Under the pieces are notes generated by a model. That model did no database searches, was not told the DNA's origin, and worked only from the letters and a program-made list of their open reading frames with translations. Of a DNA stretch of 64,000 bases, positions 1 through 64,000 are shown one piece after another. The stretch comes from Ideonella paludis (GTDB taxonomy: Bacteria > Pseudomonadota > Gammaproteobacteria > Burkholderiales > Burkholderiaceae_C): the NCBI RefSeq assembly GCF_018069865.1, contig NZ_JAGQDG010000004.1:372001-436000 (forward strand), written 5' to 3'. The stretch's first letter is position 1. Each line of letters begins with the position of its first letter. A program made the translations under genes and the position numbers.

Positions 1-180
1 CACCACTTCTTTGGCACCGACGGGCACCTTCGCCACCCGCTCGACCACCGCCACGCCAGGGTAGACCGTGACGCTGTGAATCCGCGAGGCCACTTCGGCC
101 GCCTGCGCCAAGGGCGCAAGCGCCAGCACGCCCCACACACTGACGGCCCAAGGCCTGACCACACCCTTTGACATGCGCAT
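1..180 (-). CDS. MuiA-like DUF4139/DUF4140 protein, N-terminal fragment
   Basis: This is the 5' part of a gene that runs off the left edge. I translated 60 codons from ATG at 180 (a second ATG lies at 174). The product begins with a signal peptide (MRMSKGVVRPWAVSVWGVLA, then an Ala-rich region ending in AQA). It continues with ASRIHSVTVYPGVAVVERVA, which resembles the start of the DUF4140 domain of mucoidy inhibitor A (MuiA) family proteins. These are predicted exported proteins of poorly defined function with a DUF4139 C-terminal domain. It is divergent from the tryptophan synthase gene. The family call rests only on this short N-terminus. Confidence 0.6.
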   Translation of the reverse strand, partial: MRMSKGVVRPWAVSVWGVLALAPLAQAAEVASRIHSVTVYPGVAVVERVAKVPVGAKEVV

Positions 181-358
181 GCTCCCCACTGAGTTGATCT
201 ATGCCGACGATTGTGACGCTGCTGGGTGTCTGTTCCGTAAAGTGACACACTTGGCGTCACAGCCCGTGTCTCCCCCAGGGCGCAAACGCGGGCTTAACGA
301 CTAGGATCAAGCGGAGGCTGGCGCTGTGCCCGCCCTTTTTCATCCTCAGGAGAGCACC

Positions 359-1723
359 GTGGCCGACACCATCAAATACCTGCTCAGTGAAGAGCAGATG
401 CCCAAGGACTGGTACAACTTGGCGGCAGACCTGCCGGTGCCGCTGCCTGCGGTGCTGCACCCCGGCACGATGCAGCCGGTGGGGCCGGATGACTTGGCGC
501 CGCTGTTCCCCATGTCGCTGATCGCGCAAGAGGTGTCGACTGAGCGCTACATCGAGATCCCTGAGCCGGTGCAAGAGGTGTTTCGCCAGTGGCGGCCTTC
601 ACCCTTGTTCCGCGCACGGCGGCTGGAGAAGGCCTTGGGCACGCCGGCCCGCATTTATTACAAATATGAGGGGGTGAGCCCCGCCGGCTCGCACAAGCCC
701 AACACCGCGATACCGCAGGCCTTCTACAACCGCGAGGCGGGCATTCGCAAGCTGACCACTGAAACGGGTGCGGGCCAATGGGGCACCTCGCTGTCGTTTG
801 CGGGCTCGCTGTTTGGCATTGAGGTGCAGGTGTTTCAGGTGCGGGTGTCCTACAACCAAAAGCCCTATCGCCGCGCCGTGATGGAAACCTATGGCGCGCA
901 GTGCGTGGCCTCGCCGTCCGAGCTCACTCAGTCTGGCCGCGCCATCTTGGCGCAGAACCCCAACCACCCCGGCAGCCTGGGCATTGCCATCTCCGAAGCG
1001 GTGGAGTTGGCAGCACAGCGCGAGGACACCAAGTACGCCTTGGGCTCGGTGCTCAACCATGTGCTGCTGCACCAAACCATCATCGGCCAAGAGGCGATTG
1101 CGCAGTTGGCCATGGCAGGCGACGACCCGGATGTGATCGTGGGCTGCACGGGCGGCGGCTCCAACTTTGCGGGCATTGCCTTCCCCTTCCTGGGCCTGCA
1201 ATTGAGGGGCGGGCGCAAGCGCCGCGTGGTGGCGGTGGAGCCTGCGGCCTGCCCATCCTTGACGCGGGGCAAGTACGCCTATGACTTTGGCGACACGGCC
1301 CACCTGACCCCGCTGACCAAGATGCACACGCTGGGCTCCACCTTCACGCCGCCGGGCTTTCATGCGGGAGGCTTGCGCTACCACGGCATGGCGCCCATGG
1401 TGTCGCACCTCAAAGAGCTGGGCTTGATCGAGGCCACGGCCTATCACCAGACGGCTTGTTTTGAGGCTGGCGTTGCCTTTGCGCGGGCCGAGGGCATCGT
1501 GCCCGCACCCGAGGCCAACCATGCGGTGAAGGGCGCGATTGAAGAGGCGCTGCGCTGCAAGCGCGAGGGCAAGAGCGAGGTGATTTTGTTCAACCTCTGC
1601 GGCCACGGCCACTTCGACATGCAGGCCTACACCGACTACTTTGCCGGCAAGCTGCAAGACCTGAACTACGACGAGGCCGAGCTGGCGATGGCGCTGTCCG
1701 GCCTGCCCTCCGTGCCGGCCTGA
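359..1723 (+). CDS. trpB2: Tryptophan synthase beta chain-like, TrpB2 type
   Basis: A PLP-dependent enzyme of the TrpB2 subfamily, expected to condense indole and serine to tryptophan. It differs from the canonical TrpB that pairs with TrpA. The sequence starts with the typical TrpB2 N-terminus ([14 protein letters not shown]) and carries the PLP lysine in SHKPNTA, the TETGAGQWG segment and the phosphate-binding [11 protein letters not shown] loop. I choose GTG at 359 because AGGAG lies seven bases upstream and the protein then begins where family members do; an in-frame GTG at 326 would add 11 residues. The 454-residue length fits the subfamily. It stands alone with no trp genes nearby, so it may salvage indole rather than serve the main pathway. 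It ends 20 bases before a repeat element. Confidence 0.9.
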
Positions 1724-1744
1724 AAGCCACTCAGGGGCGCGCTA

Positions 1745-2009
1745 GGGCCTGTTAACACTACGGCAAGGGGACGCGTTGTGAGTCAAAAAGGGCGCAGGCA
1801 AGGCGCAAACCGCAGCCGGGCTGCCTGCCCGGCGAGGATTTGCAACGCCGCATGCGCCCTTTTTGGCCAAAACCCGAAGGGAAGCGGCGGATTGGGCTGC
1901 CCCTCGTCGTTGCAAAGCTTGCCCGCACACGAGTGCGGGCGGCGCAATTCGCCTAGATGGGCAGCCCAATACGCCGCTTCGCGCCCCTTGACGTAGTGTT
2001 AACAGGCCC
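1745..2009. repeat. MITE-like structured repeat, copy A (265 bp)
   Basis: A 265-bp non-coding element bounded by perfect 18-base terminal inverted repeats (GGGCCTGTTAACACTACG and its complement). It is flanked on both sides by TA, within CTAG. Inside are several further complementary arms: AAAAAGGGCGCA pairs with TGCGCCCTTTTT, GGGCTGCCC near 1892 pairs with GGGCAGCCC near 1960, and GCCCGCAC/GTGCGGGC forms a hairpin. The element can therefore fold into a multi-branched cruciform. A copy of identical length lies at 59918-60182 (about 15 differences), and a diverged relative at 28308-28576. The right end abuts the stop codon of the next gene: its TAG is part of the flanking CTAG. There is no transposase, so it would depend on one acting in trans. 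Confidence 0.85.
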
Positions 2010-3331
2010 TAGAAGCTGACCGGCGCCATCATGACGCCATAGTTGGCCAAGCGCGCCGCGAGCGCCTCGGCCTCGGCCTGGCTGGGCAGGGGCATCAGCG
2101 CCAGCACCTCGCCCTCGGGCAGGCGCAAAATTTCCGCGCGCATGCCGTTGAGGTGGCGGCCCAAGATCTTGGCCAGCTCGCGCTGGGTGGCTTCAATCTC
2201 CGCCCGGCGCCAAGTGGGCACGGTCACCAGGGCATGGATGGAGGTGGCGACGGGGTCGGGCTTGGCGTCTTTGGGCGCGGCCGCGGCAGCTTTGGGCTCT
2301 GCGGCGGCTGGGCTGGCGTCGGCAGCAGCCGCTTTGGCGGGGGCGTGCTCTGTTGCATGGCCAGCGTCTGCAGCTTTGGCTGGGGCCTCACCGTGCCCGG
2401 CCTCGGCCTTATGTTCAGCGTCGTGGCCGGCTGCGGCAGAGGCGGCGTCCGCATGCGCCCCCGATGCGGCGCCAGAGGCGGCCGGGCCGGCCTCGGCGGC
2501 AGCATGAGCCGCTGCGGGCTTGGCATGGTCCTCACCGTGGGCAGCGTGCTCATCGCCATGGGCCGCCGCAGAGGCGGCTGATGCAGCCCCCGCCTTGGCT
2601 TTGGCCTTGGCCGGCGGGTGGGCCGCTGGTGCGGTCAAGGCCTTGTAGGCCCAAATGCCGCCAAAGGTCAGGGCCACGGCCAAGCTCACGCCACCGGCCA
2701 AGATACCGATGCGCTTCAGGCTGAACTGGCGGCGGCCCAGGGCCTGCTTCAGGGCACCCGGTGCCAGCAGCACACGGCGCACCTCGCCCTTGGGCGTCTT
2801 GAAGGCCGCGGTCAGCAGATACAGCGGCTGGGGGCTGGCAGCGCCCGCGCGGGTCAGCAGCACGCGGGTGGGCCAACTCGGCTCACCCGTGCGCTGCAAG
2901 GCACCGTGGCGCTGCGCGAACTTCACGATGCGCGTGTGCGCCAGGCGGTCGATCAACTGCTCGTCAAAAAAAGCTGGCTTGGGGCCGGTGGGGCCACGGC
3001 TGAACCAGCGCTTCCAGCCGGTCGGCTCTTCGGCGCGCACCATCAAGGGCGCTTCAAAGGGGAGTTGCACAAAGCCCAGCCCGCCCACGTCGGCCGCCGT
3101 GATGCGGGCAGCCAAGGGGTGGCGGTTGTGCCACTCGACCACGGCCTGGATAAGGCCTTGGGGGCTGACGCCAGCCGCGGCACCCGGTGCATGCACGGCA
3201 AAGAAGCCCTCATCTTGGATGACGGCACTGGCGTGCGCGGCAGAGGCGGTAGGCGCTGCGGCGTGCGCTGCCGCGCTGGGGGGGTCGATTCGCTCGGTCA
3301 GCTCCGGCGCATCGGCGTGGGCTTCACTCAT
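2009..3331 (-). CDS. Hypothetical membrane protein with Ala/His-rich linker and SPOR-like C-terminus
   Basis: A 440-residue protein of unknown function. The N-terminal ~210 residues are soluble. They are followed by one membrane segment (IGILAGGVSLAVALTFGGIW), then a long low-complexity Ala/Pro/His/Glu/Lys linker with repeated AHGDEH-like blocks, and a folded C-terminus of about 75 residues. The end of that domain (LALMPLPSQAEAEALAARLA) resembles the SPOR fold that binds denuded peptidoglycan, but this is a weak call. The topology suggests an inner-membrane protein whose linker spans the periplasm. It lies directly upstream of the sppA-like gene's 3' end (30 bp). Its stop codon TAG coincides with the border of a repeat element. 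Confidence 0.6.
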   Translation of the reverse strand: MSEAHADAPELTERIDPPSAAAHAAAPTASAAHASAVIQDEGFFAVHAPGAAAGVSPQGLIQAVVEWHNRHPLAARITAADVGGLGFVQLPFEAPLMVRAEEPTGWKRWFSRGPTGPKPAFFDEQLIDRLAHTRIVKFAQRHGALQRTGEPSWPTRVLLTRAGAASPQPLYLLTAAFKTPKGEVRRVLLAPGALKQALGRRQFSLKRIGILAGGVSLAVALTFGGIWAYKALTAPAAHPPAKAKAKAGAASAASAAAHGDEHAAHGEDHAKPAAAHAAAEAGPAASGAASGAHADAASAAAGHDAEHKAEAGHGEAPAKAADAGHATEHAPAKAAAADASPAAAEPKAAAAAPKDAKPDPVATSIHALVTVPTWRRAEIEATQRELAKILGRHLNGMRAEILRLPEGEVLALMPLPSQAEAEALAARLANYGVMMAPVSF

Positions 3332-3361
3332 GGGGCGCGCCTTTGAGCGGCGCGCCGCTCA

Positions 3362-4438
3362 TCAATGAATGGAAGAGGGTTGACGCAGCGCCTTGACCGC
3401 GCCCTGACCCACGGCTGCGCCAAAGCGCTTGGCCAGTCGTTCAGCGACGTTGTCTTGGGGCGTGTAGTCAATCACATCCTCCGCTTTCACGACCTCGCGT
3501 GCGACGAAGTCGAGGTTGCCGAAATGGTCGGCCAAGCCCAGCTTGACCGCCTCTTCACCATTCCAAAACAGGCCAGAGAAGGTGTCGGGCTGCTCTTTGA
3601 GCCGCTCGCCTCGGCCTTCTTTGACCACGGCAATGAACTGGCGGTGGATTTGATCCAGCATGGCTTTGGCATAAGCGTCTTGCTTGGCATTGGGCGGCGA
3701 GAACGGGTCCAACATGGCCTTGTTCTCACCCGCCGTCAGCAGCCTGCGCTCGACCCCCAGCTTGCTCATCAAGCCCGAGAAGCCAAAGCCGTCCATCAGC
3801 ACCCCAATGGAGCCGACGATGCTGGCCTTATCCACGTAGATCTCATCGGCACTTGCGGCGATGTAATAAGCCCCAGAAGCGCAGATTTCCTCAACCACTG
3901 CGAAAACTTTCTTGTTATGCAGGGCTTTGAGGCGGCGAATCTCGTCATAGACGATGCCCGCTTGCACGGGGCTGCCGCCCGGTGAGTTGATGCGCAAAAC
4001 CACCGCCTGCGCGCCTTCGTCTTCAAAGGCCTGGCGCAGCGCACCCACTAAGAGATCGGCACTGGCCTCGCTGTCGGGAGCGATCTCGCCGCGCACTTCG
4101 ACCAAGGCGGTGTGCGGGGTGCTGGGGGCCGTGCCATGCACCAGGCCTGGGCTGTTCAAGACCCAGAAGCTGGCCAGCACCAGGCCCAAGAGCGCAAAAC
4201 GCCAGCCGTAGCGCCAGCGCCGCTCGCGCCGCCGCTCGGCCAGCAGCTCCACGCCCAACTCGCGCACCAAGCCCTCCAAGCCGGCCAAGCGTTGAGCTTC
4301 AGGGCTGGGCTGGGCTGCAGGCGTTGGCGCGGTGGCCGCCACCCCGGCTGCAAGCGGGCTGGCGGGCGGCGCATCCGGTGCCACCGCAGGCGTTGCGGGT
4401 GCCAAGGGCGACTCAGAAGGATCGTTGGAGGACTGCAT
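3362..4438 (-). CDS. sppA: Signal peptide peptidase SppA, S49 family
   Basis: A membrane-bound serine protease of the short SppA type that cleaves leftover signal peptides in the inner membrane. After a Pro/Ala-rich N-terminus comes one membrane anchor (FALLGLVLASFWVL). The S49 domain follows: RINSPGGSPVQAG, the nucleophile region EEICASGAYYIAASADEI, and the lysine of the catalytic dyad in the following YVDKASIVGSIGV. At 358 residues it is a single-domain enzyme, unlike the double-domain E. coli protein. I use ATG at 4438. A start at 4492 is also open but would overlap the preceding Rieske gene by 40 bases and add an unremarkable basic stretch. It is probably co-transcribed with the Rieske, phosphatase and rluC genes upstream. 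Confidence 0.9.
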   Translation of the reverse strand: MQSSNDPSESPLAPATPAVAPDAPPASPLAAGVAATAPTPAAQPSPEAQRLAGLEGLVRELGVELLAERRRERRWRYGWRFALLGLVLASFWVLNSPGLVHGTAPSTPHTALVEVRGEIAPDSEASADLLVGALRQAFEDEGAQAVVLRINSPGGSPVQAGIVYDEIRRLKALHNKKVFAVVEEICASGAYYIAASADEIYVDKASIVGSIGVLMDGFGFSGLMSKLGVERRLLTAGENKAMLDPFSPPNAKQDAYAKAMLDQIHRQFIAVVKEGRGERLKEQPDTFSGLFWNGEEAVKLGLADHFGNLDFVAREVVKAEDVIDYTPQDNVAERLAKRFGAAVGQGAVKALRQPSSIH

Positions 4439-4452
4439 GGTCGCGACCAGTC

Positions 4453-4836
4453 TCAAAAAACGACGGGTTGCACGTCGGGGTTGGGTATCCAAAACACTTG
4501 GCCGTCGCGCTCGAAGACGTCGACCACCTGCAGGCCATCACCCCGGCAAGGGCCGCCCGTGCAGCGGCCGTTCGAGGGCTCATACACCGCACCGTGGATG
4601 GAGCAAATGATCCAGCGCTTGTCCTCATCCAAGAACTTGCCGGGCTGCCAGTCCATCTCAGTGGGCACATGGGCGCAGCGGTTGAGGTAGCACACCACCT
4701 TGCCGTCAAAGCGCAGGGCAAAGGCGCGGGCGGGCTCACGCCACAGCATCACGTCAAAGACCACGGCGTCGCCCCGCTCCAGCAGCTCAGCGCTGGCGCA
4801 CAAGGCTTGGGGCTCGGACATCTTGGGCTCAAGCAT
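4453..4836 (-). CDS. Rieske [2Fe-2S] protein
   Basis: A small (127-residue) stand-alone Rieske protein. It shows both cluster-binding motifs: C-x-H in NRCAHVP and C-x-x-H in CSIHGAVYEP, separated by 19 residues as in ferredoxin-type Rieske domains. It is cytoplasmic, with no signal peptide. The start at 4836 overlaps the phosphatase gene by eight bases; an in-frame ATG at 4821 is the alternative. It sits between gph and sppA in a minus-strand series of genes with tiny gaps, an arrangement common in Burkholderiales. The electron-transfer partner is unknown. Confidence 0.88.
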   Translation of the reverse strand: MLEPKMSEPQALCASAELLERGDAVVFDVMLWREPARAFALRFDGKVVCYLNRCAHVPTEMDWQPGKFLDEDKRWIICSIHGAVYEPSNGRCTGGPCRGDGLQVVDVFERDGQVFWIPNPDVQPVVF

Positions 4837-5506
4837 GGGTCAGCAGCCATTGGCTGAGTTCTGCCGTGGAGTGCGCCACGAACAGTGGGTTCAGGGGCGC
4901 AAACTCGGCTGGGTCGTGCGCGCCATAGCTCACACCGACCGAGGCCACGCCGGCATTGACCGCCATCTGCAAGTCGTGGGTGGTGTCGCCAATCATCAGC
5001 ACGCGGTGCGGCGGCAAGCCATGGGCGTCCATCAGCTCGTGCAACATGCGCGGGTGGGGCTTGGAGAAGGTCTCATCCGCCGTGCGGCTGTCGTCAAACA
5101 GGCCTTGCAGCTCGGTGTGGGCCAGCGCTTCATCCAGGCCACGGCGGCTCTTGCCGGTGGCCACGGTCAGCAGATGGCCGCGCGCTTTGAGCGCATGCAG
5201 CATCTCCAGCGTGCCCTTGAACAAGGTGATTTCATGCTGGCGCGCCATGTAGTGATGGCGGTAGCGCTGGCCCAGCTCGGGGTAGCGTTCGGGGGCCAGG
5301 CCCGGGGCCGCATGGCGCAAGGCATCTTGCAGGCCTAAGCCAATGACATAGGCGGCTTGCTCGTCGCTGGGCACGGCCACACCCAGGTCAGCACAGGCGC
5401 CCTGAATGGCGAGCACGATCAGCGCGGTGGAATCGAACAGGGTGCCGTCCCAATCAAAGGCGATCAGGTCATAGCGTAAATCGGGGGAGGTCGTGCGGTC
5501 GGGCAT
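4829..5506 (-). CDS. gph: HAD-family phosphatase, phosphoglycolate phosphatase-like
   Basis: A haloacid-dehalogenase superfamily phosphatase. Motif I is FDWDGTLFDS (Asp nucleophile plus acid/base Asp), motif II is the threonine of TVATGKS, motif III is the lysine of FSKPHPRM, and motif IV is MIGDTTHD. The helical cap is C1 type, as in Gph/PGP, which dephosphorylates 2-phosphoglycolate. True substrate specificity cannot be read from the sequence. I use ATG at 5506. A TTG at 5530 overlapping the rluC stop would add eight residues but is less likely. It lies directly downstream of rluC, an arrangement typical of Burkholderiales, and overlaps the Rieske gene. Confidence 0.85.
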   Translation of the reverse strand: MPDRTTSPDLRYDLIAFDWDGTLFDSTALIVLAIQGACADLGVAVPSDEQAAYVIGLGLQDALRHAAPGLAPERYPELGQRYRHHYMARQHEITLFKGTLEMLHALKARGHLLTVATGKSRRGLDEALAHTELQGLFDDSRTADETFSKPHPRMLHELMDAHGLPPHRVLMIGDTTHDLQMAVNAGVASVGVSYGAHDPAEFAPLNPLFVAHSTAELSQWLLTHA

Positions 5507-5526
5507 GCAAGGAGCAGCAAAGGATT

Positions 5527-6609
5527 TCAATGGGGGTCAGACAGCCGGCTCAGCAGTGTCGCGCATTCAGGCGGCAAAGGAGCCTTCAGCTCAATGCGCT
5601 CCCCGCTGGCAGGGTGGTCAAAGGCCAGGCGGCGGGCATGCAGGAACATGCGCTCAAAGCGCAAGCCCGCCAGTCCATCGCCACGCGCCAGGGCCTTGTT
5701 CAATAAGAAGTCGCCGTATTTATCGTCACCCACGATGACATGGCCGCTGTGGGCTAGGTGGACACGGATCTGGTGGGTGCGGCCGGTCTTGATGGTCACA
5801 TCCAGCAAGGTGTAGCCCTCAAAAGCCCGCGCCACCCGCACCAGCGAAATGGAGCGCTGGCCGTTGTCGTCCTCCGGCGTGGTGGCGCGCACGCGGCGCT
5901 CACCTTCCGGCGTCAAGAACTTGTGCAGCGGCACGTCAATGACCTTGAGCTTGGCCGGCCAGGTGCCCACCACCAGGGCGGCGTAGGTCTTGCCCGTCTC
6001 TCGCTGGCGGAACTGGTCTTGCAGCTTGGTCAAGGCGCTGCGCTTTTTGGCGACCAGCAGCAGGCCCGAGGTTTCGCGGTCCAGGCGGTGCACCAACTCC
6101 AAGAACTTGGCCTCGGGCCGGGCGCTGCGCAATTGCTCGATCACGCCAAAGCTCACCCCGCTGCCGCCATGCACGGCCACGCCAGAGGGTTTGTCGATCA
6201 CCAGCAGGTGGTCGTCCTCATAAAGAATGGGGAACTGGCGGGCCGGGGCTGGCGGCGCTGCGGCCTCGCCGCCGGGTGCGGTGGCCGAGACGCGAACCGG
6301 TGGCACGCGCACCACATCGTCCAGCGCCAGCCGGGTGTCGGCCTGAGCACGGCCCTTGTTCACCCGTACTTCGCCCGCGCGGATGATGCGATAGACATGG
6401 GTTTTGGGCACGCCTTTGAGCTCGCGCAGCAAAAAATTGTCCAGGCGCTGCCCGGCGCTGCCTTCATCAATCGTGACCATGCGCACTTGTGCCGCTGCGG
6501 GCGTTGCCGCCACCGCAAGGGCCTTAGGCCTAGGGATTGCCCCTGATTTGGCGCCCTTGTTATCGACGGCAGGACGCCGGGATTTCGCATTTATAATGGG
6601 CTGCGCCAC
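5527..6609 (-). CDS. rluC: 23S rRNA pseudouridine synthase RluC
   Basis: A 360-residue RluA-family pseudouridine synthase expected to modify 23S rRNA uridines 955/2504/2580 (E. coli numbering). It has an N-terminal S4-like RNA-binding region (GQRLDNFLLRELKGVPKTHV through GEVRVNKGR) and the catalytic motif VHRLDRETSGLLLVAKK with the essential Asp. The C-terminal GRTHQIRVHLAHSGHVIVGD motif is also present. The listed start is GTG at 6609, giving a ~45-residue basic Ala-rich extension; ATG at 6480, just before VTIDEGSAGQ, would give the core enzyme. It is divergent from rne, the conserved pairing, and heads the minus-strand series rluC-gph-Rieske-sppA. Confidence 0.92.
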   Translation of the reverse strand: MAQPIINAKSRRPAVDNKGAKSGAIPRPKALAVAATPAAAQVRMVTIDEGSAGQRLDNFLLRELKGVPKTHVYRIIRAGEVRVNKGRAQADTRLALDDVVRVPPVRVSATAPGGEAAAPPAPARQFPILYEDDHLLVIDKPSGVAVHGGSGVSFGVIEQLRSARPEAKFLELVHRLDRETSGLLLVAKKRSALTKLQDQFRQRETGKTYAALVVGTWPAKLKVIDVPLHKFLTPEGERRVRATTPEDDNGQRSISLVRVARAFEGYTLLDVTIKTGRTHQIRVHLAHSGHVIVGDDKYGDFLLNKALARGDGLAGLRFERMFLHARRLAFDHPASGERIELKAPLPPECATLLSRLSDPH

Positions 6610-7294
6610 GATTGAGCTGTAAGTGCTTGATTATTCTGAGTTTACCCGGGCTCTTACAGGGATATCGTGCGCCGATGCGCCGTAAAGCGCATTGAAAAGG
6701 TGATGCAACACCTTTTGGAGAGGCGGAATGGCGGGTCCCGATGTGACCGTCGGCTGCAAATTCAAGGGTGGCAGAAGAACAATGGATGTGCCGTCCCCGG
6801 CGCGTGGGCCTTGTGCCATGCCGGGAGACCCAAAGGTTTTTGACGAGCACGATGCGCCCCAGCACTTCGCAAAGTGTCAGGGCACGCCGGGCTCGCGCGC
6901 AAAGAAGTTTCGTTTTCATCGCTCCTGCATGAACTCCCTCCACCACCCCCACCCGCCCATGGCAGGCCCCGGCATTGCGCCGACGAGGCCCGAGCCCGAG
7001 CGCTGCGGTGGGCCAAGCCGGGCGCTCTACCAGCCCTGCTTGGAGCGAGAGAGCCTGCCAGAGCCTTGGGGCAAACCTTCCGCGCATGCGCCAACGCTGC
7101 TTTGCTGAGCTGCCTGCTTTTTAGGCAACCCCGCAATCCAAAAGCAGTCCAGGGCGATTCCTTCCACCGGCCAACGCTTGTTTTTCGTGCATCGGTTGGG
7201 GCTTCGCCCGGCAACCCCCGTTGCCGTGTGGGGCCTTCACGTGAGTCGTGCTGACCTGTGAACACTCAGGCCAGCACGCGTGGAAGGAGTGCAC
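6610..7294 (+). promoter_or_regulatory. Long rne leader and divergent rluC/rne control region
   Basis: About 685 bases separate the rluC and rne starts, and I see no convincing gene in them. A TATAAT box at 6592-6597, just inside rluC, could be a -10 for rne. A perfect hairpin (AAAAGGTG, six-base loop, CACCTTTT) lies at 6695-6716. The rest is GC-rich with several possible stems. In enterobacteria the rne 5' UTR is long and is itself a target of RNase E for autoregulation. A similar role here is inference from length and position; the sequence does not obviously match the enterobacterial element. Confidence 0.45.
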
Positions 7295-10258
7295 ATGAAG
7301 CGCATGCTGATCAATGCGACGCAACCTGAAGAGCGTCGCCTGGCCATCGTCGATGGCCAGAAGCTGCTGGATTTCGAGACCGAAATCGAAGGCCGCGAAC
7401 AACGTAAAGGCAATATCTACAAGGCGGTGGTGACCCGCGTCGAGCCCTCGCTCGAAGCCTGCTTTGTCGATTACGGTGAAGACCGCCACGGCTTTTTGCC
7501 GTTCAAGGAAATCTCCAAGTCCTATTTCAAAGAAGGCGTCAGTGTCCGCGACGCCAAGATTTCAGACGTCATCAGCAACGGCCAAGAGCTGTTGGTGCAG
7601 GTCGAAAAAGAAGAGCGCGGCAACAAGGGCGCAGCCCTGACCACCTTTGTCAGCCTGGCCGGTCGTTATTTGGTGCTGATGCCCAATAACCCGCGCGGCG
7701 GTGGCGTCAGCCGCCGTATTGAAGGCGAGCAGCGCGAAGAGCTGAAAGAAAACCTCGACCAGCTCGAATATCCCAAGGGCATGAGCCTGATTGCCCGCAC
7801 CGCTGGCATCGGCCGCACGGCTGCCGAGCTGCAGTGGGACCTGAACTACCTGCTCAAGCTCTGGGACGCCATTGACGGCGCGGCCAAAGCCGGCAAGGGA
7901 GCCTACCTGATCTACCAAGAGTCGTCGCTGGTCATCCGCGCCATCCGCGACTACTTCACCGCCGACATCGGCGAGATCTTGATCGACACCGACGACATCT
8001 TCGATCAAGCGCATCAGTTCATGAACCACGTGATGCCGGAGTCGGCCGCACGTGTGAAGCGCTACCGCGACGACGCGCCGCTGTTCAGCCGCTTCCAGAT
8101 CGAACACCAGATTGAAACGGCCTTCAGCCGCACGGTGAACCTGCCTTCGGGCGGCGCCATCGTGATCGACCACACCGAGGCCTTGGTGGCCGTGGACGTC
8201 AACTCGGCCCGTGCCACCCGTGGCAGCGACATCGAAGAGACCGCCACCCGAACCAACCTTGAAGCCGCCGATGAAATCGCCCGCCAGTGCCGCCTGCGCG
8301 ACCTGGGCGGCCTGATCGTCGTCGACTTCATCGACATGGAAGAGAGCAAGAACCGCCGTGAGGTCGAGCAGCGCCTGAAAGACGCGCTGCGCTTTGACCG
8401 CGCCCGCGTGCAGTTCAGCTCCATCTCCAAGTTCGGCCTGTTGGAGCTGAGCCGCCAGCGCCTGCGCCCGGCGCTCTCCGAAGGCAGCCACATCACCTGC
8501 CCGCGCTGCAATGGCACCGGCCACATCCGCGACACCGAGTCCTCGGCGCTGCAGATCCTGCGCATCATCCAAGAAGAGGCGCTGAAGGAAAACACCGCCG
8601 CCGTGCACGTGCAAGTGCCGGTGGAAGTGACCTCCTTCTTGCTGAACGAGAAGCGCACCGAAATCACCAAGATCGAACTCAAGCAGCGCACCACCGTGCT
8701 GCTGGTGCCCAACAAGCACCTGGAGACCCCGAACTACAAGCTGGAGCGCCTGCGCCACGACGACCCGCGTCTGGAAAACCTGCAAGCCAGCTACACCATG
8801 ATCGAGGAGCCGGACGACGAAGTCGCCATCTCCCGCCGCGAGAAGGCCAAGCCCAAGCAAGAGCCGGTCATCAAGGGCGTGTTGCCCGACCAGCCGGCTC
8901 CCATCGTGCCGCCGCCCGCCCCCGTGGCCGCTCCGGCACCCGTGGCTGTGGCCGCCCCAGCAGCGCCCGTGGCGGCCCCCGCCAGCAGCGGTGGCTTCTT
9001 CGGCTGGCTCAAGAGCTTGTTCGGTGGCGCGAGCCCCGCACCCGCCCCTGCCCCTGTGGCCGCCCCCAAAGCGCCGGAGGCCGCACCGGCCGCAGGTGGC
9101 CGTGACGGCCAGCGCGACAGCAAGTCCCGCAATGGCCGCCGTGACCGCAACGACCGCGGCGGTGAACGCAGCGAGCGTGGCGACCGCAACGAGCGCGGTG
9201 ACCGCAACAGCAAGCCCAGCCAAGGCCGTGTCGAGAACAAGCCCGAAGGCAGCCGTGACGAGCAACGCAACAGCAGTGGCAACAGCCGCCGCGACAGCGG
9301 CCGCCGTGACCAACGTGGCGACCGCCGCCCCGAGCAGCAACGCGGCACGGAAGAGGCAGATGCAGCCCGCCTGAATGCCCCCGCCGCCGAACGCAGCGAA
9401 GGCCAAAACCAGCGCCGCAGCCGCCCCACTGAAGCGGACGCCGCACCGGCAGACGCCAACGCCTTGGCCTTGGTGCCCCAGGCTGATGGCAGCACGCCTG
9501 AAGCCGGCAGCGACGCTGAGCGCAGCCGCCGCCGCCGCCGCCGTGGCCGTGGTGGCCGCGAAGAAGGCCGCGACGACAACGCCGCACGCGCAGAAGGCGA
9601 AGACTTCAACGACACCCAGCCCCAAGCTGAGTTGAGCGTGGCCGACGCCCAGAGCGTGGATGCGGGCAGCCGCCCGGATGCCGCCCCTGCGGCCGAAGCC
9701 GGTGAAGACGGTGGCCGCCGCAGCCGTGGCCGTGACCGGGGTGACCGCCCGCGCCGCGAACGCCGCGACGAAGCCGCCCCGGCGCAAGACGCCGCAGTGG
9801 CTGCGGATGCTGCGGCCGACGACGCCACGGCTGTGCGCCCCTGGTGGGAAAGCGCGGACGGTGCTGCTGCACCGGCCCCGGCCCCTGCAGCGGCTGCGCC
9901 TGCACCCGCCCCGGTGGCGAGCCCTGCGCCCGCCCCTGTCGCTGCAGCACCAGCGCCCGCCCCTGCAGCTCGTCGCGAGCCCGTGCGTGTCGAGCCCTAT
10001 GTGCTGGCCATGGACGAGTTGCAGCGCATTGCAGAAGGTGCTGGCCTGAGCTGGGTGAACTCGGATGCCGACAAGATCCGCGAGGCCCAAGCCGCCATCG
10101 CCGCAGAGCCCAAGCCCGTGCATGTGCCACGCGAGCGGCCCCCTGTGGTGGTGGTCGACGAAGGCCCGCTGGTGTTGGTCGAGACCCGCAAGGACCTCAG
10201 CCAGTTGGTGTTGCCGTTTGACCAGCAAGCGCAACAGCAGCAACAACAACAGCAGTAA
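7295..10258 (+). CDS. rne: Ribonuclease E
   Basis: The main mRNA-decay and rRNA/tRNA-processing endonuclease and scaffold of the degradosome, 987 residues. The catalytic half contains the S1 domain ([20 protein letters not shown]), the 5' sensor region, DNase-I-like metal-binding segments ([13 protein letters not shown] and [12 protein letters not shown]) and the zinc-link [12 protein letters not shown]. From about residue 540 the protein becomes low complexity: Ala/Pro stretches, a long Arg/Asp/Gly-rich RNA-binding region and a final run of glutamines before the stop. ATG at 7295 is chosen because AAGGAG lies five bases upstream and [10 protein letters not shown] matches the family start; a GTG at 7280 is in frame. 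A strong terminator follows. Confidence 0.97.
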
Positions 10259-10302
10259 GCCGTGCGACGGGGCCGATCACCGGCCCTGCCCACTACCCCA
10301 AC

Positions 10303-10331
10303 AAAAAGGCCGCTCTGAGAGCGGCCTTTTT
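10303..10331. terminator. Bidirectional rho-independent terminator between rne and nagZ
   Basis: A perfect inverted repeat, AAAAAGGCCGCTC, three-base loop, GAGCGGCCTTTTT. It gives a GC-rich stem flanked by A and T runs, so it can work on both strands. It lies 45 bases after the rne stop and 35 bases after the convergent nagZ stop. Confidence 0.9.
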
Positions 10332-10365
10332 CTCTGGGAGAACACATCACCCGCAAAGCTGGTGA

Positions 10366-11433
10366 TCAGCCCTCCATACGCTCCAGAGCTTGCTGATAAG
10401 GCACATGGCGCATCAGCTCATCCCAGGGCAGGGGCGCAGTCTGCGGCAACAAGGCGCGACGGCGCACTTCGCTGTGCGGGTTGGTGGCCCATTGGCCGCG
10501 CGCAGCGCCCTTGGCCAAGCCTTCCAGCAGTTCATCGACCGCACGCCCGCCGTTGACCTGGCTTTGGTTGCACAGCAGCACCATGTCGCAGCCCGCATTC
10601 AGCGCCGCCACACCGGCCTCGACATAGCTGACAGGCTTGCCGTCCAGCATGCGGGCGCCTTCCATGCTCAGGTCGTCGCTGAACACCGCGCCGGTAAAGC
10701 CCAGGTCCACGCGCAAGATGTCTTGCAGCCAGGTGCCGGAGAATCCCGCCGGGCGGCTGTCCACCTTGGGGTAGATCACATGGGCGGGCATCACGCTCTT
10801 GAGCGAGCTGGACAACCATTCATAAGGCTTGGCATCGTCGCCCAGCACCGCCTTCTTGGCGCGCCTGTCCACCGGGATCTCGGTGTGGCTGTCGGCCTTC
10901 ACAAAACCATGGCCAGGGAAGTGCTTGCCGCAGTTGGCCATGCCGGCCTGCAACAAGCCCATCATCAGGCTCTTGGCGAGCATCGTCACCACGCGGGCGT
11001 CGGCGTGGAAGGCGCGATCACCAATCACCCCGCTGCTGCCCCAGTCCAAGTCCAGCACCGGCGTGAAGCTCAGATCCACCCCGCAGGCACGCAGCTCACT
11101 GGCCAGCACAAAGCCGGCAGCCGTCGCCGCATCGGTGGCGGTCAGCGCGTCCTTCATCCACATCTCGCCATAGTGGCGCATGGGTGGAATGTGCGTGAAG
11201 CCATCGGTGCGGAAGCGCTGCACGCGGCCGCCCTCGTGGTCCACACACACCAGCAAGTCTTCGCGGATGGCCTTCATCTCGGCCACCAAGTTGGTCAGCT
11301 GATGCCGGTCTTGCCAGTGGCGAGCAAACAAAATAACGCCCCCGGTAAAGGGGTGCGCAAGGCGGCGGCGGTCGTCGGCACTGAGTGACGGGCCGGCAAT
11401 GTCAAGAATGACAGGGGCGTGGCGTGAAGTCAT
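10366..11433 (-). CDS. nagZ: Beta-N-acetylhexosaminidase NagZ (GH3)
   Basis: A 355-residue cytoplasmic GH3 enzyme that removes N-acetylglucosamine from anhydromuropeptides during peptidoglycan recycling. Key segments are ILDIAGPSL, the VDHEGGRVQRF loop, the acid/base loop region KHFPGHGFVKADSH and the nucleophile region FSDDLSMEGA. There is no signal peptide, as expected for a cytosolic recycling enzyme. The start ATG at 11433 is divergent from the ABC ATPase gene. It is convergent with rne across a shared terminator. Confidence 0.95.
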   Translation of the reverse strand: MTSRHAPVILDIAGPSLSADDRRRLAHPFTGGVILFARHWQDRHQLTNLVAEMKAIREDLLVCVDHEGGRVQRFRTDGFTHIPPMRHYGEMWMKDALTATDAATAAGFVLASELRACGVDLSFTPVLDLDWGSSGVIGDRAFHADARVVTMLAKSLMMGLLQAGMANCGKHFPGHGFVKADSHTEIPVDRRAKKAVLGDDAKPYEWLSSSLKSVMPAHVIYPKVDSRPAGFSGTWLQDILRVDLGFTGAVFSDDLSMEGARMLDGKPVSYVEAGVAALNAGCDMVLLCNQSQVNGGRAVDELLEGLAKGAARGQWATNPHSEVRRRALLPQTAPLPWDELMRHVPYQQALERMEG

Positions 11434-11509
11434 GACGGCATGCTACCAAGGGATGACAGCCGCTTTGTTTACAGTCGCTGCAATCTATGCATTCCCACCC
11501 GAGATCGCC

Positions 11510-12112
11510 ATGGTTTTAGCCGCTGAATCCAAACGCCTGATCACCGCCGAGCAATTGTGCTGGTGGCCCGGTGGCCCGGCCCACAGCTTCACCCTGGGGC
11601 CCGGCCTGAACTGGGTGTGTGGCGGCGAGCAGCGCGGCAAGAGCAGCCTGCTGCAGGTGCTGGCAGGGCAACGCACGCCGCTGAGTGGGCGCTTGAACAA
11701 GCCGCCCATGAGTTGCTGGGCCGAACACACTGTGGACCCGTCCCTGGACCACACCACTGGCCAAGCCTGGCTCGCCGCCCAACAAGCACGATACCCGTCT
11801 TGGCAGCGTCCGCTTGCCGCCGCTTTGAGCGAGGCCCTCCATCTGGAAGAACACCTGCCCAAACCCTTTTACATGCTCTCCGCAGGCAGCCGCCGCAAAG
11901 TGGGGCTGCTGGCTGCGGCGGCCAGCGGCGCCGATCTCGTCTTGCTGGACACGCCCTACGCCGCCCTGGACCTGCGCTCTTGCCGTTTGCTGGATGAACT
12001 GCTGAGTGACGCGGCGGACAGCCGCACCCAAATCTGGGTCATCGCCGATTACGCACTGCCCGCGGGGCTGGCGGGTGTGACCCTGGCAGGGGTGGTGGAT
12101 CTGGGTGAGTGA
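11510..12112 (+). CDS. Solitary ABC-type ATP-binding protein
   Basis: A 200-residue single nucleotide-binding domain resembling small ABC ATPases such as CcmA. Walker A is GGEQRGKSSLL, the signature is LSAGSRRK, and Walker B is ADLVLLDTPYAALD. In the last motif the residue after the Walker B Asp is Thr instead of the usual catalytic Glu, so hydrolysis may be impaired or use another residue. No permease or binding protein is adjacent. I start at ATG 11510; an upstream in-frame start at 11399 would overlap the divergent nagZ gene and adds unrelated sequence. Function is unassigned. Confidence 0.7.
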   Translation: MVLAAESKRLITAEQLCWWPGGPAHSFTLGPGLNWVCGGEQRGKSSLLQVLAGQRTPLSGRLNKPPMSCWAEHTVDPSLDHTTGQAWLAAQQARYPSWQRPLAAALSEALHLEEHLPKPFYMLSAGSRRKVGLLAAAASGADLVLLDTPYAALDLRSCRLLDELLSDAADSRTQIWVIADYALPAGLAGVTLAGVVDLGE

Positions 12113-12125
12113 GACCGCGATCGCC

Positions 12126-12707
12126 TCACACCCACCCCATCGCGCCCGCCAAGGCCCCCGCGCCCAGCAGCCACAGCAAGTGGACTTGCGTGCGCCAGAC
12201 CAGCAAGAGGCTGACGGCGGCCAAGGCCGCCAGTCGGGGCTCGGCCCAGATGCCCGCACTTTGCCCCACCAACCAAGCCGTTGAGAGCATGACGCCCACC
12301 ACGATGGGCGCCATGCCTTTTTGGAAGGCTTGGACCCCCAGGCGCTGACGGTGACGCTGAACCCACCGGCTGGCGCCATAGGTCAACGCCGCGCTGGGGG
12401 CCAAGACGCCGCCCAGCGCCACCAGCACGCCCATGGCCGCCAGACTGGATTGCCAGAGCGGGCCGGCGGCTGCCGGCACCGATGCCCAGCCCACTTGCCA
12501 GCCCAAGATGGCAATGAACATCACATTGGGCCCGGGGGCCGCCTGGGCCAAGGTGATGGCCGCACCAAACTGCACCTCACTGATCCAGCCATGCTCGGCC
12601 ACCAAATAACGATGCAGTTCAGGGGCCAGTGTCATCGCGCCACCCACGGCCAACACCGAGAGCGAGAGCTGAAAGCCCAACCACTGCAGCCAGTCTGCCG
12701 GGCTCAT
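12126..12707 (-). CDS. Chromate transporter, ChrA half (second subunit)
   Basis: A 193-residue membrane protein of the CHR family (short-chain type). It has about five or six hydrophobic segments and the family's signature AAPGPNVMFIAILGWQVG. Start ATG at 12707 overlaps the stop of the paired upstream half by four bases (ATGA), indicating translational coupling. In short-chain CHR systems two homologous halves of opposite topology form the transporter that exports chromate or a related oxyanion. An in-frame extension further upstream lies inside the partner gene and is not credible. Confidence 0.87.
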   Translation of the reverse strand: MSPADWLQWLGFQLSLSVLAVGGAMTLAPELHRYLVAEHGWISEVQFGAAITLAQAAPGPNVMFIAILGWQVGWASVPAAAGPLWQSSLAAMGVLVALGGVLAPSAALTYGASRWVQRHRQRLGVQAFQKGMAPIVVGVMLSTAWLVGQSAGIWAEPRLAALAAVSLLLVWRTQVHLLWLLGAGALAGAMGWV

Positions 12708-13294
12708 GCGGCCCCCTGCTTCAGGCGCCAGCCCGTCCAAACGCACGCCAAGCCGCCCAGGCCAAAGACGCAGGCCACCAGCGGCACGCGCCACCAGGCG
12801 ATGGCCAACAAGGCCGCGCCCGCCACAGCGGCGCACCACAGCGGGCCCATCGGGTGCTTCAGCAGCGGCCGGGCCAGCTTGAGGCAAGCGCCGGCAATGA
12901 GGCCCACCACCACCGCCATCATCCCGCGCAGCGCACCCGCCACCGGCGCCAGGCTGGCCCACTGCTGATAGGCCAGCAGCAGCACCAAAAGCAAGAGCAG
13001 CGGCAAAGTCAACAAGCCCAGCAGCGCCGCAGCGGCGCCGCGCCAGCCACAGCAGCGACCACCGAACACCACCGCCAAATTGCAGACATTGGGGCCCGGC
13101 AGCACCTGCGCCAGGGCCCAGTCTTCCAAAAACTCTTCATGAGTGAACCAGCCGCGCCGCTCGACCAACTCGCGCTGAGCCACCGTCAACACACCGCCAA
13201 AGCCCTGCAAAGCCATCCAAGAAAAAGCCCAAAACAAGGGTGCGGGGTGACGCGGCAAGGCAGGCCGCTCGGGTTGGTTGGTCAGCGTGCTCAT
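12704..13294 (-). CDS. Chromate transporter, ChrA half (first subunit)
   Basis: A 196-residue CHR-family membrane protein, partner of the half immediately downstream. It contains FWAFSWMALQGFGGVLTVAQ, the WALAQVLPGPNVCNLAVVFG signature (PGPN) and several hydrophobic helices. The family exports chromate; with no chrB regulator present, the natural substrate could be another anion. It is divergent from the GntR regulator gene at 13385, and the two share a 90-base promoter region containing a palindrome. Confidence 0.87.
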   Translation of the reverse strand: MSTLTNQPERPALPRHPAPLFWAFSWMALQGFGGVLTVAQRELVERRGWFTHEEFLEDWALAQVLPGPNVCNLAVVFGGRCCGWRGAAAALLGLLTLPLLLLLVLLLAYQQWASLAPVAGALRGMMAVVVGLIAGACLKLARPLLKHPMGPLWCAAVAGAALLAIAWWRVPLVACVFGLGGLACVWTGWRLKQGAA

Positions 13295-13363
13295 GGCAAG
13301 GCAGTGGGGCTGGGCATGTCCGTAGTCTCCCTGATTTCTGCATCAGACGAAACGCAGATACTC

Positions 13364-13381
13364 TAGTCCTCTAGAGGTCTA
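13364..13381. promoter_or_regulatory. Palindromic operator candidate before the GntR gene
   Basis: TAGTCCTCTAGAGGTCTA is a near-perfect 18-base palindrome with a perfect CCTCTAGAGG core. It ends three bases before the ATG of the GntR regulator, covering the position where its ribosome-binding site and transcript start would lie. GntR-family dimers bind such inverted repeats, often in their own promoter. Autoregulation, and possibly control of the divergent chromate transporter genes, is inference. Confidence 0.5.
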
Positions 13382-13384
13382 TAG

Positions 13385-14134
13385 ATGTCCACCATTTTGC
13401 CATTTCAAGCCGTCACCCACGAGCCTGGGCAAAGCCGTTATGCCGCCCTGGCGGCTGCGCTGAAGGCCCGCATCGTCCGCGGCGAATGGCCGCCGGGCAG
13501 CGCCATCCCAGCTGAGCAAAGCCTGGCCGATCAGCATGGTGTGGCCTTGGGCACGATGCGGCGCGCTTTAGAGCTGCTGAGTGAACAAGGCTTTTTGGAC
13601 CGCCAGCATGGCCGTGGCACGTTTGTGAAGCCAGGCCTCAGCGGCGCGCCCATGTTCCGCTTCTTCCGCTTTGGGGAGGGCGGCGACACCCCACCCCAGT
13701 CCAGCATCCTGGCCCGCCAGACTCAGGCCGCCAAGGCCGAGGTGGCTGCCGCACTGGGCCTGGGGCCGGGCGAGCCGGTCTTGCACCTGAAGCGCTTGCG
13801 CAGTGTGGCCGGGCAAGCTTGTTTGCTGGAAGACATTTGGCTGCCCCTGCCCTTGTTTGAGCCCTTGCTCTCGCCCGAGCACCCCACCGCCGACTGGGGA
13901 GACCTGCTCTATCCGCTGTTTGGGCAGCGCTGCGGCGTGCATGTGCACCGCGCGGTAGACAGCATCAGCTTCGGGCAGCTCAGCGCCAGTGCGGCGCGGG
14001 CCCTGAAGCTCCCAGCAGGACACCCCTGCGCCCGTGTCAGCCGCCAAGCCTTTGACATGAGTGGCCGCTGCATTGAATGGCGCCACACCGTGGGCGACGC
14101 TCACGCGTTTCACTACACCGTCTCAATTGTTTGA
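13385..14134 (+). CDS. GntR-family regulator, HutC/UTRA type
   Basis: A 249-residue transcription factor. The N-terminal winged helix-turn-helix spans roughly residues 17-85 (IPAEQSLADQHGVALGTMRR, then GRGTFV). A UTRA effector-binding domain follows, with the usual VLHLKRLR strand and the C-terminal CIEWRHTVGDAHAFHYTVSI. UTRA proteins sense small organic acids or sugars. The next genes (Bug, amidohydrolase, Bug) begin 11 bases after its stop on the same strand, so it most likely regulates that uptake and catabolic cassette in response to its substrate. Confidence 0.88.
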   Translation: MSTILPFQAVTHEPGQSRYAALAAALKARIVRGEWPPGSAIPAEQSLADQHGVALGTMRRALELLSEQGFLDRQHGRGTFVKPGLSGAPMFRFFRFGEGGDTPPQSSILARQTQAAKAEVAAALGLGPGEPVLHLKRLRSVAGQACLLEDIWLPLPLFEPLLSPEHPTADWGDLLYPLFGQRCGVHVHRAVDSISFGQLSASAARALKLPAGHPCARVSRQAFDMSGRCIEWRHTVGDAHAFHYTVSIV

Positions 14135-14145
14135 AGGAGCACCCC

Positions 14146-15126
14146 ATGAATGACAAGGCTTGGATGCAACGTCGCCACTGGCTGGCCTTGGCCGCATGGG
14201 GCATCGCGCCCATGGTGCGGGCCGCCGACATTGCAGGCGGCAAACCCATCACCTTGCTGGTGAGCTATCCGCCGGGCGGTGGTGCGGATGTGATGGCACG
14301 CCTGGTGGCACCGCGCCTGGCCGAAGCGCTGGGCCAGCCTGTCGTGGTCGACAACAAGCCCGGCGCCAGCGGCACCTTGGCCGCCGGGCAAGTGGCCCGC
14401 GCCACGGCGGATGGCAGCACCTTGCTGCTGGACGCCTCGTCGTTTGCGGTGAACCCCGCGCTGTTCGACAAGCTGCCCTACGACAGTGCCACGGCCTTCG
14501 CACCTTTGGCCGTTCTGGCGCAATACCCCAATGTGCTGGTGTGCACGCCAAGCTTTGAAGCCAAGACGTTGGAGGATGTGCTCAAGATGGCTCGGGCACA
14601 GCCCGGTCGGCTGGCCTATGCGTCCTCGGGCAATGGCTCGGCCCAGCACCTAGCGGGCGCTCTGTTTGAAAGCATGGCCAAAGTGGATTTGATCCACGTG
14701 CCCTACAAAGGCGGTGGGCCTGCACTGAACGATGTGATGGGCGGACAGGTGCCGCTGTTCTTTGCCAATGTGGCGTCGTCGCTGGGCCATATCCGCTCGG
14801 GCCGGCTGCGGGCGCTGGCCGTCACCTCCACGCGCCGCTGCCGGGCCTTGCCCGATGTGCCCACGCTGGACGAGCGGGGGCTGAAGGGCTATGAGGTGCT
14901 GGAGTGGAACCCCGTCTTGGCCCCCGCCGGTGTGCCCGCCCCCGTTCGCGCCAAGCTGGCGGCCGGCTTGCGCAAGGCCATGGAAGACCCGGAGGTGCTG
15001 GGCCGCGTGCGCAGCTTGGGTGGCGATGTTTTTGCGGGCAAAGAGGCCGAAGCCCAAGCCTTCTTGACGGCGCAGATGGCGCTGTGGGCCAAGGTTGTGC
15101 GTGAGCGCAAGATCAGCCGTGAGTGA
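14146..15126 (+). CDS. Tripartite tricarboxylate transporter-type binding protein (Bug/TctC), first copy
   Basis: A 326-residue periplasmic solute-binding protein of the Bug/TctC family, which is greatly expanded in Burkholderiales. After the signal peptide (ending VRA-AD) come the family motifs ITLLVSYPPGGGADVMARL, VVVDNKPGASGTLAAGQVA, YASSGNGSAQHLAGALF and VPYKGGGPALNDVMGG. The start ATG at 14146 has GAAGGAG seven bases upstream. It lies directly behind the GntR gene, and its stop overlaps the start of the amidohydrolase gene. No TctAB membrane genes are adjacent, typical for orphan Bug receptors. The ligand is probably a carboxylate. Confidence 0.92.
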   Translation: MNDKAWMQRRHWLALAAWGIAPMVRAADIAGGKPITLLVSYPPGGGADVMARLVAPRLAEALGQPVVVDNKPGASGTLAAGQVARATADGSTLLLDASSFAVNPALFDKLPYDSATAFAPLAVLAQYPNVLVCTPSFEAKTLEDVLKMARAQPGRLAYASSGNGSAQHLAGALFESMAKVDLIHVPYKGGGPALNDVMGGQVPLFFANVASSLGHIRSGRLRALAVTSTRRCRALPDVPTLDERGLKGYEVLEWNPVLAPAGVPAPVRAKLAAGLRKAMEDPEVLGRVRSLGGDVFAGKEAEAQAFLTAQMALWAKVVRERKISRE

Positions 15127-15946
15127 TGCCGCTCTGGAGCGCTGGGACTGCCATGTGCATGTCTTTGAGGCTCAGGCGCCGGTCCAAGCTGGGCACTACC
15201 AGCCGGCCGATGCGCCACTCCAAACCTTGCAAAGCACGGCCAGCGCCCTGGGCGTCAACCGCTTGGTCTTGGTGCAACCCAGCGTCTATGGCCACGATCA
15301 CCAAGTGATGCTGCGCGCCCTGGCGCGAGCGCCGGGCCAGCACCGGGGCGTGGCCGTGCTGCCGCCAGACATCAGCGACACCCCGTGGGACGAGCTGCAC
15401 GCGGCAGGCGTACGCGGCACACGCTTCAACCTGGTTTCGCCCGTCGGGCATGCCGGGCCGCCCTGGGCAGATTTGGCGCGCTTGGCCCCCGGTTTGCGCG
15501 CCCGCGGCTGGCATGTGCAGTGGTACGCGCGGGCCGAGGATTTGCCACGCTTGGCGCAGGCCCAAGAAGAGACCAAGCTGCGTTTTGTGCTGGACCACAT
15601 GGCCGGCCTGCAGGCCCACCATCTGCATCAAGAACCACTCTGGCAAGCTTTGGCCGCGCTGGCCAGCCGCGGTGCCTGGGTCAAGCTGTCGGGCTGGTAT
15701 CGCTTGGGCAGTGTGTTCCCTTATACCGATCTGTACCCCGTCGCCCTGCGTGTGCACCAGCTCTTTGGGCGACGCTGCCTCTGGGGCTCTGACTGGCCCC
15801 ACACCAGCTTTGCGCCGGGCACTGCGCCGACCTATGCTGACCTTGTTCACCCCGTACAGGCCGCCCTGGGCGAGACGGCCATGAGCCCACTCTGGGGAGC
15901 CAACGCCCGCTCCCTCTACCTTGATGAAAGCAGCCCCTATGTCTAG
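15119..15946 (+). CDS. Amidohydrolase, 2-pyrone-4,6-dicarboxylate lactonase-like
   Basis: A 275-residue amidohydrolase_2-superfamily TIM-barrel hydrolase. It has the first metal motif DCHVHVF, the strand VLDHMAGL and the C-terminal LWGSDWPHTSF, and resembles PDC lactonase and related carboxylate lactonases. GTG at 15119 overlaps the preceding Bug stop and gives translational coupling; an earlier GTG at 15095 is in frame. The gene is sandwiched between two Bug receptor genes that it overlaps on both sides. That implies the enzyme acts on a compound taken up with help from those receptors. The exact substrate cannot be told. Confidence 0.8.
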   Translation: MSDAALERWDCHVHVFEAQAPVQAGHYQPADAPLQTLQSTASALGVNRLVLVQPSVYGHDHQVMLRALARAPGQHRGVAVLPPDISDTPWDELHAAGVRGTRFNLVSPVGHAGPPWADLARLAPGLRARGWHVQWYARAEDLPRLAQAQEETKLRFVLDHMAGLQAHHLHQEPLWQALAALASRGAWVKLSGWYRLGSVFPYTDLYPVALRVHQLFGRRCLWGSDWPHTSFAPGTAPTYADLVHPVQAALGETAMSPLWGANARSLYLDESSPYV

Positions 15947-16925
15947 CCCTTTGATCGATCGCCGCACCCTGTTGCAAGCCAGCGCCGCCAGTGCTGCTGG
16001 CTTGATCCTGCCCGCCGCCCAGGCCCAAGCCTGGCCCAGCAAGCCGGTGCGGCTGGTGGTGCCTTTTGCGCCAGGTGGCAGCTCCGAGATCGTGGCGCGC
16101 ACCACGGCGCACGAGATGGGCAAACACCTGGGCCAAAGCGTGTTTGTCGAAAACAAGCCCGGTGCCGCGGGCAATGTGGCCATGCAGGAAGTGGCCCGCG
16201 CCACCGACGAGCACACGCTGATCCTGGGTCACATCGGCACCCTGGCGGTGAACCCCTATATGTTCGACAAGCTGCCCTATGACCCGAACAAAGACTTCCG
16301 GCCGCTGACGCTGCTGGCCAAAGTGCCCAGCCTTTACTTGGTGCACCCAGATCTGCCCGTCAAAAGCCTGAAGGAGCTGATCGCCTATGCCAAGAAGAAC
16401 CCGGCCAAGCTGAACTATGGCTCGGCCGGCAATGGCAGCGCCGGGCACTTGGCGATGGAGTACCTGAAGATGGTCACCGAGACCTTCATGCTGCATGTGC
16501 CCTACCGCGGCACCGGCCCGCAACTGACCGACCTGCTGGCCGGGCGGCTGGACCTGGCCTCGGTCGGCGCGCCTGCGGTGCTGCAGTTCATCAAGACGGG
16601 CAAGCTACGTTGCATCGCCACCGGCACCCCACAGCGTATCCCACAGCTCCCTGATGTGCCCACCGTGGCCGAGCAAGGCTGGCCGGGCTTTGAGATGACG
16701 CAGTGGTATGGCTTGATGGCCCCCTCGACGCTGAAGCCTGAGATGGCCGACAAGATCGCCAACGCCGCCATCAAGGCGGTGAAGGAGCAAAGCTCGCAAG
16801 ACAAGCTCACCGCCGATGCGGCCCAGGCCGTGGGCAGCAGCCCCGCAGACTTCGCGGCCTTCATCACCAAGGAGCAGCAGCGCTGGAAGGCCGTGGTGCA
16901 ACGCGCCAAGATCAAGCCGGACTGA
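15924..16925 (+). CDS. Tripartite tricarboxylate transporter-type binding protein (Bug/TctC), second copy
   Basis: A 333-residue paralogue of the receptor at 14146. The N-terminus contains a twin-arginine-like stretch (IDRRTLLQASAASAAGL) ending in AQAQA, so export could be through Tat. Family motifs are RLVVPFAPGGSSEIVART, VENKPGAAGNVAMQ, YGSAGNGSAGHLAMEY and VPYRGTGPQLTDLLAG. ATG at 15924 overlaps the amidohydrolase stop; ATG at 15939 is an alternative. It is the last gene of the GntR-controlled cassette, and two receptors around one enzyme may bind different forms of the same substrate. Confidence 0.92.
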   Translation: MKAAPMSSPLIDRRTLLQASAASAAGLILPAAQAQAWPSKPVRLVVPFAPGGSSEIVARTTAHEMGKHLGQSVFVENKPGAAGNVAMQEVARATDEHTLILGHIGTLAVNPYMFDKLPYDPNKDFRPLTLLAKVPSLYLVHPDLPVKSLKELIAYAKKNPAKLNYGSAGNGSAGHLAMEYLKMVTETFMLHVPYRGTGPQLTDLLAGRLDLASVGAPAVLQFIKTGKLRCIATGTPQRIPQLPDVPTVAEQGWPGFEMTQWYGLMAPSTLKPEMADKIANAAIKAVKEQSSQDKLTADAAQAVGSSPADFAAFITKEQQRWKAVVQRAKIKPD

Positions 16926-17121
16926 GCGCGTGTCCGCTGAACCATCGGCTGCCTGTCTATTTGCGCACCGGTGCTGAGGCGCACCCTATCGCGTTCATCC
17001 CGTCTGCCTGCTGTTCATCCCGCCGTCCTTGCGGCTCATCGCAAGCGCATGGCGGCGGGTGGATGGGCTCTCTACAGTTCAAGCCATCGACAACGTGAAC
17101 ACCGCTTGAAAGGAGCCGATC

Positions 17122-17340
17122 ATGAACGCTCAAGCCCTCGTCCTCAGCAGCGTCTCTGCCCGCATCACCGCCTTCCTCGGCGCCAGCCTGCTGTCGCTGT
17201 GTGTGCTGACCGGCATCGACACCCTGGCTGCCCGTGACTACGCCGCTGCCGTGGCCGCCCACAGCGGCAGCAGCAGTACCTGGCAAGTGGCGGAGACTCA
17301 GACGGTGGTCGTCACCGCCAAGCGCCTGTCCTCGATCTGA
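17122..17340 (+). CDS. Small predicted membrane protein (72 aa)
   Basis: An unrecognised 72-residue protein. AAGGAG lies seven bases before the ATG, which supports translation. The N-terminal half has one hydrophobic segment (ITAFLGASLLSLCVLTGIDTLA); the rest is polar (TWQVAETQTVVVTAKRL). It could be a single-pass inner-membrane or exported small protein. It stands alone between the second Bug gene and an SRPBCC gene. Confidence 0.55.
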   Translation: MNAQALVLSSVSARITAFLGASLLSLCVLTGIDTLAARDYAAAVAAHSGSSSTWQVAETQTVVVTAKRLSSI

Positions 17341-17452
17341 TCTGACATCTGGCCCTCTGGGGCAGGTCGTCCCGCAGGGCATTGTGGCGGGGGCTGCGGG
17401 CCTTGGGGCCAGTCGGTATGATCGTTGGGATACAGACTGCCCGACCGCCATC

Positions 17453-17893
17453 ATGCCGCACACCATCACCCTGCACCGCGTCCTCAAAGCGCCCGCCGAA
17501 CGCGTCTATCGTGCCTTTTTGGATGCCGACGCGCTGGCCAAATGGATGTCACCGAATGGCTTTACCGCCAAGGTGCATCACCTCGACGCCAAGGTCGGCG
17601 GCGGCTTTCGCATCAGCTTCACCAACTTCAGCAATGGCCAAAGCCATGCTTTTGGGGGCACCTACTTAGAGCTGCTGCCGAACGAGCGTCTGCGCTACAC
17701 CGACCAGTTCGAAGACCCCAGCTTGCCCGGCACCATCGAGGTCACGATCTCGATCAAGCCCGTCTCACTGGGCACCGATCTGCGGATTGAGCAGGCGGGC
17801 ATCCCGGATGTGATTCCGGCCGAGGCTTGTTATGTGGGCTGGCAAGAGTCTTTGCTGCTGCTGGGCAAGCTGGTCGAGACCCAAGTCGAGTAA
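17453..17893 (+). CDS. SRPBCC/AHSA1-family protein
   Basis: A 146-residue START-like protein of the Aha1 C-terminal (AHSA1) type. It begins TLHRVLKAPAERVYRAFLDA, followed by WMSPNGFTAKV, GGGFRISFTNFSNG and the C-terminal GWQESLLLLGKLVE, all characteristic of the family. Members form a hydrophobic pocket and are often stress- or toxin-related; the ligand is unknown. I start at ATG 17453. Seven bases after its stop the YghU-like glutathione transferase gene begins, so the SRPBCC protein and two glutathione transferases likely form one detoxification operon. Confidence 0.87.
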   Translation: MPHTITLHRVLKAPAERVYRAFLDADALAKWMSPNGFTAKVHHLDAKVGGGFRISFTNFSNGQSHAFGGTYLELLPNERLRYTDQFEDPSLPGTIEVTISIKPVSLGTDLRIEQAGIPDVIPAEACYVGWQESLLLLGKLVETQVE

Positions 17894-17900
17894 GCCCATC

Positions 17901-18779
17901 ATGAGTGACGCCAACACCTACACGCCACCCGCTGTCTGGACCTGGAACCAAGCCAACGGCGGCACCTTTGCCAGCATCAACCGGCCGATCAGCGGGGCCA
18001 CGCATGAGCAGCCCTTGCCCGTCGGGCGCCACCCCTTGCAGCTCTATTCGCTGGGCACCCCCAACGGCGTGAAGGTCACCATCATGCTGGAGGAGCTGCT
18101 GGCCCTGGGGCACGGCGGGGCCGAATACGACGCCTGGCTGATCCGTATCCATGAGGGCCAACAGTTTGGCAGCGGCTTTGTCGAGGCCAACCCCAACTCC
18201 AAGATCCCGGCCCTGGTGGACCACAGCGGCGCCAAGCCGCAGCGGGTGTTTGAGTCGGGTGCCATCCTGATGTACTTGGCCGAGAAGTTTGGCGCCTTCC
18301 TGCCCACCGAGCCTGCAGCACGCACCGCGTGTTTGTCGTGGTTGTTCTGGCAGATGGGCAGCGCGCCATTTCTGGGCGGCGGCTTTGGGCATTTCTATGC
18401 CTATGCGCCGGTCAAAATCGAGTACGCCATCGACCGCTATGCCATGGAGGTCAAGCGCCAACTCGACGTCTTGGACAAGCACCTGGCCCAACACACCTAT
18501 CTGGCGGGCGAGGACTACAGCATTGCCGACATGGCCACCTGGCCTTGGTACGGCGCGCTCGTCAAAGGCGTGCTCTACAACGCGGGCGAGTTCTTGCAGG
18601 TCCACGACTACACCCATGTCCGGCGCTGGGCTGATCTCATCGCCCAACGCCCGGCGGTGCAGCGGGGCCGCATGGTCAACCGCACCTTTGGCGAGCTCAG
18701 CAGCCAACTGCATGAGCGCCACGACGCCAGCGACTTCGACACCCGAACCCAAGACAAGCTGCAGGCCGCGCGGCCATGA
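17901..18779 (+). CDS. yghU: YghU-like glutathione S-transferase / disulfide-bond oxidoreductase
   Basis: A 292-residue glutathione transferase of the YghU/YfcG (Nu) class. It has the long N-terminal extension (WTWNQANGGTFASINRPISG), a thioredoxin-like domain with LYSLGTPNGVKVTIMLEEL and NPNSKIPALVDH, and a helical C-terminal domain including GEDYSIADMATWPWYG. Nu-class enzymes bind two glutathiones and show disulfide reductase activity with organic hydroperoxides. It overlaps the next glutathione transferase gene by four bases. Confidence 0.92.
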   Translation: MSDANTYTPPAVWTWNQANGGTFASINRPISGATHEQPLPVGRHPLQLYSLGTPNGVKVTIMLEELLALGHGGAEYDAWLIRIHEGQQFGSGFVEANPNSKIPALVDHSGAKPQRVFESGAILMYLAEKFGAFLPTEPAARTACLSWLFWQMGSAPFLGGGFGHFYAYAPVKIEYAIDRYAMEVKRQLDVLDKHLAQHTYLAGEDYSIADMATWPWYGALVKGVLYNAGEFLQVHDYTHVRRWADLIAQRPAVQRGRMVNRTFGELSSQLHERHDASDFDTRTQDKLQAARP

Positions 18780-19411
18780 TCACGCTCTACGACTGCGCCA
18801 CCGCGCCCAGCCCCCGGCGGGCGCGGATGCTGCTGGCCGAGAAGGGCGTGGCCCATGAGACGGTCCAAATTGACTTGAGGCAGGGGGAGCAGATGGGCGA
18901 GGCCTATCGCGCCATCAACCCCCAGTGCACGGTGCCTGCGCTGCGCACCGAAGAAGGCGTGGTGCTGACCGACAACGCCGCGATTGCGGCCTATCTGGAA
19001 GCCCGCTTTCCCGAGCCGCCGCTGATGGGCCAAAGCCCCACCGACAAGGCCGAGATTGCCAGTTGGCACTGGCGGGCCGAGTTTGAAGGCCTGATGGCGA
19101 TTGCCGAGGCGCTGCGCAACAGCAGCCCGGCCATGGCGCGCCGCGCGCTGCCCGGCCCGGTGAACTATGAGCAAATCCCCGCCTTGGCAGAGCGCGGCCT
19201 GCACCGCTTGCAGCAGTTCTTCAGTGAGCTGAACGCCCACCTCGAAGGGCGCCGCTTTGTGGCCGCTGAGCAGTTCAGCATCGCTGACATCACCGCCGTG
19301 GTGGCAGTGGACTTTGCACGGGTGGTCAAGGTCAAGCCAGATGCCGAGCAACACCCGCATCTGCTGCGCTGGCGCGCCGACATGGCGCAGCGGCCTGCCA
19401 TGGCACTTTAG
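18776..19411 (+). CDS. Glutathione S-transferase family protein
   Basis: A 211-residue glutathione transferase. The thioredoxin-like domain has LYDCATAPSPRRARMLLAEK, NPQCTVPALRTEEG and LTDNAAIAAYLEARFPEPPL. The helical domain ends with FSIADITAVVAVDFARVVKV. It is coupled by ATGA overlap to the YghU-like gene. The substrate is unknown; the series suggests glutathione-dependent detoxification. Confidence 0.9.
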   Translation: MITLYDCATAPSPRRARMLLAEKGVAHETVQIDLRQGEQMGEAYRAINPQCTVPALRTEEGVVLTDNAAIAAYLEARFPEPPLMGQSPTDKAEIASWHWRAEFEGLMAIAEALRNSSPAMARRALPGPVNYEQIPALAERGLHRLQQFFSELNAHLEGRRFVAAEQFSIADITAVVAVDFARVVKVKPDAEQHPHLLRWRADMAQRPAMAL

Positions 19412-19447
19412 CTATCATCTGCGCCCACCAAGATCGAGGAGGAGCGC

Positions 19448-20614
19448 ATGAAAACATTGGCCATTGCCAAGGGAGAGTTGTGGCTGCACGAGGGAACGAA
19501 CAGCCCACGCCAGATCGTGTCCGCCTTTGCGCGCGAAGTGATCGAGCGCGACGAGCGCAGCCGCCGCACCACCTCGTGGAAGCATGCGCCCCGCGAGCAG
19601 CAAAGCGGCGTCATTCCCAGCAGCTCCCTGTGGGGCACCCAGCAAAGCGCCGCGATGGCGCCGCCCAAGTTCTTGCAGGCCTGCTTCGGGGCCAATGATC
19701 AGACCATCTACTACGTGCTCAAAGTCGGCGAGGCCACGGGCCTGTTCCGCCAGCATTTGGATGAAGACCGCGAAGTCCGTTTGTTCCATCGCACGGGCTT
19801 CAGCATCGACGGTTTGGCCTACAACCCGCAGGACCAGCGCTTGGTGCTGGGGGTCCGCATGCACGACGGCACAGCGCAGCTGGAGGTCTATGACGAAGAC
19901 GGCAACCTCAAAGGAGCCATCACCGGCGGAGACAGCCAGGACGGCCACCCCGCGCTGGTGCCTGGCAGCGCCAGCACCATCGTGTTCCAAAGCACCGGGG
20001 TAGCCCGCCACCCTGAGCATGGCTATGTGGTGGCGGCCAGCCACGCCACCGTCTGCAAGCTGGACTACCGCAGTGGCCAGCTAGAAACCCTGCTGGACGA
20101 CAAACACTTTGACTTCATCGCGCCAAAGGTGGGTTCGGACGGCACGCTCTATGCCATCCGCCGCCCCATTGAAAAGCCGCCCACCGAGCGCGCGAGCAAC
20201 GCCCTGCTGGACACGGTGATGATGCCCATCCGGCTCATCAAGGCTGTGTTTGGCTTCCTCAATATCTTCTCGATGCTGTACGGCAAAGAGCCGCTGCGAT
20301 CGGCCGGTGGCCCACGCACGCCCGAGCTCGATCAAGACCTGGGCCGGCTCTGGCTGCATGGCCGCATGATTGAGCTCAGCAAGGTCCGCAACGACCCTGG
20401 GCATGCGGGCCACCTCGTGCCAGCGAGCTGGGAGCTGGTGCGCCAACCGCCGGGGCGTCAGTTGCAGATCGTCGCCAACCATGTGGCGGGCTTTGATGTG
20501 TTGAGCAATGGCCAACTGCTCTACACCAACGGCTATGAATTGACCCATTGGCAGGATGGCCGCAAGACCAGCCTGGGGCGCCACGAGCTGATCGAAACGG
20601 TGGCGGTGCGCTGA
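19448..20614 (+). CDS. Hypothetical protein, predicted beta-propeller-like
   Basis: An unrecognised 388-residue protein with a strong ribosome-binding site (GAGGAGGAG, five bases before ATG). There is no signal peptide or clear membrane helix. Repeating strand-turn-strand units such as DGLAYNPQDQRLVLGVRM, LEVYDEDGNLKGA, VVAASHATVCKLDYRSGQLE and DGTLYAIRRPI suggest a propeller of the SMP-30/WD40-like sort. A hydrophobic insertion occurs near VFGFLNIFSMLYG. The final block (VLSNGQLLYTNGYELTHWQ) again looks propeller-like and could close the ring. Function unknown; it lies upstream of an rRNA-type methyltransferase gene on the same strand. Confidence 0.55.
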   Translation: MKTLAIAKGELWLHEGTNSPRQIVSAFAREVIERDERSRRTTSWKHAPREQQSGVIPSSSLWGTQQSAAMAPPKFLQACFGANDQTIYYVLKVGEATGLFRQHLDEDREVRLFHRTGFSIDGLAYNPQDQRLVLGVRMHDGTAQLEVYDEDGNLKGAITGGDSQDGHPALVPGSASTIVFQSTGVARHPEHGYVVAASHATVCKLDYRSGQLETLLDDKHFDFIAPKVGSDGTLYAIRRPIEKPPTERASNALLDTVMMPIRLIKAVFGFLNIFSMLYGKEPLRSAGGPRTPELDQDLGRLWLHGRMIELSKVRNDPGHAGHLVPASWELVRQPPGRQLQIVANHVAGFDVLSNGQLLYTNGYELTHWQDGRKTSLGRHELIETVAVR

Positions 20615-20643
20615 GCGCACCCCGCTGCTGCAGCCGCCACACG

Positions 20644-21573
20644 ATGCACGCCCTGCTTGCCACCATCGCCAGCCTGCCCTTGCCCGCCGAGGCTTGCCGC
20701 GTCTTTCATGGGCGCGGCGGCCTGCACCCAGGCTGCGAGCAATGGTCACTCGATTTCTATCCACCCGTTTGGCTGCTGACCAGCTTTGCCCCGGTCACTG
20801 ACGATGAGTTAGCCCAGATCGGCCAGGCACTGGCCACCCGCTGGGCCGAGCTGGCGCCAGGCCAGCCTTTGAATTGGGTGTTTCAGCATCGGGATGAGTT
20901 CCGCGTTCAGAACCGTTTGATGGCCGGCAGCGTGCCCTCGCCACACCTCGTGAGTGAGCACGGTGCACGCTACGAGGTGCACCTGCTGCGCGGCCAGAAC
21001 CACGGCCTGTTTTTGGACATGGCCGCTGGCCGCCAATGGGTACAGCGCTGGGCGCAAGCCCACCCGCGCGGCCGCGTGCTGAACCTGTTTGCCTACACCT
21101 GCGCTTTCTCGGTGGTGGCGCGGCTGGCGGGTGCGGGCTCGGTGTTGAACTTTGACATGGCCAAAGGGCCGCTGGCCCAAGGGCAGCGCAACCATGAGCT
21201 CAACGGCGTGCAAGAGGGCACCGCCTTCATGCCGCATGACATCTTCAGCTCTTGGGGCAAGATCACCCGGCGCGGGCCCTATGACCTGGTGATTGCCGAC
21301 CCGCCCAGCTACCAAAAAGGCAGCTTTGTCGCCACCAAGGACTACGCTCGCCTGGTGCGCCGCCTGCCCGACCTGATCGCCCCCGGCGGCCATGCGCTGC
21401 TGGCTTTGAATGCCCCCGAGCTGGGCCCGGCGTTCTTGCTGGACTTGGTCCAGCAGGAGGCCCCGATGTTCAACTTGGTGGAGCGGGTGGCCAATCCCGC
21501 ATCCTTCGCAGATGCCGATGAGGACCGCGCGCTCAAAGTCTTGGTCTTTGAGCGCGCGACCTCGTCACGCTGA
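20644..21573 (+). CDS. Class I SAM-dependent methyltransferase, RlmI/RlmK-like
   Basis: A 309-residue methyltransferase of the COG1092 type, related to the 23S rRNA m5C/m7G enzymes. SAM-binding motif I is [20 protein letters not shown], the acidic strand is VLNFDMAKG, and the catalytic region is [14 protein letters not shown]. The N-terminal PUA domain of RlmI is absent; instead there is about 130 residues of its own. ATG at 20644 follows the propeller gene by 29 bases. It ends nine bases inside the convergent chemoreceptor gene. Confidence 0.82.
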
Positions 21574-23391
21574 CACGAGGCGCTGAGACGAATCGGTGCG
21601 GAACTCGCTCACCACGGTCGCCAGTCGAGTCGCTTGTTCGTTCAAGCTGGCCGCAGCGGCGGCGGACTGCTCGACCAAGGCAGCGTTTTGCTGGGTCATT
21701 TGATCCAAACGGTTGACGGCCTGGTTCACCTCGGTCAGGCCATCACGCTGCTCACGAGCGCCGGCTGCAATGTCGCCAATCAGGTCGGCCACGCGGCGAA
21801 CGCCACCCACGATGTCATTCATCACCTCACCGGTTCGCTGGACCTGCGCAGCGCCCGTGTTCACATGCTCCACCGACGTGTCGATCAGGGTCTTGATCTC
21901 CCGAGCCGCCACCGCTGAGCGCTGCGCCAAGCTGCGCACCTCGCTGGCCACCACAGCAAAGCCGCGGCCCTGCTCTCCGGCACGGGCAGCTTCAACCGCA
22001 GCGTTCAGCGCCAAGATATTGGTTTGAAACGCGATGCCGTCGATCACGCCGATGATTTCAGAGATGCGATTCGAGCTCTCCGTCATCTGATCCATGCTGT
22101 CGACCACCTTGCCCACCACCTCACCACCACGGTGGGCGGCCTCTGCCGCCGAGCGGGCCAGCAAGTTGGCCTGATCGGCCACTTCCGCAGAGTGAATCAC
22201 GCGGTCCGCCATGATGGCCATGGAGCTCGCCGTGTTCTGCAGGCTCGACGCAGTGGTCTCGGTGCGGTTGGAGAGGTCCAGATTGCCTTGCGCGATTTCG
22301 GACGCCGCCAATCGCACGGACTCGCTGCTGGATCGAATGTCATTGAGGGTGCTGCAGATCTTGCCCACAAACTGGTTGAAGTCTTGGGCGATCTCCGAGA
22401 GCTCATCGCGGCCCGAGTGGCTCAGGCGTCGCGTCAGGTCGCCATCGCCTTGAGCGGCTTCTCGCATCGCATCACGCAAGCGGGACAGGCCCCGCAGTTG
22501 CACCGACACCAGGCCGCCGAGCAGCACCACACACAGCACCGACAGCGCCAAGCCCACGATGACGGACTCCCACATCAGCGCTGTGAACTCGGATAAGGAT
22601 TCATCACGGTGCATGGCCACCACCAGGGTCCAACCCGAGTCACCCACGGTTCTCGCTGACAGCAACATGTCTTGGTCGCCGATCCGAGCCTGCAAGAGTG
22701 AACCGTCCGCCGTGCTGAGCCATTCAGGGGTGATCAAGGGACTCAGCTCCAAGGCGGGCTTCATGCGCCGCTCGGCTTCAGGGTGCACCAACACCTGACC
22801 GGCCTTAGACACCACAAAGCCATAACTCAAGGGCGTCGGCTTGACCAGCAACACGCTCTTGGCCACCCCCTCCAGCGACATGTCCGCCCCCGCCACGGCG
22901 GAGAGCGTTCCAGCGGCGTAAACGGCCTTGGAGAAAGTCACCACCAGCTTGCCCGTCTTGGCGTCCAGCACAGGCTCGGTCAATTCCACGTTCTCGGACT
23001 CCAGCGCTTGCTTGTACCAAGCTTTGACCGTGGGATCGACCTTGCTGCCCAGATCCTGCAGCGAAGACGAGGTGAAGCGCTTGTCCACATAGCCAAAGTA
23101 GGTGCGTTCAAACCCGCCCGACTGTGCGGCCTGCAGCAGCTTGCCGGTGGGGTCAGGGTGGTCGGCCGCTGGGACCAGAGACTCCAGCACGGCCGCATGG
23201 GCTTCAATCCAATCCTCGGTGCCCGCCACCACCGCCTGGCTCAGAGAGCGTGCCTCGTCCCCCAAAGAGTGAAGTGCCGCATCCCGCGCCGCATAGGCGT
23301 TGTACGCCGCGAGACTGAGCATGCTCAGCAACATCATGACACCGGTGGCGGCCACCAAGCGACCGCGCAATGTGTGAAGAGCAGAGATCAT
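21565..23391 (-). CDS. Methyl-accepting chemotaxis protein, dCache sensor
   Basis: A 608-residue transmembrane chemoreceptor. Membrane helix 1 is within residues ~10-32, followed by a periplasmic sensor domain of about 240 residues that looks like dCache ([32 protein letters not shown]). Helix 2 is near [19 protein letters not shown], then a HAMP domain ([20 protein letters not shown]). The cytoplasmic coiled coil carries the conserved hairpin tip [20 protein letters not shown]. There is no CheR-docking pentapeptide at the C-terminus. Its ligand is not predictable. Confidence 0.95.
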
Positions 23392-23595
23392 CGGGACCTA
23401 CTTCCGTGCTGCAGTTCTGATGTCGGCCCGACTGACATAGTGAGCTACTACGACCCCAAACGCTGGCAGCAAGTGTGTAGAAGTTCCGACCCTAGTAGCG
23501 GGCAGAAATCCGTCCTCAATACTTGTCTAATCAAGTGGATTCCGACATATGTCTGGTCAAAGCTGTCAAACGGCTGTCGCTCAAAATCAATGTAG

Positions 23596-24627
23596 TTAAC
23601 CTCCATCATCATGGGGCTGGGTGCCCATGCTCTGCATCACCTGCGCCGCGATGCCTAGGGCCCGCCAACGCAGCGCCGGCTCATAGACATCACACACCAG
23701 CATCAGCTCGTCCGCCCCAGTGGCTTGCAGCAGCCGGGCAAAGCCCTCGCGCACGGTTTGGGGGCTGCCAATGACGGCGGCGCCCAGAAAGTCGGCAATG
23801 CCGGCACGTTCAGCCGGGTTCAACTGGGCCACGTAGTCGGGCACCGGCGGCCCGAGGCGGCGCCGGTCACCCCGCAAGATGCCCAACACCCGCTGATAGA
23901 TGCTGCTGGCCAGGAACTGCGCTTCGTCGTCTGTGGGCGCGGCCACCAGCGGCACCCCGATCACCACATAAGGCTTGGCCAGCGTGGCCGAGGGCTTGAA
24001 CGCGCTGCGGTAGACCTCCAAGGCCTGCATCAGCATGCGCGGTGCGAAGTGCGACGCAAAAGCGTAGGGCAAGCCCCGCTCGGCGGCCAACTGTGCGGAG
24101 AACAAGCTGGAGCCCAAAAGCCAGATTGGCACCTGCGTGCCCGCGCCCGGCATGGCCACCACGCGCTGGCCCGGCTGCGCGGGGGCGAGAAACTGCTGCA
24201 AGGCTTGGACCTCGCGCGGAAAGTCTTCTTCAGTCTCGGGCCTGTCGCGGCGCAGCGCCCGCATGGTTTCGCGGTCGGTGCCGGGGGCGCGGCCCAGGCC
24301 CAGATCGATCCGGCCCGGGTAGAGCTCGGCCAAGGTGCCAAAGGCTTCGGCCACCACCAGCGGCGCATGGTTGGGCAACATGACGCCGCCCGAGCCCACG
24401 CGAATGCGCTGGGTGGCACCCGCAATATGGCCCACCAACACCGCCGTGGCCGAGCTGGCAATGCCCGCCATATTGTGGTGCTCGGCCAGCCAATAGCGGG
24501 TGAAGCCCAGACCCTCCACATGCTGGGCGGTGCGCCGCGCCACGGCCAGCGCATCGGCCACACTGCTGCCCTCTCGAACAGCGACCAGATCCAACATCGA
24601 GAGGGGCACAGGGCGAAGGGTGTTCAT
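23596..24627 (-). CDS. Luciferase-like flavin-dependent monooxygenase
   Basis: A 343-residue LLM-class (bacterial luciferase-like) protein of the YhbW type. The start reads [20 protein letters not shown], followed by [38 protein letters not shown] and [13 protein letters not shown], all hallmark segments of the FMN/F420 barrel. ATG at 24627 is preferred over an earlier in-frame start. It lies 60 bases downstream of the argD-type gene and could be in the same transcript. Substrate unknown. Confidence 0.9.
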
Positions 24628-24687
24628 GGCGTGATGATGCCTGCAATCCGCTGGCCCTGCGGGCAGCGCGAAGAGCAAACCCAAGCG

Positions 24688-25896
24688 CTATGCGGCCATG
24701 CTGGTGTGGTGCTGCGCCGCCAAGGCCGCGCCCAGCACGGCCAAGCCATGCTCGATCTCCTCGGCCGTGCTGTTGAGCCTGGGCATGAAGCGCAGGCAAT
24801 GCGGGCGCGCCGCGTTGACCAGCAGGCCGCGCGCTCGGCAAGCGCGCACCAAGGCGGGGGCATGGTCCTGGCCCAACTCCAGCGCCCACAGCAGGCCGGC
24901 GCCGCGCACTTCACCCAAGCCATGCTCTTCCGAGAGGGCTTGCAAACCGCGTTGCAACTGCAGCCCGATGCGGCGCACCTGGGCCAAGAAAGCGGGCTGG
25001 CTGATCTCGGCCAACACGCCCAAAGCGACCGCGCACATCAAGGGGTTGCCCGCATAGGTGCCGCCTTGGTCGCCATGCTCGAACACGCTGCAGTGAGCCT
25101 GCGCCAGCACCGCCGAGATGGGCACGCCGCCGCCCAAGCCCTTGCCCAAAGTCAGGATGTCCGGCCGCACGCCAAAGTGGTGAAAGCCGAACAGCTCGCC
25201 CAAGCGGCCGCAGCCGGTTTGCACCTCGTCAAAGATCAGCAGCAAGCCTTGCTCATCGCACAGCGCACGCAGCGCCTGCAAGAAGGCTGGCGAGGCCGGC
25301 CGCACCCCCGCCTCGCCCTGCACCGGCTCCAGCATGATGGCCACGGTGCGCTGGCTCAAGCGCGCCTTCACACTGTCCAGGTCATTGAGCCGCGCTTTGG
25401 CAAAGCCTTCCATGCGCGGCGCAAACATCTCGTCCCAGCCGGGTTTTCCGCTCGCGGCCATGGTCGCCAAGTTGCGCCCGTGAAAGCCGTTCTCAAAGGT
25501 GATGATCTCGTGCGCCCCCGCTCGATGCAGCCGCCCCCACTTGCGCGCCAGCTTGATTGCCCCTTCATTGGCCTCTGCCCCCGTGCTGCCAAAGAAGACT
25601 TGATCCATGCCGCTGAGCCCACACAAGGCTTGCGCCAATTGCAGGGCAGGCAGGTTGTAGAGCGCGGGGCTGGGCGTCAGCAGCAAGCTACTTTGCGCCT
25701 GCAGCGCCTGGCTGATGACCGGCGGGCAGTGGCCCAGCGCATTCACGGCCCAGCCTTGCAGCCAGTCCAGGTAGCGCTGGCCGGCGGCGTCCCACAGCCA
25801 GGCGCCCTCGCCGCGCACAAAGACCTGCTCGGGGCGCTCGGTCACGGGCATCAAGGTGTGGACGTTCAAGGAAGGCAGGGGCTGTGGGCAGGTCAT
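24688..25896 (-). CDS. argD: Acetylornithine aminotransferase (ArgD type)
   Basis: A 402-residue class-III PLP aminotransferase. Family motifs are YLDWLQGWAVNALGH, FFGSTGAEANEGAIKLARKW, ITFENGFHGRNLATMAASGK, LLIFDEVQTGCGRLG and the PLP-lysine segment LTLGKGLGGGVPISAV. The enzyme would convert N-acetylglutamate semialdehyde to N-acetylornithine in arginine synthesis and may also act in lysine synthesis. ATG at 25896 has GAAAGG six bases upstream. A leader peptide rich in arginine and a terminator precede it, supporting the arginine assignment and pointing to attenuation. Other class-III transaminase activities cannot be excluded. Confidence 0.88.
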   Translation of the reverse strand: MTCPQPLPSLNVHTLMPVTERPEQVFVRGEGAWLWDAAGQRYLDWLQGWAVNALGHCPPVISQALQAQSSLLLTPSPALYNLPALQLAQALCGLSGMDQVFFGSTGAEANEGAIKLARKWGRLHRAGAHEIITFENGFHGRNLATMAASGKPGWDEMFAPRMEGFAKARLNDLDSVKARLSQRTVAIMLEPVQGEAGVRPASPAFLQALRALCDEQGLLLIFDEVQTGCGRLGELFGFHHFGVRPDILTLGKGLGGGVPISAVLAQAHCSVFEHGDQGGTYAGNPLMCAVALGVLAEISQPAFLAQVRRIGLQLQRGLQALSEEHGLGEVRGAGLLWALELGQDHAPALVRACRARGLLVNAARPHCLRFMPRLNSTAEEIEHGLAVLGAALAAQHHTSMAA

Positions 25897-25925
25897 GATG
25901 GGCCTTTCAATCAAAAGTGGCGAGA

Positions 25926-25959
25926 CAAAGAAAAAGGCCACGGGGTGAACCGTGGCCTT
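25926..25959 (-). terminator. Intrinsic terminator in the argD leader (attenuator)
   Basis: On the minus strand a perfect 10-bp stem, AAGGCCACGG, six-base loop, CCGTGGCCTT, is followed directly by TTTCTTTG. There is no upstream minus-strand gene whose end it could serve. It lies 25 bases after the leader peptide stop and about 30 bases before the argD start, the classical position of an attenuator. Confidence 0.8.
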
Positions 25960-25984
25960 GGGGGGAGAAATGGGAGTCTGGGGC

Positions 25985-26101
25985 TTAGATCGACTTCGGC
26001 TTTCTCTCACGCGCAGCGCACGGCAGCGAGCGACGGGCTCGTGCAGCTCGTGCGGCTCGCGCTTGGGCAGCGCTGGTGAAAGAAAGGGCGATCAAGAACA
26101 T
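25985..26101 (-). CDS. Arginine-rich leader peptide of argD (38 aa)
   Basis: A 38-codon reading frame ending 88 bases before argD, too short for normal gene finders. Its middle reads AQARAARAARARRS and it ends AARERKPKSI, with seven arginines. Three are CGA and one is AGA, codons rare in the neighbouring genes. It is followed by the intrinsic terminator. The arrangement matches ribosome-mediated attenuation: stalling at arginine codons when charged tRNA-Arg is low would let transcription pass into argD. I did not find a textbook anti-terminator, though CCGTG within the leader can pair with CACGG of the terminator's 5' arm. An in-frame ATG at 26110 would add three residues. No good ribosome-binding site is seen; a TAAGAT box at 26109-26114 may make the message leaderless. 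Confidence 0.65.
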   Translation of the reverse strand: MFLIALSFTSAAQARAARAARARRSLPCAARERKPKSI

Positions 26102-26198
26102 GAGGGACATCTTAGGCCAACACCGTGTCAACCCGCATCCGCACCGTTGCAAGATGTGGACAATGCACTGGCCCCGACCTCCAACGAGTGCACTGCCC

Positions 26199-28055
26199 AT
26201 GTCCCCTGACACCGCTTCGCATCGCCTTGGCCCCTCTGCCGCCCGATGGGCCATCACGGCCTGGTGCACGCTGACCCTGGCCGCAGCCGCCACAGCGAGT
26301 GAGCCGCCAGTGGGCAGCGCCAGCGCTGCACCCAGCACCGTCCGGGTGGCCTTCCATGGCCACGAGAATGGCTTCGACCCGGCCCAAATCTCAGACGTGG
26401 TCTCGGCGGCCCTGGTGGGCAGCTTGTTTGATGCGCTGCTGACCTACGACCACCTGGCCCGCCCCGCCAAGCTCAAGCCCAACACCGCCGTCAGCTTGCC
26501 TGAAGTCAGCGACAACTACACCCGCTTCGTCTTTCGCATCAAGCCGGGCATCACCTTTAGCGAGCACCCGGCCTTCAAGGACAAAGCGGGCCGGCCCACA
26601 CAGCGCGAGCTGGTGGCGGCCGACTATGTCTACAGCATCAAGCGCTATTACGACCCCGCCGTGCGCAGCCCCACGCTCTTCCATTACCAAGGCGCAGGCC
26701 TGTTGGGCCTGGATGAGCTGCGTCAAAAGGCTTTAGACACCAAGACACCCTTCCCCTATGACACGGAGGTCGAAGGCCTCAAGGCGCTGGACCGCTACAC
26801 CCTGCAGATCCGGGTGGCCAAGCCCGCGCCGCGCCTGCCCTATGTGCTGGCCACACCGGCCTTGAGTGGTGCTGTGGCCCGCGAGGTGATCGAGAGCCTG
26901 CCCGACACCAAGGCCGCCATGGCGCACCCGGTGGGCACCGGCCCCTTCAAGCTCGGAGCCTGGCGGCGCGGCTCACGCATCGTGCTGGAGCGCAACCCGG
27001 CGCACCAGCACAGCGTGCACGATGAACAGCCCGCGGCTGACGACGCCGAGGGCCAAGCCATCGCCCAGCGCTTCCGGGGCCGCAAGCTGCCCATGGTGGA
27101 CCGCGTAGAAGTCTCCATCATTGAGGAAGCGCAGCCGCGCTGGCTGGCCTTTTTGAACGGCGAGTTGGACATGGTTTGGGTGCCCGACGAGTTTGTGGGC
27201 AGCGCAGCGCCCCAGGGGCAGGTCGCTCCCTATTTGGCCAAGCGCGGCGTGCGCATGACCCGCGTGGTGGCCCCTACCACCCGGCATGTCTACTTCAACT
27301 TGGAGAACCCCATTGTGGGCGGCTACACGCCCGAGCGCGTGGCCCTGCGCCGCGCCTTGGCCCTGGCCTATAACGCACCGCGCGAGAGGGCCTTGATGCG
27401 GCGCGGCCAGATGAAGCCGGCGCAGAGCGTGATCCCGCCCCAGGTCAGCGGCTACGACCCGGATCTAAAGTCAGAGATGAGTGATTACGACCCGCAGCGC
27501 GCCAAAGCGCTGCTGGACTTGGCCGGCTATGTGGACAAAGACGGCGATGGCTGGCGCGACCAGCCCAATGGCCAGCCCTTGCAGCTTGAGCTGCACACCG
27601 AACCCACCCAATTGGCCCGCCAATGGCAGGGCCACTGGAAGAGCTCGATGGATGCCATTGGCGTGAAGATGAGCTTCCGCATGGGCGCCTGGCAAGAGAA
27701 CATCAAGGCCGCCCGGGCGGGCAAGCTGATGATGTGGACCACCGGCTGGAGCGCTGCCATCCCGGACGGCAGCTACTTCTTGGACCTGATGTACGGCCCC
27801 AACAAGGGCCAAAGCAACTATGCGCGCTTTGACCTGCCGGCCTTCAACACCCTCAACGAGCAGCAACGCGTGCTACCCGACGGCCCCGAGCGCCAAGCGG
27901 TGATCGCCCAAGCCGTGAAGCTGAGCCTGGCCTATATGCCCTATAAGGCCAGCGGGCATGACGTCAACACCTGGTTGTATCAGCCACGTGTGCAGGGCTT
28001 CCGCCCGCATCCCTTCATGCGCGACTTTTGGCGTTTTGTGGCGCTTGAGCCCTGA
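26199..28055 (+). CDS. ABC transporter substrate-binding protein, peptide/oligopeptide type (SBP_bac_5)
   Basis: A 618-residue periplasmic binding protein of the OppA/DppA family. The signal peptide ends near ATASEPPVG. The family signature region is FKPGI-like (FRIKPGITFSEHPAFKD), followed by AADYVYSIKRYYDP, AHPVGTGPFKLGAW, VEVSIIEEAQPRWLAFLNGE and VALRRALALAYNAPRE. It likely delivers peptides or a related solute to a permease encoded elsewhere, as no permease genes adjoin. ATG at 26199 gives a normal signal peptide. Its promoter lies in the region shared with the divergent argD leader. Confidence 0.9.
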   Translation: MSPDTASHRLGPSAARWAITAWCTLTLAAAATASEPPVGSASAAPSTVRVAFHGHENGFDPAQISDVVSAALVGSLFDALLTYDHLARPAKLKPNTAVSLPEVSDNYTRFVFRIKPGITFSEHPAFKDKAGRPTQRELVAADYVYSIKRYYDPAVRSPTLFHYQGAGLLGLDELRQKALDTKTPFPYDTEVEGLKALDRYTLQIRVAKPAPRLPYVLATPALSGAVAREVIESLPDTKAAMAHPVGTGPFKLGAWRRGSRIVLERNPAHQHSVHDEQPAADDAEGQAIAQRFRGRKLPMVDRVEVSIIEEAQPRWLAFLNGELDMVWVPDEFVGSAAPQGQVAPYLAKRGVRMTRVVAPTTRHVYFNLENPIVGGYTPERVALRRALALAYNAPRERALMRRGQMKPAQSVIPPQVSGYDPDLKSEMSDYDPQRAKALLDLAGYVDKDGDGWRDQPNGQPLQLELHTEPTQLARQWQGHWKSSMDAIGVKMSFRMGAWQENIKAARAGKLMMWTTGWSAAIPDGSYFLDLMYGPNKGQSNYARFDLPAFNTLNEQQRVLPDGPERQAVIAQAVKLSLAYMPYKASGHDVNTWLYQPRVQGFRPHPFMRDFWRFVALEP

Positions 28056-28058
28056 GGG

Positions 28059-28268
28059 CTAGCGGCGCAGCGGCTTGAGCAGGTCACTCAAGCCGTTGTG
28101 GTCGATCTCCTGCATCAGCGCCAGCAAGCGGCCGATCTCGCCCTTGGGAAAGCCCTCGCGCGCAAACCAGTTCAGGTAGTTGCCGGGCAGGTCGGCCAAC
28201 AGCACGCCCTTGTGCTTGCCAAAGGGCATGGGGGTGCTCACCAGTTTTTGCAGGTCTTCCGGGTGCAT
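28059..28268 (-). CDS. DUF3820 family protein (69 aa)
   Basis: A 69-residue cytoplasmic protein matching the DUF3820 family: MPFGKHKGVLLADLPGNYLN, then WFAREGFPKGEIGRLLALMQ. The family has been linked in Pseudomonas to quorum-regulated virulence factors, but its molecular role is not settled. It is convergent with the binding-protein gene, with only three bases between the stops. A structured repeat element lies 40 bases upstream of its start. Confidence 0.85.
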   Translation of the reverse strand: MHPEDLQKLVSTPMPFGKHKGVLLADLPGNYLNWFAREGFPKGEIGRLLALMQEIDHNGLSDLLKPLRR

Positions 28269-28307
28269 GGGTCAATGAGGAGCCAAGGGGGGCCATGGTA
28301 GCCGCTA

Positions 28308-28576
28308 GGAGCGTGGGCGGCAGAAGTTCAGGCTCGCGCCGTGGGGAGTTGCGGTGCATGGCAAGGCGCGCACGAGGCGCATGGCCGACCCCTGCAACGA
28401 GTGCGCAACGCCGACAGGCACCGCAAATCGCTACGGCCCTTCGGGTTGGGGCGGCTTGGGGGTCCATTCGTCGTTGCAACGCTTGCTCGAACAGCACGTG
28501 CGAGCGGCGCGCTGCGCCTAGACTGCTCCCCCCAAGCCGCCCCAACGCGGGCCTGAATTTCTGCCGCCCACGCTCC
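28308..28576. repeat. MITE-like structured repeat, diverged copy B (269 bp)
   Basis: A 269-bp non-coding element flanked by TA on each side, with near-perfect terminal inverted repeats (GGAGCGTGGGCGGCAGAA at the left, its complement at the right). An inner arm, GGGGCGGCTTGGGGG, pairs with CCCCCAAGCCGCCCC, and GCTCG/CGAGC forms a hairpin near the right. The block TCGTCGTTGCAACGCTTGC and the motif GCGCCTAGA are shared with copies A and C at the same relative positions. The terminal and middle arms have different sequences but still pair. This looks like a second subfamily of the same element. It fills most of the 363-base gap between the DUF3820 and acyl-CoA ligase genes. Confidence 0.75.
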
Positions 28577-28631
28577 TAGGCCCCACTATGATGTGCTGCT
28601 CACGGCCCCCCAGCGATAGAAAGCCCCGCTC

Positions 28632-30278
28632 ATGACCTCCCTCTATCAACAGCACCTGGACCGCAACCCCGCCAACCATGCACCGATCACGCCGCTGCTG
28701 TTCATTGAGCGCACGGCCGAGGTCTATCCGCAGCGCACGGCCATCATCCACGGCGCACTGCGTCAAACCTGGGGCGAGACCTATGCGCGCTGCCGCCGAC
28801 TGGCCAGTGCCTTGAGCCAAGCGGGCATCGGCGTGGGCGACACCGTGGCGGTGATGCTGCCCAACACACCGCCCATGGTGGAGGCCCACTTTGGCATTCC
28901 CATGGCGGGCGCGGTCTTGAACGCGCTCAACACCCGGCTGGATGCGGAGAGCATTGCCTTCATGCTGGACCACGGCGAGGCCAAAGCCGTGATCGTGGAT
29001 GTAGAGTTTGCCGCCACCCTGCAGCGCGCGGTGGCCCTGCGCAAAAGCGCGCAGCCGCTGTTGGTGATTGATGCTGAAGATGCGCTTTACACCGGCCAAG
29101 CCCAGCGCGTGGGCAGCACCACCTATGAGGCCTTTTTGGCCCAGGGCGACCCCGCCTTTGACTGGGCCTTGCCGGCCGACGAGTGGGACGCTATTGCACT
29201 GAACTACACCAGTGGCACCACCGGCAACCCCAAGGGCGTGGTCTATCACCACCGGGGCGCGGCCACCAACGCCACCTCCAATATCTTGGAGTGGGATCTG
29301 CCCAAACATGCGGTCTATTTGTGGACCTTGCCCATGTTCCACTGCAATGGCTGGTGCTTCCCTTGGACGCTGGCGGCGCGCGCTGCCGTCAATGTCTGCC
29401 TGCGCAAAGTCGAGGCCGCCGCGATGGCGCAGGCCATGGCCGAGCATGGCGTGACCCACTATTGCGGCGCGCCCATCGTGCACAGCCTGCTGGTCAATGC
29501 CCCGGCCGAGTTGAAGGCCAAGCTGCCCCGTGGTGTGAAGGCCATGGTGGCCGGTGCGGCACCACCGGCCTCGCTGATCGAAGGCATGGAAGCCCTGGGT
29601 TTTGACCTCACCCATGTCTATGGGCTCACCGAGGTTTACGGCCCGGCCACGGCCTGCGCCAAGCATGCCGAGTGGGAGCAGTTGGACATCGGCGAGCGCG
29701 CCCGCTTGAACGCCCGCCAGGGCGTGCGCTATCACCTGCAACGTGGTGCCGCCGTGCTGGACCCGGCCACGCTGCAGCCCGTGCCCTGGGACGGTGAGAC
29801 CATGGGCGAGATCATGTTCCGCGGCAATATCGTGATGAAGGGCTACCTGAAGAACCCCGGCGCCACCGCCGAGGCCTTTGCCGGCGGCTGGTATCACACC
29901 GGCGACTTGGCCGTGCAGTACCCAGACGGCTACATCAAGATCAAAGACCGCAGCAAAGACATCATCATCTCGGGCGGCGAGAACGTCTCCTCCATCGAGG
30001 TTGAAGACGTGCTCTACCGCCACCCCGACGTGCTGGCCGCCGCCGTCGTCGCCAAGCCGGACCCGAAGTGGGGCGAAACGCCCTGCGCCTTCATCGAGCT
30101 CAAGGCCGGCTCACAGCTCAGCGCTGAGGCGGTGATTGCCCACTGCAAACAGCATCTCGCCGGCTTCAAGGTGCCGCGCGCGGTGGTCTTTGGCGAACTG
30201 CCCAAGACGTCCACCGGCAAGATCCAAAAGTTTGAGCTGCGCAAGCAGGCCGGGTCCGCGTCCGCCATTGATGTCTAA
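28632..30278 (+). CDS. Acyl-CoA synthetase (AMP-forming)
   Basis: A 548-residue adenylate-forming ligase that activates a carboxylic acid to its CoA thioester. Signature motifs are LNYTSGTTGNPKGVVYHH (P-loop), YGLTEVYGPAT, GGWYHTGDLAVQYPDGYIKI (A8 region) and the C-terminal catalytic lysine segment PKTSTGKIQKFELR. The sequence type (VYLWTLPMFHCNGWCFPWTL) matches the medium/short-chain fatty-acid or methylthiopropionate-CoA ligase group. The exact acid is uncertain. It is followed 30 bases later by a DJ-1/PfpI gene on the same strand. Confidence 0.92.
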   Translation: MTSLYQQHLDRNPANHAPITPLLFIERTAEVYPQRTAIIHGALRQTWGETYARCRRLASALSQAGIGVGDTVAVMLPNTPPMVEAHFGIPMAGAVLNALNTRLDAESIAFMLDHGEAKAVIVDVEFAATLQRAVALRKSAQPLLVIDAEDALYTGQAQRVGSTTYEAFLAQGDPAFDWALPADEWDAIALNYTSGTTGNPKGVVYHHRGAATNATSNILEWDLPKHAVYLWTLPMFHCNGWCFPWTLAARAAVNVCLRKVEAAAMAQAMAEHGVTHYCGAPIVHSLLVNAPAELKAKLPRGVKAMVAGAAPPASLIEGMEALGFDLTHVYGLTEVYGPATACAKHAEWEQLDIGERARLNARQGVRYHLQRGAAVLDPATLQPVPWDGETMGEIMFRGNIVMKGYLKNPGATAEAFAGGWYHTGDLAVQYPDGYIKIKDRSKDIIISGGENVSSIEVEDVLYRHPDVLAAAVVAKPDPKWGETPCAFIELKAGSQLSAEAVIAHCKQHLAGFKVPRAVVFGELPKTSTGKIQKFELRKQAGSASAIDV

Positions 30279-30307
30279 ACCTTGACCCGAGAGTTCCACG
30301 CCTCACC

Positions 30308-30979
30308 ATGACCACCGCTGCCGCCCATTTCAACGTCGCCTTGCTGGCCTTTGACAACATGGAGGCGCTGGACTTTGCCGGGCCTTTTGAAGTATTCACC
30401 ACCGCCGCGCGCGTGGCCCGCAAGCGCTTCTCTGCCCCGGCAATCCAACCCGGTTCGGGCACCGACCCGAAAGACCTTTTCAGTGTGTGTTGCGTGGCCC
30501 GCAGCCTCGGCCCGGTCAAAGCCCGTGCGGGCCTGCGCGTGCTGCCGGATGCAGACTTTGCGCAATGCCAGCAGGCCGACCTGCTACTCGTGCCCGGTGG
30601 CGTGGTGGACGCCGCGCAAGCCTGCCCGCAGACCTTGGCTTGGGTGCGCCATCTGCACGCCCACAGCCCTTGGACGGCCTCCGTCTGCACCGGCGCCTTC
30701 ATCTTGGCGGCTGCGGGTGTGCTGACCGATGAGCCCTGCACCACGCATTGGGAAGACCTGGTCGACCTGCGCGCGCAGTTCCCAGCGCTGCAGGTGCAAG
30801 CGGGTGTGCGCTGGGTCGAAGCCCAGCAAGGCCGCTTGGTCACCTCCGCCGGCATCAGCGCCGGCATTGACATGAGCCTGCACCTCGTAGCGCGCATGGC
30901 GGCTTCAGTGGGCTGGGACGGCACCGCCCTGGCCGAGGCCACGGCGCGGCAGATGGACTATCCCTGGGTGCGGACTTGA
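30308..30979 (+). CDS. DJ-1/PfpI family protein
   Basis: A 223-residue protein with a class-I glutamine amidotransferase-like fold. It begins VALLAFDNMEALDFAGPFEV and has the nucleophile elbow ASVCTGAFILAAAGVL, with Cys followed by THWEDLVDLR. It matches the sensor half of GATase1-type AraC regulators but has no DNA-binding domain, so it is more likely an isonitrile hydratase or glyoxalase-like enzyme. The last ~28 codons (from RMAASVGWDG to the stop) recur, with synonymous changes, at 32789-32875 behind the HEAT gene. Confidence 0.87.
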   Translation: MTTAAAHFNVALLAFDNMEALDFAGPFEVFTTAARVARKRFSAPAIQPGSGTDPKDLFSVCCVARSLGPVKARAGLRVLPDADFAQCQQADLLLVPGGVVDAAQACPQTLAWVRHLHAHSPWTASVCTGAFILAAAGVLTDEPCTTHWEDLVDLRAQFPALQVQAGVRWVEAQQGRLVTSAGISAGIDMSLHLVARMAASVGWDGTALAEATARQMDYPWVRT

Positions 30980-31070
30980 GCGCGTTGACAACAAACGTTC
31001 AGGATCAACGCCCCCAGTTCATGGCCATGACGACTGCACCTTGCCCCCATCATTCACGCCAAAGCAACTC

Positions 31071-32699
31071 ATGGACTACAACGCACCCCCACCTAGCGAT
31101 GACCAATTGCCAGCGCTGCTCAGAGCACTCTGCATTCGCGCGGCCGACGCGGATTCTGAGATTCGTACCGCCGCAGTCGAGGACATTTACGAGATAGCCT
31201 TCAAAGTCGGAGCCAAGGCATCCAGTGCTATTCCTGTGCTGGTAGAAAGGCTGGCAGACACCGTTCCGAAAGTCAGTGAAAGTGCATCTTGGGCGCTGAA
31301 GTACTGTGCGCCGAAAAGTGTTGCAGCGTTGACGGAGTCCTTGGCCCATCAGTTCAGTCAGGTTCGGGAGAAGGCCGCCCAAGCGCTGGGCAACATCGGG
31401 CGGGACGCGCGAGATTCGGCACATGCTCTGCGTCCGCTGCTTCAAGACTCAGCGCCGCTTGTCCGTCAAAAAGCTGCTTGGGCTTTAGGCCTGATGCACG
31501 ACGACCACCCCGACACACTGGAGCAATTGCATCGCCTGACCCGCACCGAACAGCCCGCCGACCTCTCGGCTGCGCTGCATGCCTTGGGTAACCTGGGCAA
31601 GAACTCCGAGAACACAGAATTGCTGTTGCCCTTCAAAGAGGTCATCATGGCTGCGACCAGCCACAGCAGCTCAGCGGTGGTGAGGTCCGCGCTCTATGCG
31701 TCCAAGTCTTTGGGGTTGACCTCTCAAGAGCAGGCCGACTTGTATGTATCGACGCTATGCGCAGAGTCAACACTCTCGGACACACAGCTGACGTTTCACG
31801 CACTGGCTGATCTGGCACCCTCCGTGGATCTGTCAAGGGCACTCCCTGTCTTCATGGCGATCCTGAACACCCGACAGGACACGGCGATCAGCGTGTGCAA
31901 GGTGCTTGCAGTGATGAAGCCAAGGCCTTCAAGCGCCATCGAGCAGTTGGTGGCACTGTTGGATGAAGACAGATTCGTACTCCCGGCGGCAGTGGCTCTG
32001 TGGGCGATTGAGGGGCGAACCGAATCCTTCATGGCCGCCATTGAACGATCCCACCCCATAGCCGACGAAAGCCTGTGCGACTTCATCTGCGCAATGGGGC
32101 CGGCAGCGATTCCCTTGATACCCAATGTCCTGGCTGCACTGGCGGAAGAGGACTGGGACCAGCAGTGGGCCGCTGCAGACGCCTTGTGTGCCATTGCGTG
32201 CCCTGATCCGGCAGTGGTGCAGGCCTTGATGGATGCGCTTGGCCACCCCAGCCCTGTCGTGAGGTCCGCTTCAGCGCGAGCCTTGGCATCACTTGGGGCC
32301 AGCAGTGTCGAAGCCCTGACGGCTGTTTTGAGCAACAAGGAAGATGCACGTTCGGCATGGGCTGCGCTTTCGCTTGGAAGAATTGGCCTACAGGCCAGCT
32401 CGGCTGTTGAGGTTCTGCGCTCCAGAATGCTGGAGGGCACCGAACCGCTGCACAGCAGTTGCGCTATTGCCTTGGCTTACATTGCGCAAGACGAGTCTTC
32501 CATCCCCGCGCTCATCGACACCTTGCAGAGCGAAGAGCCATCAGCACCGCGCAAAGCCGCTGCAGAAGCTCTGGGCGCTTTGGGGCCTGCTGCAAAATGT
32601 GCCATTCCAGCGCTGAGATCTGCGGCCGAGGATGTGGATTTCGACCTTGCAGATGCAGCCATGGGGGCCCTATCCGTGATCGAAGGATCGCGCCACTGA
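31071..32699 (+). CDS. HEAT-repeat protein
   Basis: A 542-residue all-helical protein built of HEAT/PBS-lyase-type repeats, for example VPKVSESASWALKYC, VREKAAQALGNIG, LVRQKAAWALGLM, VVRSASARALASLG and APRKAAAEALGALG. There is no enzymatic domain, signal peptide or membrane helix, so it probably acts as a protein-binding scaffold. I use ATG at 31071 (MDYNAPPPSDDQ). The gene is visibly less GC-rich than its neighbours. It is flanked by the 3' end of the DJ-1 gene and a diverged second copy of that 3' end, which marks it as an inserted segment. Confidence 0.85.
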   Translation: MDYNAPPPSDDQLPALLRALCIRAADADSEIRTAAVEDIYEIAFKVGAKASSAIPVLVERLADTVPKVSESASWALKYCAPKSVAALTESLAHQFSQVREKAAQALGNIGRDARDSAHALRPLLQDSAPLVRQKAAWALGLMHDDHPDTLEQLHRLTRTEQPADLSAALHALGNLGKNSENTELLLPFKEVIMAATSHSSSAVVRSALYASKSLGLTSQEQADLYVSTLCAESTLSDTQLTFHALADLAPSVDLSRALPVFMAILNTRQDTAISVCKVLAVMKPRPSSAIEQLVALLDEDRFVLPAAVALWAIEGRTESFMAAIERSHPIADESLCDFICAMGPAAIPLIPNVLAALAEEDWDQQWAAADALCAIACPDPAVVQALMDALGHPSPVVRSASARALASLGASSVEALTAVLSNKEDARSAWAALSLGRIGLQASSAVEVLRSRMLEGTEPLHSSCAIALAYIAQDESSIPALIDTLQSEEPSAPRKAAAEALGALGPAAKCAIPALRSAAEDVDFDLADAAMGALSVIEGSRH

Positions 32700-32788
32700 A
32701 GGGCGCAGCATGCTCAAAGCGAACCTTCATGCTCTAGCATCGGCAAACGTCACTCAAGGTCGCGGCGCATACGCCTCATCAAAGGTGG

Positions 32789-32875
32789 CGCATGGCCGCG
32801 TCTGTGGGCTGGGACGGCACTGCCCTGGCCGAGGCCACGGCGCGGCAGATGGACTATGTGTGGACGCAGGTTTGA
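32789..32875 (+). pseudogene. Duplicated 3' end of the DJ-1/PfpI gene
   Basis: Reads RMAASVGWDGTALAEATARQ, then MDYVWTQV and a stop. It matches the last codons of the gene ending at 30979 (same sequence, then MDYPWVRT). Many differences between the two copies are at third codon positions (GCG/GCC, GCT/GCG, TCA/TCT, ACC/ACT), so the segment evolved under coding selection before it was cut off. Homology fades just before 32789. It lies about 90 bases after the HEAT gene and is probably the displaced end of the target gene, or an end brought in by the insert. The rest of the 271-base gap (32700-32970) shows nothing else. Confidence 0.85.
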
Positions 32876-32970
32876 GCGCTGTGCCACCTTCAGCACAGCC
32901 GCTGCGCCCTGTGAGCTAGCTGACCCACTCACGGTCTGATTCAATAGGCACTCCAACACGGAGTGTCCTC

Positions 32971-33585
32971 ATGCGCTTTCCATCTTTCCCAAAGTTCTCT
33001 TCAACCCTTCTGGCCGCCTTGCTGATCGGCGCCCCAGCCGCCCAGGCCCAGAGCACCGCACCCATGACGCTGAGCAGCCCGGACTTGGCCAGTGGCCAGT
33101 TCAGCCTGCCCTTGGTGGCCAACGGCTTTGGCTGCACCGGCCAGAACGTGTCTCCGGCCTTGAGCTGGAACAACGTGCCTGCGGGCACGCAATCTTTGGC
33201 CCTGTTGATGCACGACCCCGACGCGCCGACCGGCAGTGGCTTTTGGCACTGGGTGGTGCTCAACCTGCCCGCCAACACCACCGGCCTGGCCCGTGGCGCT
33301 GGCACAGGCGCGGGCCAACTGCCGGCAGGCAGCGTGGCCGGCAACACCGACTTCATGAACACCGGTGTCACCGGCGCCGGCGGCTATGGTGGCCCGTGCC
33401 CCCCCGTGGGCCACGGCCCTCACCGCTACAACTTCACGCTCTACGCGCTGGCGGTGCCTGATGTGTTTGCAGCCGCAGGCATCCCACGCAATGGCACGGC
33501 CACGCTGGCGGGCTTCGCGCTCAACCATGGCCTGGGCAAGGCGGTTCTAGCCAAGGCCAGCTTCACCGCGACTTACCAGCGCTGA
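32971..33585 (+). CDS. YbhB/YbcL family PEBP-like protein, exported
   Basis: A 204-residue phosphatidylethanolamine-binding-like protein (Raf kinase inhibitor-like, YbhB/YbcL family). The signal peptide ends AAQAQS. Family motifs are CTGQNVSPALSWNNVPAGTQ, LLMHDPDAPTGSGFWHWVV, GYGGPCPPVGHGPHRYNFTL and YALAVPD. The anion-binding pocket residues (DPDAP, HWVV, GPHRY) are present. It is predicted periplasmic; the ligand in bacteria is not settled. ATG at 32971. Confidence 0.92.
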   Translation: MRFPSFPKFSSTLLAALLIGAPAAQAQSTAPMTLSSPDLASGQFSLPLVANGFGCTGQNVSPALSWNNVPAGTQSLALLMHDPDAPTGSGFWHWVVLNLPANTTGLARGAGTGAGQLPAGSVAGNTDFMNTGVTGAGGYGGPCPPVGHGPHRYNFTLYALAVPDVFAAAGIPRNGTATLAGFALNHGLGKAVLAKASFTATYQR

Positions 33586-33607
33586 TCCGGCGCCGGCTAA
33601 GGACAGG

Positions 33608-34402
33608 TCATGGGCGCGCCCTCAACTGGCTGGGCGGCGCGCCAAAGCGCTGCGCAAAGGCCGCGCTGAAGCGCCCATGCGACGCATAGCCGCAGGCCAA
33701 GGCCACTTGGCTGACTGGCCAATCGGTGGTTTGCAACAAGCCCAGGGCCGCATCCATGCGGCCTTGGCGCACGCAGGCTTGCAGCGTGCTGCCCTCTTCC
33801 CGCAGACGGCGCTGCAAGCTGCTCGGCCCCACGGCCAAGCGGGCCGCCACCTCAGCCAAAGTCCAAGGCCCATCCGGCTGATGCGCGACCAGCGCCTGCA
33901 CACGGGCCACCCAGCGCTGCGCCTGCGGTGGGGCAAAAGCCCAGCCCGCTTCGGCCAGCAAGAGCAAAAGCTCCAAGGCTCGGTGCAGGCGCAAGGCCTC
34001 GGAGGCCTTGCTAGCGGCCACGGCAGCCACCCGTTCAAACGCATCGGCCAAGTCGCCTATCAACGCTAGCCCCACCGCACCCTTGGGCGCCCGGGCGGCG
34101 GCACATTGCGGCGCAAACTGCTGGCCGAAGCGGCTCAGCACCTCGGGTGAGAGCACCAACACCTCTGCCACATACCAGCCGTTATCGCCGGGCGTGTTGG
34201 CGATCTCCCAGCGCAAGCCGCCGGGCATCAGCACCAACGTGCCCGCTGTAAAACGCTGCACGCGCCCACCCGCAAACACTTGCTTGACGCCATGCACCAC
34301 CGCCACTAAGGCCGCATGGTGCGTGGCCACCTCGTGCAGGTGGTGAGGAGTGGCGACGCGCAGGGTGTGGTGGGTCAGCATGGGGCTTAGTTTCTCAAGC
34401 AT
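33608..34402 (-). CDS. AraC-family transcriptional regulator
   Basis: A 264-residue regulator. The N-terminal cupin-like sensor occupies about residues 1-160. The C-terminal AraC/XylS DNA-binding domain has two helix-turn-helix units: WTLAEVAARLAVGPSSLQRRL and the second containing WPVSQVALACGYASHGRFSA followed by FAQRFGAPPSQLR. GAGGGG lies about ten bases before ATG 34402; ATG 34381 is an alternative. It is the last gene of a minus-strand run after the TerB-like gene. Targets are unknown. Confidence 0.9.
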   Translation of the reverse strand: MLEKLSPMLTHHTLRVATPHHLHEVATHHAALVAVVHGVKQVFAGGRVQRFTAGTLVLMPGGLRWEIANTPGDNGWYVAEVLVLSPEVLSRFGQQFAPQCAAARAPKGAVGLALIGDLADAFERVAAVAASKASEALRLHRALELLLLLAEAGWAFAPPQAQRWVARVQALVAHQPDGPWTLAEVAARLAVGPSSLQRRLREEGSTLQACVRQGRMDAALGLLQTTDWPVSQVALACGYASHGRFSAAFAQRFGAPPSQLRARP

Positions 34403-34429
34403 CGGCCCAACACCCCCTCGTCGCCACGT

Positions 34430-35404
34430 TCAACGCCCTCGAATCATGGCCATGACTTGGCCGGCGTCCAGCGTGGCGGCTTTGTTTTGGATTTGGGGCA
34501 GGTATTGGCTCTGCAGTTGCTTGGCCGGCCCCAAAAGGCTTTGGAAGGTCTCGCGCAGCACCTCGGTGCTCATGACCCGGCCGCCGGCGTAATAGCGCTT
34601 GGCGACCTGGCCCAGCGCGTAGGTGGTGGCGAATGAGAAGGCCATGCCGGTGGCTGCGCTGCCGATGCTCCCGAGGGTCTTGCCGGCGACCTTGCCCAAC
34701 AGGCCGCCCAGCAGCTTGCGGCCCATCTGCTCTACATACTGCGAGGTGATGCCCACGCCAGCCGCGGCGATGAACTCTTTGATGTGACCTTGGTCCATCG
34801 ACACACCATGCGCCTGCCCGATGCTGTAGACCATCTTGACCTGCAAAGGCACGATGGCCATCGAGGCCCAAGATTGCGGCAGCAATTCCAAGGCGCCGTT
34901 AAGCAAAGCGTAGTTGAGGATGGAGCGATCCAGCTCTGCCTCGTTGGCGCGCGCAGGCACAGCGCTGGCAGGCGAAGGGGCTGCGGCGGCCACTGCCACC
35001 GGCGCCGCCGCCACAGCCGACTCCGCCACGGGGATGAAGGGCTCCACCTCGCGTTGAATGGCTTGTGCTTGCGCCTCGGCCACGCCGAGCTTGGCTTTGA
35101 GCTGCTGCAAGAAGCCGCGCTCGATCTCGGTGATCTGGCCGTCGGCCTCGCACACGCACAGCGCCACCTCATAGGCATAGTGGCGCAGGCCCTCATCGGC
35201 CAAGCTGGCCACCGCCTGCTCCAGCGTGAAGCGCTTGAGCAGCACGTCTTGATAGAGCGTTCGCAGGTCCGGCGCGTGCGCCTCAGACCCCAAAGACTCT
35301 GCGATGCGGCGAATCTCCTCGCGCTCTCGGTCGTGCTTGGCGCCATCCGCAAAGGCGGCATACAGGGCAATAGCGAGCAGGGCTTTTTGATCTTGCGAGG
35401 TCAT
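34430..35404 (-). CDS. TerB-like / DUF697 two-domain protein
   Basis: A 324-residue protein. The N-terminal ~110 residues match a TerB-like helical domain (DQKALLAIALYAAFADGAKH, acidic helices ending LCVCEADGQITEIERGFLQQ). An Ala/Pro linker follows, and the C-terminal part resembles DUF697/YcjF-type domains, with two hydrophobic helical stretches around MAIVPLQVKMVYSIGQAHGV and SIGSAATGMAFSFATTYALG. Such proteins are thought to act at membranes, often with small GTPases. ATG at 35404 is chosen. Its substrate or partner is unknown. Confidence 0.75.
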   Translation of the reverse strand: MTSQDQKALLAIALYAAFADGAKHDREREEIRRIAESLGSEAHAPDLRTLYQDVLLKRFTLEQAVASLADEGLRHYAYEVALCVCEADGQITEIERGFLQQLKAKLGVAEAQAQAIQREVEPFIPVAESAVAAAPVAVAAAAPSPASAVPARANEAELDRSILNYALLNGALELLPQSWASMAIVPLQVKMVYSIGQAHGVSMDQGHIKEFIAAAGVGITSQYVEQMGRKLLGGLLGKVAGKTLGSIGSAATGMAFSFATTYALGQVAKRYYAGGRVMSTEVLRETFQSLLGPAKQLQSQYLPQIQNKAATLDAGQVMAMIRGR

Positions 35405-35489
35405 GGCGGGGCTTTCCAAGGGTAAGGACAGAGCCTCTGACTCGGTGCAGGGCCTAGAGTTCCCACCCCCCTCAGACGCGCTCGTCGCG

Positions 35490-36017
35490 TCAAGGCCGCC
35501 GTGCATACGCTGCATCAAAGGCGGCCCGCAGCGCGGGGCTCACCGCCGGCAAGCCTTGCACCACCTGCAGGGCCCAATCGAAGTAATCGCGGCGGCGCTG
35601 CAGTGGCCAATCGGCCGGCGGCGAGGTGGCAATGTCCCGCAGATTGCAGGTCTTGTCGGCCAGCTTGACCAGCGCAGCCTGGGGCGACTTGTGCGGCGCA
35701 TGCTCCACCTGCAAGGCCTTGCGCTGGGCTTTGGGCAGGGCCTTGTCGTCGGTCAACTCGGCCACCACGGCGGCCACTTGCGGGCCGAAGTGCGTGGTCA
35801 ATTCCTCCAAGCTGGTGTCGGTGTCTTCCACCGTGTCGTGCAGCACCGCCGCCTGCAGCACCACAGGGTCCGTCACGCCGCCTGTGTTGGCCAGCAATTG
35901 GGCCAGCGCAATGGGGTGGTTGATGTAGGGCGAGGCCTCGGCATCTTTGCGGCGCTGGTCGCGGTGCTTGGTGGCGGCAAAGGCCAGGGCGTTGAGCAGT
36001 TGGGCTTCAGGCGACAT
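35490..36017 (-). CDS. HD-domain phosphohydrolase, SpoT/MESH1-like
   Basis: A 175-residue HD-domain protein resembling the hydrolase domain of RelA/SpoT and metazoan SpoT homologue 1. It has the metal ligands in FAATKHRDQRRKD, the core HDTVEDTD and KLADKTCNLRDIA. No synthetase domain, TGS or ACT is attached, so it would only hydrolyse (p)ppGpp or a related nucleotide. ATG at 36017 follows GAAGGAG by seven bases, so an earlier in-frame start at 36044 is rejected. Confidence 0.88.
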   Translation of the reverse strand: MSPEAQLLNALAFAATKHRDQRRKDAEASPYINHPIALAQLLANTGGVTDPVVLQAAVLHDTVEDTDTSLEELTTHFGPQVAAVVAELTDDKALPKAQRKALQVEHAPHKSPQAALVKLADKTCNLRDIATSPPADWPLQRRRDYFDWALQVVQGLPAVSPALRAAFDAAYARRP

Positions 36018-36230
36018 GAGCAGACTCCTTCGGGCTGCGCTCATTATCCAAGGGCCTGCCTTCGACTGCGGCAGGGCGCCCCCCTAAGCCGCTGCGTGTG
36101 CAAGGCCGCGCCCCCCAAACATCGGCACCCTGCCCCCCTCTGGGCAGTGGATTAGCCCGGCACGGAAGCCCCGCTAACGTGCAGTGCATGCCCACCATGT
36201 TGGCGGGCAGCCCACCTTACGGAGATTGCC

Positions 36231-36473
36231 ATGAACACCGAATTCTTCTCGCAACTGCAGGCCATGCAGACCGTCACTCAGAACCGCCTCGACAGCTTGG
36301 TACAAGAGCTGAGCAAGCGCGCCCAGGTCGTCAATGAAGCCTCGATCAGCCATTTGATCGAGCGCGGCGTCATTGCCAACATGGCTAAAGACGGCTGCTG
36401 CAAGCCCGACGCCGGCACCTGCTGCCCTAACGCCAAGCGCCACCTCGTGGCCAACCCGATCAAGACCCTCTAA
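36231..36473 (+). CDS. Small Cys-rich hypothetical protein (80 aa)
   Basis: An unrecognised 80-residue protein with GGAG six bases before the ATG. The first ~55 residues look like an amphipathic helical region (FSQLQAMQTVTQNRLDSLVQ), followed by a Cys-rich segment (DGCCKPDAGTCCPNAKRH) that could bind a metal. It ends 12 bases before the next gene on the same strand, implying co-translation with the GRDP-like protein. Confidence 0.6.
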   Translation: MNTEFFSQLQAMQTVTQNRLDSLVQELSKRAQVVNEASISHLIERGVIANMAKDGCCKPDAGTCCPNAKRHLVANPIKTL

Positions 36474-36485
36474 GCCTGAAGCACC

Positions 36486-37073
36486 ATGCCTGTACCGCAG
36501 ATGTTGAGCCCCCAGCTCTTGGACGCACCGATGCTGAACTATCTGCGGTGCAAGTTTCCCCATCTCTCAGCCGATGAGCTGGCCGTGCAAATCGAAGAGA
36601 CCTTGCGCTTCTTGTTCATTTCGGACGAGTGCAAAGGATCGATCCCGGTGTCGCGCGAGATCGATGAGATCTGGCACGCCTGGATCTTGCAAACCCAGGA
36701 GTACATGGCGCTGTGCGAGCGCCTTCCCACTGGGCGCTACATCCATCACAGCTCGAACCAATATCTACGCTACTTCGACGCCTTAGTGGGTGAAGGCGAG
36801 GACCTGAGCGAGAGCGTGAGGATGCTGGCCCTCTACGTCGCCAACTTCGGCCCGTTTGAGCCGCAGCGCGCCCAGCATTGGCTGCTGGTGCGCCACATGA
36901 TGACCCAATGGCATTGGACGCTAGAGGCCGTCAATGAGTGGCTCGACGCCGATCAGGCGCTGGAGGCGCCCCATGGCGGGGCTGAGCGCTACGACCTCCC
37001 CCAAACCCCACTGACCGCTGAGGGCGCCAACGACAGGCTACCGCGCGCTGCTGCGCCACACTCATCTCGCTGA
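36486..37073 (+). CDS. Glycine-rich-domain-containing-protein-like (GRDP-like) protein
   Basis: A 195-residue protein. The motif PVSREIDEIWHAWILQTQEY, with the following ALCERLPTGRYIHHSS, matches the GRDP-like/DUF1399 helical domain (typically DEIWHxHIL). The family's biochemical role in bacteria is unknown. The C-terminal ~60 residues are polar and divergent. It is probably expressed with the small Cys-rich protein just upstream. A LexA box for the following gene begins four bases after its stop. Confidence 0.7.
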   Translation: MPVPQMLSPQLLDAPMLNYLRCKFPHLSADELAVQIEETLRFLFISDECKGSIPVSREIDEIWHAWILQTQEYMALCERLPTGRYIHHSSNQYLRYFDALVGEGEDLSESVRMLALYVANFGPFEPQRAQHWLLVRHMMTQWHWTLEAVNEWLDADQALEAPHGGAERYDLPQTPLTAEGANDRLPRAAAPHSSR

Positions 37074-37076
37074 TTG

Positions 37077-37092
37077 CTGTATATTTATACAG
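37077..37092 (+). promoter_or_regulatory. LexA (SOS) box upstream of the MmcB-like gene
   Basis: CTGTATATTTATACAG fits the beta/gammaproteobacterial LexA consensus CTGT-N8-ACAG exactly, and the A/T-rich core is also as expected. It is an almost perfect palindrome, 84 bases before the ATG of an MmcB-like nuclease gene. It overlaps what would be the promoter -10 region (TATATTTATA). Confidence 0.85.
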
Positions 37093-37176
37093 CTTGCGTA
37101 CACCACGTCTGCCAATCAGCCGTGTGGCAACGCAGCCCCACCAAGCCCACACCGACCCCAAGCCTTCCGGCCGGCC

Positions 37177-38046
37177 ATGAGCAGCAGCAGTCACCTCCCT
37201 CCATCCCCCACACGCGCCCACCTCACGCGGCTGATGAAGATCTGGCGCTCGGCCGGCTGGCCCAGCCGAGACCCGATTGATGTGGACCTGCTGGCTGCCG
37301 GCTGGGTGAGCCTGGTGGGCGACCACCCCGCCCAAGAGTGCTTGAAGCTCACCGACGCCGGCTTGGCCCTGCTGGCGCAGCATCGCCAAGGCCAGCGCCG
37401 CGCGGCCAGCACCCACGACAAACTGGCCCTGCGCATGGCCGACCAGTTGATGGAATCCGGCCGGCTGGTGTGGCATGAGCTGTCGCTGCGGGCGCAAGTG
37501 GCCTGCGATGTGCCAGCCGCCACAAACCCCTCATCCAGCGCGTTAGGCGGCAGCAGCAGCACGCCAGCCCAGTCCTTCATGGGCACACTGCCCAGCTTGT
37601 GGGGCGATGAGGATGCAGGCACGCTGCCTACACCAGCCAAGCCGGCTACCCAGTGGCGCTTGGCCAGGCCTGACTTGTTCTCGCTGCGGCGCACCAGCAA
37701 CCCGGCCTATCTGCAGCCCATGGTGCACGAGATCAAGGTCAGCCGGGCTGATCTGTTTTCAGACCTGCGCAACAAGGCCAAGCGGGCCTCTTACCAATGG
37801 CTGTGCAGCGAGTGCTATTACGTCTTTCCGGCCGGTATGGCCGAGCCCAAAGAGCTGCCGGAAGAGCTGGGCGTGTGGGTGATGCACAGCGACGCCGACG
37901 GCAGCCGCCTGGAGATGCTGCGCCCTGCCCGACACACGCCCTGCACCCTGCCCTTTGACGTGTGGATGGCCTTGGCACAGGCGACACCGCTGGCAGCGCC
38001 CCAGGTGGAGACGGTGCAAGCAGAGTTGTCGGAGGCCGCTGCCTGA
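37177..38046 (+). CDS. MmcB-like DNA repair protein (PD-(D/E)XK-type)
   Basis: A 289-residue protein whose second half matches the MmcB/DUF1052-type restriction-endonuclease-like fold. It reads RPDLFSLRRT, then HEIKVSRADLFSDLRNKAKR with the E-x-K catalytic strand, then ASYQWLCSECYYVFPAGMAE and LGVWVMHSDADGSRLEMLRP. MmcB in Caulobacter is a DNA-damage-inducible protein needed for mitomycin C tolerance. The LexA box upstream agrees with that role. The first ~100 residues could be a winged-helix-like region (HLTRLMKIWRSAGW, LKLTDAGLALLAQ), followed by a Ser/Pro-rich linker. Nuclease activity is inferred from the fold. Confidence 0.75.
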   Translation: MSSSSHLPPSPTRAHLTRLMKIWRSAGWPSRDPIDVDLLAAGWVSLVGDHPAQECLKLTDAGLALLAQHRQGQRRAASTHDKLALRMADQLMESGRLVWHELSLRAQVACDVPAATNPSSSALGGSSSTPAQSFMGTLPSLWGDEDAGTLPTPAKPATQWRLARPDLFSLRRTSNPAYLQPMVHEIKVSRADLFSDLRNKAKRASYQWLCSECYYVFPAGMAEPKELPEELGVWVMHSDADGSRLEMLRPARHTPCTLPFDVWMALAQATPLAAPQVETVQAELSEAAA

Positions 38047-38099
38047 GGCCCCGCCCCGTGGAAGCAGGCTTGTTGCTGCCTCAACTCCGCCTGTAGAAC

Positions 38100-38495
38100 T
38101 CAGCTTGGGAAGCGCTCGATATGTGTCTCGCCGCTGCGCCCGTAGTAGCTGACATGCTTTCCGGTGATCCACACCGTGTAGCCCGCACAACCCGCGCGCT
38201 GGGTGAGCCGCTTGAACTCCGGGTACATCACCCGGCCCTGCTGGGCGCCCAAGATGGCGGCGCGCACACCCGCCGCATTAAAGGCCGGTGCGATGGGCTC
38301 TTCGGGCTTGTCAAAGCCCAGGCTCAAGGTGGCGCCATCCGGCAGGTAGTAGGTGGCCACGCCTGCACGGTAGTCCACGTGATAGGACTCCACCTGCACG
38401 CTGAGCAATTGGCCAATGACTTCGCCAAAGTGAATGCGGCCTTCATTAGAGGCCTCGAAAGTGTGTTGAATAACGCTGCGGGTGTGTTCGTTCAT
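38100..38495 (-). CDS. DUF1398 family protein
   Basis: A 131-residue cytoplasmic protein of the DUF1398 family: TFEASNEGRIHFGEVIGQLL, VESYHVDYRAGVATYYLPDG and the C-terminal YTVWITGKHVSYYGRSGETH. Function is unknown. ATG at 38495 follows GAAGGA; a TTG further upstream is in frame but unlikely. It lies 14 bases after the thioesterase gene, so the two are probably co-transcribed. Confidence 0.85.
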   Translation of the reverse strand: MNEHTRSVIQHTFEASNEGRIHFGEVIGQLLSVQVESYHVDYRAGVATYYLPDGATLSLGFDKPEEPIAPAFNAAGVRAAILGAQQGRVMYPEFKRLTQRAGCAGYTVWITGKHVSYYGRSGETHIERFPS

Positions 38496-38509
38496 GGTGC
38501 GTTTGTCCT

Positions 38510-39055
38510 TCAAGCCACCGGCATGTCAAACACCATGCACGTGGTGGTTGCGTGGGCATAGAGCTTGCCGTCCGGCCCCACGATACGGGCCTCGGCCGTG
38601 GCCAACTGGCGGCCGCAGTGCAACACCTCACCCAGCGCGCGCAGCGGCCCGGTCTTGGGCGTGGCGCCGCGGACGATGTTCACACTCAACTCAGCCGTGG
38701 TGTAGCCCCGGCCAGGCGGCATCAGCGTGTGCACCGCGCAGCCCAGGGCCGAGTCCAGCAAGGTGGCATACCAGCCGCCATGCACCCCGCCCATGGGGTT
38801 CAAGTGCTTGAGCTGCGGCGTGCCCTGAAACACCGCCTTGCCTGGCGACACCGACACCAAGCCAAAGTCCATGGTGTCCGAGATGTGCGGGTAAGGCAGC
38901 TCGCCCGCCAGCATGGCCTGCAGCACCTCCAACCCACTCTTGCCTGCGGCTTGGGCGGGGGTGACGAAGCCTGCGTTGGGCGCGTTGGCGCGGATGCGGG
39001 CCAGCACGGCGTCGTACTCTTGCATCCATTGGGCCAGGGTGTCTGCGGGGGTCAT
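38510..39055 (-). CDS. PaaI-family thioesterase
   Basis: A 181-residue hot-dog-fold thioesterase. The catalytic region is HLNPMGGVHGGWYATLLDSA (with the conserved GGVHGG), followed by LGCAVHTLMPPGRGYTTAEL and GEVLHCGRQLATAEARIVGP. It would hydrolyse aromatic or short-chain acyl-CoA thioesters. ATG at 39055 gives a normal-length protein; an in-frame extension upstream to 39220 has no family match. It is divergent from truD. Confidence 0.9.
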   Translation of the reverse strand: MTPADTLAQWMQEYDAVLARIRANAPNAGFVTPAQAAGKSGLEVLQAMLAGELPYPHISDTMDFGLVSVSPGKAVFQGTPQLKHLNPMGGVHGGWYATLLDSALGCAVHTLMPPGRGYTTAELSVNIVRGATPKTGPLRALGEVLHCGRQLATAEARIVGPDGKLYAHATTTCMVFDMPVA

Positions 39056-39218
39056 GGTGGGTTGGGCAGGGAGTTGTGGGCTGAGCGATTTTGCATCGTC
39101 GCCCTTGAATCCCACCGGCCCACTGCGCGCGATCAGCAAAGGCCGTGCCTTCGGGCACGCTTCACAGGGGCTCGTCAGGCGAGAATCCCCCTCCTCCACC
39201 GCCGCCGACACCCCACCC

Positions 39219-40238
39219 ATGACCGACGCCTCCCCCCTCTACACCACCCTGCCCCACTGGCCCAGCGCTTACCCGGCCAGTGGCGCCAGCGGGACGCTCA
39301 AAGTCCATAACGAAGACTTCGTCGTCACCGAGCTGCCGCTGCAATTGCCCTCGGGTGCGGGTGAGCATATTTGGGTGGATGTGGAGAAGAACGGTGCCAA
39401 CACCGTCTACGTGGCCCAGCAGTTGGCCCTGGCGGCTGGGGTGAACGAGTGGGATGTGGGCTATGCGGGCCTCAAAGACCGCTACGCCATCACCCGCCAG
39501 TGGTTCAGCATCTACTTGCCCAAGGGCGACACACCCGACCTGACCCAGCTTCAGCACCCCGAATTTAAGGTGCTGAGCCAGAGCCGCCACGTCAAAAAGC
39601 TCCGCCCGGGAGACCTGCAGGGCAACCGCTTTCGCATCGTGCTGCGCGAGGTGAGCGGCGAGCGGCAAGCGCTGGAGGCCAACCTGCAGGCCGTGGCGGC
39701 GCAAGGCGTGCCCAACTACTTTGGCGCCCAGCGTTTCGGCCACGATGGTGGCAATGTCGAGCAAGGCCGCGCCATGCTGGCGCGCGAGATCCGCGTGCGC
39801 AACCCCAAGAAGAAGGGCATCTACTTGTCGGCTGTGCGCTCCTTCGTCTTCAATGAAGTGCTGGCCCAGCGCATCCAGCAAGGGCAGTGGGGACAAACGC
39901 TGCCGGGCGATGTGCTGACCGACGCCGGCCAGCCCACCGGGCCACTGTGGGGCCGGGGCCGGGTGAGCACCACCGACGATGCTCAAGCGCTGGAGATGCG
40001 TGTGGCCGAGCGCCACGCCGCCCTGTGCAGCGGCATGGAGTTTGCCGGCCTGGAGCAAGAGCGCCGCGCCCTGGTGGCCAAGCCCGCAGACATGAGCTGG
40101 GAGTGGCCGCAAGCCGACCAACTGGTGATCACCTTTGCACTGCCCGCCGGCACCTATGCCACGACGGTGCTGGGGGAGATCCTCCAAACCTCAGAGCCGG
40201 AGCGGCTGACGGAGGGTGAGCCAGGGGCGGTGGAGTAA
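39219..40238 (+). CDS. truD: tRNA pseudouridine(13) synthase TruD
   Basis: A 339-residue TruD-family synthase for pseudouridine 13 of tRNA-Glu. Key motifs are NEDFVVTELPLQLPSGAGEH, the catalytic-Asp motif GYAGLKDRYAITRQWF, and NYFGAQRFGHDGGNVEQGRA. The C-terminal region is complete. It is near the usual 340-350 residue length. ATG at 39219 is chosen because homologues begin close to it; the frame stays open further upstream, but that is shadow sequence of the divergent thioesterase gene. Confidence 0.93.
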   Translation: MTDASPLYTTLPHWPSAYPASGASGTLKVHNEDFVVTELPLQLPSGAGEHIWVDVEKNGANTVYVAQQLALAAGVNEWDVGYAGLKDRYAITRQWFSIYLPKGDTPDLTQLQHPEFKVLSQSRHVKKLRPGDLQGNRFRIVLREVSGERQALEANLQAVAAQGVPNYFGAQRFGHDGGNVEQGRAMLAREIRVRNPKKKGIYLSAVRSFVFNEVLAQRIQQGQWGQTLPGDVLTDAGQPTGPLWGRGRVSTTDDAQALEMRVAERHAALCSGMEFAGLEQERRALVAKPADMSWEWPQADQLVITFALPAGTYATTVLGEILQTSEPERLTEGEPGAVE

Positions 40239-40275
40239 GAGGCCCCGTGTCAGACATGCCAGGCTAGCTTGCCCT

Positions 40276-40758
40276 ATGGACAAACTTTTGCTGCAACAGA
40301 TGGTGCTGGAGCACCTTGCCCAAGACCTGCTGCACACCGAGCAGGCCGCACAGGCCGCCCATGAAACGGCGACGCACGAAGAGAACATCGCCGAAAACAA
40401 ATACGACACCTTAGGCCTGGAGGCCGCCTATCTGGCCACCGGCCAAGCGCGCCGCGCCGAGGCCATCCGCCAAGCCCTGACCCACTGGCGGCAGTTCCGC
40501 CCCCGCCCATATGACGCAGGCAAAGGCATCCAACTCGGCGCGCTGGTGAGCCTCGTGGATGCCGACGGCCAGCCGCAACACGTCTTCCTCGGCCCCGAGG
40601 GCGGCAGCATGAAACTGCGCTGCGGCGACCAGCTTGTTCAGGTCATCAGCAGTGAGGCGCCTTTGGGCCGGGCCTTGCTGGGCAAGTGCGAGGGGGATGA
40701 GGTGGCGGTGCAGGTGGGGGCCAGCAGGCTTTGGTTTGAGGTGGTGGGGGTGGGGTGA
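40276..40758 (+). CDS. GreA/GreB-like transcription-factor domain protein
   Basis: A 160-residue protein with an N-terminal helical hairpin (DLLHTEQAAQAAHETATHEE to LATGQARRAEAIRQAL) and a C-terminal beta domain like the GreA/GreB/Rnk FKBP-like domain (IQLGALVSLVDADGQPQHVF, FLGPEGGSMKL, LGRALLGKCEGDEVAVQVG). It may bind RNA polymerase's secondary channel, but the acidic tip motif of true Gre factors is not obvious. It lies 37 bases after truD on the same strand. The lower-GC islet begins just after it. Confidence 0.75.
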   Translation: MDKLLLQQMVLEHLAQDLLHTEQAAQAAHETATHEENIAENKYDTLGLEAAYLATGQARRAEAIRQALTHWRQFRPRPYDAGKGIQLGALVSLVDADGQPQHVFLGPEGGSMKLRCGDQLVQVISSEAPLGRALLGKCEGDEVAVQVGASRLWFEVVGVG

Positions 40759-40797
40759 AGGGCACGCCAGCCCGAACTGGCCCATGGCCCACCAAGC

Positions 40798-42387
40798 TCA
40801 TTGGCATTCCGACACTCTTCGAGCTTTGAAGTCAATGGTCGGGAATCCACTGATGGCCTTCTCGGTTAAGCCAATCGCAGCGTCTAGGTCCTTCACCAAC
40901 TTCATTGGGTCGACATCACCGGGTGCCTTGTCCTCAAATTCCTTGAATCCCAATTGGTTCACAGCAAACTTCAAGCTTTCCGACCACACGTCCATGCTCC
41001 TGCGCTGACTCGCATGCCATCGGCGATAGTCCCCGACTACCATTGCCTTGGCAACCGCCAAATCGTTCTCGGCATCGACACGCTGCGAATCGTCAGCGAT
41101 CGTGAGCCGGTGGTCCAACTTCTTCAAGCAACCCAGCGCCGAGTTGACTTGGTCCACATTGAGGAGTGCTGTTTTAGCAATGGTTGCCCGAACTGCTCGT
41201 AACCGCTCTGGCCTGCCATCCAACAGGCTCACCAAAGCCTTGACCTTCTCTGCCAATGCTGGCTTGGTCGGGGTGGTCAGCTCCAGCTTCAGGCTACTCA
41301 CTTGCTTATCCAAAGTGGCCGTCGCGACCTGCACCGCGGTCAATGCCGAAGTGGCCAACTCCTGCGAACTGACAGCCGCAGCTTCAGGACCATCTTGGCT
41401 AGCCTGTGCGGGCGCCGTCAGTCCTCTTACACCTCCAGAACCCAGAACAGGACGGACGGCTTGACCCTCAACGCGAAACGATGGAAGCTCCAGATCTTCT
41501 GGTTCGAGCTTACCGTCCCGTTGTTTGGCCAAGGTCTTTTGCATGGCATTGGTTTGCAAGACATTGTTGAGCGTCACCGCCATCATGCGCAACCCAGGGT
41601 TCTCTACCGTCTGAATGGCCTCCTTAGCCTGCTCCAAGCCCACTACCAAGGTGCACGCACCGTGATAGCGAGCGGCATCTGCCAATGCGGCCTGCAGTGT
41701 GTACTCGGTGCTGCTCGACCGGCGAGCTGCAATTTCACCGAGGATGGCTTTGCGGCGAAGCTCGATCCCAGGGATGATCACGTAACTCGCCAAGTTACCC
41801 ATGAAGCCTTGAGCAATTTCTGCCTGCACACCGCTGCTGATGCCAGCTAGCCCACCCAGAATCTTCGCGTCCTTGATACCGCCCACAATTCCTGCCGCCC
41901 CACCCAGCAGCGTGGTGGCAGAGCCGAGCCCGGACTGCAGGTAGGCGTCAAATCGGTTGAGGTAAACCTTGTACGCACCACAGCGCTGATCAGAGGCCCC
42001 AATCAAGCGGTCTTGAATTCGGTTGCGTCGGTTCGGAAGATCAACGTAGTTGTAGAACGCCACCTCGGCCAGTGCCAACTCACGCCGCGCCGCGCCGTCC
42101 TGCTCCGCCGCCAAGCCCTCTGCTGGACTGATGACGAACAGGCTCGATGCCTGAACCGCTGAAGCCTGAAGAGCCGATCGTTTGTTTTCCGGGTCGATCA
42201 GCGTGATCAGATCAACCATCTCGTAACGCTCGTTGTCAAACTGCGGATTGGCTCCGAACGTGGTGACCCTGTCCTTTGAACGCAGCGAATCTTTAGGCCC
42301 AATGGCGCAACCCGCCGTGGCCGCACAGAGCCCGATGATGAACAGTCGGCTTAACAAGCCGCCGCAATGAGAAAGAACCGTTTGCAT
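40798..42387 (-). CDS. Predicted lipoprotein of unknown function
   Basis: A 529-residue protein I do not recognise. The N-terminus is a lipoprotein signal: FIIGLCAATAGCAIGP with Cys at the cleavage site. A Gly/Ala-rich hydrophobic stretch (SGLGSATTLLGGAAGIVGGI) lies near residue 150, followed by long mostly helical segments rich in Ala, Gln and Glu. No catalytic motif is visible. It is the second gene of a two-gene minus-strand operon with the lipoprotein hydrolase. Composition is less GC-rich than the chromosome around it, in line with horizontal origin. Confidence 0.6.
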   Translation of the reverse strand: MQTVLSHCGGLLSRLFIIGLCAATAGCAIGPKDSLRSKDRVTTFGANPQFDNERYEMVDLITLIDPENKRSALQASAVQASSLFVISPAEGLAAEQDGAARRELALAEVAFYNYVDLPNRRNRIQDRLIGASDQRCGAYKVYLNRFDAYLQSGLGSATTLLGGAAGIVGGIKDAKILGGLAGISSGVQAEIAQGFMGNLASYVIIPGIELRRKAILGEIAARRSSSTEYTLQAALADAARYHGACTLVVGLEQAKEAIQTVENPGLRMMAVTLNNVLQTNAMQKTLAKQRDGKLEPEDLELPSFRVEGQAVRPVLGSGGVRGLTAPAQASQDGPEAAAVSSQELATSALTAVQVATATLDKQVSSLKLELTTPTKPALAEKVKALVSLLDGRPERLRAVRATIAKTALLNVDQVNSALGCLKKLDHRLTIADDSQRVDAENDLAVAKAMVVGDYRRWHASQRRSMDVWSESLKFAVNQLGFKEFEDKAPGDVDPMKLVKDLDAAIGLTEKAISGFPTIDFKARRVSECQ

Positions 42388-42453
42388 ATCAGCACTCCTT
42401 AAGGGTGGGGCTGACAGCCCCAGAACTCAAAACTCATATCCTGACCGTTGGCA

Positions 42454-43827
42454 TCACTTGACGCCCTTTGGTTGATCCGGACGGAGCTGCTCTGAGGACT
42501 CAGCGGTGGTTAACACCAACTCCTCCACAAAGCAATTGAACTGCGACCTCCAGATATCGCCATGATTGGCAATCAATTGGCGGTCCACCGCAACCACCCA
42601 GGCTCGCGGATAGGGCGGAGACTTGCCCAGGTGCTCGAGCCGGGAACCCGAGGCCGGGAAGCTGCGGGACCACCCCTCTGTGGCGGGCTCTTTGCCCCAA
42701 TGGCTTTTGCTTGCCGCGCACTTACTGTTGCTGACTTCTCTCTCGAGCTTGAGGCGGTGGGTTTGAAAGGGCGCATACAGGCCCACAGCCGTTTTGTCCA
42801 TGTCGTACTCGCCATAGCGAACGGGTAGGCCCAGGCGGTCTTGCCGCGTCAAGTCGATATGGGTTTCTAGCGGTATCGACAGTGTCCTGCTCAGCGGAAA
42901 CCAGAAACCAACATCCGAGTCACCTTCAGAGGTCAAGACCACCATGCGGGGTGAGCCAGGCTGGTTGTAGAGCGCCTTCTTTCCCTTGAGCCACACCTGC
43001 TGCTGCACATCGTGCACTTCCAGAAAGTGTGTGGCCTCGATGGCAGGGTTCACCAAGACGTAAAGGCTGTCGGCGGCCTTCTCCGAAGCCCCAGCCGCAC
43101 CGGGCTGGCACGCAGCGCCACAACCGGCTGCGTCCAAGTCTTGGATCACTTCTCCATAGACCTGGTTTCTTACCGCAGACATCAGCACCGACGCCCCCAG
43201 GCTATGGCCAATGGCCACCAAGCGGTCCTTGGAGTGTTTAGGGCTGGGCCGCAGGCGCTGCAGCAGCTCGAACACCGCGCCGCGCCCCACTTCCATGCTC
43301 ACGTTCTTGCGGTCCCAAATGGTGGCCAAATCCAGCGCCTTCAGATTGGTCGAGGCGCCCCGCCAGCCCACGTATACCCCCACCACATGCCGAGAATGGC
43401 TGTTCTTGGCGAGGTTTGTAAGCAAAGCTTGAAACTGCTTCACATTCTCGTCTTCTGCCCTGGCGTCATGCCGCCAACCGTGGATGAACACCACCACATC
43501 TTGCGGCTTCTCCCGCAAGCCACCACGCTGCCGGATGCTTTGGAGCACGGCATCCAACTGTGCCCGGCTGTGGAAGTGGCCCTGCTCGGTGAACTCCACA
43601 AAGTGCATCAGGACATGATCGGGTGGAGGGCTGGCGCTGGCCTCGGCTGACTCAGCTTCCGCCGGAATGCTTGCCTTAATGATCGCTGCGCTGCCGCAAG
43701 CCTTGCCAGCCTCAGGCTCCTTCGCACTGTTGACCACGCACACCTCCGCTGTTTGCGGACGGATCATCTCTGTGCTGGTGCAGGCAGACAAAGCAATGGA
43801 AACTCCCAACCCAACCCACTTGAACAT
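42454..43827 (-). CDS. Alpha/beta-hydrolase lipoprotein
   Basis: A 457-residue predicted outer-membrane or periplasmic lipoprotein (signal VGLGVSIALSAC, Cys at the lipobox). The hydrolase core has the oxyanion region VVVFIHGWRHDA, the nucleophile elbow AIGHSLGASVL with Ser, and a C-terminal extension of about 150 residues. It could be an esterase or lipase, but no acid/His pair can be assigned safely. ATG at 43827 has GAAGGGAGA upstream. It is first in an operon with the second lipoprotein gene. Its lower GC and position in the glmS islet suggest transfer. Confidence 0.7.
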   Translation of the reverse strand: MFKWVGLGVSIALSACTSTEMIRPQTAEVCVVNSAKEPEAGKACGSAAIIKASIPAEAESAEASASPPPDHVLMHFVEFTEQGHFHSRAQLDAVLQSIRQRGGLREKPQDVVVFIHGWRHDARAEDENVKQFQALLTNLAKNSHSRHVVGVYVGWRGASTNLKALDLATIWDRKNVSMEVGRGAVFELLQRLRPSPKHSKDRLVAIGHSLGASVLMSAVRNQVYGEVIQDLDAAGCGAACQPGAAGASEKAADSLYVLVNPAIEATHFLEVHDVQQQVWLKGKKALYNQPGSPRMVVLTSEGDSDVGFWFPLSRTLSIPLETHIDLTRQDRLGLPVRYGEYDMDKTAVGLYAPFQTHRLKLEREVSNSKCAASKSHWGKEPATEGWSRSFPASGSRLEHLGKSPPYPRAWVVAVDRQLIANHGDIWRSQFNCFVEELVLTTAESSEQLRPDQPKGVK

Positions 43828-44150
43828 ATCGTCTCCCTTCGCCCGGCGCACACTAGGCTGCTGGGTGTAAGTGTGCTGATGTTCTGTGCGGGCCTCATCC
43901 CCCAAATTGCTGAGGATGAGGCAAGCCCGAAGCTGGCGAAGAGTGTCTTGGGGCCCCGGCTGCGGGAATTACAGCAAAGGTCGACTGAAAGAAGACTCCG
44001 TAGGCGGTCGGAAGATTCGGTTTGGATGTTCACTGCGTTGATGAGCAAAAGGCGCTCTGGGCAAGTTCAAGCCGCTATCGCACGCTGAATCAGGTGAAAT
44101 CTGCGTGGTACGCTCATCTGCACTGACCAACTACGAAGTCTGACCTAAGG

Positions 44151-47100
44151 ATGGATGACACCGCGCGGTACTACCAGCAATTTGCTAACGAGTTCTTCGA
44201 GAGCACGGTCGGTGTCGATATGTCGCCCATACGCAATCGCTTCGCGAACATGCTTGAAGCAGGCGCAAGGGTCTTGGACGCTGGTTGCGGTTCTGGCCGA
44301 GATGCCAGGGCGTTTGCGCAGCAAGGCTTCTGCGTTTCCGCTTTTGACGCATCTTCTGAACTCGCGAAGCGTGCCTCTGACCACTGCGGATTCTCTGTAG
44401 AAGTTCGGACATTTCAGGAGGTTGACGAGGTCAACGCCTACGACGGAATCTGGTGCTGTGCCAGCCTATTGCATGTCGCCCCTGAGGAGATGCCCGGTGT
44501 GCTCTCGCGACTCTGGACTGCGCTGGCACCCGGAGGCGTCCTGTATGCCAGTTTCAAATGTGGCACGGGCACCAGACTCCACGGCGGCCGGTGCTTCACC
44601 GATGCCGACGAGTCCAAGGTAAAAGAGTGGCTTGCCGCCCTCCCCGACCTGGCGCGCTCGGAGATCTGGATCACAGACGACCAGCGGCCAGACCGGGTGG
44701 AGAAGTGGACCAATGTCTTGGCCACGAAGGCCTCTGCGTCTCGGCGACGTCTGGTGACTGGGGACAAGGATTACTTTCTCCCCCATTTGTCTGAGGCCAT
44801 GTCGTCAGCCACAGAGATCGACCTGGCAGTCGCCTTCATCAAGACAACCGGCCTTCGCCTGCTGCTGCCTGATCTCCAGGCGGCGCTCGAAAGTGAATCC
44901 GGCCGCAGGGTCCGCGTCCTGACCAGCGACTACTTGGACATCACCGACCCAGAGGCGCTGCGACTGCTCTTGTTGCTTCAAGAGCAAGGTGCTGAAGTCC
45001 GCGTCTTTGTGACAGCCGGCAGCAGCTTTCACCTGAAGGCCTACATCTTCACCCGTCTCTCTGAGGGCAATCTGGTGGCGGGTACGGCGTTCGTTGGATC
45101 GAGCAATATCAGCCGGCAAGCCCTGCAAGAGGGCTTGGAGTGGAACTACCGCGTCGTTTACCCGGGTGACCGTGGATTTCTGGAGGCCAGAACTCGGTTC
45201 GAAGAAATCTTCACGCACAGCAGGACTGTGGCTTTGTCAGACGCGTGGATCGAGTCTTACGAGAATCGGCGTGTGCCGCCGCCTCGATCCGTGGCGCCTG
45301 GAAGCCATGAACAGGAAGCGCCGCCTGAGCCGACTGCGGTCCAGAAGGCAGCGCTTGCCGCTCTCACCGAAACCAGGCAGCAGGGATTCCGGCGCGGGGT
45401 TGTCGTCCTGGCCACTGGCCTTGGAAAGACCTGGCTCGCTGCATTCGATGCAGCCCAACTGAGCGCGCGTCGGGTTCTCTTCGTGGCCCACCGCGAGGAG
45501 ATCCTCGCCCAAGCGGCGGCGACGTTCCTACGTATCCGCCCTGCCGCCCGCGTCGGCTACTACATGGGGCGCAGCCGCGACGCTGAAGTCGATGTGCTGT
45601 GCGCCTCCGTCCAGACACTCGGTCGCGCTGAACATCTAGAGCGGTTTTCCCCGCAGCACTTCGACTATGTGGTCATCGACGAGTTTCACCATGCGGCGGC
45701 CTCGACCTACCGCCGATTGCTCGGGCACTTCGCGCCTGCCTTCCTGCTCGGGCTGACCGCCACACCCGACCGCACAGACCAGTCCGACATCCTGTCCTTG
45801 TGTGACGACAACTTGGTCTTCACACGCAATCTCTTTGAGGGCATCCGAGCCAAACTACTGGCTCCCTTCCACTACTACGGCATCCACGATGAGTCGGTCG
45901 ACTACCGTGAAGTGCCTTGGCGCAATGGGCGGTTCGACGCTGAGGAACTGTCGAACAAGCTGGCAACGCTGGCACGGGCGAGACACGCCGTCCAACAGTG
46001 GCAGCTACGTGCCCAGAAGCGAACGCTCGCCTTCTGCGTGTCGACCAAGCACGCCGAGTACATGGCCTCGCAGTTTCAAAAAGCAGGCATCTCGTCGGCT
46101 GCGGTGTACGCGGGGTCCACTCTCGGACGGGCTCAGGCGCTGGAGCAACTGCGAGACGGCCAACTCAGCGTTATCTTTTCCGTGGACTTGTTCAATGAAG
46201 GCGTCGACGTCCCTGGTATCGACACGGTAATGATGCTGCGGCCCACCGAGTCGAAGATCCTCTTCCTTCAACAGCTCGGACGCGGTCTGCGCCTGAGCGA
46301 AGAAAAGGAACACCTCGTGGTTCTGGACTTCATCGGCAACCACCAAAGCTTTTTGCAAAAGCCGCAAGCGCTGTTCGGCGTTGGCGCAACCTACAACGCG
46401 CTTGCCGCCTTCGCTCGCAAGGCCGAACAAGGCCGACTTGAGCTGCCCGAAGGCTGCTACGTCAACTACGACCTGAAGATCATTGAGTTCCTGAAGTCGC
46501 TGGACAGCGCAGGGACTCAGAAGGACTACGAAGCCTTGCGCGCCAGCCTTGGCCGGCGACCGACACTGTCTGAGTTTTATCGCTCGGGCACCAGCATCCA
46601 GGCCATGCGCCAGCAGCATGGATGCTGGTTCGAACTGGTCAACACGATGGGCGACCTCGATCACGACGAGGTAGGTGTTCTCAAGACGTTGGGAGGATTG
46701 CTGCGCGAGGTCGAGATCACGCCAATGACCAGAAGCTTCAAGATGGTGTTGCTTGAAGCTTGGCTAGAGTTGGACGGACTGGTCACGCCACCCACGGTTG
46801 CTCGACTTTCACAACGATCTTGGGAAGTGCTCCATCGTCGGCCCCGCTTGCTCAGCGATCTTTCAGAACAAGTTACCCGGCTAACCGATGGACTCGACGT
46901 ACGCTGGATCAAATACTGGCGCGACAACCCAATCAACGCCTGGATCGGCGGCAATCGGGTTGCGACCACGGCTTCATTCTTCCGTGTCGAAGAAGATCGG
47001 TTCTCGCTGGCGCAACCTTTGCCACCTGAAGCAGCGGATGCGGCAGCGGCACTTCTCCAAGAACTGGCCGCATATCGCCTCGCCACCTACGAGGCACGTC

Positions 47101-47984
47101 TCCCAGCAGTGGCAGAGCCGTCGAACGTTATTCCCTTCCCCTCCAAGCAAAGGGCGGAGGTCGAGTTGCCGTACTTTCCGAACCTGAAGATCGCTTGTGG
47201 TCACTTTCGGGCAGGTAGAACAGACGCCGAAGAGCATCGCCGTTTGCCAGAGGCCTACGGCAAGCTGGACGCAACGCGCCACTTCATTGCGCGCGCATCG
47301 GGCAACTCCATGGATGGCGGAAAAAACCCCATACGCGATGGCGACTACCTGCTGCTGGAACTGGTGAGCTCCGGGAATGCTGGGTCAATCACGGGCACAG
47401 TGATGGCAATCGAGAAGCAGGACGAAGCCAGTGGCGACAACCAGTACCTCTTGCGCGTAGTCACCAAAGCCAAGGGCGGTGCCTACATCCTGAAGGCCAA
47501 TAATCCTGCCTACGAGGATCTCCCCGCAACGGATGAGATGCGAACACTGGCACGGTTGAAGGCGGTGGTCGACCCGCTTGACTTGGCTGTGGGCCAGCCT
47601 TTCGCAAGGGAGGACATTCCTGCGCTCTTTGGGGAAACCTTCAATCCAGGCAGTTGGAACGTAGGGCACGTTGTGCTGAATGACAAGAAGGTGCACGTCC
47701 TACTGGTGACCTTGAACAAGCAAGGCAAGGCGCAGGAGCATCGTTATCACGACCACTGGATTGACGAGCACACCTTCCATTGGCAAAGCCAGAACGCTAC
47801 GACGCCTGCGAGCAAGAAAGGTCAGGAAATCATCGGGCACGCGGCGAAGGGCGTTTCCATCCATCTCTTCGTGCGAGAGACTAAGCTCGGAGGCGGCAAA
47901 GCTGCGCCCTTCGTGTATCAAGGCCCTGTGACATACCAGTCACACGTCGGCAGCAATCCAATGAGTGTGACCTTTAAGCTGTAG
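44151..47984 (+). CDS. Methyltransferase-HKD nuclease-SF2 helicase-S24-DUF3427 fusion protein
   Basis: A 1277-residue multidomain protein. Residues ~1-200 are a class-I SAM methyltransferase (VLDAGCGSGRDA at ~41-52). Residues ~205-370 form a phospholipase-D-like HKD nuclease domain (FHLKAYIF at ~293-300, then GSSNIS). Residues ~390-740 are an SF2 helicase (Walker A ATGLGKT at ~421, DEFHH at ~510, FNEGVDVPGID and LGRGLRLSEE). A linker of about 300 residues follows, then an S24/LexA-like segment (SGNSM at 1050-1054 with candidate Ser1053, and a lysine at ~1106). The end is a DUF3427 domain (HDHWIDEHTFHWQSQN to GSNPMSVTF). Such helicase-nuclease combinations are typical of anti-phage systems. 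AAGG directly precedes the ATG, too close for a standard site. The gene has its own composition and lies at the glmS hotspot. A defence role is inference. Confidence 0.82.
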   Translation: MDDTARYYQQFANEFFESTVGVDMSPIRNRFANMLEAGARVLDAGCGSGRDARAFAQQGFCVSAFDASSELAKRASDHCGFSVEVRTFQEVDEVNAYDGIWCCASLLHVAPEEMPGVLSRLWTALAPGGVLYASFKCGTGTRLHGGRCFTDADESKVKEWLAALPDLARSEIWITDDQRPDRVEKWTNVLATKASASRRRLVTGDKDYFLPHLSEAMSSATEIDLAVAFIKTTGLRLLLPDLQAALESESGRRVRVLTSDYLDITDPEALRLLLLLQEQGAEVRVFVTAGSSFHLKAYIFTRLSEGNLVAGTAFVGSSNISRQALQEGLEWNYRVVYPGDRGFLEARTRFEEIFTHSRTVALSDAWIESYENRRVPPPRSVAPGSHEQEAPPEPTAVQKAALAALTETRQQGFRRGVVVLATGLGKTWLAAFDAAQLSARRVLFVAHREEILAQAAATFLRIRPAARVGYYMGRSRDAEVDVLCASVQTLGRAEHLERFSPQHFDYVVIDEFHHAAASTYRRLLGHFAPAFLLGLTATPDRTDQSDILSLCDDNLVFTRNLFEGIRAKLLAPFHYYGIHDESVDYREVPWRNGRFDAEELSNKLATLARARHAVQQWQLRAQKRTLAFCVSTKHAEYMASQFQKAGISSAAVYAGSTLGRAQALEQLRDGQLSVIFSVDLFNEGVDVPGIDTVMMLRPTESKILFLQQLGRGLRLSEEKEHLVVLDFIGNHQSFLQKPQALFGVGATYNALAAFARKAEQGRLELPEGCYVNYDLKIIEFLKSLDSAGTQKDYEALRASLGRRPTLSEFYRSGTSIQAMRQQHGCWFELVNTMGDLDHDEVGVLKTLGGLLREVEITPMTRSFKMVLLEAWLELDGLVTPPTVARLSQRSWEVLHRRPRLLSDLSEQVTRLTDGLDVRWIKYWRDNPINAWIGGNRVATTASFFRVEEDRFSLAQPLPPEAADAAAALLQELAAYRLATYEARLPAVAEPSNVIPFPSKQRAEVELPYFPNLKIACGHFRAGRTDAEEHRRLPEAYGKLDATRHFIARASGNSMDGGKNPIRDGDYLLLELVSSGNAGSITGTVMAIEKQDEASGDNQYLLRVVTKAKGGAYILKANNPAYEDLPATDEMRTLARLKAVVDPLDLAVGQPFAREDIPALFGETFNPGSWNVGHVVLNDKKVHVLLVTLNKQGKAQEHRYHDHWIDEHTFHWQSQNATTPASKKGQEIIGHAAKGVSIHLFVRETKLGGGKAAPFVYQGPVTYQSHVGSNPMSVTFKL

Positions 47985-48074
47985 TTGGCGTGCCTGTAGA
48001 ACTGTGAGGCATCTCAAGGCATTCCTTGCCTCGACACATTGGATCTGCCTTTGTAGCCTTTGCACGGTGGATGT

Positions 48075-48153
48075 ACTCCCACCCGGCTTGTGGCTACGGC
48101 CGCCCCTTCGGGGCTTAACTTTGCTGTCGCAAAGTTAGCCTGCGCCGCAAGCC
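48075..48153. repeat. Structured intergenic repeat, unit A
   Basis: First of two direct copies. It contains an outer stem GGCTTGTGGC/GCCGCAAGCC, a GCCCC-TTC-GGGGC hairpin and a perfect stem TAACTTTGC/GCAAAGTTA, so it can fold as a three-way junction. The same block recurs 176 bases to the right. About 55 bases further on comes ACGGTCATTCGACCGT (48207-48222). Within the 403-base gap between the fusion gene and glmS, only these repeats and the glmS end copy are seen. Confidence 0.8.
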
Positions 48154-48210
48154 CAGAACCCTGGCGCGCTGCGCGCGGGGCCGCTGATGCGGCCCCCAAG
48201 CCAGCCACGG

Positions 48211-48237
48211 TCATTCGACCGTGACTGACTTGGCCAA
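48211..48237 (-). pseudogene. Duplicate of the glmS 3' end (last eight codons and stop)
   Basis: Read on the minus strand this encodes LAKSVTVE and a stop, identical in protein to the true glmS C-terminus at 48388-48414. The codons differ: Leu is TTG instead of CTG, Ser is TCA instead of AGC, and Val is GTC instead of GTG. Homology stops upstream of Leu. The glmS end is the classical attachment site of Tn7-like and other elements, so this is probably a recombination scar. Part of the match (ACGGTCATTCGACCGT) is a palindrome shared by both repeat units. Confidence 0.7.
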
Positions 48238-48250
48238 TACAGGTTGTGCC

Positions 48251-48329
48251 ACTCCCACCCGGCTTGTGGCTTCGGCCGCCCCTGCGGGGCTTAACTTTGC
48301 TGGCGCAAAGTGAGCCTGCGCCGCAAGCC
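48251..48329. repeat. Structured intergenic repeat, unit B
   Basis: Second direct copy of the block at 48075-48153, with four or five substitutions; the outer and inner stems are retained. It lies just downstream of glmS and is followed by a second ACGGTCATTCGACCGT (48384-48399). That palindrome coincides with the last codons and stop of glmS. The two units are thus arranged as a ~177-base tandem repeat with a diverged middle. Confidence 0.8.
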
Positions 48330-48387
48330 ACGCCCCCTGCGTGCGCTTGCAGCGCACGGGCGCTGCGCGCCGCCAAGGGCGCGACGG

Positions 48388-50238
48388 TCATTCGACCGTC
48401 ACGCTCTTGGCCAGGTTGCGTGGCTTGTCCACATCCGTCCCCCGTGCACACGCCGTGTGATACGCCAGCAACTGCAGCGGCACCACGTGCAAGATGGGGG
48501 ACAGGGCGCCGTAGTGTTCGGGCATGCGGATGACGTGCAGGCCGGGGCTGGATTCGATCTTGGTGTCGTCGTCTGCGAAGACGAACAGTTCGCCGCCGCG
48601 GGCACGCACTTCCTGCAGGTTGCTCTTGAGCTTTTCGAGCAGGGCGTCGTTGGGGGCGACAGTGACGACGGGCATCTCGGCCGTTACCAGGGCCAGGGGG
48701 CCGTGCTTCAGCTCACCGGCGGGGTAGGCCTCGGCGTGGATGTAGCTGATCTCTTTGAGCTTGAGCGCGCCTTCCAGGGCGATGGGGTAGTGCAGGCCGC
48801 GGCCCAGGAACAGGGCGTTTTCTTTGCGGGCAAAGGCTTCGGCCCAGGCCACCACTTGGGGCTCTAGCGCCAGCACGGCTTGCAGGGCCACGGGCAGGTG
48901 GCGCATGGCTTTGAGGTGCTGTGCTTCTTGCTCGTCCGTCAGGTGGCCGCGCACTTGGGCCAAGGCCAGGGTCAAGAGGAACAGGCCGGCCAATTGGGTG
49001 CTGAAGGCCTTGGTGCTGGCCACGCCCACTTCCACGCCGGCGCGGGTGATGTAGGCCAGCTTGCACTCGCGCACCATGGCGCTGGTGGCCACGTTGCAGA
49101 TGGTCAGGGTGTGCTCCATGCCCAGGCTGCGGGCATGCTTGAGCGCAGCCAGGGTATCGGCCGTCTCACCGCTTTGGCTGATGGTGACGACCAGGGTGCG
49201 TGGGTCGGGCACGCTGTCGCGGTAGCGGTATTCGCTGGCAATCTCCACGCTGCAGGGGATCTTGGCAATGCTTTCCAGCCAGTACTTGGCCGTCATGCCG
49301 GAATAGCTGCTGGTGCCGCAGGCCAAGATGAGCACGCGGTCCACGTTTTTGAAGACGCTGTAGGCGCCGTCGCCAAACAGCTCGGGGGTGATGCCTTCCA
49401 CGCCTTCCAGGGTGTCGGCCAGGGCTCGGGGCTGCTCGAAGATTTCCTTCTGCATGTAGTGGCGGTAGGGGCCTAGCTCGGCCGCGCCGCTGTGGGCTTG
49501 GACGATCTTGACCTCGCGCTCGGTGGGCTTGAAGCGCTCGCCATCTCGCGCCAGCACCCAGTGCTTGCCCAATTGCAGGTCCACCACGTCGCCCTCTTCC
49601 AGGTAGACGATGCGGTCGGTCACCCCCGCCAGGGCCATGGCATCTGACGCCAAGTAGCGGGCGGTGGGGTCTGCCTGAGTGCCCGATTCCGTGCCCACAC
49701 CCAAGATCAGGGGCGAGCCCTCACGGGCGCCCACCACGCGGCCGGGCTCGTCGCGGCAGAACACGGCGATGGCATAGGCCCCGCGCAGGCGCAGCACGGC
49801 GCCTTGCACGGCCTCGAGCAGGTCGCCGGCATAGAGGTGGTGCACCAGGTGGGCAATGACCTCGGTGTCGGTTTGGCTCTCGAACACATAGCCCTTGGCC
49901 TTGAGTTCGTCGCGCAGCTCGTCGTGGTTTTCAATGATGCCGTTGTGCACCAGGGCGATCTGGCCGCGGCTGAAGTGGGGGTGGGCGTTGTGCACGGCCG
50001 GGGCGCCGTGGGTGGCCCAGCGGGTGTGGGCAATGCCGGTGCCGCTGGCCACGCCGTCGTCTTCCGTCATGGTGCGCAGCTCGGCCACGCGCGAGGTAGA
50101 GCGGCTGCGGCGCAGCTCGCCACCCTGGTGCACGGCCACGCCGCAGGAGTCATAGCCCCGGTATTCCAGGCGCTGGAGGCCCTGAACGAGGATGGGGACG
50201 ATGTTGTTTGCGCTGACGGCGCCGACGATGCCACACAT
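48388..50238 (-). CDS. glmS: Glutamine-fructose-6-phosphate aminotransferase (isomerizing)
   Basis: A 616-residue enzyme making glucosamine-6-phosphate for peptidoglycan and lipopolysaccharide precursors. The N-terminal Ntn glutaminase domain starts [20 protein letters not shown] with Cys2 as nucleophile and has [10 protein letters not shown] and [15 protein letters not shown]-type motifs (here [14 protein letters not shown]). Two SIS sugar-isomerase domains follow ([35 protein letters not shown]). It ends [13 protein letters not shown], the conserved C-terminus used by Tn7-like elements. It is divergent from an Lrp-type gene. Confidence 0.97.
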
Positions 50239-50395
50239 GGTTTGGATGCTCCCGAATGCAGCGCTGGGGCTGCGTTTTGCAATGGGCAGATCCTAGCCCT
50301 GCACCAAAGATTTAAGCTTTCAAATTGATTGCCATCGTGAACTTTTCAATCACTGAATTGATGTGCGGATGATTTATTTCATTTACGATACTTGG

Positions 50396-50881
50396 ATGGA
50401 TGAATCACTCATGCTGGACGAGCTGGATTGGCGCCTGTTGGAGCTGCTGCAGGCTGACGCCAGCCTCACCAACCACGCGCTGGCCGCCGCCGCGCTGTGC
50501 AGCCCGGCCACGGCGCTGCGGCGGGTCAAGCGGCTGCGCGAGGGCGGCGTCATCGAGCGCATCACCGCGCTGGTGGCGCCCACGGCAGGGGGCCAGGGCC
50601 TGAGCGTGATCTGTGAAGTGGCGCTAGACCGGCAAGGTGCCGAGCACCAAGCCGCGTTTGAGGCCCGGGTAGTAGCCCACCCAGCGGTGCAGCAGTGCTG
50701 GCAGGTCTCGCCGGGGCCGGACTTTGTGCTGGTGGTCTGGGCGCCCAGCATGGCGGCCTTTGCCAGCCTGACCCAGGTGCTGTTCACCCAAGACGCCAAT
50801 GTGCGGAACGTCAAAAGCTACTTCGCGCTCAAGCGCTGCAAGTTCGCGCCGGCCATCCCCAAGCCCGACGGCAAGTCTTAA
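50396..50881 (+). CDS. Lrp/AsnC-family transcriptional regulator
   Basis: A 161-residue regulator. The N-terminal helix-turn-helix spans LDELDWRLLELLQADASLTN and CSPATALRRVKRLREGGVIE; the C-terminal RAM (AsnC ligand) domain includes VICEVALDRQ, HPAVQQCWQVSPGPDFVLVV and VRNVKSYFALKRCKF. It likely senses an amino acid. ATG at 50396 is used; 50411 is also possible. The AT-rich 157-base region shared with divergent glmS contains its promoter. Confidence 0.9.
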   Translation: MDESLMLDELDWRLLELLQADASLTNHALAAAALCSPATALRRVKRLREGGVIERITALVAPTAGGQGLSVICEVALDRQGAEHQAAFEARVVAHPAVQQCWQVSPGPDFVLVVWAPSMAAFASLTQVLFTQDANVRNVKSYFALKRCKFAPAIPKPDGKS

Positions 50882-50960
50882 GGCCCTGTCGTTATCCCTA
50901 AACTGGTTTTGTTTGGGGCTTTGCCACACTGGCTTTGTGAATAGACTGGCCGCATTGGCC

Positions 50961-52751
50961 ATGAGCAAGAACACCCCCCCTCTCTACGACACCCCGCCGG
51001 ACACCCAGGCGGTAGAGCAGCAGATTCGCATTGCCCAAGCGGCCATGGTGTTTGCGCGCTCGCGCAACACCACGCTGGCAGGCCTGCCCATCGCGGCGAT
51101 GTTGTGCTGGATGTTGTGGGACTTGGCCCCCACGCCCATCTTGATGGCCTGGTTCGCGGGCAAGTGTGTCAGCAGCTCCGCGCGGCTGTGGGTCAGTTGG
51201 CGCTTCAAGCACGACGACCCCGCCCGAGGCCCTTTTTGGGTGCGCCGCTTCGAGTGGGCCTTGTTTGCCGACGGCGCGATGTTTGGGCTGCTGGGCTCAG
51301 CCTTGCAGCCCGCCAACGACCCGGTGCTGGGCGCCACCTTGGTGACCACCGTGGTCGCCATCGGCGGCATCGCGCTGGTGGTCATGGCCATGAGCTTTCG
51401 GACGCTGGTGGCCATGGCCCTGCCCTTGATGGTGCCCAGCATCGCCTACCAATTGGCGCTGGGCACACCCGTGGGCCTCTACACCGGCATCGGCTTGACG
51501 GTGTTCTTGGTGATCGTGGTCGTCGAGGGCAAACGGGCGGCAGAGCACACCCGCTCCATGCTGCGCCTGCGCTTTCAGATGGACGAGTTGGCTCGCCAGC
51601 GCCAGCAAGCGCTGGACCTGGCGCACCGCAACAGCGCCGTCAAAGACCGCTTCTTGGCCACCATGAGCCACGAGCTGCGCACCCCGCTGCACGGCATGCT
51701 GGGCTTGGCCCGGCTGATTGAGGCCGACCACCAGCCCGCTGCCAACCCCGAGCAGGTGGGCCACCTGCAGATGCTGCAACGCACCTGTGAGCACCTGCTG
51801 GGCGTGATCAACGATGTGCTGGACTACTCCAAGATCGACGGCGGGCACATGCAGCTCGCGCAGCGCCAGTTTGACCTGCGCGCGCTGCTGGAAAGCGTGA
51901 TGGCCGTCTCCACCGTGCAGGCCGACGACAAAGGCCTGCGGCTGAACCTGATCTGTGAGCCCGCTGGTGAGCATTGGGTGCTGGGCGACCCCACCCGCCT
52001 GCGCCAGATCTTGATCAACCTGGTGGGCAATGCGGTGAAGTTCACCGAGCAAGGCGGGGTGTCCTTGCGCAGTCGCCACCAAGCAGACGGCAGCACGGTC
52101 ATTGAAGTTCAAGACACCGGCGAAGGCATTCCCGCCGACCAATTGGAAGCCGTGTTCAGCCCCTTTCATCAGGTGGACGACACCGACCGCCGCCGCCACG
52201 GTGGCACCGGCCTGGGCCTGACCATCTCGCGCGAGATTGCGCGGGCCATGAAGGGCGAGCTGGTTTGCCAGTCCGAGCCCGGCCAAGGCACCACCTTCCG
52301 GCTGACGGTGCACCTGCCGCCTTCGGCGCCGTTGGTGCAGCAAGACGCCCACAGCAACCCGTCGGTGCCACTGGACGACCTCAAGGTCTTGCTGGTCGAA
52401 GACAACCTGGTCAACGCCCTGGTGGCTGGGGCCATCTTGAAGACACTGGGCATTCAGCATGACCAAGCCGAGGATGGCAGCCAAGCTGTCACCCGCTATG
52501 CCGCTGCGCGCTATGACCTGATCTTGATGGACTGCCAAATGCCCGGCATGGACGGCTTCGAGGCCACGCGGCAGATCCGGGCGCTCGAGCAGATCACCGG
52601 CCAAACCCATGTGCCCATCGTGGCGCTCACCGCCAATGCGCTAGAGGGCGACCGCGAACGCGCCCTGGACGCCGGCATGGACGACTATCTGGCCAAGCCC
52701 TTCACCGACGGTGACTTGGCCAAGGTGATCCGCCGCAACGTGCAGCGCTGA
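50961..52751 (+). CDS. Hybrid sensor histidine kinase/response regulator
   Basis: A 596-residue hybrid kinase. The first ~190 residues hold several hydrophobic helices (LAGLPIAAMLCWMLWDL to TGIGLTVFLVIVVV), a membrane sensor of MASE-like type. Then come the dimerisation domain with the phospho-acceptor histidine FLATMSHELRTPLHGMLGLA, the ATPase domain (NLVGNAVKFTEQGG, DTGEGIPADQLEAVFSPFHQ, GGTGLGLTISREIA), and a receiver with the phospho-acceptor Asp in YDLILMDCQMPGMDGFEATR. ATG at 50961. There is no output domain or adjacent partner, so signal flow beyond the receiver is unknown. Confidence 0.92.
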   Translation: MSKNTPPLYDTPPDTQAVEQQIRIAQAAMVFARSRNTTLAGLPIAAMLCWMLWDLAPTPILMAWFAGKCVSSSARLWVSWRFKHDDPARGPFWVRRFEWALFADGAMFGLLGSALQPANDPVLGATLVTTVVAIGGIALVVMAMSFRTLVAMALPLMVPSIAYQLALGTPVGLYTGIGLTVFLVIVVVEGKRAAEHTRSMLRLRFQMDELARQRQQALDLAHRNSAVKDRFLATMSHELRTPLHGMLGLARLIEADHQPAANPEQVGHLQMLQRTCEHLLGVINDVLDYSKIDGGHMQLAQRQFDLRALLESVMAVSTVQADDKGLRLNLICEPAGEHWVLGDPTRLRQILINLVGNAVKFTEQGGVSLRSRHQADGSTVIEVQDTGEGIPADQLEAVFSPFHQVDDTDRRRHGGTGLGLTISREIARAMKGELVCQSEPGQGTTFRLTVHLPPSAPLVQQDAHSNPSVPLDDLKVLLVEDNLVNALVAGAILKTLGIQHDQAEDGSQAVTRYAAARYDLILMDCQMPGMDGFEATRQIRALEQITGQTHVPIVALTANALEGDRERALDAGMDDYLAKPFTDGDLAKVIRRNVQR

Positions 52752-52771
52752 GGCGTTGAGGCGGTGCGCCG

Positions 52772-53689
52772 TCACGCCAGCACGCACCGGTCTCGGCCCT
52801 GGCGCTTGGCCTGATAGAGCGCCGCATCGGCACGGCTGATCAAAGAAGCCGCAGGCTCTCCCGGCGCCGCCTGGGCCAGTCCCATGGAGACGCGGTAGCT
52901 CAGCTCGGGGTGGCTGGCCAGCGGCCGAGAGGCCCGCACCGACGCCAGCACCCGCTGCATCACCTGCTCGGCCTCGCTCAGGCTCAAGCCTTCCAGCACG
53001 GCCATGAACTCTTCACCGCCCATGCGGCCACACACATCCACCCGCCGAATGCCCTGCTGCAGCAGGCGGGCAAAGTCGCACAACACCGCGTCACCCCCGG
53101 CGTGACCCACACTGTCATTGATCTGCTTGAAGTGGTCCAGGTCCGCCATCACCACACACAGGGGCGTGTCTAGGCGCCCGGCCAGACGCTGGCTCAGTTG
53201 GGTCATCACAAAGCTGCGGTTGCCCATGCCGGTGAGAGCGTCTACCAGCGAGGCACGTTGAGCCTGGTCACGGGCCACCCGCAGCTCGCGGTGGTCGCGC
53301 GCCAAGTCAGACACATCGCTGCCCAGGCACAGCATCCAGCCGCGCTCGTCCACCGTCTCGGTCATCAAGATCCAGCGGCCATCGTGGAGGTCGGTTTCAA
53401 ACTGGCGGTATGGCAGCTTGCCACGGCGAGAAGCCGCCGAGGCCAACCAGGCCTCGAAGTCGTCGGTGTTGATCACCGTGCCGCGCTGCGTGGCGTGGCA
53501 GTGGCGCATCATCTCTGCCCAAGTGGGGTGGCTGCCCGGCACCACGGCCAAGGCCTCGCAAAAGGCCGCATTGGCCCAGACCAAGCGGTCATCGGCATCG
53601 AACACACCGGCCAGAACCTGCGCTTGGCTCAACAAGCCGGGCAGCAGCTCGGCCAATGCCTGAAGAGGAAGGGACGGGTTGAGGGCCAT
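52772..53689 (-). CDS. Diguanylate cyclase with PAS-like sensor
   Basis: A 305-residue protein. The N-terminus is a PAS-like domain (LAGVFDADDRLVWANAAFCE) followed by a second sensory segment. The C-terminal GGDEF domain has DALTGMGNRSFVMTQLSQRL, VMADLDHFKQINDSVGHAGG and the active-site GGEEF (GRMGGEEFMAVLE), expected to be active. An inhibitory RxxD site is not apparent. It would make cyclic di-GMP. ATG at 53689 is chosen. It is 16 bases downstream of the cytochrome c gene and may be part of the PQQ-dehydrogenase operon. Confidence 0.9.
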   Translation of the reverse strand: MALNPSLPLQALAELLPGLLSQAQVLAGVFDADDRLVWANAAFCEALAVVPGSHPTWAEMMRHCHATQRGTVINTDDFEAWLASAASRRGKLPYRQFETDLHDGRWILMTETVDERGWMLCLGSDVSDLARDHRELRVARDQAQRASLVDALTGMGNRSFVMTQLSQRLAGRLDTPLCVVMADLDHFKQINDSVGHAGGDAVLCDFARLLQQGIRRVDVCGRMGGEEFMAVLEGLSLSEAEQVMQRVLASVRASRPLASHPELSYRVSMGLAQAAPGEPAASLISRADAALYQAKRQGRDRCVLA

Positions 53690-53705
53690 CCCGCCATTGT
53701 CGGCA

Positions 53706-54194
53706 CTACGGGCGCAAGCCTTGAGCAGATTGGGTGGCCCGCTGCGCATCCACGGAGGTGATACGCCTGGGCGGGTCTGCGGGCAGCGTCTCCACAAAGC
53801 TGCGGATGGCCCAAACCTCGTCCCGCGTGAGTACATCCTTCCAGGGCGGCATATGCACCACGCCCGCCCTTACCTTGCCCTCGTTGACCGAGCGCAGAAA
53901 GTAACGATCCACGTCGGCGGTGCAATCGGCTTTCAGGCTCGGCTCCTTGAGACGGCGGCAAAAGCCATCCATGCGCCGCAAGTCCGGGGCTTCAGCCTGT
54001 GGGGTGGTGGCATTGAGGCCATGGCACTCGGCGCAGTGCTGGTTGTAGAGCGTCAAGCCTGACGCCACAGCCCCAGACTGCCCGCGAAGAGTGTTGGTCT
54101 CTTGCGCCAGGAGCGGCCCGGTTGCCACGAGAAGCATCAGCGAGCCCAAGGACAAAATGCGACGCTGTTGACGGAGAAGTGGCTGCATCACCAA
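53706..54194 (-). CDS. Cytochrome c, periplasmic
   Basis: A 162-residue c-type cytochrome. The signal peptide (LSLGSLMLLVATGPLLAQET) is followed by one haem motif, CAECHGL, in a class-I fold with the axial Met probably in VVHMPPWKD. It overlaps the pentapeptide gene by seven bases. Gene order (dehydrogenase, pentapeptide protein, cytochrome) suggests it accepts electrons from the PQQ alcohol dehydrogenase, like cytochrome c550 in pseudomonads. Confidence 0.9.
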   Translation of the reverse strand: MVMQPLLRQQRRILSLGSLMLLVATGPLLAQETNTLRGQSGAVASGLTLYNQHCAECHGLNATTPQAEAPDLRRMDGFCRRLKEPSLKADCTADVDRYFLRSVNEGKVRAGVVHMPPWKDVLTRDEVWAIRSFVETLPADPPRRITSVDAQRATQSAQGLRP

Positions 54195-54811
54195 TCCTTA
54201 GGGCAAGCTTTACAGCCTTGCAAGTTGGCATCCGGAAAGATGGTGTAGCGCAGATGTGCACCGTCCATGTCGGCGTTCAATAGATTACTGCCCACAAACT
54301 TGGCCTCTTGCAACTCGGCGTTGATGAGTTGGGTGCCCACAAACCACACCAAGTTCAAGCGTGCGGCTTCCAAGCTTGCGCCGGTCAAGTCCGCACCCGA
54401 CAGGTCGGCACGGAACATCCGAGCCTGGGCCAAGTTGGCGCCCACCAGGCGGGCGTTCTTGAAAGACGCCCCCGGCGCGTTCAAGGCATAGGCCTGCACC
54501 GCCGTCAGGTCCGCGCCATCCAGCACCGCACCTGCCAAGTTGGCACTGCGCAAGTTGGCGCGGGCCAGCTTGGCCCCGCTGAAGTTGACACCGCGCAGGT
54601 CCTTGCCGACCAGGTCGGCATGCCGCAGGTCTGCACCTGGGCAGTGCGCGTAGGGCCAGAGCTTGCAGCCGTTGATGACCGTCACCTCGGGTGGGCTGGC
54701 CGGGCCTGCAGGCTGCGCCCCAGCGGGCGCAAGCCCGCCCAGCGCAGCGCACAGCGCCAACCCACGCCAGGCACCAGCCAGCCCGGTGGGGCGTGCCGGT
54801 GCGTGCATCAC
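54188..54811 (-). CDS. Exported pentapeptide-repeat protein
   Basis: A 207-residue protein with a signal peptide (GLALCAALGGLAPAGAQPA) and about 20 pentapeptide repeats of the A(D/N)LXX type from ADLRHADLVGKDLRGVNFSG to ANLQGCKACPKDW. These make a right-handed quadrilateral beta-helix. A Cys near the N-terminus (VINGCKLWPYAHC) and two at the end may form disulfides. It is translationally coupled to the dehydrogenase gene (four-base overlap) and to the cytochrome gene. From memory, a similar neighbour occurs in the Pseudomonas exa/ped clusters. Its function there is not clear to me. Confidence 0.85.
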   Translation of the reverse strand: MMHAPARPTGLAGAWRGLALCAALGGLAPAGAQPAGPASPPEVTVINGCKLWPYAHCPGADLRHADLVGKDLRGVNFSGAKLARANLRSANLAGAVLDGADLTAVQAYALNAPGASFKNARLVGANLAQARMFRADLSGADLTGASLEAARLNLVWFVGTQLINAELQEAKFVGSNLLNADMDGAHLRYTIFPDANLQGCKACPKDW

Positions 54812-56691
54812 TTGGACGCGACCTTGGTGGCCTTGGGCAACTTGAAGACCCAGTAGCTACCGCCTTGCGTCACCTGTTTGGTCAAGTCGGCCATGTCGCC
54901 GCCCCACAGCGGCACGGCGCCGCCATAGCCCGAGGACAAGCCAATGTACTGCTCACCATCTTGCTCCCAGGTGATGGGCACCGACACCACCCCAGAGCCG
55001 GTTTGGAACTTCCACAGCTCCTTGCCGTTCTTGGCGTCAAACACCTTGACGAAGCCATCGGAGGTGCCTGTGACCAACAATCCACCGGCGGTGGTCATGG
55101 TGCCGGCCCACAGCGGGAACTTCTCCTTCTGCTCCCAAGCGATCTTGCCGGTCTTGGGGTCGATAGCGCGCAAGATACCGACATGGTCGTCATACAGGCG
55201 CTTGATGCGGAATCCTTGACCAAGGTAAGCGGAGCCCGCCTTGTAGGTCAGGTTTTCGGTCCAGTAATCCATGGCCCAGTGGTTGCCAGGGATGTAGAAC
55301 AGGCCGGTGTCCGGGCTGTAGGACATGGGCATCCAGTTCGTGCCGCCCAAGAATGGCGGCGAGACAAACACTGCCTTGCCCTTGTCTTGCCCGGCTTGCG
55401 GCTGGGGTGGGCGGTTGCCGGTTTCAATAGGCCGGCCCGTCTTCAGGTCAAATCCCTTGGCCCAGGTGATGCCGTCCACAAACGGCCAGGCATTGATCAG
55501 CGAGGTGGGCTTGTTGGGGTAGCCAGCGCCGGTGGCGAGCTTGCTGCGGTCCGTCACAAAGAAGAAGCCGTTGCGGTCAGCATGGGCGCTGGCCTTGACG
55601 GTTTTGCCGTCTTTGTCCTTGTACTCAAACAGCACCACCGAGTTATTGCCGGAGAAGTCCCAAGCATCGTTGGGGGTGTGCTGGTAGAAGCCCTTCAACT
55701 CACCCGTGGTGGCGTCCACGTAAGCTTGACCTGAAGTGAACAAGCTGTCCCAGTTTTGGGGGTCGTCACCTTCCTTGGTGCGCTTCCAGGTGTTCCAGGG
55801 TGCGGGGTTGCCGGCACCAATCACGATGGTGTTGGTCTCTGCATCGAAAGCGGCAGACTGCCAAGGCGCGCCGCCGCCGTGGCTCCAAGCCTCCACCAGG
55901 TTTCCGTCTTTGTCGCGCGGCCAACTCGGCGCCCGGGCATCACCCGTGGTCGTGCCGGGCTTCCCATCCAAGCGGCCGGTGTGGCCTTCCACCAAGGGAC
56001 GGGCCCAGACTTCGGCGCCAGTGTCCGGGTCGCGCGCAAAGAGCCAACCCACCACACCGAACTCATCACCCGATGAGCCGTGGATCAGCAGCACACGGCC
56101 ATTCTTCTCTTTGACGATGGTGGGCGCACCGGTCATGGTGTAGCCAATCTTGTGGTCGCCAAACTTTTCGTTCCAGACGACTTTGCCCGTGGCACGGTCA
56201 AGCGCCACGATGCGTGCATCCAAAGTGCCAAAGAAGACCTTGTCACCATAAATGGCAGGGCCACGGTTCACTACGTCGCAGCAGGGGCGGATGTCATCAG
56301 GCAAGCGGTGCTCGTACATCCAGAGTTGCTTGCCAGTCTTGGCGTCCAGCGCATGGAAGCGAGAGTAGGAGCTGGTCACATAGATCACGCCGTCGTGCAC
56401 CAGGGCTTGCGCCTCTTGGCCACGCTGCTTTTCGCCGCCGAAGGAGAAGCTCCACGCGGGCACGAGTTGATCCACATTCTTGGTGTTGATTTGGCGCAGC
56501 GTGCTGTGGCGTTGGGTCTTGAGGCCCAAGCCATAGTTCAGCACGTCTTTGCCAGTCTTGTCGTCGTTGGCAATGTCTTCCCAGGTGACGTTCTTAACGG
56601 CAAAAGCCGAGGTACTGGCAGCACCAAGTGCCACTAGCGCGGCTGCAGCCAAAGCATGAAGGGGGCGAGCGGATGAGGCATTGAAAGGCAT
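54808..56691 (-). CDS. PQQ-dependent methanol/ethanol-type alcohol dehydrogenase
   Basis: A 627-residue periplasmic quinoprotein, eight-bladed propeller. Signal peptide to AFAVK. The adjacent-Cys ring appears in DDIRPCCDVVNRG, and PQQ-docking tryptophan motifs recur (WSHGGGAPWQ, TNWMPMSYSPDTGLFYIPGN). The catalytic Asp is in NDAWDFSGNNSVV. Two residues after it stands Ser, not the Asp that marks lanthanide-dependent enzymes such as PedH and XoxF, so this is probably the calcium type. It oxidises primary alcohols to aldehydes and passes electrons to a cytochrome. No pqq synthesis genes are near. It is divergent from its likely regulator genes. Confidence 0.93.
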   Translation of the reverse strand: MPFNASSARPLHALAAAALVALGAASTSAFAVKNVTWEDIANDDKTGKDVLNYGLGLKTQRHSTLRQINTKNVDQLVPAWSFSFGGEKQRGQEAQALVHDGVIYVTSSYSRFHALDAKTGKQLWMYEHRLPDDIRPCCDVVNRGPAIYGDKVFFGTLDARIVALDRATGKVVWNEKFGDHKIGYTMTGAPTIVKEKNGRVLLIHGSSGDEFGVVGWLFARDPDTGAEVWARPLVEGHTGRLDGKPGTTTGDARAPSWPRDKDGNLVEAWSHGGGAPWQSAAFDAETNTIVIGAGNPAPWNTWKRTKEGDDPQNWDSLFTSGQAYVDATTGELKGFYQHTPNDAWDFSGNNSVVLFEYKDKDGKTVKASAHADRNGFFFVTDRSKLATGAGYPNKPTSLINAWPFVDGITWAKGFDLKTGRPIETGNRPPQPQAGQDKGKAVFVSPPFLGGTNWMPMSYSPDTGLFYIPGNHWAMDYWTENLTYKAGSAYLGQGFRIKRLYDDHVGILRAIDPKTGKIAWEQKEKFPLWAGTMTTAGGLLVTGTSDGFVKVFDAKNGKELWKFQTGSGVVSVPITWEQDGEQYIGLSSGYGGAVPLWGGDMADLTKQVTQGGSYWVFKLPKATKVASK

Positions 56692-56768
56692 GGATGTCTC
56701 CTTGTTGTGGGTGCAGGCAGTCTAGAAATTCAGGGGCTTGGCGTCTCGGGATCGAGTCCCCTGCAAGA

Positions 56769-56783
56769 CGGGAAGCATTCCCG
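56769..56783. promoter_or_regulatory. Inverted repeat in the dehydrogenase/response-regulator spacer
   Basis: CGGGAAGCATTCCCG is a palindrome (6-bp arms, three-base loop) in the 159-base divergent spacer, about 78 bases from the dehydrogenase start. It could be a binding site for the LuxR-type regulator. A CCTTTTT tail follows it on the plus strand, so a weak terminator is an alternative. Confidence 0.4.
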
Positions 56784-56850
56784 CCTTTTTGAGCCGCTTG
56801 GGGCGTGCTTCTTGCTTGCCTAAGGCGCGCAACCAAGACGGAGACAGCCT

Positions 56851-57486
56851 GTGATTCGAGTGCTACTGTTAGACGACTACGCCGTGGTGCGCGCGGGCTA
56901 CCGCTTGCTCATTGAGGCTGAACCCGACATGCAAGTGGTGGCCGAGGCTGCCAACTCTGCGCAGGCCTGTGAGGCCCTTCGAGAGCAGACCGTGGATGTC
57001 GCGGTGATCGACCTTAGCCTCAAGGGCGACAGCGGCTTCGAGGCCATGCGGCGCCTGCGCGAACGCGACCCGCACATCAAGATGCTGGTCTTCACGATGC
57101 ATGCGCAGGAGAGCTTTGTGCAGCAGGCCCTGCGGGCGGGCGCCACAGGCTACCTCACCAAAGACAGTGACCCCCACGAAATGGTGCATGCCATTCGGGA
57201 TGTGGCCTTTGGGCGCCGGATCTGCTCTAGCGATGTGGCCGAGATCCTGCTGCACGACGCCGCCAAGCAAGGCCAAAACACGCCGCTGCAAAAGCTCACA
57301 CCGCGAGAGTTCGATGTGCTTCGCCTGGCCACCGGCGGGCAGGCCACGGACGAGATCGCTAGCGCCCTGCACATCAGCGAGAAAACGGTGTTCAACACCA
57401 TGTCCCTGGTGCGCCAAAAGTTGGACATGCGCAGTGACTTCAAACTGCTGCGTCTCGCGCTGGAACAGGGTTTGGTACAGATCTGA
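56851..57486 (+). CDS. LuxR/NarL-family response regulator
   Basis: A 211-residue response regulator. The receiver has the acidic pair LLLDDYAVVR, the phospho-acceptor in VAVIDLSLKGDSGFEA and the lysine of GYLTKDSDP. The C-terminal LuxR helix-turn-helix reads LTPREFDVLRLATGGQATDE followed by IASALHISEKTV. GTG at 56851 has GGAG upstream. The gene is divergent from the PQQ dehydrogenase and 10 bases upstream of its kinase gene, as in the EraRS/ExaDE-type regulation of ethanol oxidation in Pseudomonas. It probably activates the dehydrogenase operon. Confidence 0.92.
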   Translation: MIRVLLLDDYAVVRAGYRLLIEAEPDMQVVAEAANSAQACEALREQTVDVAVIDLSLKGDSGFEAMRRLRERDPHIKMLVFTMHAQESFVQQALRAGATGYLTKDSDPHEMVHAIRDVAFGRRICSSDVAEILLHDAAKQGQNTPLQKLTPREFDVLRLATGGQATDEIASALHISEKTVFNTMSLVRQKLDMRSDFKLLRLALEQGLVQI

Positions 57487-57495
57487 GGGTTTCCC

Positions 57496-58962
57496 ATGAA
57501 AGGTGACTTGCCCTGGGATCTCCCGCGCCTGGTGATGCGCCGATCTTCGCTGGTGGGAGCCATCGCGCTGGCGCTGGCCTTGGCATTAGGCGTGGCACGC
57601 ACCAATGAGGCCGTGGAAGAGGAAGTCGCTGCGGCCACCACCTTGGCCGAATTGGTAGCGCACTTGGCCAGCCTGGCTCAGTTGGATGAAGACGCTGCCA
57701 TCAGCACCTTGAAGCGCATAGAGTCTGAGGAGCCGCTGCGCCACCTTCAGGTGAACATCACCACCGCCGAAGGACGCCAGATTTTCGCTTCCGGTGCCGA
57801 GACGCCCAAGATCTTGAGACGTCTGGCCCACTGGCATCGAGAGGTCTTCGACCCGCCCGAACACAATGCCGTGAGCTGGCCCATTGCGCGGCAGCAGGGC
57901 AGGCCGTGGACGGTGACCGTGCGAGCCAGCACCGAAGGCGAGTTGCACGAGGCCGCGCAAGACATGGCCAGCTCCTGTCTCATCATGCTGGCCTGCATTA
58001 CAGGCCTTTTGGCCGTCATGCGTTGGAATCTCCTGCTCGCCTTCAAGCCACTGTCTGGCCTTCTAGACGCCATCAGGGCTATCGAGCACGAGAACCTACA
58101 GCCTGTTCAAGCCCTGCCCAAGATGCCGGTCCGGGAGCTGGAGTCCATTGCTGCCGCGCTGCGACACCTAGCGCTGGCCTTGGAGAGCGCCGAGGCGGCA
58201 CGCCGCACCCTGAGCCAAAGGATTCACACCCTCCAAGAGGAAGAGCGCGCTCATCTGGCACGAGAGTTACATGACGAACTTGGGCAGCGCTTGACGACGC
58301 TGCGCTTCAACACGGCTTGGCTCAGCAAAGCACTGGTGAATCAGCCCGAAGCTCTGGCGGTGGTGTCTGGCATGGCTGACCGCTGCACAGAGATACAGCT
58401 AGATGTCAGGCACTTGTTGGACCGCCTGCGTCCCTTGGGAGAAAAGTCCCATGATGGCGCTGACGCTGCGCTGCGCAGCGAGCAGCTCATGGAGATGCTT
58501 AGCGAGCTGATCGGCAGTTGGCAGCGCACGCAGAAGGGTGTGCATTTCAAATTCGATCACATCGGCCTTTCCCCAAGCACCTTGCTGCCTCGTGAGGTGG
58601 CACTGGCCGTATACCGACTGAGCCAAGAGGCCCTGACCAACGCCGCCAAGCACGCCCACGCCGGCGAGGTGAGCTTGCGACTGAGCCTGACACCACCCCA
58701 GGATGAACGCCAGCGAGACGCGGCGACCCTGCACTGGGTGGTGGAGGACGACGGCCAAGGCCTCGATCAGCCCGATGCCGCCAAGCAGCGCGGTAACGGC
58801 TTGGTCGGCATGCAAGAGCGCGTGTGGTCGCTGGCCGGCCAGTGGCTGATGCACCCTGGTTCAAATGGCAAAGGGCTGGTGCTGGAAGCACACCTGCCAT
58901 TGCCAAGCCGCAGGGACATCCTCACTTCAGGTGCTGGCCCAGAAAACCCAGCACCTTGCTGA
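57496..58962 (+). CDS. NarX-type sensor histidine kinase
   Basis: A 488-residue membrane kinase with HisKA_3 architecture. There are two membrane helices (VGAIALALALALGVART near residue 25 and SSCLIMLACITGLLAVM near residue 165) with a ~130-residue periplasmic sensor between. A HAMP-like linker follows, then the H-box EEERAHLARELHDELGQRLT and an ATPase domain (EALTNAAKHAHAGEVSLRL, DDGQGLD, GNGLVGMQERVWSLAGQ). It pairs with the regulator upstream. Its last 41 bases overlap the convergent esterase gene. Confidence 0.92.
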   Translation: MKGDLPWDLPRLVMRRSSLVGAIALALALALGVARTNEAVEEEVAAATTLAELVAHLASLAQLDEDAAISTLKRIESEEPLRHLQVNITTAEGRQIFASGAETPKILRRLAHWHREVFDPPEHNAVSWPIARQQGRPWTVTVRASTEGELHEAAQDMASSCLIMLACITGLLAVMRWNLLLAFKPLSGLLDAIRAIEHENLQPVQALPKMPVRELESIAAALRHLALALESAEAARRTLSQRIHTLQEEERAHLARELHDELGQRLTTLRFNTAWLSKALVNQPEALAVVSGMADRCTEIQLDVRHLLDRLRPLGEKSHDGADAALRSEQLMEMLSELIGSWQRTQKGVHFKFDHIGLSPSTLLPREVALAVYRLSQEALTNAAKHAHAGEVSLRLSLTPPQDERQRDAATLHWVVEDDGQGLDQPDAAKQRGNGLVGMQERVWSLAGQWLMHPGSNGKGLVLEAHLPLPSRRDILTSGAGPENPAPC

Positions 58963-59899
58963 GGTTGGCCGCACTGCCAAACTGCGGCCCGCCGTGGCCG
59001 GCGCCTTCGAGCTTTTCAACGCTGACCTTGGCCTCGCCCAGCACCGCCTTCAAGGCGGCGTGGAAGTTCAGGCTTTGGGTGTAGGGAATCAGCGGGTCGG
59101 CGCTGCCCACTTGGATGAAGAAAGGCGGGTCTTGCGCGTCGATGTAAGTGGCTGGGTTGGAGCGTTGCACCAGCGCCAAGTGGGCGGGGCTGTTGGCGTC
59201 CACCCCCAGGTAGGCCGACTCATTGTCAACGTTGTAGTGGGCCGCAAAGCCCAGGGCCCGGCCCTCGCTGACCATGGTGGCGAAGTTGATGGGGCCAAAC
59301 CAATCCACCACGGCCTGCACCCGAGAGGACACCCCCAGGTGCGCGCCCTCGGTGCCCTCCAGCTCTGCCACGCCGCCTGAGGTGCCTAGCATTGCGGCCA
59401 GGTGGCCACCGGCTGACGCGCCCCAAACGCCGATCTTGCTGGGCTGGATGCGGTAGTCGCTGGCCCGGGCCCGCAGAAAGCGCACTGCGGCCTTGGCGTC
59501 GTGCACCGCTGCGGGGAAGGTGGCCTCGCCACTCAAGCGGTAGTTGATGGCCACGGCCACATAGCCTTGGGCCACCAAGGCGGCGGCATTGGCGGCGTCC
59601 ATGGCTTTGTCACCCCGCTTGAAAGCGCCGCCATGGATGAGCACCACCGCCGGAAACGGCCCCGCCCCGGCCGGCATGTAGATGTCCATCTTTTGCGCGG
59701 CAGAGCGGCTGGCGTAGGCCACATCGCGCAGCGTTTGTGCTGGCGCATCTGCGGGCACCGCCCCTGCGGCCGACGCCGTGGGGGGGGCCGTGCTGGCGTT
59801 GGGGCTGGTGCAGCCTGGCAAAGCCATGCCCAGCCCAAGCACTGCGGCGCAGAGCCCGGCCCATGTAGCAGCGCTGCGCTGCATCGAAGGTGTTGTCAT
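58922..59899 (-). CDS. Alpha/beta-hydrolase lipoprotein, esterase (BD-FAE/HSL type)
   Basis: A 325-residue esterase/lipase. The N-terminal signal ends at a lipobox (GLGMALPGCTS). The oxyanion hole is VLIHGGAFKRGDKAMDAANA, the nucleophile elbow is GVWGASAGGHLAAMLG, the catalytic Asp is probably in VGSADPLIPY and the His in GAGHGGPQFG. The HGG motif places it in the hormone-sensitive-lipase group. ATG at 59899 follows AAAGGA. A MITE-like element starts 18 bases upstream of the ATG, so its promoter lies within or beyond the repeat. Confidence 0.92.
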   Translation of the reverse strand: MTTPSMQRSAATWAGLCAAVLGLGMALPGCTSPNASTAPPTASAAGAVPADAPAQTLRDVAYASRSAAQKMDIYMPAGAGPFPAVVLIHGGAFKRGDKAMDAANAAALVAQGYVAVAINYRLSGEATFPAAVHDAKAAVRFLRARASDYRIQPSKIGVWGASAGGHLAAMLGTSGGVAELEGTEGAHLGVSSRVQAVVDWFGPINFATMVSEGRALGFAAHYNVDNESAYLGVDANSPAHLALVQRSNPATYIDAQDPPFFIQVGSADPLIPYTQSLNFHAALKAVLGEAKVSVEKLEGAGHGGPQFGSAANLSKVLGFLGQHLK

Positions 59900-59917
59900 G
59901 TCGTGAATCCTTTCCTA

Positions 59918-60182
59918 GGGCCTGTTAACACTACGGCAAGGGGACGCGTTGTGAGTCAAAAAGAGCGCAGGCAAGGCGCAAACCGCAGCCGGGCTGCCCG
60001 CCCGGCGAGGATTTGCAACGCCGCATGCGCCCTTTTTGGTCACAACCCGAAGGGAAGCGGCGGATTGGGACGCCCCTCGTCGTTGCAACGCTTGCCCGCA
60101 CATGAGTGCGGGCGGCGCATTGCGCCTAGATGGGCGCCCCAATTCGTCGCTTCGCGCCCCTTGCCGTAGTGTTAACAGGCCC
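59918..60182. repeat. MITE-like structured repeat, copy C (265 bp)
   Basis: Same length as copy A at 1745-2009, with the same terminal inverted repeats. TA flanks the left end and TG the right. I count about 15 substitutions from copy A. Most lie in loops or keep pairing: in the inner arm, T in copy A pairs with A, while copy C has C paired with G. One neighbouring pair is broken. It sits 18 bases from the esterase start and 21 bases after the HupE stop. Confidence 0.85.
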
Positions 60183-60203
60183 TGCCGACATTGTCCGGCC
60201 CCC

Positions 60204-61358
60204 TCAGGCCAGACGCTGCACCAACCACACCAAGGCCATCAGCAAGGTGCCCACTGCCAACACTTGGCGAGCCAGCGTGGCACGCGGGTGGCTGCTGCGG
60301 CACAGCAGCAGCGCCACGGGCGCCATCAGCACCAGGGCCAGCACCTGGGCCAGCTCCAGGCCCAAATTGAAGGCCAGGGTGGCCGACAGGACCTGCTGGG
60401 TGTCGAGCTGCAATGCCGCCAGCCCTTCTGCAAAGGCGCTGCCATGAATGGCCCCGAACACGGTGACCAAGAGCAGCTCGCGGCCTGGGAACAAGGGCTT
60501 GAGGGCGTGCAGGGCACACAGCGCCACCGTGGCGGCAATCAAGGCCTCCACCAGCGGGCCGGCCGGGGGCAGCCAGTGCAGGGCCACGGCCATCAAGGCC
60601 AGGCTGTGCCCCAGCGTGAAGGCGCTCACCCGCCACAACATGGCCTGCCACACCGCGCGCTGGGTGGGCGCCGCTTGCCAGTGCCCCGCCTGCACGCTGA
60701 GCCCTGCGGTCAGCCACAGCGTGGCCAAGAACAGCAGATGGTCGGCCCCTTCCATCAAATGCCAGAAGCCCTGCTGAGCCAGGCTGATGGCGGCCGCCCA
60801 GGGCGTGGGCGGGCTGCGGTGCACGTCCAGCCACAGCGGTGTGTGGGTTAGGCTGCCCAAAAGACGCGGCGCATGCGGCAGGTCCCCGCGCTCCCAGTCT
60901 TGCGTCAGGGTGAAGACCGCCACGTGGGTCGCCACCTCGCGGGTGATGAGCTCATAGTGCAGTCGCACGGACTCCGCTGGCCCACCGCCCGCTGGGCGCA
61001 GTTGCCAACGCAGCAGCCACTCATTGGTGCCGGGCTCCGGCGGCAAGACCTCGTTGCCCACGATGGCCCAGGGTTGGCCGTCATGCCCCACCGCACGCAG
61101 GCGCCCCTCGGCATAGCCACGCACGGCCGCCACCGTCAGGGCCGCGGGCAGCTCGGCCGGGGCTTGCTGCGCGGCCTGCGCCAAGGCCAGCATCAGCCGG
61201 TCCTCGGGCACGCGGGCTTGCACCTGCCAGTGCTGCGGCAGCACCTGCACCGACACCTGCGACTGCGGCATGTCATGGGCCTGCACCCCCAGCGCGAGGC
61301 ACAGCCAGAGCCACACCCCACACCACCCTCTGCGCCACGGCGAGCCCATCGTCAACAC
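60204..61358 (-). CDS. HupE/UreJ-family membrane protein
   Basis: A 384-residue protein. After a signal peptide (LWLCLALGVQAHD) comes an exported domain of about 180 residues. The C-terminal HupE/UreJ_2 membrane domain follows, with the conserved GADHLLFLATLWLTAG, FTLGHSLALMAVAL and FGAIHGSAFAEGLA, His/Asp-rich helix positions thought to bind metal. HupE-type proteins are linked to nickel or other metal uptake. The gene starts six bases after the DUF3500 gene, forming an operon. Confidence 0.88.
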   Translation of the reverse strand: MLTMGSPWRRGWCGVWLWLCLALGVQAHDMPQSQVSVQVLPQHWQVQARVPEDRLMLALAQAAQQAPAELPAALTVAAVRGYAEGRLRAVGHDGQPWAIVGNEVLPPEPGTNEWLLRWQLRPAGGGPAESVRLHYELITREVATHVAVFTLTQDWERGDLPHAPRLLGSLTHTPLWLDVHRSPPTPWAAAISLAQQGFWHLMEGADHLLFLATLWLTAGLSVQAGHWQAAPTQRAVWQAMLWRVSAFTLGHSLALMAVALHWLPPAGPLVEALIAATVALCALHALKPLFPGRELLLVTVFGAIHGSAFAEGLAALQLDTQQVLSATLAFNLGLELAQVLALVLMAPVALLLCRSSHPRATLARQVLAVGTLLMALVWLVQRLA

Positions 61359-61364
61359 CCCGCT

Positions 61365-62480
61365 TTAGAACGTGAACAAGCCACCATAGTCGAGCTGCTT
61401 GTCGCGCCAGACGCTGTGGTAATGGTTTTGTGAGCGGATGACGATGCCACCTTGCACCGAGAACTCGATCCAGGCGCTGGGCCCGTCAATGCGCACATAA
61501 GAGCCGCGCGTGGCCAGGTCGGTGTATCCGGCCCAGGCAATGCGGGTGTCGGCCAGGGCGGCGTCGGTGACATAGGCTTCGGGCTGGCCGGTCTTCACAT
61601 CGGCCGCATAGCTGAGGATGGCGGCCTTGACCAAGGCTTGCTGATCGGCGCTGAGCTGGCTGACCTGCAGGCCCTCACGCACGGTGGGGAACTTGCCGTC
61701 TTGCTGCGGGCGCACCAGCAGGTCGTCATAGGCTTGCGCCAGCTTGGCGCTGGCCAGTTGGGTGGCATCCAGGCCACCCAGCATGGCCAGCAGGGCATTG
61801 CGGCGGCTGGCCATGGGGGCGTGGTCCACGCCGTTGGCACTCCAGGCGGTGGGCTCCACGGCCACAAACATGGGCGTGGCGCTCAGCACCTTGCCCGACA
61901 CCGTGATGTGGTGGGTGTAGTGGTGGCCGGTGAACTGCAAGATCCACGACGAGGTGGTGCTGGGCGAGCCCAGGAAGGCGATGTAGTAGAGGTCTTCGCC
62001 ATAGCCGCTGGTCAAGCCGCCCAGGTAGGCGTCGGCCGCGCGCAGCTCGTCCATGGTGGTTTGGCCTTGGGCCGTCAGGGACGCGCGCAGCAGGGCCAAG
62101 GCCGCTGTCTTGGCGGTGGCGTCCAGGCTGCTCAGGGGCAGGCCGCTGCGCGCCACCATGCCCACCGGCAGGTTGGACCAGCGCTGCGTGGCATTGCTGG
62201 CCGAGAGCGCCACCACCACACTGCTTTGTTGGGTGGTCGAGAGGGTGGCCAAAAAGTTGTTGGCCAAGCAGGTGAGTTGCGCGGCTTGCTCGGTCTGCAC
62301 GCTGCAATCGCTGGCCACTGGCGGCGTGGTGGGCGTGGTCGGCGTGGTGGGTGTGGTGCCCGAGGCGTCGGTGCCGCTGCTGGCGTCGCTGCCGCCGCCG
62401 CAGGCCACCAACAAGGCCAGGGTGGCGGCGGCCACCGCGCTGAGCAGGGCGGCGCGGCGTGGGATGGATGAATGAAGCAT
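61365..62480 (-). CDS. DUF3500-domain lipoprotein
   Basis: A 371-residue exported protein. The lipobox is in LALLVACGGG; a Thr/Pro tract follows (repeated TTP), then the DUF3500 domain. Typical segments are GLPLSSLDATAKTAALALLR, LYYIAFLGSPSTTSSWILQF, GHHYTHHITVSG and the C-terminal SQNHYHSVWRD. The His-rich pattern suggests a metal site. ATG at 62480 has GAAGGAG upstream. It is operon partner of the HupE-type gene, a combination that suggests joint work on a metal. Confidence 0.85.
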   Translation of the reverse strand: MLHSSIPRRAALLSAVAAATLALLVACGGGSDASSGTDASGTTPTTPTTPTTPPVASDCSVQTEQAAQLTCLANNFLATLSTTQQSSVVVALSASNATQRWSNLPVGMVARSGLPLSSLDATAKTAALALLRASLTAQGQTTMDELRAADAYLGGLTSGYGEDLYYIAFLGSPSTTSSWILQFTGHHYTHHITVSGKVLSATPMFVAVEPTAWSANGVDHAPMASRRNALLAMLGGLDATQLASAKLAQAYDDLLVRPQQDGKFPTVREGLQVSQLSADQQALVKAAILSYAADVKTGQPEAYVTDAALADTRIAWAGYTDLATRGSYVRIDGPSAWIEFSVQGGIVIRSQNHYHSVWRDKQLDYGGLFTF

Positions 62481-62572
62481 GGGGTTCTCCTTCGGGCTGA
62501 TCACAAGCCCTGAATGAGGGCCACAGCCGCCATGCTGGGCCCACCCCGTGAAGCCTTGCTGTCTGAATTACA

Positions 62573-63580
62573 TCAAGTTGGACACATGCCGCGCGGCAGC
62601 GCCATGCGCACCGTCAAGCCCCCACCCTCGCGGGCATGCAGGCTGAGGTGGCCGCCATGGGCCTGGGCCACTTGGTGCGCAATCGCCAGGCCCAAGCCCC
62701 AGCCGCCCTGGGCGGCATCGGGCGCCTGCACATAGGGCTGCAGCACCTGGTCAAGCAGCTCGGCAGCCAAGCCTGGCCCACGGTCGGAGACCTCAATCAA
62801 GACCTGGTCGCCCTCCTCTCGCAGCCCCAGCTCGCCCCCGCCGCCGTGGCGCACCGCGTTGTCCAAGAGGTTGGACAGCGCCCGCCGCACCGCCAGCGGG
62901 CGGGCCATCAGCGGCGGCACCTTGCCGTGGCAGTGCAGCGGTGCGGGCACTTGCTCATACTGCTCGTTCAAGTCGTCCACCACGCTCTCGGCCAGCGCGC
63001 ACAAGTCCAGGCGCTGGGGGGCTTCGGCCTCCACGCCGCGGCTCAGCAGCGTCAGCGATTGCTCTAGCAAGGCCGCCATGTCGCGGGCGTCTTTTTGCAG
63101 CGCGGCCAGCTCGGGCGTGGCGCGCGGCGCCATCCCATCCAGGCGCAGTTGCATGCGGGTGAGCGGGCCGCGCAGGTCGTGGGCAATGCCGGCCAGCAAG
63201 GCTTGGCGCTGGCGCACTTGCTCGGTGATGCGGGTCTGCATGGCATTGAACAGCGTGGTGGCCTGCCGCGCCTCCAGCGGGCCTTCCACGGGCAGCGGCA
63301 TCAGGGCTTGGTCGGCCTGCATCGCAGCGGCCGCCTGCGCCAAGCGCTGAAAGGGCCGGGCCAGCACACGGCTGCCCACCCACACCGCCAGCGCCGCCGC
63401 CAGCACCTGGGCCAGCATGGCCAAGCCCAGCCACTGTGGTGGCGGAGGCGGGCTGCTGGGCTGAGGGCCTAGGCTGATTTGAATGAGCATGAAGGTCAGG
63501 CCGTGGCTCAGCAGCAGCAGGCCCAGCATCAGCATCACCAAGCGGCCAAACACCGTTTGCCAGCGGGTCAAAAAGCTCAT
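62573..63580 (-). CDS. Sensor histidine kinase, EnvZ/RstB-like
   Basis: A 335-residue kinase. The N-terminal helix LVMLMLGLLLLSHGLTFMLI and a second helix near MLAQVLAAALAVWVGSRVLA enclose a very short periplasmic loop. A HAMP domain follows (RPFQRLAQAAAAMQ). The H-box is LAGIAHDLRGPLTRMQLRLD, then the N-box ALSNLLDNAVRHGGGG and the G-boxes SDRGPGLAAELLD and GWGLGLAIAHQVA. It overlaps the response regulator gene by four bases. Confidence 0.92.
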   Translation of the reverse strand: MSFLTRWQTVFGRLVMLMLGLLLLSHGLTFMLIQISLGPQPSSPPPPPQWLGLAMLAQVLAAALAVWVGSRVLARPFQRLAQAAAAMQADQALMPLPVEGPLEARQATTLFNAMQTRITEQVRQRQALLAGIAHDLRGPLTRMQLRLDGMAPRATPELAALQKDARDMAALLEQSLTLLSRGVEAEAPQRLDLCALAESVVDDLNEQYEQVPAPLHCHGKVPPLMARPLAVRRALSNLLDNAVRHGGGGELGLREEGDQVLIEVSDRGPGLAAELLDQVLQPYVQAPDAAQGGWGLGLAIAHQVAQAHGGHLSLHAREGGGLTVRMALPRGMCPT

Positions 63581-64000
63581 GGCGCATCCAGTTGATAACC
63601 CAGGCCGCGCACGGTGCGAACCACCTGCCCGTCCTCGTCTTGCAGCTTGTGGCGCAGCCGGCTGACCAGCAGGTCGATGCTGCGCTCATGGCCCACCGCA
63701 CGCGGCTGGGCTTGGGCCTGCAGGTCGGCGCGGCTCAGCACCTGGCCTTTGTGCTGCAGCAGGCACATCAGCAGCCGAAACTCCGCGCCCGACAGCGGCA
63801 CCACCAGGCCGTCGGCGCGCTGCAGCTCACGCTGGCTCACCTTCAAGGTCCAGCCCGCGAACTGCCAAGCCTCTTGGCGGGCTTCGCCACTCTGGCGCCG
63901 CATCAGCACCTTGACGCGGGCCACCAGCTCGGCCGCATCAAAAGGCTTGACGACATAGTCGTCCGCCCCGCCGTACAGCCCCACCACGCGGTCCAGCGGG
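63577..64000 (-). CDS. OmpR-family response regulator, C-terminal part
   Basis: The 3' portion of a response-regulator gene that continues past the right edge. The visible ~140 residues include the end of the receiver (VGLYGGADDYVVKPFDAAEL, with the conserved Lys) and a winged-helix OmpR/PhoB DNA-binding domain (VPLSGAEFRLLMCLLQHKGQ, then SIDLLVSRLRHKLQ and VRTVRGLGYQLDAP). It is the partner of the EnvZ-type kinase, coupled by ATGA. Confidence 0.92.
   Translation of the reverse strand, partial: PLDRVVGLYGGADDYVVKPFDAAELVARVKVLMRRQSGEARQEAWQFAGWTLKVSQRELQRADGLVVPLSGAEFRLLMCLLQHKGQVLSRADLQAQAQPRAVGHERSIDLLVSRLRHKLQDEDGQVVRTVRGLGYQLDAP

Follow-up and report, generated by a model that had tools for sequence, protein, structure and literature searches.

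We have found that an argD-type gene of Ideonella paludis is preceded, in the stretch of 64,000 nucleotides analyzed here (the window), by a short Arg-rich reading frame and an intrinsic terminator, which together very probably form a ribosome-mediated transcription attenuator sensing charged tRNA-Arg; it is from the sequence that we infer regulation by arginine. An Arg-codon attenuator before argD was the core of the original prediction. Conservation and RNA pairing support it, with the refinement that the element would concern one of the two argD copies of the genome.

Anatomy of the argD leader

The features follow each other on the minus strand in the order -10-like box, leader ORF, terminator and argD-type gene, as follows:

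26109..26114, minus strand: -10-like box TAAGAT, ending 7 nt 5' of the leader ATG, a spacing conserved in relatives
25985..26101, minus strand: leader ORF of 38 codons plus stop with seven Arg codons, its start probably leaderless
26030..26059, minus strand: Arg cluster CGA-GCC-GCA-CGA-GCT-GCA-CGA-GCC-CGT-CGC, the predicted stall zone, which includes region 1 (26044-26034)
26015..26025, minus strand: region 2, with GCCGTG, predicted to pair alternatively with region 1 or region 3
25950..25959, minus strand: region 3, the 5' arm of the terminator
25934..25943, minus strand: region 4, the 3' arm of the terminator
25927..25933, minus strand: T-run TTTCTTT of the intrinsic terminator
24688..25896, minus strand: argD-type gene, an acetylornithine transaminase (NF002985/PRK03715, 571.8 bits with a cut-off of 568)

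The leader peptide of the window is MFLIALSFTSAAQARAARAARARRSLPCAARERKPKSI* (26101-25985, minus), and it has seven Arg codons, as had been noted (three CGA, two CGT, one CGC and one AGA). The terminator (25959-25934) is GC rich, as had also been described, with a stem of 10 bp, 7 of them G-C, and a loop of 6 nt followed by the T-run. A distance of 25 nt separates the leader ORF from the terminator stem, and 30 bases separate the T-run from the ATG of argD, 5' of which there is a GAAAGG Shine-Dalgarno-like run (25908-25903). The downstream gene had been correctly taken for an acetylornithine aminotransferase and, again as predicted, there is no upstream minus-strand gene for the terminator to serve, the 5' neighbour being a solute-binding protein gene (SBP_bac_5, from 26199) located on the opposite strand. 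The leader peptide gave no match in Pfam or NCBIfam, and the Rfam search of the leader RNA gave no family above its threshold; matches over the terminator to ncS54 (21.7 bits, threshold 43) and to suhB/mmgR (22.6 bits, threshold 41) were rejected as weak, and the main text of the ncS54 paper does not mention argD, arginine or a leader peptide (PMC5688073). The argD frame (24688-26010, minus) is open through the terminator back to a GTG at 26010, so that automatic annotation could add 38 residues to the protein and hide the leader.

The TAAGAT box (26114-26109) lies where the original prediction had placed it, and a near-start box of this kind is recurrent: a -10-like hexamer ends 6–8 nt 5' of the start codon in 48 of the 59 leaders compared, while of 157 other ATGs in these stretches 5 had one, at 5–9 nt. 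The contrast is somewhat favourable, since in-frame alternative starts as far as 12 nt upstream were accepted and, for seven leaders, the start had been placed by hand while the upstream sequence was visible. Given this position of the box in most leaders, the leader mRNA is probably leaderless. Many of the distant leaders have in addition TTGACA-like boxes at 17–18 nt. In the window there is no fitting -35, the TTGACA found (26131-26126) being just 11 nt from TAAGAT, and a promoter scan of 24000-28500 found nothing.

The locus has also been compared with its surroundings. CGA and AGA are locally uncommon, as had been claimed (46 and 11 of the 928 Arg codons in the 31 window genes), and against these genes the probability of at least four CGA/AGA among seven Arg codons is p = 4e-4. 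That of at least seven Arg in 38 codons is only p = 0.014, which makes the Arg count by itself a weak signal. Similarly, a simple scan of 24000-28500 gave 6 terminator-like sites against 3.7 (sd 1.9) in shuffles, so that a single terminator proves little; the one before argD exceeds the other five in stem length. The combination of a terminator and an Arg-clustered short ORF upstream was flagged for just one of the 48 long ORFs of the window, that of argD. The family also has canonical argD-like loci (40–45% identity to the window protein), and in the 16 checked no upstream terminator was found. The significance of the locus comes mainly from its conservation.

Distribution among relatives and genome context

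The layout of leader plus terminator is conserved in 59 loci with distinct leader DNA, plus one further (L168). The frame, its Arg codons and the terminator recur in relatives, whereas a lack of such recurrence had been set beforehand as what would refute the prediction. A scan of a genome collection gave 67 loci, of which 63 were examined (all but L091 and L097-L099); leader and terminator precede argD in all 23 close loci (L033-L055) and in 4 of 40 more distant ones (L056, L063, L064, L086). The family loci L003-L016 contained the element in 5 of 14 cases (L003, L004, L005, L006, L008). Over the whole order it is found in 30 of the 53 genomes with an NF002985-type ArgD (51 above the cut-off and two just below) and is missing in 23, four of the leader-bearing genomes and that of the window overlapping with the other sets. 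The leader-bearing genomes have eleven family labels (f1, f3, f5, f8, f11, f15, f21, f24, f32, f36, f40). The check had been proposed for Comamonadaceae/Sphaerotilaceae; the spread of the element is patchy across the order and not confined to those families. Two loci (L165 and L185) failed the stricter terminator filter and were recognized by a looser one, which added none when applied to the 23 order genomes, 36 scan loci and 9 family loci without leader.

When the element is absent, argD is sometimes located directly 3' of another gene, for example in L007 and L009, where that gene is argC-like (named by eye). In five loci (L010, L011, L013, L015, L016) argD is directly 3' of a DJ-1/PfpI-like gene, a homologue of which is present in the window at 30308-30979 (plus strand), some 4.4 kb away (both by eye). 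Besides, upstream of an argD-like gene with 43% identity in an Immundisolibacteraceae bacterium (L092), there is a hairpin with a T-rich tail and a TTG-started frame of 26 codons with RRR, possibly, although doubtfully, an arginine leader for a different ArgD type.

Of 399 family genomes, 79 matched the model of the close form (R1), which may miss divergent leaders, at E <= 0.01. Eleven of these reached 45 bits, in all cases before ArgD-type genes; six of the eleven genomes had also supplied training rows and five had not. Among the weaker R1 matches, 23 loci were inspected by eye and resembled coding sequence, a tRNA gene or terminators of the ordinary kind. A second model (R2) was run on 18 genomes. 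Its 13 strong matches (at least 54 bits) were its own 13 building sequences and, among five other genomes with known leaders, it found the proper leader only in G601 (23.8 bits), so that R2 says little about further copies. One alone of 17 weaker R2 loci inspected (L218) was attenuator-like.

In the ArgD protein tree (108 rows, with row L168 mislabelled) the presence of the leader has to change seven times, and for five of these changes well-supported branches leave no alternative; the leaders fall in two deep parts of the NF002985 type. The pattern fits an old element that would have been lost repeatedly, and independent gains could also have produced it. Two records deserve comment by themselves. 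The record of L059 is titled Klebsiella pneumoniae, a label that is probably wrong, as its ArgD falls among those of gammaproteobacterial metagenome bins. In G611 there is a second match to NF002985 (G611:C1:2514023-2514979) that is truncated and contains an in-frame TGA, probably a pseudogene copy.

The I. paludis genome has a second argD-type gene (L136, G000:C19:280756-281847; TIGR00707, 451 bits) directly 5' of an argF-like gene. We have seen no leader or terminator upstream of it, and the attenuator would for this reason control one of the two argD copies. In the same way, no leader was seen by eye before the argG or the argC-type gene of this genome. The arginine repressor ArgR (PF01316) has no match in I. 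paludis. Across 349 genomes of the order, the profile gave no match above the cut-off and six weak ones below it; as a control, it was found in 9 of 14 known genomes. This agrees with a survey that lists ArgR among the factors which many gammaproteobacterial groups conserve and other classes lack (PMC5343134). ArgR repression also controls arginine biosynthesis genes, but by a protein-DNA mechanism (PMC5343134).

Coding constraint and RNA structure of the leaders

The 24 close leaders share a peptide core, AARAARARRSxPCAARE, of which positions 3, 6 and 8 are Arg in all of them, with AGA replacing CGA once. The pN/pS of this core was 0.45 in frame, against 1.07 and 1.77 in the other two frames. 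In 13 divergent leaders from five other families (f32, f8, f15, f21, f11), with a mean column identity of 49%, three consecutive CGN triplets are present in 13 of 13, with the first and second bases invariant and the third one variable. Runs of at least three Arg were found in frame in 13 of 22 representatives and, in the two alternative frames, in 4 and 1 of them, a comparison biased by the frames having been picked partly by Arg content. The Arg share was 21–23% in frame, against 14–16% when these stretches are read in their other frames; here again the choice of frames by Arg content, together with the seven hand-set starts, favours the frame and -10 comparisons. CGA accounts for 137 of the 368 Arg codons in the 59 leaders, against the low share given above for the window genes, and in 32 of 51 it is the first codon of the first Arg run; both leader counts are inflated by kinship among the leaders. 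Decoding of CGA generally depends on an inosine-bearing tRNA alone, which could make the ribosome most sensitive to a shortage of Arg-tRNA at this codon.

As for the RNA, the GCCGTG of region 2 is kept in 24 of 24 close leaders and can pair with CACGGY of region 3. The RNAalifold consensus of these leaders pairs it with region 1, a pairing for which the swap test across lineages gave p = 0.065, short of significance. None of the 16 consensus pairs had changed on both sides among the close leaders, and covariation must therefore come from the distant ones. When region 2 was tested against region 3 from different lineages, the own partner paired better in 13 of 13 loci and 0 of 100,000 permutations were as good, which bears out the covarying antiterminator pairing that had been suggested as a check. 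The antiterminator segment (region 2), 3' of the Arg codons, changes together with the 5' arm of the terminator between lineages. The z value of the antiterminator averaged -1.53 over the 59 loci (below -1 in 37 and above -1 in 22, with -0.89 in the window), values that are not independent, the loci being related. In the terminator stem of the 13 divergent leaders, 98.3% of cells were paired and 8 cells were changed on both sides, neither figure being equalled in any of 500 shuffles, and the covariation score was reached by 0 of 500. The number of terminator pairs with both-sided change was 2, reached by 87 of 500 shuffles.

In 47 of 59 loci, region 3 is predicted to be more sequestered, at the stage when region 4 has yet to be made, if a ribosome occupies the Arg cluster than if there is none. 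In the window it went from 0.44 without ribosome to a mean of 0.67 (0.80 at best) with the ribosome on the Arg cluster, and was 0.44 with the ribosome at the stop codon. The effect of position is moderate, since a ribosome at codon 3 also raises sequestration, to a mean over loci of 0.68, compared with 0.73 for the Arg cluster.

Proposed mechanism, alternatives and known systems

These data suggest the following sequence of events. RNA polymerase would start at the leader AUG or no more than two bases away from it, and this leaderless codon is where ribosomes would initiate. With ample Arg-tRNA the ribosome would pass the Arg codons and region 2, regions 3 and 4 would pair, and transcription would stop before argD. 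With scarce Arg-tRNA it would stall on the Arg cluster, covering region 1 and leaving the GCCGTG of region 2 free to pair with region 3, so that no terminator would form and argD would be transcribed. The element would then be a concrete answer, at one gene, to how arginine synthesis is controlled in bacteria without ArgR, and arginine biosynthesis would join the pathways under leader-peptide attenuation. We also put forward, as a possibility that we hold somewhat short of probable, that leaderless Arg-codon attenuation at argD is an ancient arginine control of this betaproteobacterial order, replacing the missing ArgR and with CGA as its preferred sensor. The leaders make up a natural series with the same apparent function and varied stems and codon runs that could serve for the study of leaderless attenuators.

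A different way of using an Arg-rich leader is nascent-peptide arrest, of which the fungal arginine attenuator peptide and SpeFL are examples; here the peptide together with free arginine or ornithine would stall the ribosome, and high ligand would set the switch. The constrained core of the 24 close leaders speaks for it, but across families it is mainly the consecutive Arg codons that persist while the flanking residues change, and a ribosome that stalled when arginine is plentiful would switch argD on at the wrong time, so that we find this improbable. Very improbable in our opinion is that the terminator ends an independent short transcript, either a small RNA or the mRNA of a small protein, with argD having its own promoter behind. 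The element is certainly self-contained, with promoter-like box, ORF and terminator, and two of the sub-threshold Rfam matches over the terminator were to sRNA families; however, 30 bases are left between T-run and ATG, an upstream terminator is missing in all 16 canonical argD-like loci checked, and region 2 co-varies with the terminator arm.

The Arg richness could finally be a by-product of GC-rich RNA structure in an untranslated frame, given that CGN codons are common in GC-rich DNA and that the other frames still reach 14–16% Arg. This is contradicted by the in-frame coding constraint, the variation of the CGN triplets restricted to the wobble base and the fixed spacing between start and -10 box, and we give it hardly any credit. 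Attenuation through stalling at Arg codons is the reading that we prefer.

Classical leader-peptide attenuators are found in the trp, his, leu, ilv, thr and phe operons of proteobacteria. The argD element is like the trp/his/leu class in having a leader ORF with codons for the pathway product (7 Arg in 38, kept in relatives), an intrinsic terminator, recognized from sequence only, before the structural gene, and a competing antiterminator that co-varies with it (13 of 13 in the swap test, unevenly by locus). Unlike them, it would sense arginine, its leader is probably leaderless, and the gene is argD. The Sinorhizobium trpL mRNA is reportedly a leaderless leader-peptide mRNA whose transcript begins at the leader start codon, like the start proposed here but in another lineage and for another amino acid.

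Sensing of arginine by leader codons is already known from speF. In Salmonella orf34-speF, a pair of adjacent Arg codons within the short leader ORF is described as sensing arginine, and orf34, which codes for a conserved DUF2618 peptide, as controlling ornithine decarboxylase via Rho, RNase G and mRNA folding (PMC6386406). The element described here differs from this polyamine gene in that the leader has no Pfam match, an intrinsic terminator follows and the downstream gene is argD; the orf34/SpeFL (DUF2618) class was rejected for it on the absence of Pfam and NCBIfam matches and on the presence of argD rather than speF downstream. The nearest arginine-pathway case met in the literature searched is carAB of Pseudomonas aeruginosa, also an arginine-synthesis gene with a leader peptide, where the proposed attenuation is attributed to pyrimidines, not arginine, and arginine is described as acting at the transcriptional level (PMC4997734). 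According to a review on E. coli, none of its genes for arginine biosynthesis is under attenuation (PMC6245113). In an account of Actinobacteria, arginine operons are reported to lack a conserved upstream RNA structure, T-boxes for arginine being named elsewhere (PMC1262725), and a term search did not find "arginine" in the main text of three other papers (PMC2965389, PMC4833913, PMC1183508). In the openly accessible literature searched, we found no attenuator that senses arginine upstream of a gene for its biosynthesis.

The locus L218 (G576:C1:2942007-2942168, minus) has what looks like a second attenuator-like element with the same layout as the argD leader. A promoter-like site, TTGACA-17-GATAAT, is followed closely by the start of an ORF (about 33 codons, six of them Arg but without an Arg run), then by the terminator GGCCACGG and, 3' of it, by a transporter-like gene (EamA/DMT by eye).
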